In this document: positions 1 through 64,000 of the stretch, piece after piece
How positions within the stretch are numbered: position 1 is the stretch's first letter
Layout of the letters: each line of letters begins with the position of its first letter
DNA from: Chromatocurvus halotolerans
GTDB lineage: Bacteria > Pseudomonadota > Gammaproteobacteria > Pseudomonadales > Halieaceae
Length of the DNA: 64,000 bases
NCBI RefSeq assembly: GCF_004340525.1
Contig: NZ_SLWX01000001.1
Coordinates: forward strand, 1-64,000
Direction: 5' to 3'
Notes under the pieces: model-generated
What the model saw: the letters and a program-made list of their open reading frames with translations, nothing else
What the model was told of the DNA's origin: nothing
The model's database searches: none
Translations under genes and position numbers: made by a program

Positions 1-375
1 TATAGCGTGCGTTACCTGCGCCTGCCGCGGCTGTTCGAGATGCTGCGCATCGCCCACGGTGATGGCAGCTATCCACGGCTCATGAACCAGTTGCTCAAGA
101 CCGACCTGCTAATCCTGGATGACTGGGGCATCCAGAAGGTGAGTGCCGCCCAGCGCAACGACCTGATGGAGGTGATAGAAGACCGCCACGGGCGCCGATC
201 CACGCTGATTGCCAGCCAGCTGCCGACGGAGTACTGGCACGAGTACATCGGCGAGGCGACGCTGGCGGACGCCATCCTGGATCGGCTACTGCACGGTGCT
301 CACCGGCTGAATCTCACCGGCGAATCCCTGCGGAAAACCAGCAGCAAATTGACCGAGCGTGACCGGTCAGTGTAA
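1..375 (+). CDS. istB: IS21-family helper ATPase IstB, C-terminal part
   Basis: Partial gene: the reading frame is open from base 1 and ends at TAA 373-375, so about 124 C-terminal residues are seen. IstB is the AAA+ helper that works with the IstA transposase during IS21 transposition. The Walker B segment LLILDDWG is visible and is followed by the family-typical stretch on recruiting and discarding target sites ([30 protein letters not shown]). The Walker A loop would lie upstream of the window. No frameshift is visible in this part, so the helper may be intact. IstA is not seen. Confidence 0.9.
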
Positions 376-410
376 AACTACGGTCGCCAGCGAGCACTGG
401 TGTGCAAGTC

Positions 411-450
411 GGTCACGATGCCCGGAACGGGCGGTCACGTTCGCCGGAAT
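411..450 (+). repeat. Tandem terminal repeats of the IS21-type right end
   Basis: Two imperfect direct copies, ggtcacgatgcccggaac (411-428) and ggtcacgttcgccggaat (433-450), are spaced 22 bases apart. Multiple short repeats at the ends are a known trait of IS21-family elements and bind the transposase. Confidence 0.65.
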
Positions 451-520
451 ACGCAACCGTCACTAAATAGCTGCACATACACTGAGAACCACCAGCAAGT
501 CGGCGTGAGGTGGCCGCTAG

Positions 521-691
521 CCTGGCATACACACAGCAAAAGAAATTGCTGTTTTCATCGCACCAGATTTGCTTGTTCCGATCCAAACCTTCCCAGACTG
601 GCTGGTCATCTACACGAAGGCGCTCAAGTGCAAGCTCGAAAGTCTGCCATCGCCCTTCCTCGCATCGATGACAGGTTCTGAAGCTCGGTAG
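521..691 (+). pseudogene. Possible remnant of a gene 3' end
   Basis: A frame opened by TAG at 518-520 runs for 56 codons to TAG 689-691 and has no usable start codon near its beginning. The translation (segment VFIAPDLLVPIQTFPDWLV followed by IYTKALKCKLESLPSPF) has a protein-like mix of hydrophobic and charged residues, unlike the antisense shadow frames elsewhere. I do not recognise the family. It could be chance. A truncated gene left behind by insertion of the neighbouring IS is the alternative. Confidence 0.2.
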
Positions 692-1159
692 CGGCTATTT
701 TTCATGCAGACCTGACATTGCGATGAGCAACTTAGACAGCTGAGACGGCCACAACTTTACTCCCGTCGGCAGCCCTGTGCTCGTGCCGTGTTGAAGTGTC
801 TCGCTCACCTCGCCTCTCGGATTGCGGAGCGCCCTACTCGCTCATGATTGGCATCGATCATTGCTTCCTGCTCCGGCCTGATGCTCCACCTCCTGAGAGT
901 TGCCATAGCGCTAGAGTGCGAGTCTCGGGATACCATTGTGGCTAGCGTCTCGTAGCGACCCGTCTGTGAACATGTGCTTTACGCCGCGCCGGCACAATTA
1001 ATGTCCCGAGCCTCTCCCCCGGCCTCGAAAGTGTGGCCCCACCGCACCATAGATGATGGCAGCTGTCGGCCAGACGCGGACTAGGAGCAGCGGTTCCAGA
1101 CCCTATCTTTCGCACACCGACCAGGTAACAGTCTGTGCTCATCGTTCTACCAGACGATG

Positions 1160-1165
1160 TATACT
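1160..1165 (+). promoter_or_regulatory. Candidate -10 element (TATACT)
   Basis: TATACT is close to the sigma-70 -10 consensus and would place a transcription start about 33 bases before the ATG at 1205. No good -35 match is seen at the usual distance, so this is only suggestive. Confidence 0.25.
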
Positions 1166-1204
1166 TTAGTCCCGTATCAGCGATGTGATGGCTCGGCCAA
1201 AAAC

Positions 1205-1762
1205 ATGTTCAAACGAGTCGGTCTTCTATTAGCGGCAGTCGCTGCGTTCTTACCCCGGTTGGCGTTTTCGCAACATGATCCGGTCCAGATAATCGTGTCT
1301 GTGACAGAAGTGTCCATCATTCCACAGCCTGCTGGCATGCCTGGGATGGAGACAATCAATGCCGAAGGGGCAGTCGTAAACCTCCCGTTCACCGAAGAGC
1401 ACAGTCTCCCGATTCGCGCGGAGTTCTCAGTAGTACCTGGTGTTCTTCACAAACTGCGCATTATCGCAGGTGGAGCTGACTTATATATTGAGTTGACCCT
1501 GGCACCGCCTGTGGACAATTCGACGAAGGCGATAGCAAAGTTCTTCTTCCACAAGCAAAAGGAAGCCGTCGAATCGCAGGACATGCCAGGTCTTCGACAG
1601 ATTACCGATCCGTTTACGAATGAGACGGCGCTCGTGATCCCTCTCACCGGCAGTTCCGTCGAGCTTGGGAAGCGTATGGAGCGCTTTGGGGAGAAACCGA
1701 AACAAACAGTTGTATCGACACATGTGACTTTATCGGTGCTTCCGCCACAGACAGGCACGTAA
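1205..1762 (+). CDS. Secreted protein of unknown function
   Basis: A protein of 185 residues with a clear Sec signal peptide: basic MFKR, a hydrophobic core (VGLLLAAVAAFLP), and a likely cleavage near LAFSQ. The ATG at 1205 is preferred over an upstream in-frame ATG at 1157 because it puts the signal peptide at the N terminus. The mature part is mostly beta-prone with alternating hydrophobic residues and no cysteines, which would fit a small periplasmic or surface beta-sandwich domain. I do not recognise the family. It stands alone between an IS remnant and an oppositely oriented gene. Confidence 0.6.
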   Translation: MFKRVGLLLAAVAAFLPRLAFSQHDPVQIIVSVTEVSIIPQPAGMPGMETINAEGAVVNLPFTEEHSLPIRAEFSVVPGVLHKLRIIAGGADLYIELTLAPPVDNSTKAIAKFFFHKQKEAVESQDMPGLRQITDPFTNETALVIPLTGSSVELGKRMERFGEKPKQTVVSTHVTLSVLPPQTGT

Positions 1763-1916
1763 CTTTAAATTACGGGGAGACGGCTGTTTCGAGTCGAGAG
1801 CTGATGGTCGCCGTCCGTTTCGCAGATGGCCGTTTTCGGCCAGAAGCGGGCATCTAGGGATAAATTTCTCTGAGCCCCGAGTAGAAAAAGCCTCCCTGGT
1901 TAACGGGCTCATGCAA

Positions 1917-2630
1917 TCAAGTGCTGACGGCTGTTGTCCTTCGCAGCTCCGCGGACAGCAGTTCTTCCAACGTTGAGAAGCTGGCTTGATGTTCTTGAAA
2001 TAGCGCAAGTTGTTGCGCGAATACCGCTTCATGAATCTTTAAGGCAACGATCAGGTCCTCTCTCGAGCCGGCTCCGGAAAGAGCTTTTTCGAGTGCTTGA
2101 TCAGAAAGAAGCATGGTCAGCCGGACCAGGGGCACCACGTACGGCCGCGACCACTCCCGGACCTGCTGATCCAATACGTGCATTCTTCGTGTTAACAACG
2201 CGTGCTCTACAAGCAAGCCACGTAAATCTTTCGACGAGATCAGGTTCATATCACCACTGCTTACTAACTGTTCATACGTGGCGGACTGCGCGGCCATGGG
2301 CGGCAGGTTGAAACCTGTTTCCTTAAATTCACGCTGCATTTCTGCATCAAGCTCTGGCGGCTCGGAAGTGACCGCGGAGGCAAACTCACTGAACTTCACC
2401 TTGGACACTTGAAGCAACGCGCTCTTCTCTGCAACCTCATTGCTCAAAGCTAGAAAGTCTCTATGCAGATCCTGAATAAGTTGTGCCTCACGGGCCGTAG
2501 CCGAGCGCCCCTCATTCCAGTTGGAGACCTGTATACCGATGAAGACGCCCACCACTACAATCGCAAAGTCGAGGACAACCGCTGTCCAGTTCTGATGTCG
2601 AACATGTTCGCTGATTCTGCGGAAAAGCAT
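1917..2630 (-). CDS. DUF6090-like single-pass membrane protein
   Basis: This protein of 237 residues has the hallmark N terminus of a common proteobacterial orphan family: an amphipathic stretch with HVRHQNW, then one transmembrane helix (LDFAIVVVGVFIGIQVSNW, about residues 20-40), then a long helical, charged domain of roughly 190 residues. The ATG at 2630 (MLFRRISEHV) matches the usual start of the family; an upstream ATG at 2684 would add 18 atypical residues. The function of the family is not known. The helical domain is probably periplasmic or cytoplasmic and may mediate protein contacts. No operon partner is close by. Confidence 0.7.
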   Translation of the reverse strand: MLFRRISEHVRHQNWTAVVLDFAIVVVGVFIGIQVSNWNEGRSATAREAQLIQDLHRDFLALSNEVAEKSALLQVSKVKFSEFASAVTSEPPELDAEMQREFKETGFNLPPMAAQSATYEQLVSSGDMNLISSKDLRGLLVEHALLTRRMHVLDQQVREWSRPYVVPLVRLTMLLSDQALEKALSGAGSREDLIVALKIHEAVFAQQLALFQEHQASFSTLEELLSAELRRTTAVST

Positions 2631-2765
2631 CGGGAGCTCCGAGCGACAAGATTCAGAAGAAAATACCATGGCAAGTGGACGCAAAATGCCGCTTCGGGTC
2701 GATAACGGTCATTCGCCAGGCAGCCAATGACTTCCCGCTTTCGGCGAGGAGCAGACAGATGCGAT

Positions 2766-3176
2766 TCACCTTGCCAACCGCCGCCAGCCGACAGCTAGAC
2801 CGTCCGTGGTTTCCATGCCGACACCAGTGGCTTGCCTTTCCCCATCCACAAACCAATCCACGTGGTAGATAGTACCCACCTGTTCAATATTCAGTTCGTA
2901 CTCGTCTGAGAAAGTGCCGTCCTCATAGAAGTAGCGCACATGGTAGTCGCCTTCAAAGCCCTCGACCGGGCCCCCGGTCGCAATGCCCGAACCCCGGTAT
3001 TGCGTCGAATACATCCAGCGAGCGTTCAGAGTGCCGGGCGCATGACTTTTCGTATAGAGAACGAATCCAATGTTTGTGATAGCGGATTCTGGCGCAGCTT
3101 CCGCAGCCATCGCGCAACGGCAGGTGATCAAAAGTACGCTGAGAAAAAGGATTCCACCGGATGCAGTCTTGTTCAT
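2766..3176 (-). CDS. Small secreted protein of unknown function
   Basis: A 136-residue protein with a signal peptide (MNKTASGGILFLSVLLITC..., predicted cleavage after CAMA). The mature region is rich in aromatic residues and contains two similar tyrosine-rich motifs, VRYFYEDGTFSDEYEL and VDWFVDGE, suggesting a beta-sheet fold. It may be a lipoprotein if the Cys in LLITC is modified, but the residues around it are not a good lipobox. I do not recognise the family. The gene lies just upstream of the IS3 left end and is transcribed away from it. Confidence 0.55.
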   Translation of the reverse strand: MNKTASGGILFLSVLLITCRCAMAAEAAPESAITNIGFVLYTKSHAPGTLNARWMYSTQYRGSGIATGGPVEGFEGDYHVRYFYEDGTFSDEYELNIEQVGTIYHVDWFVDGERQATGVGMETTDGLAVGWRRLAR

Positions 3177-3370
3177 TGATCGGTTCCCCAGATCGCGTTG
3201 TGGAGTGGTCCGTGAACAATTCTAATCGCTATGTATGATGATAGGGTAGCCGAATTAGATTAACGGACGGGCAAGTTAGGCGCTTTGCAAGTCAGCTTCC
3301 GGCCAAGTGAGGTCGGTCGGAGTTCGTGGAGTCCATCGGATCGTTTATCTTTACGATTCGGAGAACAACG

Positions 3371-4592
3371 ATGGAAAGAATACCCAAGGCAACATACACG
3401 CCGGAGTTCCGGGCTGAGGCAGTGAAGCTGGTTGAGTTGACTGGCATGTCAGTGGCGAAAGCCGCAGAGCGCTTATCGATTCCCAAAAGTAGTCTCAGTA
3501 ACTGGGTACGTGCTGCCCGTGCAGGAAAGCTGCAACAGGTTGGTGAGCAGCAGCGTGCGCCCACGGAGCTTGAGATGGAGCTGGCCCTTGCCCGCCGCGA
3601 GCTCGCCGAGGTCAAACAGGAGCGCAATCTGTTAAAAACAGTTTGCGGCGTACTTCGCGAAGGAATCCCGGTGAAGTACGCGCAGATTCACCGGCTCAGG
3701 CACGAGCACTCTGTCGCGGCCATATGCCGCCTGCTGGATGTCTCCGAGAGCGGTTACTACGCTTGGCGAAAGCGTCCACCGTCGCCACGGGCGAGGGTGG
3801 ACGCGCGACTGGAGCTGGAGATCAAGGCGGCTCACGAGCGCACGCGTCGAACTACGGTCCCGAGCGACTACAGTCCGAGCTTGCAGACAACGGTATTCGT
3901 GTCGGGGTTCATCGCATCAAGCGAATTCGCCGTGAGCAGGGCTTGCGCTGCAAACCGAAGCGGCGTTTCCGCGTCACGACGGACTCGAAGCACGCTCTGC
4001 CTGTGGCGCCGAACAGGCTTGCCAGGCAGTTCTCGACGGATGCGCCTGACAAGGTGTGGGTGACACATCTCACGTACATCGACACGGCCGAGGGCTGGCT
4101 GTACCTGGCGGGCGTCAAGGACTCATTCAACGGTGAGTTTGTTGGATACGCGATGTCGGAGCGGATGACGGTTGATCTGACGGAGCGACGGCGCCCCTGG
4201 TGAGCGCATCGCACCACGCCCGGTCAATTCCTGCATCCACCCTGCGGACCTTCCCATAAACACCTCCAATATCAAAGGTGTTGCGACGACCAGTTAAATC
4301 CACCCAATACTGTGCCGGCGCCTACCAAAAGCTCCTGCGGCAGCACCAGATGCTGTCGTCCTTGAGCCGCAAAGGGAGCTGCTGGGACAACGCGCCGATG
4401 GAGAGCGCCTGGGGCGTCTTGAAATTAGAGCTCGTGCATCATGATCGGTTTAAGACGCGGGAGGAGGCACTAGCTGCTATTCAGGAGTACATTGAGATCT
4501 TTTGCAACCGAACCCGAAAGCAGGCTCGCCTTGGTTACCTGTCGCCTGTACAGTTCATCAAGCAATACCGCCACATGCAGGCGGCAAATTGA
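3371..4592 (+). pseudogene. IS3-family transposase OrfA-OrfB, broken
   Basis: OrfA begins at ATG 3371 and shows the helix-turn-helix (GMSVAKAAERLSIPKSSLSNW) and a leucine-rich coiled segment. OrfB begins at the GTG at 3671 (VKYAQIHRLR). In typical relatives OrfB is in the -1 frame; here an indel near 3631-3650 fuses both in one frame. A second frameshift lies near 3845-3860, where the sequence moves to another frame at SNYGPERLQSELADNG. The first catalytic aspartate is replaced (WVTHLTYI instead of WVTD). The block with the second aspartate (HSDRGSQY) is missing and replaced by IS30 DNA at about 4180-4303. The reading then resumes with QYCAGAYQKLL and the catalytic-glutamate region (APMESAWGVLK) to the stop at 4590-4592. 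It cannot make active transposase. Confidence 0.85.
4178..4305 (-). mobile_element. IS30-family fragment: terminal repeat plus transposase N terminus
   Basis: Read on the minus strand, bases 4305-4278 form the end gggtggatttaactggtcgt-cgcaacac, resembling the terminal repeat of a group of IS30 elements. A start codon at 4257-4255 opens MGRSAGWMQELTGRGAMRS followed by PGAPSLRQ, the recognisable beginning of IS30-type transposases of the SPGAPS group. After about 27 residues the reading merges into IS3 orfB sequence near 4180-4190. Only one end survives, so the rest of the IS30 copy and some IS3 DNA were deleted together. Family assignment rests on recalled N-terminal motifs, not a search. Confidence 0.7.
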
Positions 4593-4793
4593 GCCGGCGG
4601 ACTCTACGGAAACCGACTCACCTCAATGGCGGTAACTGCCGTAAAGGAAAACTTTGTCGCTCGTCGCGTAGCCGCGCCATACGCCGCGATGCCGACGGGT
4701 TCCCGAGTAGCGCGAGGAACATCAAAGGCTCCTGTAGCGCAGGCCCATGCACGTATACTGTGCGCCCGTTACCGCCAGGAAGCTTGAAGCCAC

Positions 4794-5627
4794 ATGTCCA
4801 CATTTTCCGCAGGCAGGGCCGGCAATGCACTGAACCGGATTGAGCAGAGTCCCCTGTTCCAGGGCTCGGTCATCTTCATTATCGTGCTGTCGGCGATCAC
4901 CATCGGCGCGAAGACCTATGAGCTCCCGCCGCTCGCCGACAGACTGCTTCCGTATCTGGACAATGCGATCACGGTTTTCTTTCTCACGGAAATCGTCCTG
5001 CGATTCCTGGCCTGTGACAACAGGCGACGCTTCTTCACCGATGGGTGGAATGTGTTTGACACGCTGGTTGTGGTGGGCAGCCTGATTCCGCTGGACAACG
5101 CGGACGCCGTGCTGATCGGCCGTCTGCTGAGGGTATTCCGGGTTCTGCGTCTGGTCTCTGTGGTGCCTGAGCTACGTTCGCTGATCAACGCCCTGCTTAA
5201 GTCGATTCCGCGCATGGGCCATATTGCACTGCTGATGTTCATCATCTTCTATATTTACGGTGCCGTGGGCTCTATGTTTTTCGCAGGCATCAACGAGGCC
5301 CTGTGGGGCGATGTTGCCATTTCCATGCTTACACTGTTCAGAATTGCAACCTTTGAGGACTGGACGGACGTCATGTACGAGACCATGGCGACGTTCCCGC
5401 TAAGCTGGATCTACTACCTCACGTTTATCTTCCTTACGGCGTTTGTCTTCCTGAACATGATGGTCGGCACGATTCTGGACGTCATGACTCGGGAGTTTCA
5501 CCGGGACAGCGACGATCAGGCGCAACGGGAGCGCGATGAGATCGTGAACCGCCTCGAAGTGATGGAGCGGCAGATCGGCGAGATCAGGGAGCACCTCATC
5601 GGGAGTGATGGCGGCGGTCGGAATTGA
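4794..5627 (+). CDS. Voltage-gated cation channel (bacterial Nav/Cav type)
   Basis: A 277-residue, six-helix, single-domain channel of the Ion_trans family, expected to act as a tetramer in the inner membrane. S1 lies at about 22-42, S2 at 52-74, S3 at 84-100, S4 at 103-131, S5 at 141-163, the pore helix at 174-187 and S6 at 203-231. S4 carries arginines at every third position (R110, R113, R116, R119), the voltage-sensor pattern. The selectivity filter is TFEDWTD (186-192). Bacterial sodium channels usually read TLESWSM or TLESWAS; here acidic residues occupy the positions after the glutamate and at the outer mouth, as in calcium-selective designs and relatives. The C terminus (about 240-268) is a charged coiled coil typical of tetramerisation. 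A TATACT at 4754-4759 may be its -10 element. Confidence 0.9.
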   Translation: MSTFSAGRAGNALNRIEQSPLFQGSVIFIIVLSAITIGAKTYELPPLADRLLPYLDNAITVFFLTEIVLRFLACDNRRRFFTDGWNVFDTLVVVGSLIPLDNADAVLIGRLLRVFRVLRLVSVVPELRSLINALLKSIPRMGHIALLMFIIFYIYGAVGSMFFAGINEALWGDVAISMLTLFRIATFEDWTDVMYETMATFPLSWIYYLTFIFLTAFVFLNMMVGTILDVMTREFHRDSDDQAQRERDEIVNRLEVMERQIGEIREHLIGSDGGGRN

Positions 5628-5654
5628 CCCCGGTAGCGCAATTTCGGTTATCCT
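5624..5654 (+). promoter_or_regulatory. Candidate promoter before the TIGR02647-type gene
   Basis: TTGACC (5624-5629) resembles a -35 box and ttatcc/tatcct (5648-5654) a weak -10 box, 18-19 bases apart. It sits at the very end of the channel gene and 40 bases ahead of the next start. It would serve the small gene and the alkyl sulfatase downstream. Confidence 0.3.
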
Positions 5655-5692
5655 CAACGCTGGCTAACCGCAAGCATACCGGGAAGAGCGCG

Positions 5693-5950
5693 ATGACCAT
5701 TGACCTCGAGATGACCCAGGAAATGTCACTGTTGCTGAAGTTCGATCCCGACAGCATGCAGCACGGATTGAAGATACACAGCGATGCCGACCCAGCCATC
5801 GTTGCCGCAGGAGAACGACTGCATGCCAAGGGGCTGATTGACCAGCCGGACGGTGGCTTCCTGACCTCGCTGGGGCATCAGGCCACGGAACATGTGCGCG
5901 CCCTGCACCAGATACTCGGAGCCGCACCCGACACCAGGATAGAAGGATAA
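5693..5950 (+). CDS. TIGR02647-family protein
   Basis: A short cytoplasmic protein (85 residues) with the features of the gammaproteobacterial TIGR02647 family: LLLKFDPDSMQHGLKIH, then AAGERLHAKGLI, DGGFLTSLG and a C-terminal helix. The ATG at 5693 is chosen because the family starts close to it; the open frame further upstream is not family-like. The fold suggests a small winged-helix-like domain (helical segment, then L-x-x-LG turn), but no function is established. It ends 4 bases before the alkyl sulfatase start and is probably cotranscribed with it. Confidence 0.75.
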   Translation: MTIDLEMTQEMSLLLKFDPDSMQHGLKIHSDADPAIVAAGERLHAKGLIDQPDGGFLTSLGHQATEHVRALHQILGAAPDTRIEG

Positions 5951-5954
5951 GTCC

Positions 5955-7952
5955 ATGCGAAACCCCTGCCTCAGCCTCTTTATCATCGGTCTACTGAGCG
6001 CCTGCGGTGGCGAAGCCCCCTCTCCCGGCACCAATTCTCTCGCTGACGGGGACGGCACGCGGCCCGGGGGCGCCAGTGAATCGACACGCAATGCAAACGC
6101 CGCCGTGGCCGACCTGCTTCCGCTTACCGACCCGCAGGACGTCGAGGACGCACAGCGCGGGTTCCTCGGCACAATTGATGGCGGGCGCATCACCGCGAGC
6201 GACGGGCAACTCGTCTGGTCATTCGAGGATTACGCGTGGCAGGAGGCGGCGGAGGAGACACCGGCAACCGTCAACCCCAGCCTGTGGCGTCAGGCTCGCC
6301 TCAACAACATCCACGGCCTGTTCGAAGTCCAGGAAGGCATTTATCAGGTCAGGGGATTCGATCTTGCCAACATGACAGTCATTGAGGGCGAGTCTGGCTG
6401 GATTGTGATCGATCCGCTCACCGTCGAGGAAACCAGCCGCGCTGCCCTCGCCCTGGTCAATGACACACTCGGTAAGCGACCGGTTAGCGCGGTGTTGTTC
6501 ACTCACAGCCACATCGATCATTTCGGCGGCATCCGCGGCGTGCTGTCAGCCGAAGAGCAGGAGCAGCGCGATGTCCCCGTCATCGCGCCAGTGGATTTCC
6601 TGCGCGAATCCGTCTCGGAAAATGTTGTGGCGGGCAGCGTCATGATGCGCCGGGCGGTCTACATGTACGGCATGAACCTGCCTCGCGACGCCACTGGCCA
6701 CGTTGATACCGGCCTTGGCAAGCAGCCTGCCGACGGCACCGCATCCATCACACGACCCACCGTGACAATTGATGACAATACGGGGGAGCTGGAGATTGAT
6801 GGCGTGGCGTTTGAATTCATGCACACGCCAGGCGCCGAGGCCCCGGCAGAATTCATGTTCTATCTCCCACAGCATGAAGCCCTGTGCGGCGCAGAAATCC
6901 TGTCACGCAACTTCCACAATCTTTATACCCTGCGCGGCGCAAAAGTACGCGATGCCCTCAAATGGTCGGGCTACATCGACCAGGCGCTGGTTCGCTTCGG
7001 GGACCGGGCCGGCACGATTTTCAATTCCCACCACTGGCCGGTATTCGGTAACCCTGCGGTGGATGATTACCTGAAAAAACAGCGCGACATTTATAAATAC
7101 ACTCACGACCAGACCATGCGTCTGGCCTCACGCGGTCTGACACCGAACGAAATCGCCGACACCATAGCCCTGCCCGCAGCACTGAAAGACAATTTCGCAA
7201 CGCGCGATTATTACGGCACGCTGAAACACAATGCCAAGGCGGTGTACCAGTTTTACTTCGGCTGGTACGACGGCAACCCGGTAAACCTCGATCCCCTGCC
7301 CCCGGAATCGCAAAGCCGTCGCTATGTTGAGGCCATGGGCGGCGTCGACGCCGTACTGGATAAAGCGCGAACCGCGTATCGCGAGGGGGCGTTCCAGTGG
7401 TCCGCCCGGCTCGCACATCACGTAGTCTTTTCCGATCCAGGCAATACGCAGGGACGAATCATGCTGGCCCGCGCCTATGACCAGCTCGGGTATCTTGCCG
7501 AGAGTGGCCCCTGGCGTGACGTCTACCTGAGTGGCGCACACGAATTACGTAACGGCATCACACCGATGTCGGGGCTCGTCGGAAATGGCGGCCTGATCAG
7601 CGCCATCCCGATCGATCTTTTCCTCACGGCCATGGCGACAAACCTGAATCCGGATGAGGCCGGGGACAAGGTCATTACGGTGAATCTCCGGGTGCCTGAC
7701 AAGGATGCGGAATTCACCCTATTGCTGGAAAACGCGGTCATGAACTTTCGCGAGGGTCTTTCCGATAACGCGGATGTCACGCTGAACATCAGTCACGCCA
7801 TGCTGCTCAAAGTGCTTGGCGGTGGCGCGAAAGTTACCGATCTGGTGGGTAACGAGGGTGTTTCCGTGGAGGGCAGCCGCATTCGACTGGGGCAGTTCTT
7901 TGCCAGCTTTGATCGCGTGGAGGATCCCGCTTTCCCGCTCACGACGCCCTGA
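5955..7952 (+). CDS. Alkyl sulfatase, lipoprotein form (SdsA/BDS1 family)
   Basis: A 665-residue zinc-dependent alkyl sulfatase, expected to cleave primary alkyl sulfates (SDS-like surfactants) to alcohol and sulfate in the periplasm or at the outer membrane. The N terminus is a lipoprotein signal with lipobox LSAC (Cys17), followed by a Gly/Ser-rich linker. The metallo-beta-lactamase core begins near residue 140 and has THSHIDH (183-189) as metal site, with further ligands expected at GAEAPAEFMF, LCGAEI and the SHHW region. A helical dimerisation domain (about 390-540) and a C-terminal SCP2-like domain (about 545-660) complete the family architecture. ATG 5955 follows a ggataa stretch. Confidence 0.9.
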   Translation: MRNPCLSLFIIGLLSACGGEAPSPGTNSLADGDGTRPGGASESTRNANAAVADLLPLTDPQDVEDAQRGFLGTIDGGRITASDGQLVWSFEDYAWQEAAEETPATVNPSLWRQARLNNIHGLFEVQEGIYQVRGFDLANMTVIEGESGWIVIDPLTVEETSRAALALVNDTLGKRPVSAVLFTHSHIDHFGGIRGVLSAEEQEQRDVPVIAPVDFLRESVSENVVAGSVMMRRAVYMYGMNLPRDATGHVDTGLGKQPADGTASITRPTVTIDDNTGELEIDGVAFEFMHTPGAEAPAEFMFYLPQHEALCGAEILSRNFHNLYTLRGAKVRDALKWSGYIDQALVRFGDRAGTIFNSHHWPVFGNPAVDDYLKKQRDIYKYTHDQTMRLASRGLTPNEIADTIALPAALKDNFATRDYYGTLKHNAKAVYQFYFGWYDGNPVNLDPLPPESQSRRYVEAMGGVDAVLDKARTAYREGAFQWSARLAHHVVFSDPGNTQGRIMLARAYDQLGYLAESGPWRDVYLSGAHELRNGITPMSGLVGNGGLISAIPIDLFLTAMATNLNPDEAGDKVITVNLRVPDKDAEFTLLLENAVMNFREGLSDNADVTLNISHAMLLKVLGGGAKVTDLVGNEGVSVEGSRIRLGQFFASFDRVEDPAFPLTTP

Positions 7953-7994
7953 AGGAGCAGAAAGGCACTCCGGGCAGCGGGTCAGCTGCAACCG

Positions 7995-8177
7995 TCAGTC
8001 TGCTGTATGTCCCGGCGCCGTCAATACGCCGGGCGACAGGCTTTCATGAGCTGGCTGCTGCAGGTCCGGCCGTGCTGCCGGCACGCTGCCCACGGCGCCC
8101 TGGCAATTCGCGCCCAGACTCAGGGTCACTACCAGGCCAACAGACACCAGCGCCCTGATCACTTCATCGGGATCCAT
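7995..8177 (-). CDS. Possible small secreted peptide
   Basis: A 60-codon frame with ATG at 8177 preceded at 4 bases by a strong GGAGGT ribosome-binding site. The predicted peptide begins MDPDEVIRALVSVGLVV, has a hydrophobic core (ALVSVGLVVTLSLGA) that could be a signal peptide or membrane helix, then a Pro/Ala-rich tail. There is no family match I can recall. It lies in the gap between the alkyl sulfatase and the riboswitch and points toward the sulfatase 3' end. The good Shine-Dalgarno sequence is the main support. Confidence 0.4.
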   Translation of the reverse strand: MDPDEVIRALVSVGLVVTLSLGANCQGAVGSVPAARPDLQQPAHESLSPGVLTAPGHTAD

Positions 8178-8334
8178 GCACACCTCCGGACATCATATTG
8201 TGTGGCGTTTTCGAAACAGGCGGGGCCATACAGCGTCCGATAGGGTGACGCGACCCCGCAACTGACACTCATAGCGAAGCTGCCCATGTGTCTAAGACGT
8301 CCCAGCATGCACGATTATTCCGTCCGGCTGTGTG

Positions 8335-8390
8335 CGGTGGCACGCACAGTGTGGCACGCACAGTGTGGCACGCATGGTGTGGCACGCGCG
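8335..8390 (+). repeat. Four tandem copies of a 14-base unit
   Basis: Units at 8335-8348, 8349-8362, 8363-8376 and 8377-8390 follow gtgtggcacgcaca with a few changes in the first and last copies. It is a short minisatellite about 45 bases ahead of the riboswitch promoter region. Function unknown. The copies are contiguous, so this is not a CRISPR. Confidence 0.85.
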
Positions 8391-8432
8391 CCGAGGCGCA
8401 CATAGCGATCAGCGAAATTTCAATTCATCGAC

Positions 8433-8461
8433 TTGTCTAGGTTTTGTGCATCGGGTAACCT
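8433..8461 (+). promoter_or_regulatory. Candidate promoter for the cobalamin operon
   Basis: TTGTCT (8433-8438) and TAACCT (8456-8461) are separated by 17 bases. A start near 8468 would put the whole riboswitch at the 5' end of the transcript, which is the expected arrangement. Confidence 0.4.
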
Positions 8462-8477
8462 GCGCACTTGCTTGACG

Positions 8478-8664
8478 GGTGAGCCTGCATCCTCGGGGAT
8501 GTCAGGTTAAACGGGAAGACGGTGCGCTGCCGAGCAGCAATTCCGTCACTGCCCCCGCAACGGTAAATGAGGACGCCGATCAAAATGCCACTGCGCCAAC
8601 AGCGTGGGAAGGCGATCGGCACGGCATGCACATGCCTCTCATGAGTCCGGATACCGGCCCGCCA
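8478..8664 (+). promoter_or_regulatory. Cobalamin (AdoCbl-type) riboswitch
   Basis: The conserved core is visible in order: ttaaacgggaa (8507-8517), an arm with ggtgcgctgccg / aattccgtcactgcc, then gcccccgcaacggtaa (8551-8566), the cactg...gtgggaagg segment, and the B12 box agtccggataccggcc (8644-8659). This element binds adenosylcobalamin and turns off expression when the vitamin is plentiful. It lies about 110 bases ahead of the btuB start. The region between it and the gene is where a terminator or sequestered ribosome site would form; I did not resolve which. Confidence 0.93.
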
Positions 8665-8775
8665 TTCATTCACTGTTCAGTTGCGGCGGGCGACTGGTGG
8701 GAGTTCCTGTGACCTCTTGCTGTATTCCACCGCTGAACCACTATGCAGAAGCGGGGGATTCTGCGGGAGATATTC

Positions 8776-10707
8776 ATGAAGATCCGTATTTCGGCAGCGT
8801 TTGCCGCCTCTGTCCTTGCAACACCCTCCTTCGCCCAGACTTCGCTACCCGCTGACGGGGCCATCGAGCAGGTCCTTGTGACGGCGTCCCGTGTACCCGT
8901 CGATCTCAAGCATATCGGCAGTGCCACATCCGTGTTCACCCGCGCGGACATCGAGCGACGCCAGACACGCTATGTCACTGACCTGCTGCGCACGGTACCC
9001 GGCTTCGCCGTGTCGCGCAGCGGCGGGCCGGGATCGCAGACTCAGGTCCGCGTCCGCGGCGCCGAGGCCAATCATGTCCTGGTCCTGATCGACGGCGTAC
9101 GTGCCAATGATCCGGCCACCAGCGACGAATTCCCCTGGGAGCACCTCGCAACCGGTGCGGTTGAACGTATCGAGATTGTGCGCGGTGCCCAGAGCGCGCT
9201 GTGGGGCAGTGAGGCCATTGCCGCCGTCGTCAACATCACAACCCGCGGCGGGAGCGGGGCCGCCAGCAACGCGAGCACATACCTCGAGGGTGGCAGTAAC
9301 AGCACCCGCAATATCGGTGCCAATGGCGTGTTGTCCCACGGCGCATGGACCGTTGACGCCAGCGCTGAACGCCTTGACACCGATGGCGAGAACATCTCCC
9401 GCGTCGGCACAGGACGCGACGGCGCGGAGCTGACATCCGGGCATATTGGCCTGCGCTACGCGGATAACAGCGCCCTGGGCTTCCAGGCAAGCCTGAGAGG
9501 AACGGATTCAGCCTCCGCCTTTGATCCTGCGGATTTCACCACGGGGCTACCAGGGGACGCGGATCGCATCACCGAAAGCGGAAATATCATCGCGCAGCTG
9601 GTGGGTACGCTTGAAACCCACGACGGTAACGTCAACTGGCAGGCGCGCACGGCATTTTTTGACTCCGAGCACCGCAACTTTGCCGATGGGGCTGAGAACT
9701 CATCCACATCGTCATCACGGTACACCGCCACGCTGCAATCCGATATCACCCTCGCCGATGACCGGGCGCTGACGCTGGCGCTGGAGCGAGAGGAGACGGA
9801 TTTCAGCCAGCGCGGTATCGCCACCTTCGGCGACCCCAACCAGGACCAGTCACTGACCATGCAGAGCGCCATGGCAGAATACCGGCACACCGCGAACAGC
9901 GGCCTGTCGTGGATGCTGAGCGGCCGTTACGATAACTACAGTGATTTCGGCAACGCACTCACCGGCCGGCTGTCGCTCGCTTACGCGCTGACCGACAGCA
10001 CCCGTCTGCGCGGCAATATCGGCACCGGACAGAAGACACCGACCTTCATCGAGCGTTTCGGTTTCTTTGCCGATCAGTTTGTCGGCAATCCCGACCTCGA
10101 TCCCGAGCAGTCGGTGTCTTTTGACATCGGCATTGACCAGACCCTTGCCGACGGCGCACTGCGGCTTGAGGCAACGCTGTACCTGCAGGAACTGGAAGAC
10201 GAGATCAACGGCTTTGTGTTTCTCCCCGGCACGTCCCTGGCAACGGCGCAGAATCTCGACAATAGCAGCGAGCGAAAGGGCATTGAGCTGGCGGCCGACT
10301 GGCGAATCAGCCAGCAAATCAGCGCCGCCGCCTCATACACCTATACGGATGCCACCGAAGAGGACAGCAATGGACTCAGCGTGGTGGAGCTGCGCCGGCC
10401 AGAACACGTCGGAAGTCTGTCATTGAACATGGCATCGCGGAACGACCGACTCCGCGCCACGCTGGTTGCAGACTATGGCGGCACCCGATTCGACCGCTTT
10501 TTCCCGCCCTTTCCACTGCCGGCTGAGACCCTGAAGCTGGACAACTACTGGCTGGTAGAGCTGACCGCGCACTATCAGGTAACGCCGAGCGTGACGCTGT
10601 ACGCACGCGGCACTAACCTGCTCGACGCCGACTACGAGAACGTGGTTGGCTACGGAACCTGGGGACGCGCCGGCTTTGTCGGCATCAAGACAGACTTTGG
10701 CTGGTGA
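8776..10707 (+). CDS. btuB: TonB-dependent vitamin B12 receptor BtuB
   Basis: A 643-residue outer-membrane receptor that takes up corrinoids using TonB energy. It has a signal peptide (MKIRISAAFAASVLATPSFAQ), a TonB box (VLVTASR), a plug domain (about residues 40-150, with VRVRGAEANHVLVLIDG and RIEIVRGAQSALWGSEA) and a 22-strand barrel ending in the aromatic KTDFGW. The ATG at 8776 was chosen over an upstream in-frame start at 8743 because it places the signal peptide correctly, with gggaga ahead of it. The cobalamin riboswitch upstream is strong contextual support for B12 rather than siderophore. It is followed by two coupled genes. Confidence 0.93.
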   Translation: MKIRISAAFAASVLATPSFAQTSLPADGAIEQVLVTASRVPVDLKHIGSATSVFTRADIERRQTRYVTDLLRTVPGFAVSRSGGPGSQTQVRVRGAEANHVLVLIDGVRANDPATSDEFPWEHLATGAVERIEIVRGAQSALWGSEAIAAVVNITTRGGSGAASNASTYLEGGSNSTRNIGANGVLSHGAWTVDASAERLDTDGENISRVGTGRDGAELTSGHIGLRYADNSALGFQASLRGTDSASAFDPADFTTGLPGDADRITESGNIIAQLVGTLETHDGNVNWQARTAFFDSEHRNFADGAENSSTSSSRYTATLQSDITLADDRALTLALEREETDFSQRGIATFGDPNQDQSLTMQSAMAEYRHTANSGLSWMLSGRYDNYSDFGNALTGRLSLAYALTDSTRLRGNIGTGQKTPTFIERFGFFADQFVGNPDLDPEQSVSFDIGIDQTLADGALRLEATLYLQELEDEINGFVFLPGTSLATAQNLDNSSERKGIELAADWRISQQISAAASYTYTDATEEDSNGLSVVELRRPEHVGSLSLNMASRNDRLRATLVADYGGTRFDRFFPPFPLPAETLKLDNYWLVELTAHYQVTPSVTLYARGTNLLDADYENVVGYGTWGRAGFVGIKTDFGW

Positions 10708-10717
10708 GGAGCGCAGT

Positions 10718-11212
10718 ATGAACCGATTCGTTATTCTTCTGGCCTGGATCATTCACTGGCTGCCACACCCCTTCGGCGTATCCAGTATCGGTGCGACTGC
10801 CCTGTACGCTGGTGCCTACGGTAAGCGCGGGAGCGCCTGGCTGGTGCCGCTGGCGCCCCTGGCACTGGTGGCGCTGTTTACTGCCACCTACCCCACTGCC
10901 GTCATGCTGTGTGTCTTTGCCGGATTCGCACTGGCGACGGCAATCGGTCGACGGTGCCTTGCGCGCCGCCGCTCGCCGGCGCGCTTCGCGGTTGCGTTGG
11001 TTGCGGCAGCAGTGGCCTTCTATCTCGTATCCAACCTGGGCGTCTGGCTGGCCGGGTATTATCCCGCTACGTCGGCAGGCCTTCTTGCCTGCTACATTGC
11101 CGGGCTTCCCTTCCTTGGACTGTCGCTGATCGCGGACACCGTGTACTCGGCAGTGCTGTTCGGCCTGCATGCGCTGGCAGCAAATCGGGGTACGAGGTCC
11201 GTCGCAGCATGA
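10718..11212 (+). CDS. DUF6580-like integral membrane protein of the B12 operon
   Basis: A 164-residue protein with about five hydrophobic helices, starting at ATG 10718 ten bases after btuB. Helices are seen near residues 3-22, 38-56, 57-72, 85-112 and 120-150. The layout and Gly/Ala-rich helices resemble DUF6580, a family often found in cofactor-related operons and comparable in size to the S components of ECF transporters. It lies between the outer-membrane receptor and a corrinoid-binding protein under one riboswitch, so a role in inner-membrane corrinoid or precursor transport is plausible but unproven. Its stop overlaps the next start (ATGA). Confidence 0.7.
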   Translation: MNRFVILLAWIIHWLPHPFGVSSIGATALYAGAYGKRGSAWLVPLAPLALVALFTATYPTAVMLCVFAGFALATAIGRRCLARRRSPARFAVALVAAAVAFYLVSNLGVWLAGYYPATSAGLLACYIAGLPFLGLSLIADTVYSAVLFGLHALAANRGTRSVAA

Positions 11213-12138
11213 GAATCGTCTCACTGCTTCCCAGCGCAACGGAAATCGTCTGCGCGCTGGGACTGCAGCAACACCTGGTGGGGGTATCGCACGGCTGCAA
11301 TCATCCACCCGGTGTCGACACGCTGCCGCGCATGACGAGTACCCGGGTGCCCTACAATGCCGACAGCGACGAGATTGATGCCTATGTGCGCAACCACCTG
11401 GGCGACAACAGCGCCCTTTATGACCTTGATATGGCAGCGCTGGAAGCCGCGCGACCCGACGTAGTCGTGTCCCAGGCGCTGTGCGATGTCTGCGCGGTGG
11501 CAACCGGCGACGTGCGTGACGCCATCCGCTCGCTGCCCGGCGCGCCACAGCTGATCGACCTCACGCCCAACTCGTTGGCAGATGTCTTTGACGACATTTT
11601 TCGGGTGGGCGATGCCACCGGCTCGCAGGCCCGCGCCCGAAGCCTTGTAGCTAGCCTGCGCGCCCGACGCGATCAGGTGGCAGAGCGTTCGGAACGCATC
11701 GTGAGAGCCGACCGCCCCAGAGTGATGTTCTTCGAGTGGCTGCTGCCGCCCTTCAGCGGCGGCCACTGGAACCCGGAGCTGGTTACTCTCGCCGGTGGTG
11801 AGGATCTGCTGGGAAGCCCCGGTGCGCCTTCACGAACGCTGGACTGGCAGACAGTGAGCGACGCTTCACCCGACCTCGCCTTCGTCGCGTGCTGTGGTTT
11901 CACGATCGACAGGGCGCTGGCCGATATCGCTGCGCTTGGCGACAACCCGGCGTGGCTGTCGCTGCCAGCGGTGCAGTCACAGCGGCTGTACGTCGCCGAC
12001 GGCAATGCCTACTTTTCCAGCCCGGGGCCCCGGCTCCTCGACGGACTCGAGCTGATGGCACACGCCCTGCATCCCGCTGTTCACCCGCGCCCGGAGAAAG
12101 GCAGCGTCTGGCGGCCCGGCGATCAGTTAGGCCAGTAG
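11209..12138 (+). CDS. BtuF-like cobalamin-binding protein without signal peptide
   Basis: A 309-residue protein of the COG0614 substrate-binding fold. It opens with MRIVSLLPSATEIVCALGL, the characteristic beginning of the BtuF-like group, and has two lobes joined by a long helix near residues 150-175, plus motifs LCDVCAV and FFEWLLPPFSGGHWNPELV. There is no signal peptide, since the fold starts at residue 1, so as written it would stay in the cytoplasm. The start at 11209 overlaps the previous stop by ATGA. No btuC or btuD is adjacent. The last 16 bases overlap the convergent sulfatase gene. Confidence 0.85.
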   Translation: MRIVSLLPSATEIVCALGLQQHLVGVSHGCNHPPGVDTLPRMTSTRVPYNADSDEIDAYVRNHLGDNSALYDLDMAALEAARPDVVVSQALCDVCAVATGDVRDAIRSLPGAPQLIDLTPNSLADVFDDIFRVGDATGSQARARSLVASLRARRDQVAERSERIVRADRPRVMFFEWLLPPFSGGHWNPELVTLAGGEDLLGSPGAPSRTLDWQTVSDASPDLAFVACCGFTIDRALADIAALGDNPAWLSLPAVQSQRLYVADGNAYFSSPGPRLLDGLELMAHALHPAVHPRPEKGSVWRPGDQLGQ

Positions 12139-13781
12139 ACCCAGGTATCTCCTGCCAGAAACCGCTCGGCCAGGGTTTTATCAACGGCAGCAGGCCCCTG
12201 CAGCGTGCTGGGGTAGAGCGGCGGACGACGATCGGCGAGGTGCGCATCAAGCAGTGCATGCAGCTGTGCCTCAACCTCCGGGTAGGAGGCACTGACGTCA
12301 CGCCTCTCCGTGGCATCATCAGCAAGATTGAACAGGCGCGAGAAGGCCGGCCTCTCGCTGCGCTGCAGCTTCCAGTCACCGGCTCTCACCGCCTGATAAT
12401 AATCACTGTGCCAGAAAATGGCTTCATGCGGCGACGCATCGCTTTCACCGCGTGCCAGAGGGATCAGGTTGCGGCCATCAATCACCCGGTCGGCCGGCAG
12501 CTCGGCACCGGCGGCGGCGACCAGACTCGGCATGACATCGATATGTGCGGCCGGCTGTGCGACCTGCTGGCCCGGCGGGATGGTCCCCGGCCAGCGCATG
12601 AACAATGGCACCCGCAGCCCGCCCTCGTACAGGGTCAGCTTCCAGCCACGGTAGGGCGCGTTCAGGTCCGAAAGACCGATATAGCCCGGCGCGCCGTTAT
12701 CACTGGTCAGAACCACCAGCGTCTTCTCATCCAGGCCCTGGGCCTCAAGACTGTCGAGAATGCGCCCGACGCTGCGGTCCAGCGCGCGCACCATGGCCGC
12801 ATAGACGCGCAGGCGATGCGGCTGGATATCCCCCACCGCCTCGTAATCGGCGCGGGTTGCCTGCAGCGGCGAGTGCGTTCCCCAGTGCGCCAGGTACAGG
12901 AAAAAAGGCCGGTCGCGATTGCGCTCTATCAGGCGGACCGCCTCGTCGGTCCAGTAGTCCGTGAGATAGCCGGCGGGCGAGAACCATTCACTGCCGTTGA
13001 AACTGTTGGCGTGGCGCATCCGCGCCCACAGAAAACGATCAACGGGGTCAAAATCGAGCCTTGCGTTGACCGCATCCGGATGCGATTCGGGCAGGTAAAG
13101 TCCGCTGGCCATCAGCAGGCTGTCGTCAAAGCCCTGGTCATTCGGGTGCGATCCGGGCCCACGACCTAGATGCCATTTGCCGATGTGTGCGGTGTAATAG
13201 CCGGCGTCCTGCAGCATTTCTGCGACAGTAATCTCATCCTCTGGCAGTCCCATGTCCTCGAACGCGGGTAGGTCTTCCGCAGCCTCTGCGTTGTACAGGA
13301 CCGGCGGCAGGCCATTGTTCCCCGTGCCGGTAATAACGCTCAACGCCCTTCCCATGCCAGGCGGCATCGGCGTGAATTCAAAACCCGTCCGGGTCGGATA
13401 ACGCCCCGTCATGAGCATTGCGCGCGACGGCGCGCAGGTCGCACTGCCGGCATAGGCCTGGGAGAAAGATGCGCCCTCGTGGGCCAGACGGTCAATACTC
13501 GGGGTACCTACCCTGCCGTCAGCCACGCCACCGCCAAAAGCCGACAGGTCATTGATCCCGAAATCATCCAGCACGATGAATATAATGTTTGGCGGCGGAA
13601 CGCCGCCCGGAACCTGCGCGGGTGCCGGGCCGTCCTGCCACTCGATCGCACGATTGGCGGCGACCTGTTCGCCGGCGCTGCGGTAAGCGAGCACGGCCAG
13701 AAGCGCTTCCGCCCGGAAAAGCCAGAGTAACGAGGCCGCAAGGAGGAGGAGAAGCGCACCGGCAACCAGCCACTTGTTCAT
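12123..13781 (-). CDS. Membrane-anchored arylsulfatase-type sulfatase
   Basis: A 552-residue type I sulfatase of the alkaline-phosphatase superfamily. The formylglycine site is C116-A-P-S-R120 with downstream TGRYP, metal ligands begin at LDDFG (71-75), and a second conserved block is HIGKWHLG. An uncleaved-looking hydrophobic helix at residues 5-22 should anchor it with the catalytic domain in the periplasm. Substrates are sulfate esters; the precise one is unknown, though size and motifs fit the arylsulfatase A group. Activity would need a formylglycine-generating or AtsB-type maturase, not seen here. It overlaps the upstream gene by ATGA (13,778-13,781), so the two are coupled. Confidence 0.88.
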   Translation of the reverse strand: MNKWLVAGALLLLLAASLLWLFRAEALLAVLAYRSAGEQVAANRAIEWQDGPAPAQVPGGVPPPNIIFIVLDDFGINDLSAFGGGVADGRVGTPSIDRLAHEGASFSQAYAGSATCAPSRAMLMTGRYPTRTGFEFTPMPPGMGRALSVITGTGNNGLPPVLYNAEAAEDLPAFEDMGLPEDEITVAEMLQDAGYYTAHIGKWHLGRGPGSHPNDQGFDDSLLMASGLYLPESHPDAVNARLDFDPVDRFLWARMRHANSFNGSEWFSPAGYLTDYWTDEAVRLIERNRDRPFFLYLAHWGTHSPLQATRADYEAVGDIQPHRLRVYAAMVRALDRSVGRILDSLEAQGLDEKTLVVLTSDNGAPGYIGLSDLNAPYRGWKLTLYEGGLRVPLFMRWPGTIPPGQQVAQPAAHIDVMPSLVAAAGAELPADRVIDGRNLIPLARGESDASPHEAIFWHSDYYQAVRAGDWKLQRSERPAFSRLFNLADDATERRDVSASYPEVEAQLHALLDAHLADRRPPLYPSTLQGPAAVDKTLAERFLAGDTWVYWPN

Positions 13782-14935
13782 TGCCTGTCACCTCTAAGGG
13801 TGGAATCGCTGCCCGGCGTCGGGACATCCGCCGCGGCCACAGGCTCTGCAGCGGCTTTCTCCCGCTCCAGCGCCTGGTCTTCACCGTCTTTTTCGAGTCC
13901 TTCCTGATCAACACCCCGCTGCGGCTGGAAGCACAGCTCCACCAGCAGGGGGAAGTGATCGGATCCGAATTCCGGCAGGCGGCGCAGTTCACTGACCGTG
14001 AAGTGCTCACTGTGGAAAAGGTGGTCCAGCGGCCAGCGCAGCAGCGTGTAGCCGGCGTGAAACGTATTGAACATGCCGCGCCCTACCCTCGGATCGAGCA
14101 GTCCGCTGATCTTGCGGAAAAGACGCGTTGTTGTCGACCAGGCGACATCATTCAGGTCCCCGGTCACCACGACGGGGCCGGTTTCCCCGGCCACCGACTG
14201 GGCGACAACCACAAGCTCTGCATCGCGCTGGGTGGACTCCTCGTTCTCGGTCGGGCTCGGCGGCGCGGGGTGCAGAACATGCAGCCGAAGCGTCAGTGAG
14301 TCCGGCAGGTGCACAAAGGTATGAATGGAAGGCACGTCATCCTCCACGAGCCAGGCGACCTCGGTGTCGCTCAGCGGCAATCGTGAGTAAAGATGCATGC
14401 CGTACAGATTGTCCAGCGGAACCTTGACGCTGTGTGGATAGTCGTCTTCCAGCGTGTCCAGATGCTGCTGCCACCACGCATCCGACTCCAGGGTAATGAG
14501 AATATCGGGGTTGTGCTCGCGCACCATGCTGACAAAACGGGGGGCCCCGCGATTCGTCGTCAGGACATTGGCTGTCATGAGACGCAGGCAGGGTTTTGCG
14601 CCGTTGGCGTCAAGGACTTCTACCGGCCAGAATCGCGTGTAGGGGATAATCCACCAGGCCTGGAAGGCGACACAGCCCAGACAGACCAGAAGACCGAGAA
14701 ATATGACAGGTGTCATGCCCTGGAAACCGGCGATCAGAAGACCGGTCGCAAGCAGCGCAAGCGCCAGCCCGGACAACTGCAGGCGGGGAAAGTCCAGCCC
14801 GCGGACCCACCAGGCCGTGAGCCGCGAAAGCGGCAGTAGCGTCATCAGCAGAAGAACGACCGTGGCGCCAGACCAGATCCACTGAACCGTCAATGCAAGG
14901 ACTCCTTCGCTGTGCCGGGGCCACACAGCATACAC
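13778..14935 (-). CDS. Membrane-anchored endonuclease/exonuclease/phosphatase-family protein
   Basis: A 385-residue protein with three N-terminal transmembrane helices (about 14-36, 45-65, 70-92), then an EEP-fold domain (about 110-340). Fold markers are LRLMTANVLTTN, the glutamate in ILITLESDAWW, VVTGDLND and GSDHFPLLV at the end of the domain. Such proteins are probably periplasmic phosphodiesterases or phosphatases. A charged, disordered tail of about 45 residues follows. ATG 14935 is the first start; a GTG twelve codons later is an alternative. It is first in a two-gene operon with the sulfatase. Confidence 0.8.
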   Translation of the reverse strand: MYAVWPRHSEGVLALTVQWIWSGATVVLLLMTLLPLSRLTAWWVRGLDFPRLQLSGLALALLATGLLIAGFQGMTPVIFLGLLVCLGCVAFQAWWIIPYTRFWPVEVLDANGAKPCLRLMTANVLTTNRGAPRFVSMVREHNPDILITLESDAWWQQHLDTLEDDYPHSVKVPLDNLYGMHLYSRLPLSDTEVAWLVEDDVPSIHTFVHLPDSLTLRLHVLHPAPPSPTENEESTQRDAELVVVAQSVAGETGPVVVTGDLNDVAWSTTTRLFRKISGLLDPRVGRGMFNTFHAGYTLLRWPLDHLFHSEHFTVSELRRLPEFGSDHFPLLVELCFQPQRGVDQEGLEKDGEDQALEREKAAAEPVAAADVPTPGSDSTLRGDRQ

Positions 14936-15064
14936 GATCAGGGTGATGGGGAACGAGCAATCCCATCGCTGGGCAACAGGCGAAAAACACAGGTTTCGGG
15001 TGTTGCCCGAGTGGCTACCGAACTACAGTAAGCCTGACAGTATTTGGCACCCCGGATATCGACT

Positions 15065-15913
15065 ATGCCAGCGAGCACACATTATCAACGCGTTGCCTGG
15101 GCAATCCGCTACCTGCAGCAGCATCACCAGGAACAGCCCTCGCTCAGCGAACTCGCTGCGGCTGTACACTTGAGCCCCGCGCACTTCCAGCGCATTTTCA
15201 CCGCCTGGGCAGGTGTCAGCCCGAAAAAGTTTCTGCAGTACCTGACGCTTGAGCACGCACGCTCACTGCTCGCCGAAAATGCAACCGTCGAGGAAGCCGC
15301 CAGCGCCTCGGGGCTGTCCGGTACGGGACGATTGCACGATCTGTTCATCACGCTTGACGGCATGACGCCGGGAGAGTTCCGCCGCGGCGGCGCGACACTG
15401 CAAATCAGAACGGCAATACATGAGACCCACTTTGGCCGCGTACGCATCGCCTCAACCGCACGCGGTATCTGTTCGCTGAGCTTTGTTGACTACGACAATG
15501 AATCAGCGTCGCTGGAGCGTCTCGAGCGCCGATTCCCGAACGCCGCGTTGACCCGCGGCACAGACGCGCATCAGCAGGCCGCACTGCGCTGTTTCGGCGG
15601 AACCGGACGAGGGCTTGGCCCGGTGCAGCTTCATCTGCAGGGCAGTCCCTTTCAGCTGAAGGTCTGGGAAAGTCTGCTGCGCATTCCATCCGGCCGTCTC
15701 GCCACCTACGCGCAGATTGCCGGGGAACTCGGCAGACCTGGCGCGGCCCGCGCTGTCGGCACCGCCATCGGCAGCAATCCGGTGGCCGTGCTGATCCCCT
15801 GCCACCGCGTGATTCGCAGCAGCGGCGCCCTTGGGGGCTACCGCTGGGGGCTGCCACGCAAGGCAGCGCTTATCGGCTGGGAGTCGGCGCAGCGGGCATC
15901 ACCGGAAGCGTGA
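15065..15913 (+). CDS. AraC-type regulator fused to methylated-DNA-cysteine methyltransferase
   Basis: A 282-residue protein with an AraC/XylS DNA-binding domain (about 5-107, two helix-turn-helix units) fused to an O6-alkylguanine-DNA alkyltransferase domain (about 115-275). The acceptor site is IPCHRVI with Cys246, preceded by the arginine-finger helix FQLKVWESLLRIPSG. The arrangement is that of Ada minus its N-terminal zinc-cysteine domain, which senses methylphosphotriesters in E. coli. It should repair O6-methylguanine and may autoregulate. ATG 15065 is used; upstream in-frame TTG codons are less likely. Its 3' end overlaps the convergent hydrolase by 44 bases. Confidence 0.9.
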   Translation: MPASTHYQRVAWAIRYLQQHHQEQPSLSELAAAVHLSPAHFQRIFTAWAGVSPKKFLQYLTLEHARSLLAENATVEEAASASGLSGTGRLHDLFITLDGMTPGEFRRGGATLQIRTAIHETHFGRVRIASTARGICSLSFVDYDNESASLERLERRFPNAALTRGTDAHQQAALRCFGGTGRGLGPVQLHLQGSPFQLKVWESLLRIPSGRLATYAQIAGELGRPGAARAVGTAIGSNPVAVLIPCHRVIRSSGALGGYRWGLPRKAALIGWESAQRASPEA

Positions 15914-17771
15914 TGTGGCTGGGATGCTCCTCACTGTAGTGCAGCGTGTTATGTGCCTCGACCCATTCGGTCTCGTCAACGTTGTTGCCCCCGGTATTCA
16001 GATTGCGCATGTACTGCGGGAACTTGCTGGACGCGACCTCCACGCGAATCCGGTGGCCGGCCTTGAAGACGTGGCTGGTGGACATGGCCGTGGGCTGCAG
16101 CCGGTACACTTCCCCGGACTGCATGAACACCTCGCGATCAAAGCCCTCGCGATAGCGCGCGCGCAGGATCGTGTCGTCCACGTTGTAGGCCGTGCCATCC
16201 GGGTGCACGTCGACCAGTTTGACCGTGAAGTCGGTATCCCGCGCATCAGAGGAGACGTACAGGGTCGCTCTGATACTGCCGGTCACCTCAGTGTCCTCCT
16301 CGAGAACGTAGCCGGTAAAGACCAGCACGTCGGCACGCGCCTCGATGCCGCGCTGATCGTACACACCACCCGGGGTCAGACCACCGTTGCAGCACACCCC
16401 GCCGCCGAGTGAGGGCACCGGGTTCATCGGGTCGTAGGTATAGGTGTCCGACGAGGCCACCGTCGGTGGCGTTCTGGAAAGGCCACCGTCACCGAACACG
16501 CTCGCGGCGTTACCGTTACTGCGCAGGTAATAGTCCACAGGCTCGGCGGCGGCAGGCGGCCAGCTATCCGCGCTGCCCCAGGCATTGGCGCCCATCGTGT
16601 AGTACTGCACACGGGGAGTGTTCTCGGCAAAGCCGTTATCGCTGCCCTTAAGGTAATGGTCGAAGAAACCATAGACCTGCTCCCAGAGCGGGAAGTGGGC
16701 GCGCCCCATGTTCATCTCGCCGACGATCAGGTCCTCGTGCTCGGGAATGCGATAGAAGCCGCAGTGCAGGGTTGGTGCCACGAGTGCGAACTGTCCGTCA
16801 CGCACCGCGGGGTCGCTCGCGTTTTTGCGCACATGATTGAACAAGGCCAGGTTAGGTCCCTGGGAGACGTCAAACCAGCTGTTCATCCAGAATGCCGGCA
16901 CGCCGAAATCCGCATCGTCATGGTACAGCCCACCCTCATACCACTCAGGATCATCCGGTTTGCGCATCAGCAGGTCACGCCAGGGTCCGGTGTTGGCACC
17001 CGCCTCCTCCAGCCAGTTGCTGGCGGGCAGTGTGGAAACCACCTTCTTCCAGTCAACCTCGGGCATGCTGGCCGCCAGGCTGTACATGCTGCGCAGGCGC
17101 TGCAGCTGTTCCTGATCCAGCCCCTCGGGGAAGCGCGGCCGCATGTCCTGCTGCACACTGCGCAGCCAGATCGTAAACAGGGTCTGGTGCACGCCGCCCT
17201 TGTACCAGTTGCCCTGCTCGTGGAATTCGCCAACGCGTCCGATGCCGGCACCGGATGCCATGGGTACCATCGCCTTGTGAGCGGGGTGGTCCTCTGCCGC
17301 CAGGGCGAGCTGCCACTCGGCGCTGGATGAACAGCCGAACGTCCCCACGCTGCCATCGGACCATTCCTGCCCGGCGATCCAGTCCAGTGAGTCCCAGCCG
17401 TCCGAGCGCGGATTTCCCAGCAGCGCCCACTCGCCTTCGGAGTAAAAGCGTCCACGCTCGTTCTGCACGACAAATGCATAGCCGCGATTGACGGCCTCCA
17501 GCGCCCAGCCAAGCTGGGTTCCCTCCAGCCTGTTGAAATCGTAGGGTGTCTTGATGAAGATAGTGGGGACCGGCCCCTCGCGATCCTTTGGCAGATAGAC
17601 GTCCGTTGCCAGACGCACGCCATCGCGCATGGGCACCATGACCATGGTGTCGTCATCGGCAAGGTCCTTGAACTTCGCCTCATCCGCATCATCGGCTGCA
17701 CGGGTTTGCAGTACAGCGGTTGAAGCCAGCAGAAGGAGCAGGCAGAGGGGTCGATACACAGCGTTGATCAT
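15870..17771 (-). CDS. Secreted CocE/NonD-family hydrolase (X-Pro dipeptidyl-peptidase type)
   Basis: A 633-residue serine hydrolase with a signal peptide (PLCLLLLLASTAVLQTRA). It shows the S15 alpha/beta-hydrolase domain (VPMRDGVRLATDVYLP, then nucleophile region GCSSSAEW with Ser148 in G-x-S) and the C-terminal jelly-roll domain (about 480-620; GSIRATLYVSSDARDTDFTV, AGHRIRVEVASSKFP). Members cleave esters or amides such as cocaine, glutaryl-7-ACA or X-Pro peptides, so substrate cannot be assigned. ATG 17771 (MINAVYRPL) is preferred to 17801 because it fits the signal peptide. It lies between two alkylation-repair genes and is oriented opposite to both. Confidence 0.87.
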   Translation of the reverse strand: MINAVYRPLCLLLLLASTAVLQTRAADDADEAKFKDLADDDTMVMVPMRDGVRLATDVYLPKDREGPVPTIFIKTPYDFNRLEGTQLGWALEAVNRGYAFVVQNERGRFYSEGEWALLGNPRSDGWDSLDWIAGQEWSDGSVGTFGCSSSAEWQLALAAEDHPAHKAMVPMASGAGIGRVGEFHEQGNWYKGGVHQTLFTIWLRSVQQDMRPRFPEGLDQEQLQRLRSMYSLAASMPEVDWKKVVSTLPASNWLEEAGANTGPWRDLLMRKPDDPEWYEGGLYHDDADFGVPAFWMNSWFDVSQGPNLALFNHVRKNASDPAVRDGQFALVAPTLHCGFYRIPEHEDLIVGEMNMGRAHFPLWEQVYGFFDHYLKGSDNGFAENTPRVQYYTMGANAWGSADSWPPAAAEPVDYYLRSNGNAASVFGDGGLSRTPPTVASSDTYTYDPMNPVPSLGGGVCCNGGLTPGGVYDQRGIEARADVLVFTGYVLEEDTEVTGSIRATLYVSSDARDTDFTVKLVDVHPDGTAYNVDDTILRARYREGFDREVFMQSGEVYRLQPTAMSTSHVFKAGHRIRVEVASSKFPQYMRNLNTGGNNVDETEWVEAHNTLHYSEEHPSHITLPVMPAAPTPSR

Positions 17772-17902
17772 GGGTGTCTGTCCAGAACGAGAGAACCGCA
17801 AGAATAGAGTCCCGACGCGCCCGGGTCAAAAACCGCATCGCAACGTGGGCGCTGGCGGGACACTCCGTCATACTCTGGCATTTGACAGACCGATTGCCGA
17901 AC

Positions 17903-18511
17903 ATGGATCTTTTCAGCGACAGTTACCGCCATCTGGGGAACCTGCTGCCATGCGATGGCACCGTGCATTACCACGGCGCCGTGATGGCGCCACAGACCGC
18001 AGACCGCTATTTTGATGCGCTGTTTCGCGACATCGCCTGGGAGCACGACCAGGCGGTGATGTTCGGTGAGCGCATTGTCACGGCACGCAAGGTGGCCTGG
18101 TACGCGGAAACACCACTGAGTTACACCTACTCCCGCATTACCCGCACGGCCCTGCCCTGGACTGCGCCACTGCGATCCCTCCTTGCAATCGTCGAGCGCC
18201 ACACGGGAGAGTCCTTCAACGCCTGCCTGCTCAATCTGTACCACTCCGGCAGCGAGGGCATGGGCTGGCACAGCGACGACGAGCGCGACCTGGTGCGCGG
18301 CGGTGCTATCGCCTCGGTCAGCCTTGGTGCCAGGCGCAAGTTTGCCTTCAAGCACCGGCAGAGCAAGGAGACGGTCTCACTGGAGCTCGAGCACGGCAGC
18401 CTGCTGGTCATGCGCGGTGAGACACAACGCTATTGGCTGCACCGACTGCCGCCCACGAAAAAGGTTGCCACGCCGAGGGTCAATCTGACATTCCGGCAGA
18501 TGGCGATGTAG
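17903..18511 (+). CDS. alkB: 2-oxoglutarate-dependent DNA dealkylase AlkB
   Basis: A 202-residue Fe(II)/2OG dioxygenase that removes 1-methyladenine and 3-methylcytosine lesions. The iron triad is H123-x-D125 (GWHSDDE) and H180 (WLHRLPP); R192 and R198 (TPRVNLTFR) match the 2OG and catalytic arginines. The nucleotide-lid region CLLNLYHSGSEGMGW is typical. ATG 17903 is supported by homology; the frame extends upstream but into the promoter region of the divergent hydrolase. It stops 4 bases from the convergent DUF4156 gene. Confidence 0.93.
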   Translation: MDLFSDSYRHLGNLLPCDGTVHYHGAVMAPQTADRYFDALFRDIAWEHDQAVMFGERIVTARKVAWYAETPLSYTYSRITRTALPWTAPLRSLLAIVERHTGESFNACLLNLYHSGSEGMGWHSDDERDLVRGGAIASVSLGARRKFAFKHRQSKETVSLELEHGSLLVMRGETQRYWLHRLPPTKKVATPRVNLTFRQMAM

Positions 18512-18515
18512 TGTC

Positions 18516-18845
18516 TCAGAACTGCCGCTCACAAAGGTACGCGCGGTAGCGACCCTCCCCGTCTTCTGCCCGGTCCCGCACCAGGGTATCCGCACCCAGC
18601 CCCAGGGCCTGCTTCCTTGCCAGGTCGTCGAGCTCGGTCTGTACCTTCTCCGCGTTACGCGCGACACCCGCCACCTTCCACTTCACCTGGGTGGTGACAT
18701 TTCCCAGCTGCCTGCAGCTCGCAACCCTGCTCTCCTCGACAATATCCACCGCCCTGGCCTCCTCCGGTATCTTTACCCAGGTACAACCCACCACAAGCGA
18801 GGTGATAAACAGTGCATTAACGGAAAGGACGAAACGACAAAACAT
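18516..18845 (-). CDS. DUF4156 lipoprotein
   Basis: A 109-residue lipoprotein with a signal peptide ending in lipobox VVGC (Cys21). The mature part carries family features: EEARAVDIV, CRQLGNVTTQV, a central helix (NAEKVQTELDDLARKQALGLGADTL) and a C-terminal YLCERQF. The paired cysteines (one in RVASCRQ, one in YLCE) may form a disulfide. These proteins belong to the RcsF-like fold group, but specific function is unknown. Likely at the inner leaflet of the outer membrane. Confidence 0.8.
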   Translation of the reverse strand: MFCRFVLSVNALFITSLVVGCTWVKIPEEARAVDIVEESRVASCRQLGNVTTQVKWKVAGVARNAEKVQTELDDLARKQALGLGADTLVRDRAEDGEGRYRAYLCERQF

Positions 18846-18986
18846 AACGCATTCTCAACATCAGGAACCCAGCCTGCCAGCTTACTGGCAAACACCGAGG
18901 TACTGGAAGACAATGCGCTGTAGTGTTTGACACTGTTTTTGCACAGACGGCATGCATCCCCCGGCCCACCAGAGAAGCGACCCGCC

Positions 18987-20873
18987 ATGACCACACCGCA
19001 GATCCTGATCGTCGCCATTCTGCTGACTACCGTGGGCATGTTCCTGTGGGGCAGGTGGCGTCACGATATGGTTGCCCTGGGATCGCTGCTGGCCTGCGTC
19101 ATCACCGGATTGGTGGACCCCTCAGTGGCCTTCACCGGTTTCGGCCATCCCGCGGTGGTCACCGTCGCCTGCGTACTGGTCCTGAGTCGCGGCCTGCAGA
19201 CCTCTGGCGCTGTAGACGCTCTCGCTCGCGTCGCGCTACCCGGCGATGCCGGACCACTTCCCAGCCTGGCTGCCATTGTGGCGCTTGGCGCAGTGCTGTC
19301 CGGATTCATGAATAATGTGGGTGCCATGGCACTGCTAATGCCCGTCGCGCTGCAGATCGCCAGGCAGCACGAACTGCCGCCGGGAAAGGTCCTGATGCCG
19401 CTGGCGTTTGGCACCATTCTAGGGGGCATGACCACCATGATCGGCACACCACCCAACCTGATTGTGTCCGGTTTTCGCGCCGAGTCCGGCGCCGGCAGTT
19501 TCGGCATGTTTGACTTCACGCCCGTGGGGCTCACCGTTGCCGTTATCGGTACGCTGTTCGTGGTATTGCTCGGACGCAAGCTGGTTCCCGCCAGAGAACA
19601 GCACGCCGCACAGGATTTCGCCACCGGCGCCTACCTGACCGAAGCCCGGGTCCAGGAGGATGGCAAGGCTTCCGGCATGACGCTGAGGGAGGTCGAATCT
19701 AAGCTGGATGAGGATGGTGCACAGATTGTCGGACTGGTGCGCAACGATGTACGGCTTGTGGCCCCGCATCCCGGCCGGGAACTGCTCGGCGGCGATATTC
19801 TCATTATGGAGGCCGATGTCGAGGCTCTCGCCGACCTGTTGTCGAAGCTCGGGCTGGAGCTCGAAGCCACCGCAACGCGTGACGGCGCAGATGACGACGC
19901 GAGTGGCGAAGCCGGGAATGACAGTCAGACGGAACATGCAGCAGCGGTAAATGACACTGCTGTCAGCGAGGACGCATCGGAAGACGCTGACGCCAGCGAG
20001 AAGAAACGCGGAAGAGAAGAACTCGTCCTCGGCGAAATTGCGGTGATGCCCCTGTCCCCGCTTGCCGGACGGTCGGCCGCCGACCTGCAGCTCGCGGCTC
20101 GCTACAACCTCAGTCTCCTGGCAGTATCTCGGGAAGGCGCCAGTTCGCGCAAGCGACTCCGCCATATGGCGCTGCGTCCGGGCGATCTGCTGTTGATGCA
20201 GGGATCGGCGGAATCCATTGCCGAATTCGCTGCCGACAACGGATGCCTGCCGCTGGCGGAGCGCGAGCTGCGCATTCCGGACAAGCGCAAGGCCTGGATC
20301 GCCGGTCTGGTCATGGCTGGCGCGGTTGTTGGCGCGGCATTCGGGCTGCTGCCCGCAGCGATTTCCTTTGCCATGGGCGTACTCGCCTCCATGGCGCTTA
20401 ACACCGTGCCCCCACGCAATGTCTACAACGCGATCGACTGGCCGGTGATCGTACTGCTGGCCGCGCTGATTCCGGTCGCGGAGGCAATGGCGGCAACGGG
20501 CACGGCAGATCTTGTCGCAACCTTCCTGCTCACCACACTGGCGCAGGGCAATGCGATTGCCGTGCTTACGCTGATTCTGGTCGTGACGATGTTTCTGTCG
20601 GATGTGATGAACAATGCCGCCACTGCCGCCGTGATGTGCCCGATCGCTATCGGTACGGCTTCAGCGCTGGGTGTCAATCCGGATTCCTTCCTCATGGCCG
20701 TGGCGATTGGCGCGTCCTGTGCTTTCCTGACGCCAATAGGTCACCAGAACAACACCCTGATTCTCGGACCGGGCGGCTTCACCTTCAATGACTTCTGGCG
20801 ATTGGGTCTGCCCCTCGAGGCGCTCGTCGTTGTCGTCAGCGTTCCAATGCTGCTGCTGGTATGGCCGCTCTGA
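18987..20873 (+). CDS. SLC13-family permease with two RCK (TrkA-C) domains
   Basis: A 628-residue inner-membrane transporter with the divided layout of SLC13/YfbS-type proteins: about five N-terminal helices (4-180), two cytoplasmic TrkA-C domains (about 220-300 and 345-435), then a second set of helices (445-628). Signature stretches include MNNVGAMALLMPVALQ, TMIGTPPNLIVSG and its mirrored counterpart MNNAATAAVMCPIAIG, which form the substrate and sodium site. Substrate is likely sulfate or a dicarboxylate. The segment between the two RCK domains (about 300-345) is a low-complexity acidic stretch of Asp, Glu, Ala and Ser. ATG 18987 follows agagaag. Sulfatase genes elsewhere in the window make sulfate a reasonable guess. 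Confidence 0.87.
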   Translation: MTTPQILIVAILLTTVGMFLWGRWRHDMVALGSLLACVITGLVDPSVAFTGFGHPAVVTVACVLVLSRGLQTSGAVDALARVALPGDAGPLPSLAAIVALGAVLSGFMNNVGAMALLMPVALQIARQHELPPGKVLMPLAFGTILGGMTTMIGTPPNLIVSGFRAESGAGSFGMFDFTPVGLTVAVIGTLFVVLLGRKLVPAREQHAAQDFATGAYLTEARVQEDGKASGMTLREVESKLDEDGAQIVGLVRNDVRLVAPHPGRELLGGDILIMEADVEALADLLSKLGLELEATATRDGADDDASGEAGNDSQTEHAAAVNDTAVSEDASEDADASEKKRGREELVLGEIAVMPLSPLAGRSAADLQLAARYNLSLLAVSREGASSRKRLRHMALRPGDLLLMQGSAESIAEFAADNGCLPLAERELRIPDKRKAWIAGLVMAGAVVGAAFGLLPAAISFAMGVLASMALNTVPPRNVYNAIDWPVIVLLAALIPVAEAMAATGTADLVATFLLTTLAQGNAIAVLTLILVVTMFLSDVMNNAATAAVMCPIAIGTASALGVNPDSFLMAVAIGASCAFLTPIGHQNNTLILGPGGFTFNDFWRLGLPLEALVVVVSVPMLLLVWPL

Positions 20874-20902
20874 TTGCGACGCAGTACACCGCAACTTGCA
20901 GT

Positions 20903-20938
20903 CTCTGCACCATCCGCCAGCTATGCACCATCCGCCAG
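20903..20938 (+). repeat. Tandem duplication of an 18-base unit at the end of the DUF2007 gene
   Basis: ctctgcaccatccgccag (20903-20920) is followed directly by ctatgcaccatccgccag (20921-20938). The only difference is c versus a at the third base. On the minus strand this difference makes TAG, the stop of the DUF2007 gene, in one copy and GAG in the other. Confidence 0.85.
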
Positions 20939-21151
20939 GTCGCCGCGTTCGTACTCCGCAATAACAGCTCTGGCGCTGTCCTCATCGCGGTCTTCGACGG
21001 ACAGGGTGGCGGAATCGAGAGCCGCCAGCTCGCCGATTCCACCCTGAAGGTAGTGGCCGCCGACGAAGGCCTCAACGCCACGGGACTGCAGGAGGCCGGC
21101 GAGGATGTGTGCCTCGACGATATCCTGCGCCCGATAGATGACTTTCATCAA
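20921..21151 (-). CDS. DUF2007-family protein
   Basis: A 76-residue protein with the DUF2007 pattern: VIYRAQDIVEAHILAGLLQSRGVEAFV, then LATL-type strand LDSATLSVEDRDEDSARAVIAEYE. The fold is a small alpha/beta domain found alone or attached to zinc ribbons; it is sometimes called a putative signal-transducing protein, but its role is unknown. The start has two consecutive ATG codons, so residue 1 is uncertain by one. Its stop codon lies in one copy of an 18-base tandem duplication. It converges with the SLC13 gene, 47 bases apart. Confidence 0.8.
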   Translation of the reverse strand: MMKVIYRAQDIVEAHILAGLLQSRGVEAFVGGHYLQGGIGELAALDSATLSVEDRDEDSARAVIAEYERGDLADGA

Positions 21152-21173
21152 TGAAAGCCCGGCTGCACGCTGT

Positions 21174-22313
21174 TCAGGAAGCCGGCGTCAGCTTGAGCAG
21201 TCGGCCCTGGCTGCTGCCGCGCTCATCTTCTAGCACCCAGATGGCTCCGTCGGGACCCTCGGTGACCTTGCGGATGCGCGCGCCCATGTCGTAGCGCTCT
21301 ACTTCGCGGGCACTCTCGCCATCAAGCTCGATGCGCACGATGGCCTGCCCGGAAAGGCCCGCCGCAAAGGCATTCCCCTGCCAGTCGGCAAACATGTCGC
21401 CACCGTACACCATGAGGTCACCCGGTGAGATCACCGGCGTCCAGGTGATCGCGGGCGCGTAGAATTCCGGTCGCGTTTCGTGGTTTGGTATCTCCCGACC
21501 GTCGTAATGCTTGCCATTGGAGACAACCGGATAGCCGTAATTCTCACCGCGCTCGATCAAATTGAGCTCATCACCGCCGGCGGGACCCATCTCGATGCCC
21601 CAGAGCTGACCCTCGGTGTCAAAGGCGATGCCGAGCGGATTGCGATGACCGAGAGACCAGATCTGGTCATACACACCATTACCGTCGACAAACGCATTAT
21701 CGTCGCGATAGTTGACGAACGGGTTGTCGTCGGGAACCGAGCCGTCATCCTGCAGACGCAATATCTTGCCCAGGTTGGACTGCATGTCCTGCGCCGGCGT
21801 AAATTTTTGCCGATCACCGGAAGAGATCCAGAGATAGCCCTCGTCGTCAAACAGCAGCCGGTGCGAGTAGTGACCGCGACCGAGCACCTTCGGATACTGG
21901 CGCCAGATGACCTCCATATTCTCGAACTGCGGACTGCGACCGCCTTCGACGAGCCTGCCGCGGGCGACGGCTGCGCCGCGGACGCCGCCATCACCGGATT
22001 CCGCGTAACTGATATAAATCATGCCGTTATCGGCAAAATCCGGATGCAGCGCCACATCACCCAGGCCACCCTGGCCGCCGTAGTCCACGTCGGGCAGGCC
22101 GACCACCGGAGGATGCTTGTCACCGTCCTGCGTGACGATGATCAGGTTGCCTTTCTTTTCCGTAACCAGCATGCGCCCGTCGGGCATGAAGGCCATCGAC
22201 CAGGGCTCATCGAAACTCGTGATTTCCTCGATCGCGAACGGCAGGTCGCTCTGGGCCGACACTGTCGCGGCAAGGAACATTCCCAGCATGGGGGCGAAAG
22301 CCTGTCTGATCAT
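21174..22313 (-). CDS. Soluble PQQ-type aldose sugar dehydrogenase
   Basis: A 379-residue periplasmic protein of the soluble glucose/sorbosone dehydrogenase beta-propeller family (E. coli YliI/Asd type). It has a signal peptide (MIRQAFAPMLGMFLAATVSA) and conserved blocks LDEPWSMAF-like (FDEPWSMAFMPDGRMLVTEK), GLGDVALHPDF, GHYSHRLLFDDEGYLWISSGDR, SLGHRNPLGIAFD and GENYGYPVVSNGKHYDG. It should oxidise aldose sugars with PQQ and feed electrons to the respiratory chain. ATG 22313 has a good agaggtg ribosome site 5 bases ahead. PQQ synthesis genes are not present here, so the cofactor must come from elsewhere in the genome or the environment. Confidence 0.88.
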   Translation of the reverse strand: MIRQAFAPMLGMFLAATVSAQSDLPFAIEEITSFDEPWSMAFMPDGRMLVTEKKGNLIIVTQDGDKHPPVVGLPDVDYGGQGGLGDVALHPDFADNGMIYISYAESGDGGVRGAAVARGRLVEGGRSPQFENMEVIWRQYPKVLGRGHYSHRLLFDDEGYLWISSGDRQKFTPAQDMQSNLGKILRLQDDGSVPDDNPFVNYRDDNAFVDGNGVYDQIWSLGHRNPLGIAFDTEGQLWGIEMGPAGGDELNLIERGENYGYPVVSNGKHYDGREIPNHETRPEFYAPAITWTPVISPGDLMVYGGDMFADWQGNAFAAGLSGQAIVRIELDGESAREVERYDMGARIRKVTEGPDGAIWVLEDERGSSQGRLLKLTPAS

Positions 22314-22438
22314 GCAACACCTCTTGCGTGGTTGATGAATGGACGTCGAGTATATCAGGAACCGTTGCGTGAAACTTCCCGGGACACATATCGCAATCTG
22401 GCGCCGCCACCTGGACTGCGCCGATGGCAAAACGCCCG

Positions 22439-25400
22439 TCAGCGCTTCTCGCGATTCAACCAGGGGGCCGGGGCTACCCAGCTCTCAATCCACGGAATCA
22501 CACGCGCTGCCGGCATGGGACGGGCGATGCCGTAGCCCTGAGCGGCATCGCAGCCAAGGTCAAGCAGACACTCACCGTGCGCGATAGTTTCAACCCCCTC
22601 GGCGATAACCTCCCGGTCGAATACCTGCGCCAGGCTGAGAATGCCGCGCAGGATCGCCATGTCATCTGCATCACTCAGCATATCGCGCACGAAGCTCTGA
22701 TCAATCTTCAGTGTATTGGCCGGCAGCCTTTTCAGGTAAGTCAACGAGGAATAGCCCACTCCGAAATCATCCAGCGCAAAGCGCACACCCAGTTCGCGAC
22801 ACTGGCGGATCAGGCCGATCACAGAACCGATATCATCGAGCGCACTGCTCTCGAGAATTTCGATTTCCAGTAGCTCGCCTGCACCGGCCGGCCATTGCGC
22901 CAGCCGACTTTTCAATATATCGAAAAACTGGCCCTGCTGCAGCGTCATGGCGCTGAGATTGATGCTGACGCACAGCGCGTGTCCGCCATCCGCCTGCCAG
23001 CGATGGGTCTGCATGAGTGCCTCACCGAGGACCCAGGCATCCAGGGCGGTGGACAGCGGATGATTCTGGATGACCGTGAGAAACTCCGCGGGCCGCAGCA
23101 GGCCCCGCTCAGGATGCTGCCACCGTACCAGCGCCTCAAGACCCATGATCCTGCCCGTGCGCATGTTCACCTTCGGCTGGTAGTACAGCACGAACTCCTC
23201 GTTCTCCAGCGCTTTTTCAATGCGGGCAATGCGCTCATGGTGGCCGACAATGGCCTCATGGTGTTTGGTATCGAACAGCATGTAGCGGTTCTTGCCCGAC
23301 AGCTTGGCCTGGTACATGGCCTGATCAGCCTGGCGCAACAGCTGATCGGCATCCTGAGGGTCATTCTGGGGATACAGCGTTACCCCCAGGCTTGCCGAGA
23401 CATGCAGAGAGTGCGATTCGAGATCAACCGGCATTGCCGCCGAGTGCAGCATCCGCCGCAACGCCGTGTGCAGGGCCGTGTCCGTATCCACGCTCGAAAG
23501 AACGGCGACAAACTCGTCGCCTCCCAGCCGTGCCAATGTGTCTTCAGAGCGCAATGTCTCCTTCATGTTTCGGGCAACCTTCGCCAGAAGCCGATCACCA
23601 ACATCGTGTCCATACTGATCGTTGATCGCCTTGAAGCCGTCCAGATCGAGATAGGCAATGGCGATCCGGGAATCACGCCTTCGGGATCTGGCCATGGCCT
23701 GCTTGAGCTCGCGGGCGAGCAGTATCCGGTTGGGCAACTGGGTCACGACGTCGTAATGCGCGATACGCTCCAACTGCTCCTGATGGTGCATCTGATCGGT
23801 GATATCCGTGGCTAGAGCCACGTAGTGCAGCACTTTCCCGCGCCGGTCGCGAACACGGCTGATGGTCAGGTTGGTGGCGAACAGTTCACCGTTCTTTTTG
23901 CGATGCCAGACCTCGCCGCTCCAGTGACCAACATCGAGAAGCCGCTGCCAGAGGTGACGGTAGAATCCCCTGGGATGACGACCGGACCTCAGCAACCGTG
24001 GGTTCGAACCAATCAGCTCCTCACGCGAATAGCCGCTCATCGCGCATAAGGCATCATTTACCTGAATAGTCGTCCCATCAGGGTCGGTAATGGAAATGCC
24101 TTCATTGGCGTGGGTGAAAACCGTGGCCAGCTGCTCCAGCTCCATATTCGCCCGAGTGAGTTCATCCGTGCGCTGTTTGAGGGCTCGCTCCGCAGACTTG
24201 CGGGCGCTGATATCGCGCACCGTGCCCTGTACCACCGTCTCGCCAGACCACTCGGCACGGTTGAGCAGCACGCTGCAATCAAGCAGATAACCGTCCCGAT
24301 GGCGGTGCTGCCATTCAAAGAAATGGGTTCCGTTCTGCAGGGCAATTTTCAGATGCGCCGCCGCGGCTTCAACCGAGTTGCGTCCGTCAGGCTGGGTTGG
24401 CGGTGACAGCCTGCCGATACTGAATTCCTCAAGCAGGTCATGGTCGTCGTAGCCGAACAGCTGCCGCGTCGCCGCATTGCAGGTCACCAGCTTCCAGTGC
24501 GGCGGCTGAACAATAATCAGCGCGTCCCGGGAGTTGTCAAACAGCCGTCGGTAGCGCTGATCACTCTCACGCAGCGCCTCTTCAGCAAGCTTGCGCTCCG
24601 TGATATCCAGCGCAATCTCCATGCGGACGAAGCGGCCATCTTCCCAGGGGATGGCCTGGTCGGAAATGTGAAACCAGCGCTGCAGTGCCGGGTTGTAGTG
24701 CTCCCACGTCACTGGCTTGCCGGGTCTGCCATGCGCGTCAAGCAGCAGAGGGTTGGTACAGAAATCACAGGGGCCGTCGGTCTTGCCCTGAATGACACGC
24801 CAGCAGGTCTTGCCAACCACATCCCCCAGCAGCTCACGAAAGTAACGATTGACAAACAATACCTCGTGAGTATCGATATCAGCGACGTAGACAGCTGCCT
24901 GCGTGCCGTCGAGCATGTTCAGAAACCGCTGATTGACCAGCGTGAGGTAATCCCGCGTCTGGCCCAGCTCATCAACCGTCTGCTTGCGCTGCTCGATGCT
25001 GACCAGCAGATGGGTAAACAGCACCAGAAGATCGTACTCACCCGCGGTAAATTGCCGTTCATGTCTGACAGAGTCGAAGCCGACAAAGCCGAGACAATCC
25101 TCACCATTCATCAATGGCGCCGTGAGCAGACTTTTGATGCCCTGCGGCTCCAGGATATCGCGTAGCCGGCCTGGCGCCAGCTGCTCGACATCGGATACCA
25201 GCAGAGGCTTGCCAGCCCTGTGTGCATCCGACCAGTCCGAGAGATCCCCGATGGGAACCGTCAGCAGCTGGTCGATGACAGGCTCAATACCGTGCGCGCA
25301 CCATTCATGGGTATTAGAGCCGGTATTCCGGTCGAAATCGTATTTGAAAACATAGGCCCTGTCGGCCTCGAAGAACGACGCCATTCTGCCCAGGGCCTGC

Positions 25401-25534
25401 TGTGTGGCGTGTTCGACGCGCTCGATCGGCAGATTGATGAACGACATGCACAGATTCAGCATAAGCTGGTGATATTGCGCTATCCGTGTCGCATTCTTTG
25501 CCGTCGCATCGTTCAGAAACTGGCGATCGTTCAT
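22439..25534 (-). CDS. GAF-PAS-PAS-PAS-GGDEF-EAL c-di-GMP signalling protein
   Basis: A 1,031-residue cytoplasmic sensor with no transmembrane helix. Order: GAF domain (about 35-180), PAS1 (205-315), PAS2 (325-445), PAS3 (470-580), GGDEF (590-755), EAL (770-1020). PAS1 contains a three-cysteine motif (C244, C256, C259). The cyclase site is intact, GGDEF at 671-675, with an inhibitory site RSED five residues upstream. The EAL side keeps GLEALVRW and DDFGVGYSS, so both cyclase and phosphodiesterase activity are possible. ATG 25534 (MNDRQFLND) precedes the GAF domain; longer starts lack support. It is on the same strand as the dehydrogenase downstream (gap 125 bases). Confidence 0.9.
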   Translation of the reverse strand: MNDRQFLNDATAKNATRIAQYHQLMLNLCMSFINLPIERVEHATQQALGRMASFFEADRAYVFKYDFDRNTGSNTHEWCAHGIEPVIDQLLTVPIGDLSDWSDAHRAGKPLLVSDVEQLAPGRLRDILEPQGIKSLLTAPLMNGEDCLGFVGFDSVRHERQFTAGEYDLLVLFTHLLVSIEQRKQTVDELGQTRDYLTLVNQRFLNMLDGTQAAVYVADIDTHEVLFVNRYFRELLGDVVGKTCWRVIQGKTDGPCDFCTNPLLLDAHGRPGKPVTWEHYNPALQRWFHISDQAIPWEDGRFVRMEIALDITERKLAEEALRESDQRYRRLFDNSRDALIIVQPPHWKLVTCNAATRQLFGYDDHDLLEEFSIGRLSPPTQPDGRNSVEAAAAHLKIALQNGTHFFEWQHRHRDGYLLDCSVLLNRAEWSGETVVQGTVRDISARKSAERALKQRTDELTRANMELEQLATVFTHANEGISITDPDGTTIQVNDALCAMSGYSREELIGSNPRLLRSGRHPRGFYRHLWQRLLDVGHWSGEVWHRKKNGELFATNLTISRVRDRRGKVLHYVALATDITDQMHHQEQLERIAHYDVVTQLPNRILLARELKQAMARSRRRDSRIAIAYLDLDGFKAINDQYGHDVGDRLLAKVARNMKETLRSEDTLARLGGDEFVAVLSSVDTDTALHTALRRMLHSAAMPVDLESHSLHVSASLGVTLYPQNDPQDADQLLRQADQAMYQAKLSGKNRYMLFDTKHHEAIVGHHERIARIEKALENEEFVLYYQPKVNMRTGRIMGLEALVRWQHPERGLLRPAEFLTVIQNHPLSTALDAWVLGEALMQTHRWQADGGHALCVSINLSAMTLQQGQFFDILKSRLAQWPAGAGELLEIEILESSALDDIGSVIGLIRQCRELGVRFALDDFGVGYSSLTYLKRLPANTLKIDQSFVRDMLSDADDMAILRGILSLAQVFDREVIAEGVETIAHGECLLDLGCDAAQGYGIARPMPAARVIPWIESWVAPAPWLNREKR

Positions 25535-25848
25535 CAAGGCACCCGGGAGGTCATGCACGGTAGCCGCGCGTTCACAAAGCTTAACAACGACACGCAAGCT
25601 CAACTGTCCAGCCACAGATAGTATTGTCTCGCGATTCACGCTGGCAAGTAATGATCGATCCCGTCCAAAACCCTGCCTCCCGCCCCTGCCGATGCGCCGG
25701 GCCATGGGCGGAATCGGCCTGTCATGCCGCCTGCTGCCCGCGATGAAAGCGGCTCGTCTTATGCTGCGGGGTATTATACGGTGGAATCAATGTCATCCCC
25801 GAAACGTCGCCAGACTGTGTGCGCCGGCAAGGTCACAAGGAGAAAACA

Positions 25849-26301
25849 ATGTCCACATTCCGCCAACTCGCGGTTTTCGCCACCCTCGTCACCAGCCTGT
25901 CAGCCAAGGCTGCTGACGGCCTGATCGCCATGGAAAGCCCGCGCAACCCCGAACAGACAATGGACAGACTGGAAACCGTGGTCAGGGAGCGTGGCCTGAA
26001 TGTGTTCGCGCGCATTGATCACGCCGCGGGCGCCGCCACAGTCGGCAAATCCCTGCGTCCTACCGAGGTGCTGATTTTCGGGAACCCGCAGGGCGGCACG
26101 CCCTTCATGGAATGCGCCCAGTCGGTGGGAATCGACCTGCCATTGAAGGCCCTGGTCTGGGAGGATGCCGAATCCCGGACCTGGATCGGCTATAACGACC
26201 CGGACTACCTTGCCGCGCGGCATGGGATTGAGGATTGTGGCGTCGTGCCGAATCTGCGGGATGCCCTCAAGAGCATACTGTCAAAGGCAGTGGCGGACTG
26301 A
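25849..26301 (+). CDS. Secreted DUF302 protein
   Basis: A 150-residue protein with a signal peptide (MSTFRQLAVFATLVTSLSAKA) and a DUF302 domain (about 30-140). Family marks are TMDRLETVVRERGLNVFARIDHAAGA, a strand with PTEVLIFGNPQGGTPFM, the segment DLPLKALVWEDA and a C-terminal helix. DUF302 folds form a compact alpha/beta dimer with no settled function; some are linked to oxidative or metal stress. ATG 25849 follows aaggag. A tattat box at about 25,773 may be its -10 element. It converges with the BLUF gene (35-base gap). Confidence 0.85.
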   Translation: MSTFRQLAVFATLVTSLSAKAADGLIAMESPRNPEQTMDRLETVVRERGLNVFARIDHAAGAATVGKSLRPTEVLIFGNPQGGTPFMECAQSVGIDLPLKALVWEDAESRTWIGYNDPDYLAARHGIEDCGVVPNLRDALKSILSKAVAD

Positions 26302-26336
26302 GCGCGAGACGTTTGCGCGGGGACGCGATGGCCTTG

Positions 26337-26795
26337 CTAAGAATTTGTCTGGAGCTTGTCTAGCAGCAGTTGCAGGGCTTCCACGCTTTCCTTGTCCTGC
26401 GTGGTTTCCAGAGCATCCTGCAATACCTCTTGAATATCCTCACTCTCGACGAGTTCCATATCCCAGGTTGGGAAAACGCGTTCGCGAATTTCTTCACTGG
26501 TGCTTAGCACCACCATAGAATCATGCCGATGGTCCGACTCAATCAACTTCATGAGACCCAGAACTTCTTCCTTGGGGCCCTCAATCCACTGAAAAAAAAC
26601 TTCACTCCCAAACACCAGAATCCCGGTGATTCCGAGTGCTGGATTACGACGCCTTGCAGTCGCCACAATCGTGTCGACATCGGCGCTTTCGACTCCCGAA
26701 CTCGCTCGACTGCAGTAGACGATATTAAAGAGCAGCCGCTCTTCAAAAGCGCCGCCGGGCTCATCGAACTGCATGTTTGGCGATACGTTACTCAT
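26337..26795 (-). CDS. BLUF-domain blue-light photoreceptor
   Basis: A 152-residue FAD-binding BLUF protein. The key light-switch residues are present: Tyr27 (IVYCSRAS), Asn51 (NPALGITG), Gln69 (FFQWIEG), and Trp111/Met113 (FPTWDME). About 20 residues precede the domain and about 35 charged, helical residues follow it. There is no output domain, so it belongs to the short, stand-alone type that signals by protein contact. Its start is not fully certain, since M8 is an alternative. Two 20-base direct repeats sit directly upstream. A large GGDEF/EAL protein gene is 0.8 kb away. Confidence 0.9.
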   Translation of the reverse strand: MSNVSPNMQFDEPGGAFEERLLFNIVYCSRASSGVESADVDTIVATARRRNPALGITGILVFGSEVFFQWIEGPKEEVLGLMKLIESDHRHDSMVVLSTSEEIRERVFPTWDMELVESEDIQEVLQDALETTQDKESVEALQLLLDKLQTNS

Positions 26796-26796
26796 A

Positions 26797-26839
26797 GCGA
26801 AACATTAACCTGTAACATGGCGGAACATTAACCTATAAC
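26797..26839 (-). repeat. Paired 20-base direct repeats upstream of the BLUF gene
   Basis: gcgaaacattaacctgtaac (26797-26816) and gcggaacattaacctataac (26820-26839) differ at two positions and are spaced 23 bases start to start, close to two helical turns. They begin 2 bases upstream of the BLUF start codon and could bind a regulator or act as an RNA structure in the leader. The A/T-rich centre stands out in a GC-rich region. Confidence 0.8.
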
Positions 26840-26921
26840 GCCGGAAGCGTATAGGACAGTTTCAACAAATACGCAGAGAAACGCTGCAAATGTCCTGGGC
26901 GCCACCTCGGTGTATCGGTCC

Positions 26922-29900
26922 CTACCCGGCGTCGTCTTGCGGGGTGAGCGGCGAATCGACATGGGGCAGGCTCTGAGCTCGCGCCCGGGCGTTCAGCGGC
27001 GCGAGATATTCCTCGTCGATGCCCTGAAGCGCCTGGCGAAGTGTCTTCCATTGCAGCCCGAGATCCTCCAGTCGCTGCCTGGCACCCATGGTCACCGGCG
27101 CGCCGCCATCCTCCACGACATCCAGCAGATGGCGGAGCTGACCATCAAGCTGCATGACCCAGGCATCCTCGTCCTCGAAGGTTTCATGGCGCAGCTCTGT
27201 AATCTGCGGTTCCCAGCGACCAATGGCCGCAACAGCAGCTTCGCCGATTTCCGCCATCGTTGAATCATCGTGCGTGGCAAGCAGTGTCTGCACCTGCCCG
27301 CGCGCCGTGCGCGCACCCTGCAGCGCGTCGATGACCTCTTGCAGCGTAGCGGCGATACGCTCCTGCACCGCAATCCAGTCCGCCAGTTCGGCGCTGCTCG
27401 CGCTGGAACGGGGATCGGCCAGAATTTCTACCGCTGTGCTTGCCGATGCCTCCCCGGCTGTCACGCGAACCGTATAGCGCCCCGGCGCTACTGGTGGGCC
27501 GCCGTAGCCCTCGAACAGGTTGTGGTCATCGATGCAGCGAACATCGTCCCGGTGCAGGTCCCAGTCCCAGCGCTGCAGACCCGCTGCCGTCACCGGATAG
27601 TCGATGGTAAGGGGTTTGCGCGGGTCCATATTTTCCAGGCGGCAGCGATCCTGCTCGGACTCGCTACTTTCATAGCGGCGCAGCACGTCACCGGCACCGT
27701 CGAGCACCTCGATGGTCAATGACGACGCTTCCGGCAGTTCCTCAGCGAGGTAATAATAGATGGGCAGACCCGGCTTAGGGTTCGCACCCTCGAACTTCAC
27801 ACTGCGGCTGCTTGGCCTGCCCATGGGCAGCGCCGGTGGCGTGTAGACGTGCACGGGCGCCGCGGCGTCGGCCGCGGCCGCCTGGCGCACCACGAACAGG
27901 TCGTCAAGAACCCAGAAGGCCCGACCCTGCGTGGCGACGGCCAGCGCATCCTCGCGCACGCGCAGGTCCGTGATCGGCACGGCCGGCAGGTTCAGGTCAA
28001 GGGGATGCCATTCGGCGCCATCATTCCAGGACACAAACAGACCCTTCTCGGTGCCCGCATAAAGCAGCCCCGGCACCATTGGGTCTTCGCGGACGACGCG
28101 CGCGAAGGCGCCATCCGGTATGTTGCTCTCGAGGCGCTGCCAGCTTTTGCCGTGATTTGTCGTCCTGTAGATGTAGGGCGCGAAATCATTCAGCTTGTAG
28201 CCGGTGACCGCCACATAGGCCGTACCCTCGGCGTGGGGCGACAGTTCAATGGCGTTGATCATGGCCTCGCCGGCATGCGGTGGCGAGATGTCCTGCCAGT
28301 TCCGGCCGCCGTCGCGGGTCAGGTGCAGCAGGCCATCGTCGGCCCCAACCCAGATTGTGCCTTGCGCGTTCGCCGACTCAACGATGGTGAAAATCGTGTG
28401 GTAGAACTCCGCGCCGACGTTCTCCGGCGTCAGCGGCCCGCCGTTGCGACCCAGGTGCTCGGGGTTGTTGCGGGTCAGGTCCGGGCTGACCCGCTCCCAG
28501 CTCATGCCCCGGTCAGTGCTCTTCAGCAGATACTGGGTGCCATAGTAGATCACCGAATGATCGTGCGGTGAGGTGATGACCGGCGCGTTCCAGTTTGTGC
28601 GGTACTTGAGATCTTTCGCATCCTTGCCGTAGACGCGCTCCGGGTAGGGCACGATGTAGCGCTTCTCCCGGTTGGTCTCGTTGAACTCCGTGAGCGTGCC
28701 GTTGATCGTGGTGGCATAGATCAGCGTGGGGTCCTGGGGGTCGAAGGCGATGTGCGCACTTTCACCGCCGCCGACAGCGTGATAGTCGTCGCGACCAATG
28801 GCGCCATCCCAGGACCAGGCGGCAATCGAGACCGTCGAGTTGTCCTGCTGCCCGCCGTATAGTCGCCAGGGTGTCTGCTCGTCGGTAACGAGTCGATAGA
28901 ATTGCGCGGTCGGCTGGTTCTCGATGCTGGACCAGGTCTCGCCGCCGTCGAAGGTGACTGTGGCGCCGCCGTCGTTGCCGTTGATCATGTTGCGGCTGTC
29001 GTCGGGATTGATCCAGTGGTCGTGGTGATCGCTGTGGGGCGTGTCCACCTTGCTGAAGGTCCTGCCACCGTCAATGGACTTCATGAGCGGCACGTTGAGC
29101 ACCCAGACCGTATCCGGGTCGCTGGGGTCAGCGGTGAGGTGGATATAGTACCAGGCGCGCGTGTGCAGGACGCGGTGCGGGTTGATGTGCTGCCAGGTCT
29201 CGCCATAGTCGTCGCTGCGCCAGAGCCCCCCCTCGCCCGGCTCCGCCTCGATGACGGCATAAATGCGCGAAGGCTGGCTGGCCGAGACGTCGAGGCCGAC
29301 CTTGCCGATCAGACCAGGCAGTCCGCCCTCCAGCTGTGCCCAGCTGTCGCCACCATCGGTGGATTTGTAGATGCCGCCGCCCTCGCCGCCGGACTTGATG
29401 TACCAGGGCTTGCGGCCGTGGTGCCAGAGACCGGCGTAGAGGATGCGCGGATTGGTCGGGTCGAGGGACAGGTCCGTGGCACCGGTGTCGCCATTTACCT
29501 TGAGCACGTGCTCCCAGCTCTCGCCACCGTCGCGCGTGCGGAAGACACCGCGCTCTTCATTCGGAGCCCATATCTGGCCCTGGACGGCCACCCAGGCCGT
29601 GTCCGGATCCGTCGGGTGTACTTCTATCTTCGCGATCTGCCCGGCTTTTGGCAGCCCCATGAAGGTGAAGGTACGGCCGGCATCCGTGGATTTCCACAGT
29701 CCCTCGCCCTGCGCGGTGGTGACGCCGCGGATCGGTGCCTCGCCGCTGCCGACATAAATGACATTGGGATCCGAAGGTGCCACCGCGATGGCGCCGATGG
29801 TGCCTACGGGGATCTGTTCATCAGAGATGTTGTCCCAGGAAACGCCCGCGTTATCTGTTTTCCAGACGCCCCCACCGGCCGCGCCCATGTAGTAGCGCTG

Positions 29901-30077
29901 CGGGTTGCCTGGCACGCCGGTGACCGCGGTTACCCGGCCACCGCGCCAGGGTCCGATCAACCGATACTCGAGCCCGTCGAGCAGCGCCGGCTCAACCGCT
30001 CTTGCGGGCAGGGTCGGAAGCGCCACCAGAACAGGGAGGACAGACAGCAAACAGGCATGAAGAAAACGACAGCGCAT
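26922..30077 (-). CDS. Large secreted BNR/Asp-box repeat protein (sortilin/VPS10-like propeller)
   Basis: A 1,051-residue exported protein with a signal peptide (MRCRFLHACLLSVLPVLVAL...) followed by a beta-propeller region. At least eight Asp-box motifs (S/T-x-D-x-G-x-T/S-W/F) are visible, including KSTDAGRTF, RTRDGGESWE, KSTDGGDSWAQ, RSDDYGETWQ, KSIDGGRTF, KSTDRGMSWER and LTRDGGRNWQD. The first 55 residues contain the family opening LEYRLIGPWRGGRVTAVTGVPGNP. The last about 300 residues form an Ig-like part and a helical tail. Proteins of this family are often called glycosyl hydrolases, but no catalytic activity is proven and a role in surface protein or sugar handling is only inferred. The ATG is supported by the signal peptide. 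Confidence 0.88.
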   Translation of the reverse strand: MRCRFLHACLLSVLPVLVALPTLPARAVEPALLDGLEYRLIGPWRGGRVTAVTGVPGNPQRYYMGAAGGGVWKTDNAGVSWDNISDEQIPVGTIGAIAVAPSDPNVIYVGSGEAPIRGVTTAQGEGLWKSTDAGRTFTFMGLPKAGQIAKIEVHPTDPDTAWVAVQGQIWAPNEERGVFRTRDGGESWEHVLKVNGDTGATDLSLDPTNPRILYAGLWHHGRKPWYIKSGGEGGGIYKSTDGGDSWAQLEGGLPGLIGKVGLDVSASQPSRIYAVIEAEPGEGGLWRSDDYGETWQHINPHRVLHTRAWYYIHLTADPSDPDTVWVLNVPLMKSIDGGRTFSKVDTPHSDHHDHWINPDDSRNMINGNDGGATVTFDGGETWSSIENQPTAQFYRLVTDEQTPWRLYGGQQDNSTVSIAAWSWDGAIGRDDYHAVGGGESAHIAFDPQDPTLIYATTINGTLTEFNETNREKRYIVPYPERVYGKDAKDLKYRTNWNAPVITSPHDHSVIYYGTQYLLKSTDRGMSWERVSPDLTRNNPEHLGRNGGPLTPENVGAEFYHTIFTIVESANAQGTIWVGADDGLLHLTRDGGRNWQDISPPHAGEAMINAIELSPHAEGTAYVAVTGYKLNDFAPYIYRTTNHGKSWQRLESNIPDGAFARVVREDPMVPGLLYAGTEKGLFVSWNDGAEWHPLDLNLPAVPITDLRVREDALAVATQGRAFWVLDDLFVVRQAAAADAAAPVHVYTPPALPMGRPSSRSVKFEGANPKPGLPIYYYLAEELPEASSLTIEVLDGAGDVLRRYESSESEQDRCRLENMDPRKPLTIDYPVTAAGLQRWDWDLHRDDVRCIDDHNLFEGYGGPPVAPGRYTVRVTAGEASASTAVEILADPRSSASSAELADWIAVQERIAATLQEVIDALQGARTARGQVQTLLATHDDSTMAEIGEAAVAAIGRWEPQITELRHETFEDEDAWVMQLDGQLRHLLDVVEDGGAPVTMGARQRLEDLGLQWKTLRQALQGIDEEYLAPLNARARAQSLPHVDSPLTPQDDAG

Positions 30078-30209
30078 GAAGGAACTCCGGCAGACAGGCG
30101 CCCCGAGGAGTCGGGAAAGCGAGAAAACTACCGCCTGCCGGGGCCGGACGCAAGCGCTGGCGCCATGATTGTCAGCCCAGGATGCTCAATGCAGGGGTCA
30201 CCGAGCCGG

Positions 30210-31226
30210 CTAATTCTGCATCGGAATCCCCTCCTCCCAGCGGAACCCGACGCCACCGCCCTGCCAGACACCCTCGCCGAGGGGGCTTGGCCCCTGTATG
30301 TCGAGTTGCAGCGGCAGACCAAAGCCCGGTGCCAGCGCCTGAACGCCGCGGACGGTGCTGCGATGCATGATCCGCAGACCCTGCTCCCCGGGCGGCAGAT
30401 GGGCCTCGGGAGATGCGCGGTGCGCGACGGCAAGGTTGTCGATGAAGATGCAGTCGTTCTCCGCATACTCATAGTAAATGGCGTAGCCCTGCTCGAGGCC
30501 TGCATTGAGCAGGGCATTGTAGTCGCGGCAGAGCTGTCCGAGCTCGGATGCATCCAGCAGCCGGAAGCCATCGCCATCGCCACATTTTTCAATCACGGCG
30601 CCCGTCATGCCGAGGTGCAGCCACACACACAGGCGCCCGGAGACGGGATGCCTGTGCACCAGCGGATGCACCACCCCCGAGGCCGAGTTCACCGAGGAAA
30701 GGCGTTGCCAGTAGTCCCGCTTCGCCGGCGGTAAGGCCTCATACGCGGCAGCCTGATGCGCAAAAAAGGTGCCACCGCCATTTTCTGCGGGACGAATGAT
30801 GTGGTAGCCCGCATGGGAAAACGTGTGTGTATTAAAGCTGCCGTCGTTATGCCACTGTGGCCCGACACCCGGTATGCCGTGCCGGGGATCGTTCGACAGC
30901 CGGAAAATGTGTCCGTTGCCTCCGGGTGTCGCCGGATGCACTCCATGCGTGCTGTGCAGCGCCCTGCCACCCCACCAGCAACTTGCGCGAAGGAAATCAC
31001 TGACCTCCAGCGCTTTGGTACTTCTGAAGGCGATAAACCCGCGATTGGCCATTTCCGCTTCCAGCGCACTGACAAGGTCGCTCGACGGCTCTTCCGCGAC
31101 GGAAAGGTCGATACCCTGTACCGAGGCTCCGACAGGGTCCAGCGGGCGGATATGCCCCCCATGCTGTTCGATGGTGGCGATGTGTGACGGGTGAAGGGGC
31201 GGGAGTCTGGATGATCGGTTCTGCAT
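30210..31226 (-). CDS. TauD/TfdA-family Fe(II)/2OG dioxygenase
   Basis: A 338-residue protein of the taurine/TfdA dioxygenase family. The iron site begins H126-x-D128 (QWHNDGSF) and the distal histidine is expected in LAVAHRASPEAH, followed by arginine RIMHRSTVRG. A long N-terminal extension (about 60 residues) precedes the double-stranded beta-helix. The substrate is not evident: neighbours are a surface protein and an OmpA lipoprotein, not sulfonate transporters. TauD-type enzymes act on sulfonates, sulfate esters, herbicides or amino acids. It stands alone, divergent from the OmpA gene. Confidence 0.85.
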   Translation of the reverse strand: MQNRSSRLPPLHPSHIATIEQHGGHIRPLDPVGASVQGIDLSVAEEPSSDLVSALEAEMANRGFIAFRSTKALEVSDFLRASCWWGGRALHSTHGVHPATPGGNGHIFRLSNDPRHGIPGVGPQWHNDGSFNTHTFSHAGYHIIRPAENGGGTFFAHQAAAYEALPPAKRDYWQRLSSVNSASGVVHPLVHRHPVSGRLCVWLHLGMTGAVIEKCGDGDGFRLLDASELGQLCRDYNALLNAGLEQGYAIYYEYAENDCIFIDNLAVAHRASPEAHLPPGEQGLRIMHRSTVRGVQALAPGFGLPLQLDIQGPSPLGEGVWQGGGVGFRWEEGIPMQN

Positions 31227-31494
31227 CGGTGATCTCCTCTCGCTTGTGCAAAATCTGTGGTTCGCCGGTCATGCAGGCTCTCCCGGACCGGACGTTGCCA
31301 TGACGGGCCGGGCTCACCGCTCGACCACACCTACCCTGGCCTCCCGGGGATGAACTGGCAACCGCCATGCCAGCAGGGTAGGGAAACGCCGGCGGATTGT
31401 ACAAACCCGGCGCACTCCCCTGGCTGAGCTGTGAGAGAATGTCGCTATAGCCCCGCACAGGCACAGCTGCCGTATGTCACCCTGGAGAATCGCC

Positions 31495-32178
31495 ATGCAA
31501 GGACCACATATCACCCGAATGGCCGCGAGCGCCCTGCTCACTGTGGCGCTGGCCGCCTGTACCACCTACGACCCCTACACCCGCGATGCACAGACCAGCA
31601 AGGCGACCACCGGCGCGGTTATCGGGGGTATTGCCGGCGCCGTTGTCGGTATTGCCGCCAGTGACGGCTCCAAGGAGCGCCGCAAGCGAGCCTTGATCGG
31701 TGCCGGCGTGGGTGCACTTGCTGGCGGCTCGGTCGGCTACTACATGGATCAGCAGGAAGCGAGGCTGCGCCGCCAGCTGGAGGGCACTGGCGTGAGTGTC
31801 ACGCGCCACGGCGACAACATCACGTTGAACATGCCGAACAACATTACCTTTGCCAGCGATCAGTCCACTCTGAAGCCAGAATTCCCCCCAGTGCTAGATT
31901 CCGTGGGTATGGTGCTGCAGGAGTTCGAAAAGACCCTGATTGAAGTTGCCGGACATACGGACAGCACCGGGAACGAGAACTACAATCAGCGACTCTCGGA
32001 GCAGCGTGCCACTGCGGTCTCTCAATACCTGCGCGGTCAGGGCATCATGGAGCAGCGCATCATCAGCCGCGGCTACGGAGAGGGATACCCCGTCGCCAGC
32101 AACGGCACTGCGGAAGGCCGGGCACTGAACCGACGGGTCGAGCTGACGTTGGTGCCGCTGACGGAGAGCGGGGCTTGA
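31495..32178 (+). CDS. OmpA-family lipoprotein with glycine-zipper domain
   Basis: A 227-residue outer-membrane lipoprotein. Lipobox LAAC ends at Cys22, then a glycine-zipper region (about 45-100; TTGAVIGGIAGAVVG and LIGAGVGALAGGSVG) and an OmpA C-terminal peptidoglycan-binding domain (about 110-225). The latter has NITFASDQSTLKPEF, AGHTDSTGNENYNQRLSEQRA and the arginine motif NRRVEL. The glycine zipper may oligomerise in the membrane; the OmpA domain ties it to the cell wall (YiaD type). ATG 31495 has ggag at the right distance; an upstream in-frame ATG would spoil the signal peptide. Followed 30 bases later by corA. Confidence 0.87.
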   Translation: MQGPHITRMAASALLTVALAACTTYDPYTRDAQTSKATTGAVIGGIAGAVVGIAASDGSKERRKRALIGAGVGALAGGSVGYYMDQQEARLRRQLEGTGVSVTRHGDNITLNMPNNITFASDQSTLKPEFPPVLDSVGMVLQEFEKTLIEVAGHTDSTGNENYNQRLSEQRATAVSQYLRGQGIMEQRIISRGYGEGYPVASNGTAEGRALNRRVELTLVPLTESGA

Positions 32179-32208
32179 TTGCCCGCGATCACTGCCGGGA
32201 GTTGAAGT

Positions 32209-33156
32209 ATGCTGACAGCGTTTGTCATTGAGGAAGGAAACCTCGCTCGTCTGGACGATCTCGGCGACGTAGCACGGGAAGCCCGGATCCTCTGGCTCGA
32301 TCTGTGTGAATCATCAACCGAGGAAAGACGGCAGGCTGAGGGTCTTGGCCCACAGCGGCTGCCGCAGGCGGAGGAGTTTGAGGAAATCGAGGCCAGCTCA
32401 CGATCCTATGTCGATACCCATGGTCTCCACCTTTCCTCCCTGTTCTTGCGACGCAGCGAAGGACGCCTTGAGACCGTCAATGCTGCCCTCGTGCTCAGTG
32501 CCGATCGCCTGGTGACGGTGCATGAGCGCGAGGTGCCGGCGATCAGATTGCTGCGGATGCGCGCTCGCCTCATGCACGGGATTGCGGATCCGCTGGATCT
32601 GGTCCACCAGTTGTTCGAAATCAAGCTGGATGACCTTGCAGATACGCTGGAAGAGACGCACCAGGCGCTTGACGCGATCGGCATGGAATCGCTGCACAAA
32701 ACCGAAAGTGATGAGCTGGGTCAACTCGTTGCGCGGCTGACCCGCTTCGAACACTTTAACAGCAAGGTACGCCTCTGCCTGCTCGATTCGCAGCGTGATC
32801 TCGCCTTTCTCAGTCGTCATGGCAGACTCACCGATGAGCAGCAGAAGCAGCACGACATGCTGCAGCTGGACACGGAATCACTACTGCCACACTGTGATTT
32901 TCTGTTCGAGAAAGTCGGCTTCCTGCTGCAGGCCGCCCATGGAGCCATAAACATCCAGCAAAATCAGACCATCAAGTTCCTGTCGGTGGTCGCCGTGGTG
33001 TTCATGCCACCCACACTTATTGCCAGCGTCTATGGAATGAACTTCGAGGACATGCCCGAACTCAGCCAGCCGTTCGGCTACCCGCTGGTCCTGGCCTTCA
33101 TGGTCGTCTCCGCCATCGCCCCTTACGCCTGGTTCCGGCGTCAGGGCTGGCTGTAG
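32209..33156 (+). CDS. corA: CorA-family magnesium/cobalt transporter
   Basis: A 315-residue member of the CorA group. A soluble alpha/beta domain and long stalk helix are followed by two C-terminal transmembrane helices (about 255-275 and 290-310). The selectivity motif YGMN is present in MPPTLIASVYGMNF, and the following loop EDMPEL matches the E. coli type. Five subunits should form an inner-membrane Mg2+ channel. The last 16 bases overlap the convergent ABC-2 permease gene. It may share a transcript with the OmpA lipoprotein upstream. Confidence 0.92.
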   Translation: MLTAFVIEEGNLARLDDLGDVAREARILWLDLCESSTEERRQAEGLGPQRLPQAEEFEEIEASSRSYVDTHGLHLSSLFLRRSEGRLETVNAALVLSADRLVTVHEREVPAIRLLRMRARLMHGIADPLDLVHQLFEIKLDDLADTLEETHQALDAIGMESLHKTESDELGQLVARLTRFEHFNSKVRLCLLDSQRDLAFLSRHGRLTDEQQKQHDMLQLDTESLLPHCDFLFEKVGFLLQAAHGAINIQQNQTIKFLSVVAVVFMPPTLIASVYGMNFEDMPELSQPFGYPLVLAFMVVSAIAPYAWFRRQGWL

Positions 33157-34298
33157 CCAGTCCCCAGGTAGCCAGTGTGTCGCGATACCCGGCACACCCA
33201 CAGAGCCGCAATGGCATACCCCAGAACCAGCAACCAGAGTCCCAGCCAGCTCCCGCGGATCTCCGCCAGTCCCGCGCCCATCTGGTACACGCGGACAAAC
33301 ACATCAATGCTGCCGGTCGATGGCAGCAACCTGCCAAGCCAGACCAGCCAGCCCGGCATCGCTTCCGCTGGCCAGGCAAACCCGGCCAGAAACAGCGCGG
33401 GGACGCTGACCAGCATCATCACCTGCAGCGCGGTTTCACGACTGGCAAACAGGCAGCCCAGCAACAGCCCGAGCAGGGTCACTGCGATGAAACCCGGCAG
33501 CACCGCGACCAGAGCGAGGCCTGCGGAGCCAAGATGCGGGAAACCGAAGAGCTCATACACGATGAGCAGATAAAATCCGAACAGCAGGCACTGCAGCGCC
33601 AGATAAACGCACACCTGTGCCGCCATGACCAGCGGAGCAAAATACACGACCCCCTGCTCTCGCCGCCCCACCTGCACCATGCAGATACCGATCAGGAAGG
33701 TCTGCTGCAGGATCAGAATGAGCACCGCCGGCACCACGTAATTGGCATACCCTCCGTCGGGGTTGTAGAGCTCCTGCAGGTCGACCGTGACCGGCATGGC
33801 CAGTGCCGCTGATGCCTGCGGCGAACGTTGATCGCGCGCCAGGAGACGTTGCTCGACGATATCGCGACTGAAAGCCAGACTTGCGCTGGCCGCGGCGTTT
33901 GCCACCTGCGAGTAGAGGACAATGTAGGCTGCGTTGGCGAACACGCCGATATGTGCCGGTTCACCGCGCAGCACACGTCGACCGAAATCATGGGGGATTT
34001 CGATGTAACCGGCCAGCGCCTTGCGCCGGACTGCATCCTGTACCTGCAAAATATCCGGGCTGTTTCGCGTGACCTCAACCTGTTCCGTCGCGTTGATCCA
34101 GCGCACGAGCTCCCGTGAGATGGCACTGCCATCGTGATCGACCACCGCCACGGGCAGACCCGTGGCAACCTGAGCCTGGTAGGGCAAGGGATAGAACAGC
34201 GCATAAAAAATACTGCCACCGATCATTACCAGCACCACCGCGCGATCAGTGAATATCGCCCGCAACTCGCCCCGCGCTGCCTGCAGGAAGCGGCTCAC
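33141..34298 (-). CDS. ABC-2 type export permease, second subunit
   Basis: A 385-residue ABC-2 family membrane protein of the YbhR/YhhJ group. One helix near the N terminus (about 18-38) is followed by a periplasmic domain (about 45-200), then five helices ending near 375. The motif MLVSVPALFLAGFAWP is typical. The start is a GTG at 34298 that overlaps the upstream stop (GTGA), which gives a good N terminus; an earlier ATG at 34400 adds residues lying in the upstream gene. No ATPase is coded next to it. Probably pairs with the permease upstream. Confidence 0.85.
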   Translation of the reverse strand: MSRFLQAARGELRAIFTDRAVVLVMIGGSIFYALFYPLPYQAQVATGLPVAVVDHDGSAISRELVRWINATEQVEVTRNSPDILQVQDAVRRKALAGYIEIPHDFGRRVLRGEPAHIGVFANAAYIVLYSQVANAAASASLAFSRDIVEQRLLARDQRSPQASAALAMPVTVDLQELYNPDGGYANYVVPAVLILILQQTFLIGICMVQVGRREQGVVYFAPLVMAAQVCVYLALQCLLFGFYLLIVYELFGFPHLGSAGLALVAVLPGFIAVTLLGLLLGCLFASRETALQVMMLVSVPALFLAGFAWPAEAMPGWLVWLGRLLPSTGSIDVFVRVYQMGAGLAEIRGSWLGLWLLVLGYAIAALWVCRVSRHTGYLGTGYSQP

Positions 34299-35416
34299 AC
34301 CTGCCCCCAACTCGCTGGATCCGTGAACCAGCGTCGCCAGCGGCGCAGCGTCAACAGCGGCAGCAGCGCGCACAGGAATAAGGCGCCGAGAGAAGCCCAC
34401 GCCGCTGCGCTTGGCGCCGCCATGAGTACCTGTGCTGCCTGTAGGTGAAGAAAGTGCCCCAGCGGCAGTGCCTGCGCCCAGAGCGCTGCGAAACCGTCCA
34501 TGGCCGATGTCGGAAAGGTCATGCCGGAATACGCAAACGCCGGGCTGACCAGAACGCTGGCAACGCTGGTCGCCAGGCGCAGATTGCCGAAAAGGCCGAG
34601 CAGAAAAGCCCCGAGCCCGAAACTGGCGAGGACCAGACCGAGCCAGCCCAGCAGCCAGACACCCTGGCTGCCCTGGAACTCAATACCGAGCAGTCGCAGC
34701 ATCGCCGCCAACACCAGCAGGCCGAATGCGAAGAACCAGATCATGTAGGGCAACAGCTTGCCCAGTAGCGCTGCCGCAAAGCCACCGCCCGCAGCAGCAA
34801 ACCAGGCGCCGGCAGAGCCATTGCGGAGCTCCCGACCGGTAACGTCAATCGCCAGAACCACCATCAACACGTGAAGGACCGCAACCGCCAGTGGCAGGGC
34901 AAGAAAGCGACCGAACTCCAGCCCCGGATTGAACAGCGCATGGCTCTCGACCAGCACCCCTGGCGACACGCCCCGGGCAACGCCGAGTCCGATTGCCACC
35001 GTGGTGACCGCGGTGCGCACCTCACGCAGCACCAGATTACCCGCAGTGAGCGTCTGCCGGTTGTAATACAGCTGCAGCTGGGGCTGCTCGCCGCGTATCG
35101 CGGCGCGCATGAACTCCCGCGGCACGACGATGACTGCATAGACACTGCCCTCGCGAATCCGGGTCGCCGCAGCGGCCAGATCGGGCAGATCAACAACAAG
35201 ACTCATGCCGGGGGTGCTGTCGAGGGCCCGCAGCAGGCGGCGTGACGCGGCACTCTGATCGAAGTCAACAGCGGCGACGGGCAGCCGGTCGGGCACCTGC
35301 TCGCGGAAGATCAACAGCAGCAGACCAGGCAGGATCACCGGCAGCAACAGGGTGAACCACCACAGTCGGGGCGTTGCCGCGAAGCGCGCCCATTCGCGCG
35401 CCAGCAGGCGACTCAC
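34295..35416 (-). CDS. ABC-2 type export permease, first subunit
   Basis: A 373-residue protein with the same layout as the gene downstream: an N-terminal helix (about 19-38), a periplasmic domain and a cluster of helices from about 175 to 360. It includes LVSPAFAYSGMTFPTSAMDG, the counterpart of the ABC-2 signature. Two different permeases plus a HlyD-type adaptor and TolC make a YbhGSR-like envelope exporter for drugs, lipids or polyketides. ATG overlaps the stop of hlyD by ATGA, and its own stop overlaps the next start, so the four genes form one coupled operon. Confidence 0.87.
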   Translation of the reverse strand: MSRLLAREWARFAATPRLWWFTLLLPVILPGLLLLIFREQVPDRLPVAAVDFDQSAASRRLLRALDSTPGMSLVVDLPDLAAAATRIREGSVYAVIVVPREFMRAAIRGEQPQLQLYYNRQTLTAGNLVLREVRTAVTTVAIGLGVARGVSPGVLVESHALFNPGLEFGRFLALPLAVAVLHVLMVVLAIDVTGRELRNGSAGAWFAAAGGGFAAALLGKLLPYMIWFFAFGLLVLAAMLRLLGIEFQGSQGVWLLGWLGLVLASFGLGAFLLGLFGNLRLATSVASVLVSPAFAYSGMTFPTSAMDGFAALWAQALPLGHFLHLQAAQVLMAAPSAAAWASLGALFLCALLPLLTLRRWRRWFTDPASWGQV

Positions 35417-36432
35417 CCCTCGGCCTTGAGATTGCGCTCGTCCACCAGCACGCTCATCCCGGGACGCAGGTCCGGTACCTCCTCCACGGGCCGCGCGCGC
35501 ACTTCAAAGGTGCGCAGGTCAAAGCCTCCCAGGTCGCGTGAAGAACGCCAGGTCGCGAAGTCAGCCATGGGAGCAATGTAATGCACCTCGAACTCGACGC
35601 TACGCATTCCCAGCGCCGGCAGTTGACCGCTGAAGCGGCGACCGGGACGAATTCCGGGCATCAGGTCTTCCCGGAGACTCAGCGTTACCCAGGGCCGGTC
35701 GGTGCGGGTAATGATCAGCAGGGGAAAACCGGGACCTACCACCTCCCCCGGCTCGACCACCCGGGTTGTAATTTCTCCGGCGACGGGCGCGAACTGCTGC
35801 GCCTCGGCCAGAGCACTCTGCACTTCATTCAGGCCGCTCCGGGCCTGCTGCAGCTGGGCCTCGGCGGCGCGCAGTTCCTGGGGACGCACGGCCGACCGGG
35901 CGATTTCATAGGCCTCGCGCGCGGCATCTGCCTGCGATTGCGCCGACTTCGCCTGAGCCACCGCCTCGTCCCGCCGCTGGGTCGGCACCACGCCATCGGC
36001 GTGCAGGCTTTCGATACGGATGCGCGTTTCCACCGCCAGGTCGGCCTGACTTACCGCCGCCTGCCACTGCGCACGCGCGGCGCGAATCTGCTCATCACGG
36101 GCGCCGATGCGCGCCATGTCGACCCTTGCCCCGGCCGCATCGACCTGAGCCTCTACCTGCCCCGCGCGCGCTTCGGCTTCGGGCATGAGCAGCCGCGCGA
36201 GAAGATCACCCTCGCTCACCCGATCGCCCTCATCAACCTCGATGGAGGCCACCCGGCCGCCGATCTTCGCTGACACCCGGACACTGTCGGCTTCGATCTG
36301 GCCCTGCAGAAACGTGGGGCCGGGACGCGTCAGCCAGAGGAGAAGCCCGCCCAGACAGGCGAGGACAATCAAGAACACCAGCACCCAACCGATGATTCGA
36401 AGCCAGCGTCGGGACGTTCGGGATTCAGTCAT
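35413..36432 (-). CDS. HlyD-family membrane fusion (adaptor) protein
   Basis: A 339-residue periplasmic adaptor with one N-terminal membrane helix (about 10-33), a lipoyl half-motif (VRVSAKIGGRVASIEVDEGDRV), a long coiled-coil hairpin rich in Ala, Glu and Gln (about 75-215), the second lipoyl half (GEITTRVVEPGEVVGPG) and a beta-barrel. It would bridge the inner-membrane permeases to TolC. The tip residues of the hairpin are not distinctive enough to predict the TolC partner. It overlaps both neighbours: 8 bases with tolC, 4 bases with the permease. Confidence 0.9.
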   Translation of the reverse strand: MTESRTSRRWLRIIGWVLVFLIVLACLGGLLLWLTRPGPTFLQGQIEADSVRVSAKIGGRVASIEVDEGDRVSEGDLLARLLMPEAEARAGQVEAQVDAAGARVDMARIGARDEQIRAARAQWQAAVSQADLAVETRIRIESLHADGVVPTQRRDEAVAQAKSAQSQADAAREAYEIARSAVRPQELRAAEAQLQQARSGLNEVQSALAEAQQFAPVAGEITTRVVEPGEVVGPGFPLLIITRTDRPWVTLSLREDLMPGIRPGRRFSGQLPALGMRSVEFEVHYIAPMADFATWRSSRDLGGFDLRTFEVRARPVEEVPDLRPGMSVLVDERNLKAEG

Positions 36433-37888
36433 CAGCCAGTTGCTCGATCAGGTCTACCAGTTGTTCTCCGCGCCCGGCCGCCGTATACAGCGCAGCGGCG
36501 GCTACCCAGGCGTCGCGGCGCGCCGCCAGCTCACCCAGCGCCACCCGCGAGCGCGCCAGTTCGGCCTCGATCACATCCATGGATGTCGCAAACCCCTCCT
36601 CGAACGCGCGCTGCTGGGCGCGCAGGCTTTCATCCGTCAGTTCGGCGGTTGCCGACAGCGTCCGGTGGCGGGCCAGTGCCCCGTTCAGCCGATCAATCTG
36701 TTGGTCTACCAGAAGCGCCACGTCGCGGCGGCCGGCCTGCAGTCGCCGGTCGACCTCACTCACCCGCGCTTCCGCCCTCGTGGTTCGTGCCCGGCGCTGG
36801 CCGCCATCGAACAGGGTCCAGCTGGCCTGTACGCCGACCACCCACTCGGGATCCACCAGCGTCAGGTCTTCGGTATAGAGCTCCCGCGAACCAAACAGCG
36901 ACACTACCGGGAGGGATTCACCGCGCGCGGCGCGGACGCCCGCCCGAGCCTGCTCCAGGCGCTGCGCTGCCTCGCGCAGCGCCGGATTGGCATCCTCCGC
37001 CGCCGCCTTCCAGACATCGCGCTCTACCGATGGCGGTGGGGCCGGGATGGGCGTCGCCGTGGTTACCGGCCGATCGCTGGCCAGCAGCGCCGCCAGTGCC
37101 GCCCGGGACAGCGCCAGCTGTTCCTGCGCCACGAGGAGTTCATTTTCCGCCTCGGCCAGAGCGACACTGGCCCGCAGGCGCTCGACCCTTGCAATCTGCC
37201 CCTCGGCCTCAAGACGGCGTGCATTGAACTCGTGGCGACGCAGACTCTCCGCGCTGCGTTTGCGCACCTCCAGTGACTCACTGGCCAGCGCCTGTCCGAA
37301 GAACCGATCCACCAGCGATACCTCAAGCTCCGCGCTCTGGCGGTCCACCGCCGCCTCGCTCGCCGCCAGACCATGGCGCGCCGCGTCCCTGCCCGCCTCG
37401 ATGCGTCCACCCAGGTACACAGGCTGCAGGGCCCGAAGCGACAGATTGACAAAATTGCGATCCTGTATCCGGTATTCGCGCGGCAGTATGCCCCCCGGCA
37501 CATCGACGCCCAGCTGCTGAAACCCGACGGAAATGGCGTCGACCACTCCACCCACATCTGCCTCGAGCGGCGCGTTCAAGTGGCTGTAGCGACTCTTGAG
37601 CTCAATCGTCGGCAAGCCCCGGGCATCGGCCTCGGCGCGCTCTGCACGGCTCTGATCCACCGCCGCACGAGAGGCCTGCAGCGTCTCGTTGACGCTGACG
37701 AGGCGCTGCAGCGCAGCACGAAAATCCAGCGACCGGGTGCCGGGCTCGCTTCCCTGGGCGACCCCGGCACAAACCAGCGCCAACCCGACGAACGCACTTC
37801 GCAACACGGCGTCAGACGACCGGCCGAAAGGCCCGGCGGCCGACTCTGCTTGACAGACCCGAAGCGCTCGCAATCTGGCACAGAGCAC
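36425..37888 (-). CDS. TolC-family outer-membrane efflux protein
   Basis: A protein of up to 487 residues with the repeated TolC pattern: two copies of an outer-membrane-efflux domain (about 55-255 and 290-475) made of long heptad-rich helices and strand pairs. Typical blocks include ALQPVYLGGRIEAGRDAA and ASWTLFDGGQRRARTTRAEA. Signal peptide: the frame from ATG 37888 has an unusual 27-residue lead; a GTG at 37807 (VLRSAFVGLALVCAGVAQG) gives a classic signal, so I think the true start may be there. It is the first gene of the export operon. Confidence 0.87.
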   Translation of the reverse strand: MLCARLRALRVCQAESAAGPFGRSSDAVLRSAFVGLALVCAGVAQGSEPGTRSLDFRAALQRLVSVNETLQASRAAVDQSRAERAEADARGLPTIELKSRYSHLNAPLEADVGGVVDAISVGFQQLGVDVPGGILPREYRIQDRNFVNLSLRALQPVYLGGRIEAGRDAARHGLAASEAAVDRQSAELEVSLVDRFFGQALASESLEVRKRSAESLRRHEFNARRLEAEGQIARVERLRASVALAEAENELLVAQEQLALSRAALAALLASDRPVTTATPIPAPPPSVERDVWKAAAEDANPALREAAQRLEQARAGVRAARGESLPVVSLFGSRELYTEDLTLVDPEWVVGVQASWTLFDGGQRRARTTRAEARVSEVDRRLQAGRRDVALLVDQQIDRLNGALARHRTLSATAELTDESLRAQQRAFEEGFATSMDVIEAELARSRVALGELAARRDAWVAAAALYTAAGRGEQLVDLIEQLADD

Positions 37889-38188
37889 GGCTCAGGAATC
37901 CTGGTGACATGATTAACTCCTGCGGGATCCGGAACATCGGCGAAGACATCACAATAACGGCCTTGGCACGGCAAGGCTACAACAGTGCGAACCACTTGCC
38001 TATCACCCTATTGCGCCCACGAGCCAGACCAGAAAGACAGTGCAGACAACGCGCTTCCGCGAGCTCGGGCGCTTGCAGTATGATGCCCCGCCAAACGCGC
38101 TCCCGGCAGCAAAACCTGACAGCGACTCTGCCGGGCCTGGGTAAACCCCGATCACCAGGCCGACCTTCACCAGCCACCAGGATTCACC
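37889..38188. other. Intergenic region between divergent tolC and DMT genes
   Basis: About 300 bases that should hold the promoters of both genes. I see no convincing hexamer pairs, tandem repeats or small genes. A purine/pyrimidine-neutral mix with moderate AT around 37,940-38,010 is the likeliest promoter zone. Confidence 0.35.
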
Positions 38189-39076
38189 ATGTCATCCGCG
38201 GATACCCTGCGCCTTCTGCTTCTTTCCTCGCTCTGGGGGTTCTCCTTCATCTTCATGCGTGTCGCTGTCCCGGAGTTCGGCCCGGTAAGCCTGATTCTCC
38301 TGCGCATGTCGGTCGGCGCGCTATTGCTGATGCCGCTGCTGGCGAACCGCACCCATTGTCGCCTGATGCGTGAAAACCTGGGACCGCTGGTCATTCTGGG
38401 GATCACCACCACCGCGCTTCCCTACACCCTTCTGGCGCTGGCGACGGTTCGTCTGGATGCTGGCTTCACGTCCCTGATCAATGCTGCCACGCCCATTGCC
38501 ACCGCGTTGATCGGTGCAGCTTTTTTCGCCACACCGATTCTGCGCCAGCAGGTAATCGGGCTGACCCTGGCACTGGCCGGTGTGGCAGTTCTGTCGGCGG
38601 GACGGCTGGATTTCAGCGCAGGCGGTGACGGCTGGTTCATTGTTGCGGCGCTGGCGGCCACTGTTAGTTACGGCATTGGCGGAAATTACTCGCGAACACG
38701 CCTATCCCATCTGCCAAGCCCGGTGCTCGCGGCCGGTGCCTGTGCGGTGGCCGCCGTGGTGCTGGTGGTGCCCGGCGTACTGCTCTGGCCGCAAACACCA
38801 ATCAGCCATCTTGCCTGGGCTTCCGCTCTGGGTCTGGCGGCACTGAGTACCGCCGCGGCACTGCTGCTGTACTTCCGGCTGATCGCCAGCGCCGGGGCCA
38901 CTGCGACATCCACCGTGACCATGCTGGTCCCTGTCAGCGCGCTTGCCTGGGGTGTGCTGCTACTGGAGGAGACCATTACCCTGCAGGTCATGACCGGTAT
39001 GGTGGTCACCCTGGTCGGCACGGCGATCGCCACTGGTGTTTTGCAGCTTAGACGCCGACGCACCCTCACCAAGTGA
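38189..39076 (+). CDS. DMT-superfamily (EamA) exporter
   Basis: A 295-residue inner-membrane protein with ten predicted helices in two EamA halves (about 5-140 and 150-285). Typical blocks are LLLSSLWGFSFIFMRVAVPEFGPV at the start and, in the second half, STVTMLVPVSALAWGVLLLEET. EamA proteins export amino acids or other small metabolites; substrate unknown. It stands alone and converges on the DUF427 gene with a 51-base gap. ATG 38189 is followed at once by the first helix. Confidence 0.88.
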   Translation: MSSADTLRLLLLSSLWGFSFIFMRVAVPEFGPVSLILLRMSVGALLLMPLLANRTHCRLMRENLGPLVILGITTTALPYTLLALATVRLDAGFTSLINAATPIATALIGAAFFATPILRQQVIGLTLALAGVAVLSAGRLDFSAGGDGWFIVAALAATVSYGIGGNYSRTRLSHLPSPVLAAGACAVAAVVLVVPGVLLWPQTPISHLAWASALGLAALSTAAALLLYFRLIASAGATATSTVTMLVPVSALAWGVLLLEETITLQVMTGMVVTLVGTAIATGVLQLRRRRTLTK

Positions 39077-39127
39077 AAGCTGGCCAGTGACTGTCAGGCG
39101 TCAGCGATATTTCAGCTGCGCCGTGTC

Positions 39128-39640
39128 CTACCAGTGACCCGTTCCGGGTGCCCCCTTGAACGGACCCGCGACACGATCGGTAATCCAGCCCCCGTAAAAC
39201 GACCCCGGCTGTGGGCGCACGCGCTCGCCGTCGACAAAGCAATCAACTCTAGCGGGGTAGAACGACACGTGTTCATGCAATGCGGCAAAGCGTTCACTCG
39301 GATCCGCATACTGCCAGGCCACCGGTCCGGCGCCCGGCTGGCTTGCCAGCGCAAAGTAACTTGCACGGCCCTTCCACTCGCAGAAACTGCTGTGCTCCGT
39401 GGCGACCAGCAGTCGCCAGTCGACATCAGCCGCCGGAATGTAGTACGTCGGGGGACTTGCTGTTTCCAGCACGCGTAACGCCGAGCGGCTGCTGGCGATA
39501 GGGATATAGTTGACGCTCGCGTCCACCAGCTCATCGCTGGTGACCAGGGCCGGTGGACGCGGATAATCCCAGACGGATTCCTGTCCTGGTCCCGGGGTGT
39601 CGGCGAAGTCGGGGCGTTCCTGTCCGGTATGTTTCCACAT
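39128..39640 (-). CDS. DUF427-family protein
   Basis: A 170-residue cytoplasmic protein with the DUF427 domain (about 50-145). Signature pieces are LETASPPTYYIPAADVDW, SFCEWKGRASYF, VAWQYADPS, HVSFYPARVDCFVDGERV and the C-terminal YGGWIT. The fold is a compact beta-rich dimer, function unresolved. The N-terminal 35 residues are Pro-rich and probably extended. No partner gene adjoins. Confidence 0.87.
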   Translation of the reverse strand: MWKHTGQERPDFADTPGPGQESVWDYPRPPALVTSDELVDASVNYIPIASSRSALRVLETASPPTYYIPAADVDWRLLVATEHSSFCEWKGRASYFALASQPGAGPVAWQYADPSERFAALHEHVSFYPARVDCFVDGERVRPQPGSFYGGWITDRVAGPFKGAPGTGHW

Positions 39641-39811
39641 GTCGTAACATTAGCGCCAAAGTCGGCGCGGGCCAAGCCTGCAGAAAAAAGCGTCGCAGGC
39701 CCGCCTCCCGGTCACCGGTCGCTCATGGGCGTTCCCGGCGTTATTCTGTCACGTCGACGCACCGGGCATCCCTCCGGACTTGCCGTTTTCGAGAACTGAA
39801 GGAAACCGCCC

Positions 39812-41401
39812 ATGCAAACGCCGCTGATTGATGCTCTGCGCCGGCCTGACCGCTACCCGCACGGGGTCGACCGTGTTGAGCTGGTGGAAACCCATATTTC
39901 CTGGGTGCTGCTTGCCGGCGACCGGGTTTACAAGCTGAAGAAGCCGCTCGATCTGGGTTTCCTCGATTTCTCCACCCTCGAAAAGCGCCGGTTTTTCTGC
40001 GAGGAGGAAGTTCGCCTTAACCGGCGCACCGCACCTGACCTGTATCTGGACGTGGTCGCGATTCGCGGCACGGCAGACAATCCGGCTTTCGAGGGACCCG
40101 GCGATATCATCGAGTATGCCGTGAAAATGCGTCGCTTCGACGCCGATGCAGGCTTTGATCGTCTGCTTTTTCAGCAGCGGCTGCAGCGTGAGCACATTAT
40201 CGGCCTCGGCAACAGACTGGCCGACCTGCATCGCATTGCCGACATCGCAGAACCGGACAGTGACTTCGGCACCGTCCGCGCCACTGTCGAGCCCATCCGC
40301 GACAATTTCAGCGACCTGGCTGACACACTCAAGGACGCGCCGGTGGCTGCCGGGCTGGCCGCGCTACAGGCGTGGACGGAGGCTGAAGTCGCGAGACTCA
40401 CATCCTTCATGATGGAGCGACACCGCAGCGGATTCATTCGCGAGTGTCACGGGGATGCGCACCTTGGCAATGTCGCGTTGATCAACGGGGAGGTGACGCT
40501 GTTTGACTGCGTGGAATTCAGCAGCGAATTGCGCTGGATCGATCCCATGTCAGACGTCGCCTTCACCGTGATGGACCTGCACCGGCGAGGTGAAGCCGGT
40601 TTCGCCTGGCTGCTGCTCGATCAATACCTGGCCGCAACCGGCGACTACCGGGGCCTGCTGCTGCTGCCGCTGTACATGGTTCACCGCGCACTGGTGCGCG
40701 CCAAGGTCACCGCACTGCGCCTGGAGGACCCCGACGCGGATCCTGATGCCCTGCTCGATGACGTGGGCCATTATCTCGAGCTCGCCAGCAACATCAGCCG
40801 GCAGAAGCGACCCGCGATCATTATCACCATGGGCCTGTCCGGAAGCGGTAAATCGTGGCTCGCCGGGCAGCTCGTGGAGCGTGTCGGCCTGGTGCGACTG
40901 CGCTCGGATGTAGAACGGAAACGCCTGCACGGGGTGAGCCAGAACGACCGCAGTGACTCCGCTATCGACAGCGATCTGTACGCGAGTGAGGCCACCGCGC
41001 GCACCTACCGTTACCTCGCCGACCTGGCGCTATCCCTGATTGATGCGGGAATGCCGTGTCTGATTGATGCGGCCTGTCTCAGGCGCTGGCAACGCGGGGT
41101 CTTCAGAGAGCTGGCCACAGAGGCCGGTGTTCCCTTCGGGATTCTGCACTGCCATGCCGACAGCGCGGAACTGGAGCAACGACTCCTGGCCCGCGAGGCC
41201 GAGGGAAAGGATCCGTCGGAGGCCGGGCTCGCCGTCCTTGAGCATCAGCAGCAGACTGCCGAGCCACTCAGTGCACAGGAGCTGTCTGAGGCATTGCTGA
41301 TCAGCACCGGCAACGATACCGGCGGCGACAGCGTGACGCGCGCCGCCGGGTGGATCCGGCAATTAACGCTCGATGGTGTAAGTCACATCGCCGCCACTTG
41401 A
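39812..41401 (+). CDS. Aminoglycoside-phosphotransferase-like/P-loop kinase fusion protein
   Basis: A 529-residue two-domain protein. Residues about 1-325 are an APH-like kinase fold with catalytic HGDAHLGN and the metal-binding FDCVEF. The rest is an AAA-type P-loop domain with Walker A GLSGSGKSW near residue 337 and, further on, DAACLRRW and an arginine-rich lid. The fusion is widespread in proteobacteria and is often annotated as a bifunctional aminoglycoside phosphotransferase, but there is no good evidence for antibiotic resistance; a metabolite or protein kinase role is as likely. Its last 39 bases overlap convergent tamB. Confidence 0.87.
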   Translation: MQTPLIDALRRPDRYPHGVDRVELVETHISWVLLAGDRVYKLKKPLDLGFLDFSTLEKRRFFCEEEVRLNRRTAPDLYLDVVAIRGTADNPAFEGPGDIIEYAVKMRRFDADAGFDRLLFQQRLQREHIIGLGNRLADLHRIADIAEPDSDFGTVRATVEPIRDNFSDLADTLKDAPVAAGLAALQAWTEAEVARLTSFMMERHRSGFIRECHGDAHLGNVALINGEVTLFDCVEFSSELRWIDPMSDVAFTVMDLHRRGEAGFAWLLLDQYLAATGDYRGLLLLPLYMVHRALVRAKVTALRLEDPDADPDALLDDVGHYLELASNISRQKRPAIIITMGLSGSGKSWLAGQLVERVGLVRLRSDVERKRLHGVSQNDRSDSAIDSDLYASEATARTYRYLADLALSLIDAGMPCLIDAACLRRWQRGVFRELATEAGVPFGILHCHADSAELEQRLLAREAEGKDPSEAGLAVLEHQQQTAEPLSAQELSEALLISTGNDTGGDSVTRAAGWIRQLTLDGVSHIAAT

Positions 41402-44400
41402 GATCGTGGAAGATTCTGTGGACACCTTCCAGTGCTCACTCAGGGTGTATTCGAGTCTGACCGTGGATACCGAATCGAACAGACCGATACCGTAGCTGAC
41501 AAACAGGTCCGGCGACAGGTATTTGCCAATCACGAACGCCGCCTGGTTCACGTCGCTCGCAGCGCCCGCCTCGCCAGAGCCGGTCTCAATGCCAACGCTG
41601 TCCACGCCGAGTGCGCCGCCGAAGCGATCGGCGAGGAAATTTCCGCCCCTCAGCCCCAGTGCCAGGGCGGCCTGGGTGATCATGTCGCTCTCGCCCTCCG
41701 AGGCCCCTGCGAGCGGACGCCCGAGGACCAGCCAGGACAGCTGCTCTGACTGGGTCATGCCAGGTTCAGAGAACACACTGAAATCGGGATTCTGCAGCGG
41801 ACCGCGCGCACTCACGCCCACGACAATCCCCTCTGCGGGGCGACGCAGTGCACGGACATTGATGCCGGGCTCGGCAATCGGTCCGCCGGCAAACAGGATC
41901 TTGCCGGTATCGATCACCAGACCCTGACCGTACGCGCGATATTCGCCATCCAGAATGTTCACTTCGCCGCTACCCAGCGTCGGCTGGCCCGGCGCCTGGG
42001 TCACCGTGACGCCGCCGGCAAGGCGAGCCTTCAGGCCGAAGCCGTCGATGGAGACCGCGTCACCCAGAACGATGCGAATACGCGCTTCGAGCTCCCTCGG
42101 AGCGGCTGCGGCGGCGCCCTCCTCGCGGTCATCTGTCACAACCACCTCATCGCTCGAGGCAGTGACGACGGACGCGGGCAACTCCTTCGGCGTGATTTCC
42201 GCACGTGGCACGACGACATCGCCATTAATAACGATGCCGCTCTCGCGCACGGAGACCCGAAGGTCAGGCGACACGAAAACGCGGGCATCCACGGTGTTCA
42301 CGACTTCGAAGCGCTCTCCACTGATATCGATATCAGCCCGGGTCCGGGCCCCGTCCAGCTGCGCGGAACCGCCCAGCTGCAGCGTTCCCTCGCCGGAGGT
42401 GGCGCGGCCATCGAAGTCGAGTTCCGAACCTCCACTGCTGCTTACCCGAACGCCGATATCACTGATGTTCAGGCCCGGGCCAGCCAGCTCAAGCTGTCCA
42501 TCCGCCAGCCGTAATTCACCGGCGGGCGAAGGTGTTGCCAGCGTGCCGCCAAGGTCAAAGTCTCCGCTGAGAGCACCCGCTGCCTGCTCAATTTCCGAAG
42601 ACAGCACGCGAAGAAAGCCGATGTCATTCAGCGCCAGTGACAGTTTTCCGATCAGCGGCCTCTCTGCCAGGGGATCACTGCCCTCACCCACCTGTGCACT
42701 GGCATCGATACCGCCGCCGCCCGTGAACGGCAGGGAGACCTCAGCCAGCAAACCGCTATCAGCATAGTTCATGCTCACGGTTGCGGGCTCAAGACCCAGC
42801 AGCAGTTCTCCGGGCTGCTCTGCCGCTTCCCCGGTGCGCAACTCCACGCCGTTTGCCGTAAGCGTCATCCCGATTTCCGGGCTTGCGCCCGCGCCCTGAC
42901 CGAAGCTTGCCTGCGCATCGAGCACGCCGGCCAGGGAGAAGGCGTCAGGAATCATGCTGCTCAGGTAGTCAAGGGTGAAAGTCTCCAGACTCAACGCCGC
43001 GTCGATATCTCCCGCAACGCGCTGTCCCTGCAGACACAGAATCGCATCACCGCTGCGCCAGCAACCCCGCTCCAGGGACTGACTCTCCGCGCTCAGGCGG
43101 ATGGGCTGCGGGCTATCGAGGTTCCATGCTGCGAGTTCAGGATACTGCAGCTCTCCCGCCCTCAGCTCACCGACCCAGGCTTCATCCCGCAGGTCGCCGG
43201 CGAGAGTAAGCTGCGCAGCCCCGGCAGAGCTGTCGAGCGACAGTTCCAGTTGATGATCCGCACGGTTTCCCGTGCCGCTGACGCTTGCCCGGCGGATGTC
43301 GACGTCACCCAGACGGGCCTCGTCTAGCGTCAACTGCAGCTGCGAAGGCGCCTCGCGCTGCAGGTCGATATCCAGCTCGAGCGACAGGCGCGACAGCTGA
43401 TAAGCCGCATAGGTGATGGAATCGCCCTGCAGGCTGCCGCTCACGACCGGAAGCGGGAGGCTACCGGCCAGACGTCCCGCGCCAGAGAGTGAGCCAGAGG
43501 CACCGGGCAGGAGATCGCCAAGATCGGGGCTGTCGATATCCCAGTCCAGATCCATACTATCGCCCACATGGCCCGCTGCATTGACCCGGGTATCCCCGGA
43601 TCGGGCGGTGAGCGTATCGAGGCGTAGCCGGGCATCCCGGAACTCACCCTTTACCTGAACATCCAGAGGCTGCTCGCGAAAGGTGCCACTGAGCGCCAGC
43701 GTGTCAATCTGCGCCTGTGCCGCACCATCCGTGACGCCGCCGGCAGCGCGCAGGGAAATCTGTAGGTTTCCGGGGAAATCCGGCGCCAGCACCGCAGGGT
43801 TGAGACCCTCGCCGTCGAGGGTGAGGGCGCCACGAATCTCGGGGCTCCAGCGGACATTGCCGCGGCCTGAGAGCGATCCATCCAGCAGCGCCAGCTGCAG
43901 GCTGGCAAGCTCGAAGGCTTCGTCATCGCCGCTTCCCGACAGCGTCAGCTGACCGTCCGTCTGACCGGGCACGGACAGCGCTGTGTTCAGATCCACGCGA
44001 TAATTTTCCAAGCTGCCATCGACAGTGAAGCGGCCCCTGCCGCTGCTGATCTGCGGCTCACCGATCAGCGGCCAGGCCAGATCGCGCCAGTCACCGGCAA
44101 GCTCGAACGTGGGGGTGGCCCCCGCAAGGTTTGCCTGACCCGCGATTTCCAGCCTCGCGGCACCGGGCTCCCGGGTGAGCAGAAACTGATCGATCGCCAC
44201 CACCTGGTCGCTGAGGCCGCCACGGGCGGCCAGCGCCAGGTCACCGAACTCCTGTGAGTCCACCGTCAGATCTGCCTGATAATCCAGATCGGCAACGCTG
44301 CCGTCAGCGCGCAGTGTGCCCGCGAGGGTCATCAGCGGGAGTGTGTCACCGATATCCTGCAAGCGGATGTCGTTGAGATCCACCCGGGCATCAAGGCGCC

Positions 44401-45163
44401 TGTCATCCCCCAGCAGGTCGCTGATGTGGATCTGTTGTGTCGAGTTGTAGGGCCCATCCAGCGTCTGCTGTATACGCATTGCCGACAGATCGCCATCAAC
44501 AGACAGGCTGCCACCCAGCGGCGCGAGCCCGGGCAGCGACGCATGCCAGTCCACAGCAGCGGTTGACGCATAATCACCCCGGGTGCGCACGCTGGCGACA
44601 GCGTCGACGCGAAACAGGGGGCCCTGCGCCGACAGCTGGTCGATGGCAAGGTCGTTGCCGCGGAAACTGGCGGCCAGCGTCGCCTCATCCACCCGCACTG
44701 GCTCGGCCTCAGGCGCGGAGCGGTATTCGAACGATCGCAGCACAATATTGCGCAACTCGACGGCGACCGGCAGGGAAATCTGCTCCGGTAGCGAAAAGGG
44801 TTCACTGTCGTCGGCTTGTGCAGGCGGCGCCGGCTTCAGCTGCGTGTAGGCGATGTCTTCAACATGCAGTTTTCCCAGACGCACTTCCCGGCGCAGCAGT
44901 GCAGAGGGCGACCAGTCAAGCTGCAGTGAACCGATCGTGATGAGCATCGTGTCGGTCTCAAAGCGCAGCCCGCCAAGGGACAGCGGTCCCCCAAGGCTGC
45001 CGCTCACCGACTCGGCCGCAAGTCCATCAACCGCCCCCGAGCCCCCCCCCCAGAGCATCCGCGAACCGCTCTGTGTTCCGAGCAGCCACACCAGCAGAAG
45101 CGTGATCGCAAGAAGCAGGACGGCAAGGCCGATGCCGATGGCGGCGAACAGACGTTTCGTCAT
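41363..45163 (-). CDS. tamB: Translocation and assembly module inner subunit TamB
   Basis: A 1,266-residue protein with an N-terminal signal-anchor helix (about 7-28), then a long repetitive beta-rich periplasmic region (a bridge-like beta-taco fold) and the C-terminal DUF490 domain (about 920-1266) ending VTYTIER. The length is close to E. coli TamB (about 1,259). TamB spans the periplasm and, with TamA, helps insert some outer-membrane proteins and moves phospholipid. The start at 45163 overlaps tamA (ATGA). A G10 tract falls in the first 45 codons. Its 3' end overlaps the convergent kinase-fusion gene. Confidence 0.93.
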   Translation of the reverse strand: MTKRLFAAIGIGLAVLLLAITLLLVWLLGTQSGSRMLWGGGSGAVDGLAAESVSGSLGGPLSLGGLRFETDTMLITIGSLQLDWSPSALLRREVRLGKLHVEDIAYTQLKPAPPAQADDSEPFSLPEQISLPVAVELRNIVLRSFEYRSAPEAEPVRVDEATLAASFRGNDLAIDQLSAQGPLFRVDAVASVRTRGDYASTAAVDWHASLPGLAPLGGSLSVDGDLSAMRIQQTLDGPYNSTQQIHISDLLGDDRRLDARVDLNDIRLQDIGDTLPLMTLAGTLRADGSVADLDYQADLTVDSQEFGDLALAARGGLSDQVVAIDQFLLTREPGAARLEIAGQANLAGATPTFELAGDWRDLAWPLIGEPQISSGRGRFTVDGSLENYRVDLNTALSVPGQTDGQLTLSGSGDDEAFELASLQLALLDGSLSGRGNVRWSPEIRGALTLDGEGLNPAVLAPDFPGNLQISLRAAGGVTDGAAQAQIDTLALSGTFREQPLDVQVKGEFRDARLRLDTLTARSGDTRVNAAGHVGDSMDLDWDIDSPDLGDLLPGASGSLSGAGRLAGSLPLPVVSGSLQGDSITYAAYQLSRLSLELDIDLQREAPSQLQLTLDEARLGDVDIRRASVSGTGNRADHQLELSLDSSAGAAQLTLAGDLRDEAWVGELRAGELQYPELAAWNLDSPQPIRLSAESQSLERGCWRSGDAILCLQGQRVAGDIDAALSLETFTLDYLSSMIPDAFSLAGVLDAQASFGQGAGASPEIGMTLTANGVELRTGEAAEQPGELLLGLEPATVSMNYADSGLLAEVSLPFTGGGGIDASAQVGEGSDPLAERPLIGKLSLALNDIGFLRVLSSEIEQAAGALSGDFDLGGTLATPSPAGELRLADGQLELAGPGLNISDIGVRVSSSGGSELDFDGRATSGEGTLQLGGSAQLDGARTRADIDISGERFEVVNTVDARVFVSPDLRVSVRESGIVINGDVVVPRAEITPKELPASVVTASSDEVVVTDDREEGAAAAAPRELEARIRIVLGDAVSIDGFGLKARLAGGVTVTQAPGQPTLGSGEVNILDGEYRAYGQGLVIDTGKILFAGGPIAEPGINVRALRRPAEGIVVGVSARGPLQNPDFSVFSEPGMTQSEQLSWLVLGRPLAGASEGESDMITQAALALGLRGGNFLADRFGGALGVDSVGIETGSGEAGAASDVNQAAFVIGKYLSPDLFVSYGIGLFDSVSTVRLEYTLSEHWKVSTESSTISSGGDVTYTIER
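45042..45051 (-). repeat. Homopolymer G10 tract within tamB
   Basis: Ten consecutive G residues on the coding strand (ten C on the + strand) lie around codons 38-41 of tamB, encoding the Gly run in MLWGGGSG. Gain or loss of one base would truncate the protein just past its membrane anchor. Confidence 0.85.
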
Positions 45164-46917
45164 TGCAGGTCGGGCCCGAAGCTGATGTGAAAGGCGAACG
45201 ACGAATCGGGATCATCAAAGGGATGCGCAAAATCCAGCCGGAACATGCCCACCGGCGACTTGTAGCGCAGACCAATGCCGGCAGCGGACTTCCAGTTGAT
45301 ATCCGCACTGTTGGAGGCATTACCTGCATCAACGAAAAGCGCCAGTCCGATGTTGCCATAAACCAGATAGTCCACCTCGACACTCGCGGTTCCGAGATAG
45401 CGCCCTCCAATGAGATTGCGCTGGTCATCTCTCGGGCTCAGCTCCTCGAACCCGTAGCCCCGCACGTTCTGTGCGCCGCCGTTGAAGAAACGCTGCGAGG
45501 CTGGCAGACGGTTGAATTCGTCTGTCATCGTCGCCCCGTACTCTCCCCGCACAAGCAACCTGCCATTGGGTCCCAGCGGTCGTATGTATCGCCCGCTGAC
45601 TTTCGCCTGCAGAAACGATGTGTCAGACAGTACCTCTTCCATGGCGCCACTGACGGAAAACTTGGTGCTGTATCCTTGTCGGGTGAACAGCAGATCGTCG
45701 GCGACAATGCGCGAATATTCCAGCCCCGGAGTCAGCAGCGTCGCGTCCTCGTTAGGGTTGTTGCCAAAGGCCCAGACTTCATGCCTGAGAGCGAGCGATA
45801 GCCGTCGCCGACCTCCCCAGCGGTTCTGGTTCAGGCTGCTGCCGACGGCATAACTGGTGGCATCGACATCGTTGAGACTGCGCTGCGCGGCATCCGCCGT
45901 GAAATCGAGGTACTCCGCGCCGACGTCACCGATAGGAATCTTGTATTGGGAAGCCAGGGTTGACTGAATCGCCGACAGTCGGAAATCCGTCCGGAACTGG
46001 TGACCGTGCTGATTGATGCGTCGCCAGAGGACACCCGCCCCGCCGCGCGGACCGGTGTCGGTGCCGTAGCCAACGCTGGTTTCGTAGCGCTGTGATTTTG
46101 AGGCCGTTGTCGCCACCCGGACAGGCACGCGGTTATCCTGTGCCTGATCGCGCTGAATGGTGACCTCGACCTGACTGAAGTAGGGACTGTCCGTGAGCGC
46201 GAGCTGGAGATTCGTCAACCGGCGTGGCTCAAACGGCTCCCCGGCACGGATCGACACGAACTTGTCGATGAACGCCGACGACAGGATATCCTGCTCTACC
46301 GTGATTTCCCCAAAGTAGAAGCGCGGACCGGTATCCAGCACCAGCGCCAGATCCGCGACCTGCTGATCGGGATAGACCCTGATGGAACTTCGACGGAAGC
46401 CGCTGTCGAGGTAGCCAAGGGCGTAGGCGTCGTTGCGCAGCGAGTTTTTCAGGGTTTCATAGGCCGGGTGATTCAGTCTTGCACCCGACGCCAGAGAGGT
46501 CTTGGCGACCCTCGCACGGAGCGTGGGCTGGCTCTGGCCTTCACCTTCAATGGCGATGACAACCTCGCGCAGGCGCGTTTCCGCACCCGGATCGATGCTG
46601 TAGCTTGCCCGCCAACCCTTCCCGTCTTCCACCAGGGACCCACTGATCTCCGGCGAGTAGAACCCATAGGGCTTGAGCGCTGCCTCGATTTCCTCGCCAG
46701 CTGCCTTGTGCAGGCGACGAATGGCCTTTTCCGTGAGCGCAGCCGGGCCGCCGGAACGGCGGTCGCTTGCCGCGAGTATCCCAAGGTGAGCCTCGACGTT
46801 GCTGCGAAGCTCACCGCTGACGCCGGAGACCCTGACAGTCAATGGCACATCGGCGGCCGTGACAGGGCAGACAATGCCTGCCAGAAGAAGCAGCACGGCG
46901 AGAGCCAGACGCGGCAT
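45160..46917 (-). CDS. tamA: Outer-membrane assembly protein TamA
   Basis: A 585-residue Omp85-family protein with a signal peptide (MPRLALAVLLLLAGIVCPVTA), three POTRA domains (about 25-270) and a C-terminal 16-strand barrel (about 275-585) with the Omp85 loop-6 region (RNLIGGRYLGTAS) and a final strand ending SFGPDLQ. Size matches E. coli TamA (577). It works with TamB in outer-membrane protein and lipid assembly. ATG 46917 is preferred because it starts the signal peptide; the frame stays open upstream. It overlaps tamB by 4 bases. Confidence 0.92.
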   Translation of the reverse strand: MPRLALAVLLLLAGIVCPVTAADVPLTVRVSGVSGELRSNVEAHLGILAASDRRSGGPAALTEKAIRRLHKAAGEEIEAALKPYGFYSPEISGSLVEDGKGWRASYSIDPGAETRLREVVIAIEGEGQSQPTLRARVAKTSLASGARLNHPAYETLKNSLRNDAYALGYLDSGFRRSSIRVYPDQQVADLALVLDTGPRFYFGEITVEQDILSSAFIDKFVSIRAGEPFEPRRLTNLQLALTDSPYFSQVEVTIQRDQAQDNRVPVRVATTASKSQRYETSVGYGTDTGPRGGAGVLWRRINQHGHQFRTDFRLSAIQSTLASQYKIPIGDVGAEYLDFTADAAQRSLNDVDATSYAVGSSLNQNRWGGRRRLSLALRHEVWAFGNNPNEDATLLTPGLEYSRIVADDLLFTRQGYSTKFSVSGAMEEVLSDTSFLQAKVSGRYIRPLGPNGRLLVRGEYGATMTDEFNRLPASQRFFNGGAQNVRGYGFEELSPRDDQRNLIGGRYLGTASVEVDYLVYGNIGLALFVDAGNASNSADINWKSAAGIGLRYKSPVGMFRLDFAHPFDDPDSSFAFHISFGPDLQ

Positions 46918-47268
46918 GACGGGAAATTCAACAGACGTTTTTCCACGCGGGGATATCCCGCGCGGTAGCGCACAGCGACAATTCACACTCGCCGCACCAT
47001 GTCATCCGATGTTGCCGGAGACAGATAACGCATATCTTGTCACCTTTGGGAGTTTGGTGTGGTTTGACACCAGACTACGGAGAAAGTGGCACTTCGACGC
47101 ACCGTTTCCTCTGATCTGACGGCATCCTGATATCCGGTAGTCTAACTGTCTCGCTGAACGAACGCACCCGCCACCGTGGCCGGCGCCATTTGATGATTGA
47201 ATTCCATGGGCCCGAGCCCTAGTCTCACGGATCCTCCATCCGATGCCGCCGGGGCCCGCGTTGCTGAC
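46918..47268. other. Intergenic region between divergent tamA and a secreted hydrolase
   Basis: About 350 bases without a gene. A perfect inverted repeat cgcggg-gatat-cccgcg sits at 46946-46962, just ahead of the tamA start, and could be an operator or fold in the leader transcript. The 47,020-47,080 part is relatively AT-rich and is a likely promoter zone. No small gene was supported. Confidence 0.4.
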
Positions 47269-48771
47269 ATGAACTCCCACCTCCTCACTGTGATGGTCGG
47301 CGCCTTCGGGCTGGCGTGTCTGCTGACTGCAGAGACCGCAGAAGCCAACGACCCGAGCGACATTATGGCAAGTGTGGGCGAGCTAACATTTCGCGAGTGC
47401 CATATCAGCAACGCGGAGCGCAGCCGCGCCGTGCAGTGCGCCCGGATGGCCGTTCCGGAGGATTACGCCAACCCCGATGGCACGCGCCTGTCGCTTCGCG
47501 TCGTGCGCCTCGCCGCTCGCAACAGCACCGGTGCCGGCACACCGCTGCTGGCAATCGCAGGGGGGCCTGGCCAGGCGGCGAGCGAGGCCTTTCTCCACCT
47601 CGACCACCTGTTCCCGGATGTCGCCAGGGACCGGGACTTCTACCTGGTCGACCAGCGCGGGACCGGTGGCTCGAACCCTCAGCACTGCGACCTGGATGAT
47701 GAGGCGCTACTGCAGGTCGAGTCCGACATGGGCCAGATTCGCCGTGCCACCCGGGAATGCCTGGCACAGTTTGACGGCGATCCCACGCTGTATACCACCA
47801 GTATTGCCATCCGCGATCTCGAGCGCGTGCGCGAAGCGCTCGGTGTTCCGCGGTGGCACCTGTTCGGCGTGTCCTATGGCACTCGCGTGGCCCAGCATTA
47901 TCTTCGCCGGCATCCCCGGGTCATTCGTACCGCGGTACTGGATTCCGTGGTGCCTGCAACCGAGGCCCTGGGGCCTGATATCGCGCTGCGAAGCCAGCAG
48001 GCACTGGATGCCTTCCTTGATCGCTGCGAAACGGACACTGCCTGCAGCGATGCCTTTCCGAATCTTGCACAGGGTCTGGAATCGCTGCTGGCGGACCTTG
48101 AGGATGCACCCCGGCACCTGCGTTACGAGAACCCTCGCACGGGCGGGCTCGACGACATGCACTTTTCCCGTGCGCACCTGGTAGGTGTCCTCAGGCTGTC
48201 ACTCTACCAGTCCGAGCAGCTGTCGATACTGCCACCTATGCTGTATCAAGCGTATGCGCTGGACAATTTCACGGCACTGGCACGAACGGCGGACGCCATT
48301 GTGAAACAAATGACAGGCACCCTCGCGGTTGGCATGCACAACTCGGTGGTCTGCACCGAAGACGCTCCTTTCTTCGCACTCGACGGGCCAAAGCTTGAGG
48401 CACTCAGCAAAACCTACATGGGCGACCTCGTGGTCCGCGCGCTGGAGGTTACCTGCGAGGAGTGGCCGGCCGGAGTCACGGACGCGGGTTTTCGTACCCC
48501 GGTAACCGCAGACGTACCCGTGCTGTTGCTCAGCGGCGAAGCCGACCCCATTACGCCGCCGGCCTACGCGGAGGCCGTCCTCGCCCACCTGCCGCGTGGC
48601 CGACACCTCGTGGCACCCGGCCAGGGGCATTTTGTCAGCCCCCGGGGCTGCCTGCCCCGCCTCGTCGCGCAATTCATCAGCAGTGATGGCAGTGCAGAAC
48701 CCGCGGTGGACTGCCTTGATCGTCTGCAGCCTGCCCCGCTGTTCATCAACGCCAACGGACCCACACCCTGA
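47269..48771 (+). CDS. Secreted alpha/beta hydrolase (TAP/S33 tripeptidyl-peptidase-like)
   Basis: A 500-residue exported serine hydrolase with a signal peptide (MNSHLLTVMVGAFGLACLLTAETAEA). The catalytic core has the oxyanion-region GGPGQAA (98-104), DQRGTGGS (128-135), nucleophile elbow GVSYG with Ser202, an aspartate in SGEADPIT and a histidine in GQGHF. A cap domain lies at about 250-400, and six or more cysteines suggest disulfides. The C-terminal TAP-like segment carries the Asp and His. Likely a prolyl- or tripeptidyl-type aminopeptidase; substrate unknown. ATG 47269 is chosen for the signal peptide. It ends 9 bases before natA. Confidence 0.87.
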   Translation: MNSHLLTVMVGAFGLACLLTAETAEANDPSDIMASVGELTFRECHISNAERSRAVQCARMAVPEDYANPDGTRLSLRVVRLAARNSTGAGTPLLAIAGGPGQAASEAFLHLDHLFPDVARDRDFYLVDQRGTGGSNPQHCDLDDEALLQVESDMGQIRRATRECLAQFDGDPTLYTTSIAIRDLERVREALGVPRWHLFGVSYGTRVAQHYLRRHPRVIRTAVLDSVVPATEALGPDIALRSQQALDAFLDRCETDTACSDAFPNLAQGLESLLADLEDAPRHLRYENPRTGGLDDMHFSRAHLVGVLRLSLYQSEQLSILPPMLYQAYALDNFTALARTADAIVKQMTGTLAVGMHNSVVCTEDAPFFALDGPKLEALSKTYMGDLVVRALEVTCEEWPAGVTDAGFRTPVTADVPVLLLSGEADPITPPAYAEAVLAHLPRGRHLVAPGQGHFVSPRGCLPRLVAQFISSDGSAEPAVDCLDRLQPAPLFINANGPTP

Positions 48772-48780
48772 TGCCCCGCC

Positions 48781-49536
48781 ATGATTGAAGCGACCCAACT
48801 CTCCAAGGCTTTCCGCAAACAGGGCACGCGCCGGGAATGGATCAGCGCCATCACGGATGTCAGTTTCCATGCCCGTGACGGTGAGATCACCGGCCTGCTC
48901 GGTCCCAACGGCGCCGGCAAATCCACCACACTGCGTATTCTTGCCAGCCTGCTGCAGCCCGACAGCGGGAGCGCCGTCGTCGACGGCTACGATGTTGCGG
49001 CTGACCCGGTGTCCGTCAGGCGGCAGATCGGTTATCTGCCGCACAATGCCGGCGTCTATCCACGTCTGACCTCCCGGGAAAACCTGGTCTACTACGCCGA
49101 ACTCTGCGGCATGACCCGGCGCGACAGCGAAACGCGTGCCGAGGAACTGATCGAGCTAATGGGCATGCAGGCCTTTGGCGACCGGCGCACGGAGGGATTT
49201 TCCCAGGGTCAGCGTACCCGCGTTGCGCTGGCGCGGGCGCTCATCCACAACCCGCGCACCCTGATACTTGATGAGCCGACCAACGGCCTTGACGTCATGG
49301 CCACTCGCGGCCTGCGCGCGCTCCTGCGGCAATTGCGCGAGCGCGGTCACTGTGTGCTGATCTCCAGCCACATCATGCAGGAGATCGAGCGCCTGAGTGA
49401 TCGCGTTGCCGTTATCAGCGACGGCCGCATCGTGGCCTCGGGGAGTATCCCCGACATTCTCGATGCCACCGCCTGCAATGATCTCGAGGATGCCTATGTC
49501 GTTGCCATTGGCGAGACTCCGGATGCCCGGGCATGA
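48781..49536 (+). CDS. natA: ABC transporter ATP-binding protein, NatA type
   Basis: A 251-residue ABC ATPase with Walker A GPNGAGKST (about 41-49), Q-loop region IGYLPHNAGVYPRLT, signature FSQGQ, Walker B LILDEPTNGLD and the switch histidine in LISSHIMQE. Sequence and single-domain form match the NatA group of sodium or drug exporters. Its stop overlaps the permease start by ATGA. The distance to the hydrolase upstream (9 bases) suggests one transcript. Confidence 0.87.
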   Translation: MIEATQLSKAFRKQGTRREWISAITDVSFHARDGEITGLLGPNGAGKSTTLRILASLLQPDSGSAVVDGYDVAADPVSVRRQIGYLPHNAGVYPRLTSRENLVYYAELCGMTRRDSETRAEELIELMGMQAFGDRRTEGFSQGQRTRVALARALIHNPRTLILDEPTNGLDVMATRGLRALLRQLRERGHCVLISSHIMQEIERLSDRVAVISDGRIVASGSIPDILDATACNDLEDAYVVAIGETPDARA

Positions 49537-50702
49537 GCGCGGTCTGGACCCTCATCCGGAAGGAAGTCCGCGACAATCTGCGTGACCGGCGCTCGCTGTT
49601 CTTTGCGCTGCTCTATGGTCCCTTCCTCCTGCCCCTGATGATGGTCGGGCCGATGCTTTACAACATTGATCGACACACGATCGATTTCGAAGCACCGACA
49701 CAGATTGCCGTTGAAGGCGGAGACCATGCACCGAATCTGCTGCAGTTCCTGCATCGGCACAACCTGGACGCCGTCGAGGCCCCGGCAGACTACCGCGAGC
49801 AACTGGTGAGCGGAGAACTGCCCGTGGTACTGTCGATTGCCCCGACGTATGCCGACAACTTTGCCAATGGCGAACCGGCATCTCTGGTGATCTATCACGC
49901 CAGCAGCGAAGACGAGTCCGGCAATCGGCGCCGCCAGCTACGCGCGGTGCTGGAGCAGTACGCCAGCCAGATCAGGAGCCTGCGTTTCGGTAGCCGGGGC
50001 ATCGACAGTCGTATCTTCGACCCGCTAGCAATCAGCGAACGCGACCAGTCCGACAAACCACGCGGCCTGCTGTTCATTGCCTACCTGGTGCCGTTTCTGC
50101 TGATGTTCTCCATGCTCATGGGGGGTTACTATCTGGCGGTGGACATCACTGCCGGCGAGCGTGAGCGCCAGTCGCTGGAGCCACTGCTCAGTCTGCCGCT
50201 CTCGCGCTACCAGATTGTGCTGGGCAAGTACTGCGCCATCCTGGGCTTTGTGGGACTGGCGATGCTGCTGCCACTGGTTTCCACCTTTGTCCTGCTCAGC
50301 CTGCTGCCGGTCGACCTGCTGGACCGGAATCTCGACTTTGGCCTGCAAACCTTTGGCATCGCCCTGGTCTCCAACATTCCCACCGCGATGCTGATCAGTG
50401 CCTTCATGATGGCGATCGCCGCATTTACCCGCAACACCAAGGAGGCTCAGACGCACCTCAGTTTTGCCATGCTGCTGCCCGTCGTTCCGTTCTTTGCGCT
50501 GCAGTTCCTGTCCGTGCCTCTCGGCACTTTCAGTATGCTCGTCCCACTGCTAAGCCAGTTCCAGATCATGGAATTGACGGTCTTCGGCAAGGGCGTGCCC
50601 CTGCACTACATCGCCGCATCAGCCGCGGGGTCCATCGCGTTTGCGGCCATGCTCCTCGGCCTGGCGGTTCACCTCTATCAACGGGAGCGAATACTGGCGT
50701 GA
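49533..50702 (+). CDS. natB: ABC-2 type permease, NatB type
   Basis: A 389-residue membrane protein with an N-terminal helix (about 22-44), a periplasmic segment (about 45-175) and five more helices from 180 to 380. It starts MSAVWTLIRKEVRDNLRDRRS, as NatB-like exporters do, and includes GERERQSLEPLLSLPLSR. With NatA it should form a Na+ or toxicant exporter. A 98-base gap with a possible promoter separates it from the HD-domain gene, so it may or may not share a transcript with the purine genes. Confidence 0.85.
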   Translation: MSAVWTLIRKEVRDNLRDRRSLFFALLYGPFLLPLMMVGPMLYNIDRHTIDFEAPTQIAVEGGDHAPNLLQFLHRHNLDAVEAPADYREQLVSGELPVVLSIAPTYADNFANGEPASLVIYHASSEDESGNRRRQLRAVLEQYASQIRSLRFGSRGIDSRIFDPLAISERDQSDKPRGLLFIAYLVPFLLMFSMLMGGYYLAVDITAGERERQSLEPLLSLPLSRYQIVLGKYCAILGFVGLAMLLPLVSTFVLLSLLPVDLLDRNLDFGLQTFGIALVSNIPTAMLISAFMMAIAAFTRNTKEAQTHLSFAMLLPVVPFFALQFLSVPLGTFSMLVPLLSQFQIMELTVFGKGVPLHYIAASAAGSIAFAAMLLGLAVHLYQRERILA

Positions 50703-50741
50703 CCGGCTGCCACGCGTGTCGGTAGCCTGCACCTGGCCCCT

Positions 50742-50769
50742 TTGCATGCGCCGCAAAATCTTCTACCTT
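50742..50769 (+). promoter_or_regulatory. Candidate promoter for the HD/urease/purine gene run
   Basis: TTGCAT (50742-50747) and TACCTT (50764-50769) are 16 bases apart, and the next start is at 50801. This is the only gap of about 100 bases ahead of ureD and fits a promoter for the run. Confidence 0.35.
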
Positions 50770-50800
50770 ATTGGCATCACAGCGACCGGCGGAGACGCAC

Positions 50801-51400
50801 ATGACCACCGACACCAGCAAGCGCGCGACATTCCACCACATGAAAGATGGCACCGCCGGAGACTGGTCGATTATCGCCGGTGAATTCGCGCAGTTTGCCA
50901 GCACCCTGCCCGACCGGATCATGGATCACCTCCGGCTACTTGAGGGTGACTGCGGTGGCTTTCCCGTTGACCGTCTGACGCACTGCCTGCAAACCGCCAC
51001 CCTGGCCCACAAGGATGGACGCGATGAGGAGTACGTCGTCTGTGCACTGCTGCACGACATCGGCGATACGCTGGGCACCTACAATCATGCCGACGTTGCT
51101 GCAGTACTGCTTGAGCCCTTCGTTTCCGACGAGAATCACTGGATGGTGAAGCATCACGCGATCTTTCAGGGTTACTACTTTTTTCACCACCTGGGCATGG
51201 ACCGCGACATGCACAGACAGTTCGAGGGGCATCCCCATTACGCACGCACCCGCGAGTTTATCGAGCGCTATGACGCACCGGCGTTTGACCCCGACGCAGA
51301 GACCTACTCCCTTGCCTTCTTTGAACCGGCACTGAGGCGGGTTCTCGCAACGCCACGCAAATCGCTGTACCGCTCGGTCACCGAAGAGCCAGCGGCCTAG
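50801..51400 (+). CDS. HD-domain protein (COG4341, PhnZ/TmpB-like)
   Basis: A 199-residue metal-binding HD-domain protein. Ligand motifs are THCLQTATLAH (first His), LLHDIGD (His-Asp) and KHHAIFQGYYFFHH, with a later DPDAETYSL. The form resembles COG4341 proteins related to the mixed-valent di-iron oxygenases PhnZ and TmpB, which break C-P bonds in aminophosphonates. It lacks the YGE-type induced-fit residues of that pair, so a plain phosphohydrolase or another oxygenase function remains open. ATG 50801 has a cggag box ahead. It ends 26 bases before ureD and probably shares its transcript. Confidence 0.82.
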   Translation: MTTDTSKRATFHHMKDGTAGDWSIIAGEFAQFASTLPDRIMDHLRLLEGDCGGFPVDRLTHCLQTATLAHKDGRDEEYVVCALLHDIGDTLGTYNHADVAAVLLEPFVSDENHWMVKHHAIFQGYYFFHHLGMDRDMHRQFEGHPHYARTREFIERYDAPAFDPDAETYSLAFFEPALRRVLATPRKSLYRSVTEEPAA

Positions 51401-51426
51401 CGCGGCAGTGCTGGGCCATTAGCGCA

Positions 51427-52332
51427 ATGTTCACCGGTCGGGCGGCCGTTCCCGGAGCGCACCCGTCGGCGGAAGCCGCACCGGGCATTGGCAGTGTCCT
51501 CCGACACTGGCGCGCACAGATGGATATTGAGCTCGCGGCTACCCGGGCGAGGACCGTGGTCGCGCGCTGCCAGCACAGTGGCCCCCTGCGCGTGCAGCGA
51601 GCCTTCTACCCGGAAAGCGATGGCACGGCGCATGTTTATCTTCTGCACCCGCCCGGCGGTATGGTGTTAGGGGACGCCCTGACGATCAACGTCGATGCAG
51701 CACCCAGCGCCCGAGGGCTTATCACGACGCCGTCAGCAGGCAAGTTCTACAGCGTGGGCAGAAGTCGTCAGTCCCAGCTTCAGACCGTGTCACTGCGGAT
51801 CGCCCCTGATGCCGTACTGGAATGGCTGCCCCAGGAGTCGCTGGTCTTTACCGGTGCCAACGCCGCCATCACGACCCGGGTTGAGGTGGCAGAGAACGCG
51901 CGTTTCTGTCTCTGGGATATCGTCGCCCTCGGTCGGGCGGTGGGCGATCAACCCTTTCTTGCCGGGCGCTGCGAGCAGCGGCTGGAAATCACCCGCAACG
52001 GCCGACCCTGGTTCGTGGAGCGCAACCGGCTGCACGCCGGCGCACGCCTGCTGCAGGCGCCCTGGGGCATGGCTGGCGCTGACACCCTTGGCACACTGAT
52101 CGCCAACGTCAGTCTGCCGCGGGATGCGCGCGAAGCGCTGCTCGCCGAGGTGCAGGCCTGCCACGGCCTGCCCCACCGCTTCAGCCTGACCCAGAAGGAT
52201 GACCTCCTGATTGGCCGCTACCTGGGGCCATCCGCCAACCGGGCACGCCTGGGGCTGGCGGCGATGTGGGCAGGACTGCGCCCCACCCTGCTCGACAAGT
52301 CAGCCGTGCAGCCGCGCATATGGGAGACCTGA
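51427..52332 (+). CDS. ureD: Urease accessory protein UreD
   Basis: A 301-residue urease maturation protein (UreD/UreH). Family motifs include a WRA opening, CQHSGPLRVQRAFYPE, HVYLLHPPGGMVLGD, SPGA-like SAGKFYSVGRSRQSQ, LEWLPQE and the terminal RIW. UreD forms a complex with UreF and UreG on the apo-urease to insert nickel. ATG 51427 gives a somewhat long N terminus of about 25 residues ahead of the usual start; a later start is possible. The 90-base gap to ureA is the largest in the run. Confidence 0.93.
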   Translation: MFTGRAAVPGAHPSAEAAPGIGSVLRHWRAQMDIELAATRARTVVARCQHSGPLRVQRAFYPESDGTAHVYLLHPPGGMVLGDALTINVDAAPSARGLITTPSAGKFYSVGRSRQSQLQTVSLRIAPDAVLEWLPQESLVFTGANAAITTRVEVAENARFCLWDIVALGRAVGDQPFLAGRCEQRLEITRNGRPWFVERNRLHAGARLLQAPWGMAGADTLGTLIANVSLPRDAREALLAEVQACHGLPHRFSLTQKDDLLIGRYLGPSANRARLGLAAMWAGLRPTLLDKSAVQPRIWET

Positions 52333-52422
52333 ACCACCTGCGCGCGCAGGGCTGGCACAGTTACTGCAAGGCCGCGGGAACGGCCGCAAAACGGATAATG
52401 AACACCGACAACGGATACCGGT

Positions 52423-52725
52423 ATGGAACTGACACCGCGAGACAAGGACAAGCTGCTGCTGTTTACCGCGGCTTTGTTGGCAGAGCGGCGCAGGGCGCGC
52501 GGCCTGAAGCTGAATTATCCGGAGGCACAGGCGCTGATCAGTGCAGCTATCATGGAAGGGGCACGGGACGGCCAGTCCGTCGCGGAGCTGATGAGTGCAG
52601 GACGCACCATTCTGGGGCGGGACGATGTCATGGAGGGCGTGCCGGAAATGATCCGCGAAGTGCAGGTAGAAGCCACGTTTCCCGATGGCACCAAGCTGGT
52701 GACCGTGCACGATCCGATTGTCTGA
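52423..52725 (+). CDS. ureA: Urease gamma subunit UreA
   Basis: A 100-residue protein equal in length to the family standard. It opens [23 protein letters not shown] and contains [21 protein letters not shown] and [17 protein letters not shown]. It is a structural subunit of the UreABC trimer. ATG 52423 is supported by homology. UreB follows 22 bases later. Confidence 0.96.
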
Positions 52726-52747
52726 CGCCCATGGGGGGCCGCCGCCG

Positions 52748-53052
52748 ATGATTCCTGGAGAGATGGACATACTGCCTGGCGAGATCGAACTGAACGCCGG
52801 CCGCAGGACCCTGACGCTGGCCGTCGGCAACACCGGCGACCGTCCGGTGCAGGTGGGCTCGCACTATCACTTCGCCGAAGCGAACCCGGCACTGACCTTC
52901 GATCGTGAAGCGGCACTGGGTTTTCGCCTCGACGTGCCCGCCGGCAGCGCGATCCGCTTTGAGCCGGGGCAGACACGGGATGTCACGCTCGTCGCCTACG
53001 CCGGTGACCGTAAGGTCTATGGCTTTCGCGGGGCCGTCATGGGAGCGCTGTC

Positions 53053-53056
<4 letters not shown>
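52748..53056 (+). CDS. ureB: Urease beta subunit UreB
   Basis: A 102-residue subunit with [37 protein letters not shown] and KVYGFRG, all family hallmarks. It packs against UreA and UreC. ATG 52748 (MIPGEM) is taken over an upstream frame start because all UreB proteins begin near IPGE. Its stop overlaps the ureC start by ATGA. Confidence 0.96.
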
Positions 53057-54752
<1,696 letters not shown>

Positions 54753-54753
<1 letters not shown>

Positions 54754-55286
54754 TGCTCGAAGCGACCGAGCTGCTGCGGAGCCCGACACGGCCGGGTGCG
54801 CCCGCGCCGGGACCGCTGGCGACGCTGACCCTGAGCTTCGACCAGCGCCGCAAGAGTCGCTATCGCACCCGCACGGATTGCGGCCTCGACCTCGGCTGGT
54901 TTCTGCCAAGGGGGATCGTCCTGGCTGAGGGTGACCGCCTGCTCTGCAGCGATGGCATGCACATCCAAATCAAGGCGGCCGATGAAGAGATCAGCGAGAT
55001 CCACTGCGACAACGCGCTGCTGGTCAGCCGTGCGGCCTATCACCTGGGTAACCGCCATGTTCCCCTCGATATCGCCGAGGGACGCCTGCGCTACCAGCGT
55101 GACAGCGTGCTGGACGACATGCTGGCCGGGCTCGGCCTCGAGGTTCGGCACACGCAGGCGCCCTTCAATCCGGAAAATGGCGCCTATCACGGGCACGGGG
55201 GCCACGGTCATGTCGCTTCAGACGACAGCCGCCACGAGCATAGCCACGCGGGCGCAGCGCATGACCACAGCCATGGCCAGCACTGA
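54753..55286 (+). CDS. ureE: Urease nickel metallochaperone UreE
   Basis: A 177-residue nickel chaperone. The N-terminal peptide-binding domain (about 1-80) and the metal-binding domain (about 80-140, with YHLGNRHVP) are clear. The C-terminal 33 residues are His-rich, with 11 histidines, like the Klebsiella type that stores several nickel ions. The start is ATG 54753, sharing one base with the ureC stop; an in-frame TTG just ahead is less likely. Its 3' end overlaps ureF. Confidence 0.93.
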
Positions 55287-55938
55287 CTCCCGGCTTCATC
55301 TGTGGCATCTGATCAGCCCCGCACTGCCGGTGGGAGCATATGCCTATTCACAGGGTCTGGAGTTCGCGATTGAGGCCGGCTGGCTGTCTGCCCCGGAGGC
55401 TCTGGATGACTGGCTGGCCGGCCTGTTGAGTGAGGGCCTGGCGCGAAGCGATCTACCGGTATTGCTGCGCTGCCTTGACGCCTGGCAGCTGGGTGATGTC
55501 GCCGCGCTGGATCACTGGAACGACTGGCTGCGCGCCAGCCGTGAGACCCGTGAGCTGCTGCTGGAAGATGAACAGATGGGGGTCGCCCTGTTCCGCCTGC
55601 TGAATGACCTGGGCGTGCCGGATATGCCGCTGCGTTCCCGCCCCGGCTACGTCAGCCAGTTTGCCCGCGCCTGTGCCCACTGGCAGATCAGCGCTGCCGA
55701 CACGCTGCATGGCTACGCCTGGAGCTGGCTGGAAAACCAGGTCACCGCGGCGACCAAGCTGATCCCTCTGGGGCAGACGATGGCACAGAAGCACCTGCTT
55801 GCGCTGATGCCCGGGATCGCATTCGCCTGCATGCGTGCAACCGCGCTGGCCGACGACGAGCTGGGCGGCAGCCTGCCGGGACTGGCCATGGCCTCCGCGG
55901 CCCACGAACAACAACACGCGCGTCTGTTCCGTTCCTGA
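55273..55938 (+). CDS. ureF: Urease accessory protein UreF
   Basis: A 221-residue helical protein acting as a GTPase regulator for UreG in the maturation complex. Motifs include LWHLISPALPVGAYAYSQGLE, the central LLLEDEQMG-type helix and the C-terminal SAAHEQQHARLFRS. ATG 55273 lies inside ureE; ATG 55261 is an in-frame alternative four codons earlier. The overlap with ureE is 14 bases, which couples their translation. Confidence 0.93.
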   Translation: MASTDSRLHLWHLISPALPVGAYAYSQGLEFAIEAGWLSAPEALDDWLAGLLSEGLARSDLPVLLRCLDAWQLGDVAALDHWNDWLRASRETRELLLEDEQMGVALFRLLNDLGVPDMPLRSRPGYVSQFARACAHWQISAADTLHGYAWSWLENQVTAATKLIPLGQTMAQKHLLALMPGIAFACMRATALADDELGGSLPGLAMASAAHEQQHARLFRS

Positions 55939-55967
55939 CGCGGCGTTAACGAGAGGCAGATGAACCC

Positions 55968-56588
55968 ATGCAGAAACCGGCATTACGTATTGGCATTGGC
56001 GGACCCGTAGGCTCGGGCAAGACCGCACTGGTGCGCCTGCTGTGCGAGCAGCTCAAGAATCGCTATAACCTCGCGGTGATCACCAACGATATCTACACGC
56101 GGGAAGATGCCGAGTTTCTGCTGCGCCACAATGCACTGGACGCGCACCGCATTGTCGGGGTGGAAACCGGCGGCTGTCCGCACACCGCCATCCGCGAGGA
56201 TGCCTCCATGAACCTGTCCGCCGTGGCCCAGCTTCAGGGCGAGATACCGGGGCTGGAACTCCTGCTGATCGAGAGCGGCGGTGACAACCTGGCGGCGACC
56301 TTCAGCCCGGAGCTCTCGGATCTCACCCTTTACGTCATTGATGTCTCGGCGGGGGACAAAATCCCGCGCAAGGGCGGTCCCGGCATCACCAAGTCCGACC
56401 TGCTCATCATCAACAAGATCGATCTGGCGCCATTGGTCGGGGCTGACCTCTCGGTCATGGACCGCGATGCTCGCAGAACGCGCGGTGAGCAGCCCTTCGT
56501 GTTCACCAACCTGAAGGACGGCACGGGACTGGCCGACGTCATCCGCTTCATCGAGCACAACGGCATGCTGGCACCGACAGCGACCTGA
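55968..56588 (+). CDS. ureG: Urease accessory GTPase UreG
   Basis: A 206-residue SIMIBI GTPase that delivers nickel to urease. P-loop [12 protein letters not shown] (about 11-22), the nickel-binding CPH in [16 protein letters not shown], Walker B-like [10 protein letters not shown] and the base-specific [12 protein letters not shown] are all present. ATG 55968 is 29 bases after ureF. It is followed 3 bases later by xdhA, which links urease maturation directly to purine breakdown genes. Confidence 0.96.
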
Positions 56589-56591
56589 GCG

Positions 56592-58037
56592 ATGATCACT
56601 TTTATCGACAACGCCACCGTCATCACCCTTGCGGACGTCGACCCCAATCGCAGCGTGCTCGATTACCTGCGCGAGGACGCCGGCAAGACCGGAACCAAGG
56701 AGGGCTGTGCCTCCGGCGACTGTGGCGCCTGCACGGCCGTGACGGCGACTGTCGATGAGGGGGCACTTGCGTACCAGGCCATCAACACCTGCATCACCCC
56801 CGTGGGCCACCTGCACGGCAGACAGCTGATCAGCGTGGAGGACCTGGCAGAGAACGGTGTCCTGCACCCGGTGCAGCAAGCCATGGTAAAAGCGCACGCG
56901 TCACAGTGCGGTTTCTGCACCCCCGGTTTTGTCATGTCATTGTTTGCCCTGTGGAAAGGCGACGAAGCCCCTTCACGGCATACGGTCATCGACGCCCTGG
57001 GGGGCAACCTGTGCCGGTGCACCGGTTATCGACCCATCATTGACGCCGCCGTCGCCGCCTGTCGCGCGCGCGGCGAGGACAGCTTCTCAAGAGGCGAAGC
57101 CCGGACCGTCGCTGTGCTGGAACAGATCGCGAGCGATCCCCGGGATGTCCATCTGGCCGGCGAGGGCAGGCAATACCTTGCGCCCCGCAATCTGGACGAG
57201 CTGCTGTCCATTCTCCAGGCACAGCCCGAGGCCCGCCTGGTAGCCGGCGCCACAGACCTGCAGCTGGAGATCACCCAGCAGCTGCGCCAGCTTGATCTGC
57301 TGGTGTATACCGGCCACGTAGCGGAATTGAAAATCATGGAAGAGGCCGACGGCTGCCTGCATATCGGCGCAGCGGTCACCTATGCCGAAGCACAGCCAGT
57401 GCTGTGCCATCACTTCCCAGATCTTGAGGAATTGCTGGCGCGCCTGGGCTCGCGCCAGATCCGCAACCAGGGCACCCTGGGCGGCAACGTCGGCACGGCC
57501 TCGCCCATTGGCGACATTCCCCCGTTTCTGCTCGCCACCGGGGCTCACCTGCAGCTTCGCTCCTCCAGCGGCAGCCGTGAACTGCCCATCGCTGAGTTCT
57601 TTCTGGACTACCGCCGGACCGCCCTGCGGCCCGGCGAGTGCATCGAGAGAATCCTCGTTCCTCTCCCGGAACAGGAGGAGCTGCTGCGCGCCTACAAGAT
57701 CAGCAAGCGTCTTGACGACGATATCTCCGCGCTGTGCGGCGTGTTCAATCTGTGCATCCGCGATGGCACTGTCACCCGGGCGCGGGTTGCCTTCGGCGGC
57801 ATGGCGGCCATTCCTGCGCGCGCACCAGCCTGCGAACGCAGCCTGAGGGGCCAGCCCTGGACCCTGGAAACGGCGATCGCGGCCGGCGGCGCCCTCGCGC
57901 AGGATTTCCAGCCCATCGACGACCTTCGGGCAAGCGCGGCCTACCGGCTGGAAGCCGCCGCCGGGCTGCTGCAGCGGCTGTTCTACGACACAGTGGACAG
58001 TGATATCGGTCCCGTGCGGGTAACCCGGTATGCGTAG
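56592..58037 (+). CDS. xdhA: Xanthine dehydrogenase small subunit (2Fe-2S, FAD)
   Basis: A 481-residue subunit with two [2Fe-2S] clusters: C39, C44, C47 and C67 for the plant-type site and C106, C109, C141 and C143 for the second. A FAD domain (about 175-350) follows with VAGATDLQLEITQ and GTLGGNVGTASPIGD, then a CO-dehydrogenase-flavoprotein C-terminal domain to 481. It passes electrons from the molybdenum site of XdhB to NAD+. It overlaps xdhB by 8 bases. Confidence 0.96.
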   Translation: MITFIDNATVITLADVDPNRSVLDYLREDAGKTGTKEGCASGDCGACTAVTATVDEGALAYQAINTCITPVGHLHGRQLISVEDLAENGVLHPVQQAMVKAHASQCGFCTPGFVMSLFALWKGDEAPSRHTVIDALGGNLCRCTGYRPIIDAAVAACRARGEDSFSRGEARTVAVLEQIASDPRDVHLAGEGRQYLAPRNLDELLSILQAQPEARLVAGATDLQLEITQQLRQLDLLVYTGHVAELKIMEEADGCLHIGAAVTYAEAQPVLCHHFPDLEELLARLGSRQIRNQGTLGGNVGTASPIGDIPPFLLATGAHLQLRSSSGSRELPIAEFFLDYRRTALRPGECIERILVPLPEQEELLRAYKISKRLDDDISALCGVFNLCIRDGTVTRARVAFGGMAAIPARAPACERSLRGQPWTLETAIAAGGALAQDFQPIDDLRASAAYRLEAAAGLLQRLFYDTVDSDIGPVRVTRYA

Positions 58038-60381
58038 GCTGCCGCGGCACGAAGGCCCCGGCGAGGCCCCGATCACTGGGGACGCCCTCGGCACTTCCCG
58101 AGCGCACGAGAGTGCAGAGAAGCACGTCAGTGGCACCGCCACTTACGTCGACGATCAGGTCGCTCCCGCCAGCACCCTGCATGCCTACGTCGGTTTGAGC
58201 AATGTCGCCCACGGACGACTCCTGTCCCTGGATCTCGATGCGGTGCGCGCGGCACCCGGCGTCGTCCGGGTGGTCACCCGCGAGGATATTCCCGGGCACG
58301 CGGATATCGGCCCGGTGTTCCCTGGCGATCCCCTGCTGGTCGGCATTGGCGAGGAGGTCTCGTTCCATGGCCAGGTGCTGTTCGCTGTCGCCGCCACCAG
58401 CTACGCGGCAGCGCGCCGTGCCGCGCGCCTGGCCCGCGCAGACATTGAAGCGCTGCCGGCCATTCTCGATATCGCGGAAGGCCTGGCAGCACAGGTCTTT
58501 GTCCGCCCCAGCCACACGCAGCAGCGCGGCGACGCGGCACAGGCCATCGCGGCAGCACCGCATACCCTTCGCGGCGAGTTCCGTATCGGGGGTCAGGAGC
58601 AGATGTATCTCGAGGGCCAGGTATCCCTGGCAGTGCCGCAGGAGGATGGCGGCATGCTCGTGTACAGCTCGACGCAGCACCCGACGGAGGGTCAGAAGCT
58701 CGTGGCAGACGTTCTCGGCGTACCCATGAACCGTATCACCTTCGATACGCGGCGCATGGGCGGCGCCTTCGGTGGCAAGGAAACCCACGCCAATCAGTGG
58801 GCCTGCCTCGCCGCGCTGCTCGCCCATCACACCCGCCGCGCTGTGAAACTGCGCCTGGCGCGCGCCGAGGATTTCATCGCCACCGGCAAGCGGCATCACT
58901 TTCTCAGCCAATACCGCGTGGGCTTTGGCGACAGCGGCGAGCTGCAGGGGCTGGACATCAGCCTCGCCGGCGGCTGCGGCATGTCTCCCGATCTGTCCGA
59001 CGCGATTGTCGACCGCGCCATGTTTCACGTCGACAACGCCTACTGCCTGCCACAGGCGCATGTGGTCGGCCACCGCGTGAAAACGCATACGGTGAGCAAC
59101 ACGGCCTTCCGCGGCTTTGGCGGCCCCCAGGGCATGCTGGCGATCGAGCACATTCTTGACAATATCGCCCGCCATCTCGGCGCCGACCCACTGGATGTGC
59201 GCAAGCGCAACCTCTACCGGGACCAGCTGGGGTTCGATACGACCCACTACGGCCAGCGCATCGAGCAACACATACTGCCAGGACTGATAGACCGGCTGGA
59301 AAAAAATGCCGACTACCGCTCGCGTCGCGAGGCGATTTCCGTATACAACCGCAGCAGCCCGGTAATGCGAAAAGGGCTGGCACTGACGCCGGTAAAGTTC
59401 GGCATCTCCTTTACCGTCCAGACACTGAATCAGGCCGGCGCGCTGGTGCATGTCTATACCGACGGCAGCGTGCAGCTGAACCACGGCGGTACGGAGATGG
59501 GACAGGGCCTCTACACCAAGGTGGCGCAGATCGTTGCCAGCGAACTGCAGATCGACCTGGCGCGTATTCAATGCACGGCAACACGCACGGACAAGGTCCC
59601 GAACACCTCGCCCACGGCCGCCTCGGCGGGGTCGGACCTGAACGGCATGGCGGCACGCAATGCCGCACGCACGATCAGGAAACGCCTCACCACCCTGGCG
59701 GCACAGCATTACGCGGTGGCGGAGGACGACGTGCAGTTCAGCAACAACACGGTGAGCATCGGCGATCACCGCCTCAGCTTTACCGAACTGGTGCAGCTGG
59801 CCTACCGGCAGCGCGTTTCACTGTCGGCAACGGGCTTCTACCGGACGCCAAAAATTCACTACGATCGTGACCGCGCCCGGGGCCGGCCCTTCTTTTACTA
59901 CGCGAATGGGGCCGCCGTCAGCGAGGTGCTTGTGGACACCCTCACCGGTGAGTATCGCGTGACGCGTGTGGACATCTGCCACGACGTCGGCCAGTCACTC
60001 AACCCGGCGCTGGACCTCGGACAGATCGAGGGCGGCTTCATTCAGGGCATGGGCTGGCTTACCACTGAGGAGCTGGTGTGGGACGATGCGGGAAAGCTCA
60101 TGACGATCGGCCCCGCCAGCTACAAGATTCCTGCCATTGGCGACACACCCGCTGTATTCAATGTCGAACTGCTGCCGGACAGCCCCAATACGGAGGCCAC
60201 TATCTTTCATTCCAAGGCCGTGGGCGAACCACCGCTGATGCTGGCAATTTCGGTGTACTGTGCCCTTCGGGATGCCGCAGCCAGCCTGGCGGATTACCGC
60301 ATGAGTCCGCCCCTCAACGCCCCGGCCACCCCGGAGCGCGTGCTTGGCGCCTGTCGCAGTGCCCGGGAGTTTATTGCATGA
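58030..60381 (+). CDS. xdhB: Xanthine dehydrogenase molybdopterin-binding subunit
   Basis: A 783-residue molybdenum subunit that hydroxylates hypoxanthine and xanthine to urate. Motifs are GGAFGGKETHANQW, TAFRGFGGPQGM, the glycine-rich TEMGQGLYTK and GEPPLMLAIS with the catalytic Glu733. N-terminal alpha/beta-hammerhead domain at about 30-150. Full length and free of frameshift. Its last bases overlap xdhC (ATGA). Confidence 0.96.
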   Translation: MRRLPRHEGPGEAPITGDALGTSRAHESAEKHVSGTATYVDDQVAPASTLHAYVGLSNVAHGRLLSLDLDAVRAAPGVVRVVTREDIPGHADIGPVFPGDPLLVGIGEEVSFHGQVLFAVAATSYAAARRAARLARADIEALPAILDIAEGLAAQVFVRPSHTQQRGDAAQAIAAAPHTLRGEFRIGGQEQMYLEGQVSLAVPQEDGGMLVYSSTQHPTEGQKLVADVLGVPMNRITFDTRRMGGAFGGKETHANQWACLAALLAHHTRRAVKLRLARAEDFIATGKRHHFLSQYRVGFGDSGELQGLDISLAGGCGMSPDLSDAIVDRAMFHVDNAYCLPQAHVVGHRVKTHTVSNTAFRGFGGPQGMLAIEHILDNIARHLGADPLDVRKRNLYRDQLGFDTTHYGQRIEQHILPGLIDRLEKNADYRSRREAISVYNRSSPVMRKGLALTPVKFGISFTVQTLNQAGALVHVYTDGSVQLNHGGTEMGQGLYTKVAQIVASELQIDLARIQCTATRTDKVPNTSPTAASAGSDLNGMAARNAARTIRKRLTTLAAQHYAVAEDDVQFSNNTVSIGDHRLSFTELVQLAYRQRVSLSATGFYRTPKIHYDRDRARGRPFFYYANGAAVSEVLVDTLTGEYRVTRVDICHDVGQSLNPALDLGQIEGGFIQGMGWLTTEELVWDDAGKLMTIGPASYKIPAIGDTPAVFNVELLPDSPNTEATIFHSKAVGEPPLMLAISVYCALRDAAASLADYRMSPPLNAPATPERVLGACRSAREFIA

Positions 60382-61229
60382 GCACCGGCAGCCGCGCACA
60401 TACCGACACCCATTGGACGGAAGCCTGCGCTGCGCTGCAACAGGCCGGCACCCCCCATGTGCTGCTGACGCTGCTCGATACCCGTGGCTCCACCCCGCGC
60501 GCAGCGGGCACCAAGATGGTCGTCGCCGCCAATACCAGTTGGGGCAGCATTGGCGGCGGCAACCTGGAATTCCGTGCCATGGCCATCGCCGGCGAGATGC
60601 TGGCAGCCGGCAGCGATGCACAGCGCATCGAGGATTTCCCGCTGGGGGCAAAACTCGGCCAGTGCTGCGGCGGTCACACCCAGGTGCTGTTCGAGTGCTT
60701 TGCCGGAACCCAGCTCCAGGTGGCACTGTTCGGCGCGGGACACGTCGGCCGGGCGCTGGCCACCATCCTGGGCGGCCTGCCCTGTCGCGTGCACTGGTTT
60801 GACAGCCGGCAAGCGGAATTTCCCGGACAGGTCGCCGCCAATATCCGTGTCTGCGTCAGCGACAGCCCGTTGCAGGACCTCGAGGGACTCCCGGCAGGCA
60901 CGTTTTACCTCATCATGACCCACGAACATCCCCTCGACTATGCGCTTGCCGAAAGGGCACTGGCCCGCTCTGATGCGGGCTATATCGGCCTGATCGGCTC
61001 CCGGACCAAGTGGCGTCGCTTTCAGCTGCGCCTGGCCCATCGCGGCTATACTGAGAGCCAGACTGCGCAGATCCACTGCCCGGTCGGGCTGCGCGAGGTA
61101 CCCGGCAAATATCCGATGGAGGTGGCCGTATCGATCGCCGGCCAAGTGATTGCGGCGTATCATGCCGGGGCCAGGTCCGACGACGCAGCCGTGCCATCGG
61201 TCCTGACCCCGCAAGGTGAGGCACCATGA
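60378..61229 (+). CDS. xdhC: Xanthine dehydrogenase accessory factor XdhC
   Basis: A 283-residue maturation factor that binds molybdenum cofactor, protects it and sulfurates or inserts it into XdhB. It has the N-terminal XdhC/CoxI domain (about 10-110, with TRGSTPRAAGTKMVV and GGGNLE, and the Cys-rich GQCCGGH) and a Rossmann domain (about 115-260, ALFGAGHVGRAL, GLIGSRTKWRRF). ATG 60378 overlaps the xdhB stop. The frame remains open upstream but inside xdhB. Confidence 0.94.
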   Translation: MSTGSRAHTDTHWTEACAALQQAGTPHVLLTLLDTRGSTPRAAGTKMVVAANTSWGSIGGGNLEFRAMAIAGEMLAAGSDAQRIEDFPLGAKLGQCCGGHTQVLFECFAGTQLQVALFGAGHVGRALATILGGLPCRVHWFDSRQAEFPGQVAANIRVCVSDSPLQDLEGLPAGTFYLIMTHEHPLDYALAERALARSDAGYIGLIGSRTKWRRFQLRLAHRGYTESQTAQIHCPVGLREVPGKYPMEVAVSIAGQVIAAYHAGARSDDAAVPSVLTPQGEAP

Positions 61230-62302
61230 CAACTTCAGCACCAGACAACACTGACGCCGCCTACGCCGGCGACCCCAGAGCCAGGGCCATTGCCGAATCC
61301 CACCTCAATCTCCTCGACGAGCGCCTCGGTGCACGCGCCCTGGCCTGCAGCGACGAATGGTTTGCAGAGGCCGGCAATCTGGTCAAGCCCGGTCGCGGCA
61401 TTTTCCGTGAGGGACATTTTGTCGCCACCGGGCAGTGGATGGATGGATGGGAATCCCGCCGGTCTTTCGGTCGACGCCCGCCGGGCGCTGCCAACTACGA
61501 CTGGTGCATTCTACGCCTTGGCGCACCGGGCAGCCTGAACGCTGTGGACATCGACACCCACCACTTTCGCGGCAATGCGCCGGAGGCCGCCGCCCTTGAT
61601 GCCCTGTTTACCGAGGATGAGCCAGACAACGACGCCGACTGGCTGGAGCTGCTGCCGAAAAGCCAGTTGCAGGCTCACAGCCGCAACCTGTTTGCCATCG
61701 AGACGGCAACCGACCGACCGCAGCCGTTCACGCATGTGCGCCTGCGCATTTTCCCCGATGGTGGCGTCGCCCGCCTGCGGGCCTGGGGTAGACCCTTGCT
61801 GCGGCGCGACCACTTCATCGACGGCGAACTGATTGACCTGTCCGCCGCACAGCACGGGGGACGCGGCGTTGCCGTCAGCAACCGGTTCTACAGTTCTCCG
61901 GACAATCTGCTCATGCCAGGGCGCGGCGTCAACATGGGTGATGGCTGGGAAACCCGGAGACGGCGCGACGATGGCCACGACTGGGCCATTGTGCAGCTTG
62001 GCGTCGCGGGGACCATCCACAAAGTCGTCGTCGACACCGCCCACTTCAAGGGCAACTTCCCCCATCACATGACGCTCGAGGCGATAAACACGGATCGGAA
62101 GGATATCGAGGCGGCCAATCTTGAGTGGCAGACCCTGCTGCCGGCCCGGCGTCTGTTTGCTGACCGGGAGCACCTGTTTCTGCGCGAGCTGGTGCACGAC
62201 CGCAGCGAGCGCTTCACGCATGTGCGACTGAATATTTTCCCGGATGGCGGCGTCAGCCGTCTGCGGATTCTCGGTTTCCCGGACTGGATTTCGCTCGCGT
62301 GA
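61226..62302 (+). CDS. alc: Allantoicase
   Basis: A 358-residue enzyme that hydrolyses allantoate to ureidoglycolate and urea. It is made of two homologous beta-sandwich repeats (about 45-190 and 215-355). Each contains a G-R-G opening and an ESRR/ETRR-type motif (MDGWESRRSFGRRPPG and GDGWETRRRRDDGHDW), followed by LRLG/VQLG and HFRGN/HFKGN. ATG overlaps xdhC, and the stop overlaps a GTG start of uraD. Confidence 0.95.
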   Translation: MTTSAPDNTDAAYAGDPRARAIAESHLNLLDERLGARALACSDEWFAEAGNLVKPGRGIFREGHFVATGQWMDGWESRRSFGRRPPGAANYDWCILRLGAPGSLNAVDIDTHHFRGNAPEAAALDALFTEDEPDNDADWLELLPKSQLQAHSRNLFAIETATDRPQPFTHVRLRIFPDGGVARLRAWGRPLLRRDHFIDGELIDLSAAQHGGRGVAVSNRFYSSPDNLLMPGRGVNMGDGWETRRRRDDGHDWAIVQLGVAGTIHKVVVDTAHFKGNFPHHMTLEAINTDRKDIEAANLEWQTLLPARRLFADREHLFLRELVHDRSERFTHVRLNIFPDGGVSRLRILGFPDWISLA

Positions 62303-62799
62303 CCCTCGCTGACTTCAATGCGGCGGACACGGAGACCGCATCGCAGGCACTTGCCCGCTGCTGCAGCTGCCGTCGCTGGGTGGAAGCGCTGGTGCAGGGG
62401 CGCCCCTACGCCGACCTGGAGGCGCTGCGCGACGCCGCGGACCGCGTCTGGACAACCCTGGGTGACGACGATTACCTGGAAGCCTTCGCCGGACATCCGC
62501 AGATCGGGGACATGGACAGCCTGCACGGGAAATCCGCGGAAACGCGCTCGCTCGCCGCACAGGAGCAGGCTGGCGTCCTCGGGGCAGACGATGCGATCCT
62601 GCGCGAGCTGGCGCACTGCAATGCCGAGTACTTCCGGCGTTTCGGTTTCATTTTCATCGTCTGCGCCAGCGGCAGGAGCGTCGAGGAAATGCTGCATCTG
62701 ATGCAGTCACGCATGGCACATTCGCGACACGAGGAAATTGCCATCGCCGCCGAGGAGCAGCGCAGAATATTCCACAGACGAATCGGACAGTTGCTATGA
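62299..62799 (+). CDS. uraD: OHCU decarboxylase
   Basis: A 166-residue cofactor-free decarboxylase that converts OHCU to S-allantoin. Catalytic features are the HPQIGD motif, the SxxE-like stretch SAETRSLAAQEQAGV and FGFIFIVCASG; the helical fold is typical. It uses a GTG start at 62299 that overlaps the alc stop (GTGA). The family usually begins near L-x-x-FN, which fits (TLADFN). Confidence 0.93.
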   Translation: MTLADFNAADTETASQALARCCSCRRWVEALVQGRPYADLEALRDAADRVWTTLGDDDYLEAFAGHPQIGDMDSLHGKSAETRSLAAQEQAGVLGADDAILRELAHCNAEYFRRFGFIFIVCASGRSVEEMLHLMQSRMAHSRHEEIAIAAEEQRRIFHRRIGQLL

Positions 62800-63143
62800 G
62801 CCAGATCAGCACGCATGTTCTCGACACCGCCCTTGGACAGCCCGCTAAAGGGGTGCCGCTGTCACTCTGTCGGGAAGAGAGCGACGGCAGCTGGACACCA
62901 GTCGCAGACGCCATCACGAATCGCGACGGACGCGTGGACGGCGGACTGTGTGAGGCCGGCCTTGAGCTGCCCGCTGGCAGCTACCGCATGCGCTTCAACA
63001 CCGCAGACTACCTCGCGTCGCAGAACCTGGAGGTTTTCTATCCCCGGATTGATGTGGTGTTCCATCTGCCCGCCGGCGGCGAGCATTATCACATTCCTCT
63101 GCTGCTCTCGCCCTACGGCTACAGTACCTATCGAGGCAGCTGA
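62796..63143 (+). CDS. uraH: 5-hydroxyisourate hydrolase
   Basis: A 115-residue transthyretin-like protein that hydrolyses 5-hydroxyisourate. It has the N-terminal STHVLDTALGQPAKGVPL, a central RMRF-type strand and the hallmark C-terminal YRGS. No signal peptide, so cytoplasmic. It starts at ATG 62796 overlapping uraD, and ends on the base where allA begins. Confidence 0.96.
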   Translation: MSQISTHVLDTALGQPAKGVPLSLCREESDGSWTPVADAITNRDGRVDGGLCEAGLELPAGSYRMRFNTADYLASQNLEVFYPRIDVVFHLPAGGEHYHIPLLLSPYGYSTYRGS

Positions 63144-63697
63144 TGAGCGGCCATCGGACTCCGGAACCACTGATCCTGCAAGCCCTCTCCGCCGCCGCAT
63201 TCGCGCCCTTCGGCGCGGTCATCGAACCCGCTGCTGCCGCGCACGAATACCCGATCAACGATGGACTGACCTACCGCTACGACGATATTGCCCGCGCGCA
63301 CAGCTTTCCCGCCGGACAAAGTAACGGCGAGATGAATTCCGCTGATACGGGCCTCGGCTTCAGTATTTTCCGCGCCCGGCCCGTGGCACTGCCCTTTGCC
63401 CTTCAACGCATGGAGCGGCATCCGCTGGGCACACAGGCGTTCATCAACACCGGCAACGTGGCCTTCGCCATCGTGGTCGCACCCCCGGGCGCTTTCGACG
63501 CGGCAGCAATGCGTGCCTTCCTGGCTGCACCGGGACAAAGCATCAACTATCACGTTGGCACCTGGCATCACCACCTGCTGGCCCTCGGTCGCGGCGATTT
63601 TATCGTGGTCGACCGGATCGGCGATGGCAACTGCGACGAGATGGCGCTCCCTGAGCCGATCATGCTCGTGGCCAGCAGCGCAGACGGCCACCGCTGA
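63143..63697 (+). CDS. allA: Ureidoglycolate lyase
   Basis: A 184-residue cupin-fold enzyme that splits ureidoglycolate into glyoxylate and urea. Seen are FAPFGAVIEP near the N terminus, GFSIFRARP, MERHPLGTQAFIN, and YHVGTWHHHLLALG with the active-site histidines. It overlaps its neighbours by one base on both sides. Urea released here can be used by urease upstream. Confidence 0.93.
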   Translation: MSGHRTPEPLILQALSAAAFAPFGAVIEPAAAAHEYPINDGLTYRYDDIARAHSFPAGQSNGEMNSADTGLGFSIFRARPVALPFALQRMERHPLGTQAFINTGNVAFAIVVAPPGAFDAAAMRAFLAAPGQSINYHVGTWHHHLLALGRGDFIVVDRIGDGNCDEMALPEPIMLVASSADGHR

Positions 63698-64000
63698 TGC
63701 TGCAGGCACACAGAGGGGCTGTGCTGCACTTCCTGCAGGATCCAGATGTGGCACCGGCAGAAGACGCCTGGGCGCATTACCCGGATGGCCTGCTCGTGAC
63801 AGAGGGCGATCGCGTGCACAGCGTTGGCCCGGCATCCTCACTGCTGGCATCGCTTCCCGCTGATTGCCCGGTGCGCCGGCATGACAATGCCCTGCTGCTT
63901 CCCGGTTTTATCGATACGCATATTCATCTGCCGCAGATGGAGATGGTCGGCGCCCATGGCGAGCAGCTGCTGGAATGGCTGGAGAAATACGTCTTTCCCG
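63697..64000 (+). CDS. guaD: Guanine deaminase, N-terminal part (cut by window end)
   Basis: ATG 63697 shares a base with the allA stop and opens a frame of 101 codons that runs off the window. The beginning of the amidohydrolase domain is visible: LLLPGFIDTHIHLPQMEMVG with the metal-binding H-x-H, then LLEWLEKYVFP, which is typical of guanine deaminase. It should convert guanine to xanthine, feeding xanthine dehydrogenase. Remaining ligands and length cannot be checked. Confidence 0.88.
   Translation, partial: MLQAHRGAVLHFLQDPDVAPAEDAWAHYPDGLLVTEGDRVHSVGPASSLLASLPADCPVRRHDNALLLPGFIDTHIHLPQMEMVGAHGEQLLEWLEKYVFP

Follow-up and report, generated by a model that had tools for sequence, protein, structure and literature searches.

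An acidic EDWTD-type selectivity filter, normal for its clade, in a one-domain voltage-gated channel of Chromatocurvus halotolerans

Chromatocurvus halotolerans encodes a one-domain voltage-gated cation channel whose selectivity filter, TFEDWTD, is the normal filter of the clade to which the channel belongs. The gene lies in a stretch of 64,000 nucleotides (contig NZ_SLWX01000001.1, positions 1 to 64,000), which is the whole of the DNA analysed and is called the window here. On balance, judging from the sequence and by analogy with characterised channels, we favour a homotetrameric, depolarisation-activated channel in which Na+ would be the main carrier and Ca2+ would both permeate and block, much as in NavPp of Plesiocystis pacifica. 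New here are the co-occurrence of an arginine in the P1 helix (Arg183) with Glu and Asp at filter positions 3 and 4, and a repeated change of position 4 between Asp and Ser. The interpretation as a natural calcium channel, with which the original prediction started, is possible but not favoured. An ordinary member of the clade is likelier than a new calcium channel, because the filter is common in the relatives and NavPp passes Na+ and is blocked by Ca2+.

The features of the gene are collected in Table 1. The codons at 5349–5369 (ACC TTT GAG GAC TGG ACG GAC) encode T186, F187, E188, D189, W190, T191 and D192, and codon reading bears out the length of 277 residues, the position of the filter, the numbering of D189 and D192 and the acidic nature of filter positions 4 and 7, all as originally predicted. 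Residues 20–230 match the Pfam family Ion_trans (1.1e-44). No NCBIfam model was passed, the sole match being a potassium-channel model with 26.5 bits against a cut-off of 300. The voltage sensor had been described as intact with four arginines, and R110, R113, R116 and R119 are indeed invariant in 35 aligned sequences, the window channel included, as are F63, E66 and D89, which we take to be voltage-sensor residues. The coiled-coil tail was recovered as well. Its best heptad frame is hydrophobic at 7 of 13 a/d positions (the next frame at 4), and in the AlphaFold model S6 and the tail form a single helix from residue 204 to 272. Together with the six-helix Ion_trans domain, the S4 arginines at every third residue and the P1-filter-P2 loop, this coiled coil is a trait of BacNavs in the broad sense.

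Table 1. Features of the channel gene in the window
Feature	Position	Strand	Remarks
One-domain voltage-gated cation channel gene	4794..5627	+	ATG start, 277 aa, stop codon included
S4 voltage sensor core RLLRVFRVLR (R110, R113, R116, R119)	5121..5150	+	Arginines invariant
P1 helix, residues 174-185; Arg183 codon 5340-5342, at the place of NavAb Gln172	5313..5348	+	AlphaFold, alignment
Selectivity filter TFEDWTD, T186-D192	5349..5369	+	Codon reading
P2 helix, residues 190-200, overlapping the outer filter; one residue longer in NavAb and NaChBac	5361..5393	+	AlphaFold, alignment
S6 and C-terminal coiled coil as one helix, residues 204-272	5403..5609	+	AlphaFold, heptads

The AlphaFold model, a monomer built from 35 sequences, has a mean pLDDT of 91.0 and a pTM of 0.70; L164, which has one stop codon in its match, and 12 other rows were omitted from the structure alignment. 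The top Foldseek match is NavAb (5vb2, E 1.2e-12), with NaChBac, CavAb, NavMs and NavRh among the first nine. VIA-align gave Z 20.1 and an rmsd of 6.2 over 264 against 5vb2_D, and Z 19.1 and an rmsd of 3.0 over 223 against NaChBac. Ala216 in S6 takes the place of NaChBac Thr220, a position at which Ala makes the inactivation of NaChBac slower. Selectivity is not readable from this fold.

Transposase-like ORFs, in pieces and of IS3 type by eye, occupy window positions 3326–4592 and end roughly 200 bases short of the channel start. On the channel strand, a TIGR02647/DUF5669 protein follows at 5624–5950, its ORF overlapping the channel stop codon when counted from a TTG, and an alkyl sulfatase-type metallo-hydrolase at 5955–7952. 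Neither downstream gene neighbours the channel in any of the best 80 named loci listed. Clustering of ORFs of at least 90 aa (ATG starts only) from these 80 loci and the window put the commonest neighbour family in 9 loci and gave no family common with the window, so the gene neighbourhood offers no clue to function, for which Na+ uptake serving pH or motility, or Ca2+ signalling, would be candidates. Ca2+ exchangers were rejected as a clue: PF01699 was matched at 8 places in the genome, but also in 11 of 14 control genomes. Besides the channel itself, just one Ion_trans match in the genome exceeds the cut-off, a 290-residue potassium-type channel with the filter TTVGYGD on contig 2 (L002:1339–2211).

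In a whole-protein search of the window's family, 33 of 140 genomes had a match, and of 397 genomes sampled from its phylum 128 did; the window's own genome is counted both times. The filter was read in 205 rows, consisting of 202 homologous sequences, the window channel and two reference channels. Conservation is quoted from the 73 family and phylum matches with E <= 2.3e-57 (L004–L076; the window's own excluded, all at least 40% identical), because the contig scan, with 81 rows from the best 80 loci listed and all proteobacterial by title, was gathered partly by a filter-shaped pattern. Phylum matches within this threshold were all read and weaker ones by selection; the window's family gave three weak matches, of which those with TLESWSM and TLESWASQ were read and that of G011 was left out. 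TFEDWTD is present in 66 of the 73 rows, the others having TFESWATA (four), TFESWTS (two) or TLSSWET (one, NavRh). With an identical heptapeptide in 66 rows the filter is not a product of chance. A second group, about 33–38% identical to the window channel, carries TLEDWTD in 12 rows.

Among the best 80 loci listed, carriers of TFEDWTD include Marinobacter, Marinomonas, Colwellia, Pseudoalteromonas, Vreelandella, Methylophaga and Thiodiazotropha, and all three named Shewanella loci have TFESWTS. These genera are mostly marine or salt-loving. Matches also occur in 39 plasmid records, where four distant homologues were read with the filters TGDDWGN, TLESWSM, TLEGLGD and TLDGIGD. The last two are those of the Streptomyces plasmid channels L211 and L213, which have Leu at the P1 place and fall far outside the other groups. 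On the Vibrio alfacsensis plasmid NZ_CP032095.1 (43228–44015) a homologue was matched in two pieces with no listed gene beneath, and is perhaps frameshifted. A phage origin was rejected, since 50,697 phage records yielded one weak match of 25% identity.

A careful tree of 52 rows, unrooted and calculated with the filter region (window residues 179–199) left out, places the window channel and NavRh together in one clade of 22 rows (bootstrap 99, SH-aLRT 97). The second clade (8 rows, 99/96) holds the TLEDWTD channels together with L083 and L089, and the third (19 rows, 96/93) holds the glycine-filter rows, one further row and the remaining TLESWSM channels, NavAb among them. NaChBac and the three clades join at an unresolved fork. 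In a quick tree of 136 of the 205 rows the window clade has 88 rows, again with NavRh (SH-aLRT 99), and the second clade 12 rows (97), the NavAb-type rows being unresolved at the base. Because of their long end branches, the exact places of NavRh and NaChBac are less sure than these figures suggest. The tree covers NavRh, NaChBac and the NavAb-type channels; in it the window channel groups with NavRh and stands apart from the NavAb-type channels.

NavRh from the alphaproteobacterium HIMB114 (PDB 4dxw, to which row L076 shows one difference over 228 residues) is about 41% identical to the window channel. It was the top one-domain chain in a PDB search (194 bits), four-domain Cav chains scoring higher only as multi-stretch sums. 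It differs from the window channel in its filter (TLSSWET, where the third residue is Ser), in the Gln of its P1 helix and in its chain of 229 residues. NavAb shares the fold but is only about 30% identical, with Gln172 in P1 and a P2 helix one residue longer. The window channel has a TLESW-like filter with more acids and sits on a branch distinct from the NavAb-like channels, both traits of the ancestor-like BacNavs (AnclNavs) as defined in PMC7041947. It thus appears, with the same modest preference as the reading as a whole, to be of the AnclNav type with an EDWTD filter, and would be a candidate for the branch of NavPp and CavMr, which are compared here through their published descriptions.

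The pore alignment places D189 opposite NavAb Ser178, as predicted. For D192 the outcome depends on the gap, since the stretch from the filter Trp to S6 is one residue shorter in the window channel than in NavAb; D192 pairs with Met181 by counting and with Gly182 in the computed alignment. Position 7 is for this reason less firm than position 4. Against NavRh the filter region aligns gap-free. From the filter Thr to the S6 Gly there are 39 residues in the window channel, 40 in NaChBac and 57 in CavMr by the numbering of PMC7041947, and an L6 extension of CavMr is also recorded in PMC10120453. With 39 residues against 57, the outer pore is not CavMr-like. The closeness to the engineered NavAb derivative CavAb (TLDDWSD), which the original prediction emphasised, holds for Asp at positions 4 and 7 and fails at position 3, where the window channel has Glu188 instead of Asp.

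The nearest native case is NavPp, a one-domain AnclNav with Thr at position 1 and E-D-W-T-D at positions 3–7 as in the window channel, and Leu instead of Phe at position 2, the comparison being with its published filter. According to the measurements given in PMC7041947, NavPp (TLEDWTD, measured as T232A) is Na+-selective with PCa/PNa 0.308 and PK/PNa 0.16, and is blocked by Ca2+, some of which permeates. CavMr from Meiothermus ruber (TLEGWVD, measured as G240A) has PCa/PNa 218 in the same source. It resembles the window channel in being one-domain, in Glu at position 3 and in the acidic position 7, and differs in its long P2–S6 stretch and in Gly at position 4, where the window channel has Asp189 and on which the Ca2+ selectivity of CavMr depends (PMC7041947). 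Filter exchanges described there gave PCa/PNa 41.4 for NavPp-D4G and 215 for NavPp with the CavMr filter, whereas CavMr with the NavPp filter fell from 218 to 13.8 with PK/PNa 0.95, monovalents being less discriminated. As TLEDWTD gives 0.308 in one backbone and 13.8 in the other, the sequence does not settle selectivity. The count of acids in the filter no longer predicts selectivity either, as stated in PMC8002053.

The canonical backbones of NavAb and NaChBac are Ca2+-selective with TLEDWSD and TLEDWAD, respectively (PMC7041947), so a channel with Glu at position 3 may still select Ca2+. PMC7764494 describes NaChBac with both serines changed as completely calcium-selective, and its LEDWAS version as conducting Na+ and Ca2+. 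Asp at position 4 alone (TLEDWSM NavAb) raised the permeability of Ca2+ over Na+ about 100-fold, and a rule has been proposed in which this beacon aspartate makes a channel either Ca2+-selective or strongly Ca2+-blocked (PMC10120453). NavPp with TLEDWSD was still Ca2+-blocked and was not made Ca2+-permeable, and with TLEDWAD it was not Ca2+-permeable, inward current being absent in divalent-containing baths (PMC7041947). The predicted ancestral BacNav filter is TLED(or S)WTD (PMC7041947, citing Liebeskind 2013). Some BacNavs and AnclNavs also have Phe at position 2, and in NavAb the change L176F created no Ca2+ block and left the current unreduced by Ca2+ (PMC10349818); the one difference between the filters of NavPp and the window channel is thus not known to alter ion handling. 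Literature searches found no recorded current of any TFEDWTD channel, and neither TFEDWTD nor FEDWTD was found in a search of the running text of articles.

Inspection of the P1 helix revealed Arg at position -3 from the filter Thr (R183 in the window channel) in all 158 rows with Glu3-Asp4, 78 of them from the best 80 loci listed; this position lay outside the filter pattern of the contig scan. Gln is found there in 25 of 25 ESWSM rows, NavAb included, and Leu in two Streptomyces rows. The coupling of Arg and Asp4 is not one-to-one, because Arg is kept in 6 of 6 ESWTS rows and two Asp3-Asp4 rows (TFDDWMAY and TGDDWGN) have Gln. In NavAb the Gln172 side chain is hydrogen-bonded to the Glu177 backbone and touches Arg185, and one mutant has Met181 shifted toward Gln172 of the neighbouring subunit, as reported in PMC12919392. 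By analogy, Arg183 could bridge Asp192 or the filter backbone and so offset one added charge per subunit. As the AlphaFold model is a monomer, this putative salt bridge is proposed from the co-occurrence and the published NavAb contacts.

At position 4, at least three separate nests of the 52-row tree show a change between Asp and Ser; the tree, being unrooted, does not give the direction. One nest comprises the Shewanella-type TFESWTS rows and another those with TFESWATA, and the third is a single TLESWTS row within the second clade. Two channels of one genus, L050 (TFEDWTD) and L074 (TFESWATA), share 227 of 290 residues, with 104 of 115 in S1–S4, 14 of 23 in P1-filter-P2 and 22 of 42 in the tail, P1-filter-P2 being one residue longer in L074. 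In the family-level group of these two, L050 combines TFEDWTD with the P1 Arg, and L074, L075, L066 and L069 combine TFESWATA with Gln and the extra P2 residue.

Glycine at position 4 was seen in same-strand, adjacent pairs of one-domain channels (L091:1-1851, L098:1-2051 and L097:1-2001, from genomes G173, G212 and G256). The pairs combine TTEGWPT or TTEGWPS with TMEGWPD or TSEGWPD. In this they resemble domains I and III of the Cav channels of animals, and each pair may form a heteromeric channel from two genes. The genome that contains L097 is 8% contaminated, and one S4 of this pair seems to be altered.

In the mechanism that we prefer, depolarisation would move the S4 arginines and open the pore. 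The ring of Glu188 would bind cations at the narrow site, with Asp189 and Asp192 forming an acidic vestibule above it. Na+ would most likely be the main carrier, and Ca2+ may enter, linger and partly block, as in NavPp; that Ca2+ permeates the window channel is likely. Arg183, in the P1 helix behind the filter, would be a probable bridge to the filter backbone or its acids, offsetting part of the negative charge. This Na+ reading draws on the identity of the filter with that of NavPp at all positions except 2, on the absence from the window channel of both the Gly4 determinant and the extra post-filter length of CavMr, and on the arginine in every Glu3-Asp4 row. It is also consistent with the NavRh filter, from a member of the clade, being Na+-selective when grafted into NaChBac. 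NavRh itself is, however, non-conducting on expression (both PMC4225499), and with TLSSWET and Gln at -3 it only weakly supports the reading. A Ca2+-selective channel, in which the Glu188, Asp189 and Asp192 rings, with 12 acids per tetramer as in CavAb, would bind Ca2+ tightly, is a less probable alternative that we would put at about one chance among four. Acidic positions 4 and 7 speak for it, as do the Glu3-Asp4-Asp7 mutants of NavAb and NaChBac (PMC7041947, PMC7764494), the gain in TLEDWSM NavAb with its beacon aspartate rule (PMC10120453) and the Ca2+ preference that CavMr keeps with TLEDWTD (PMC7041947), and the first and last of these published cases also count against Na+ as the main carrier. 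Against it, NavPp prefers Na+ with TLEDWTD and did not become Ca2+-permeable with the two filters that work in canonical backbones (PMC7041947), Arg183 adds a positive charge per subunit beside the filter, and the tree puts both NavAb and NaChBac apart from the window channel.

It is rather improbable that the channel is poorly selective, with Na+, K+ and Ca2+ all permeant, and serves to depolarise the membrane instead of passing one specific ion. The weak discrimination of monovalents by CavMr with TLEDWTD (PMC7041947) would fit such a role, and with position 4 alternating between Asp and Ser, strict selectivity would seem not to be conserved in the clade; NavPp, however, does discriminate against K+ (PMC7041947), and a heptapeptide held in 66 of 73 relatives is constrained. 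That the gene is dead or silent in this strain, through the upstream insertion sequence or a loss of tetramer assembly, is very improbable. The transposase-like ORFs do end about 200 bases before the start codon, and the AnclNavs of H. elongata and T. turnerae, with NavPp-like filters, gave no detectable current in Sf9 cells (PMC7041947), an observation that also weighs against the Na+ reading. The window channel, however, has a full-length ORF, invariant sensor arginines, the usual filter and a confident model, and the channel family is present across many genera.

In the first report of a native prokaryotic Cav (2020), the number of acids in the filter was no guide to Ca2+ selectivity, and no current was obtained from two of the four AnclNavs (PMC7041947). 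The clade described here supplies many natural EDWTD filters together with close relatives whose filters are neutral, so that the role of EDWTD and any cancellation of its charge by the P1 arginine become directly testable. It is doubtful, and less probable still than Ca2+ selectivity of the window channel, that the TFEDWTD clade as a whole represents widespread Ca2+-selective channels of marine gammaproteobacteria, in which nature would toggle ion preference, as between L050 and L074, by a switch that varies the arginine of P1, the acids of the filter and the length of P2 together as one module. Were the channel to prove Ca2+-selective, marine gammaproteobacteria would commonly have voltage-gated Ca2+ entry.
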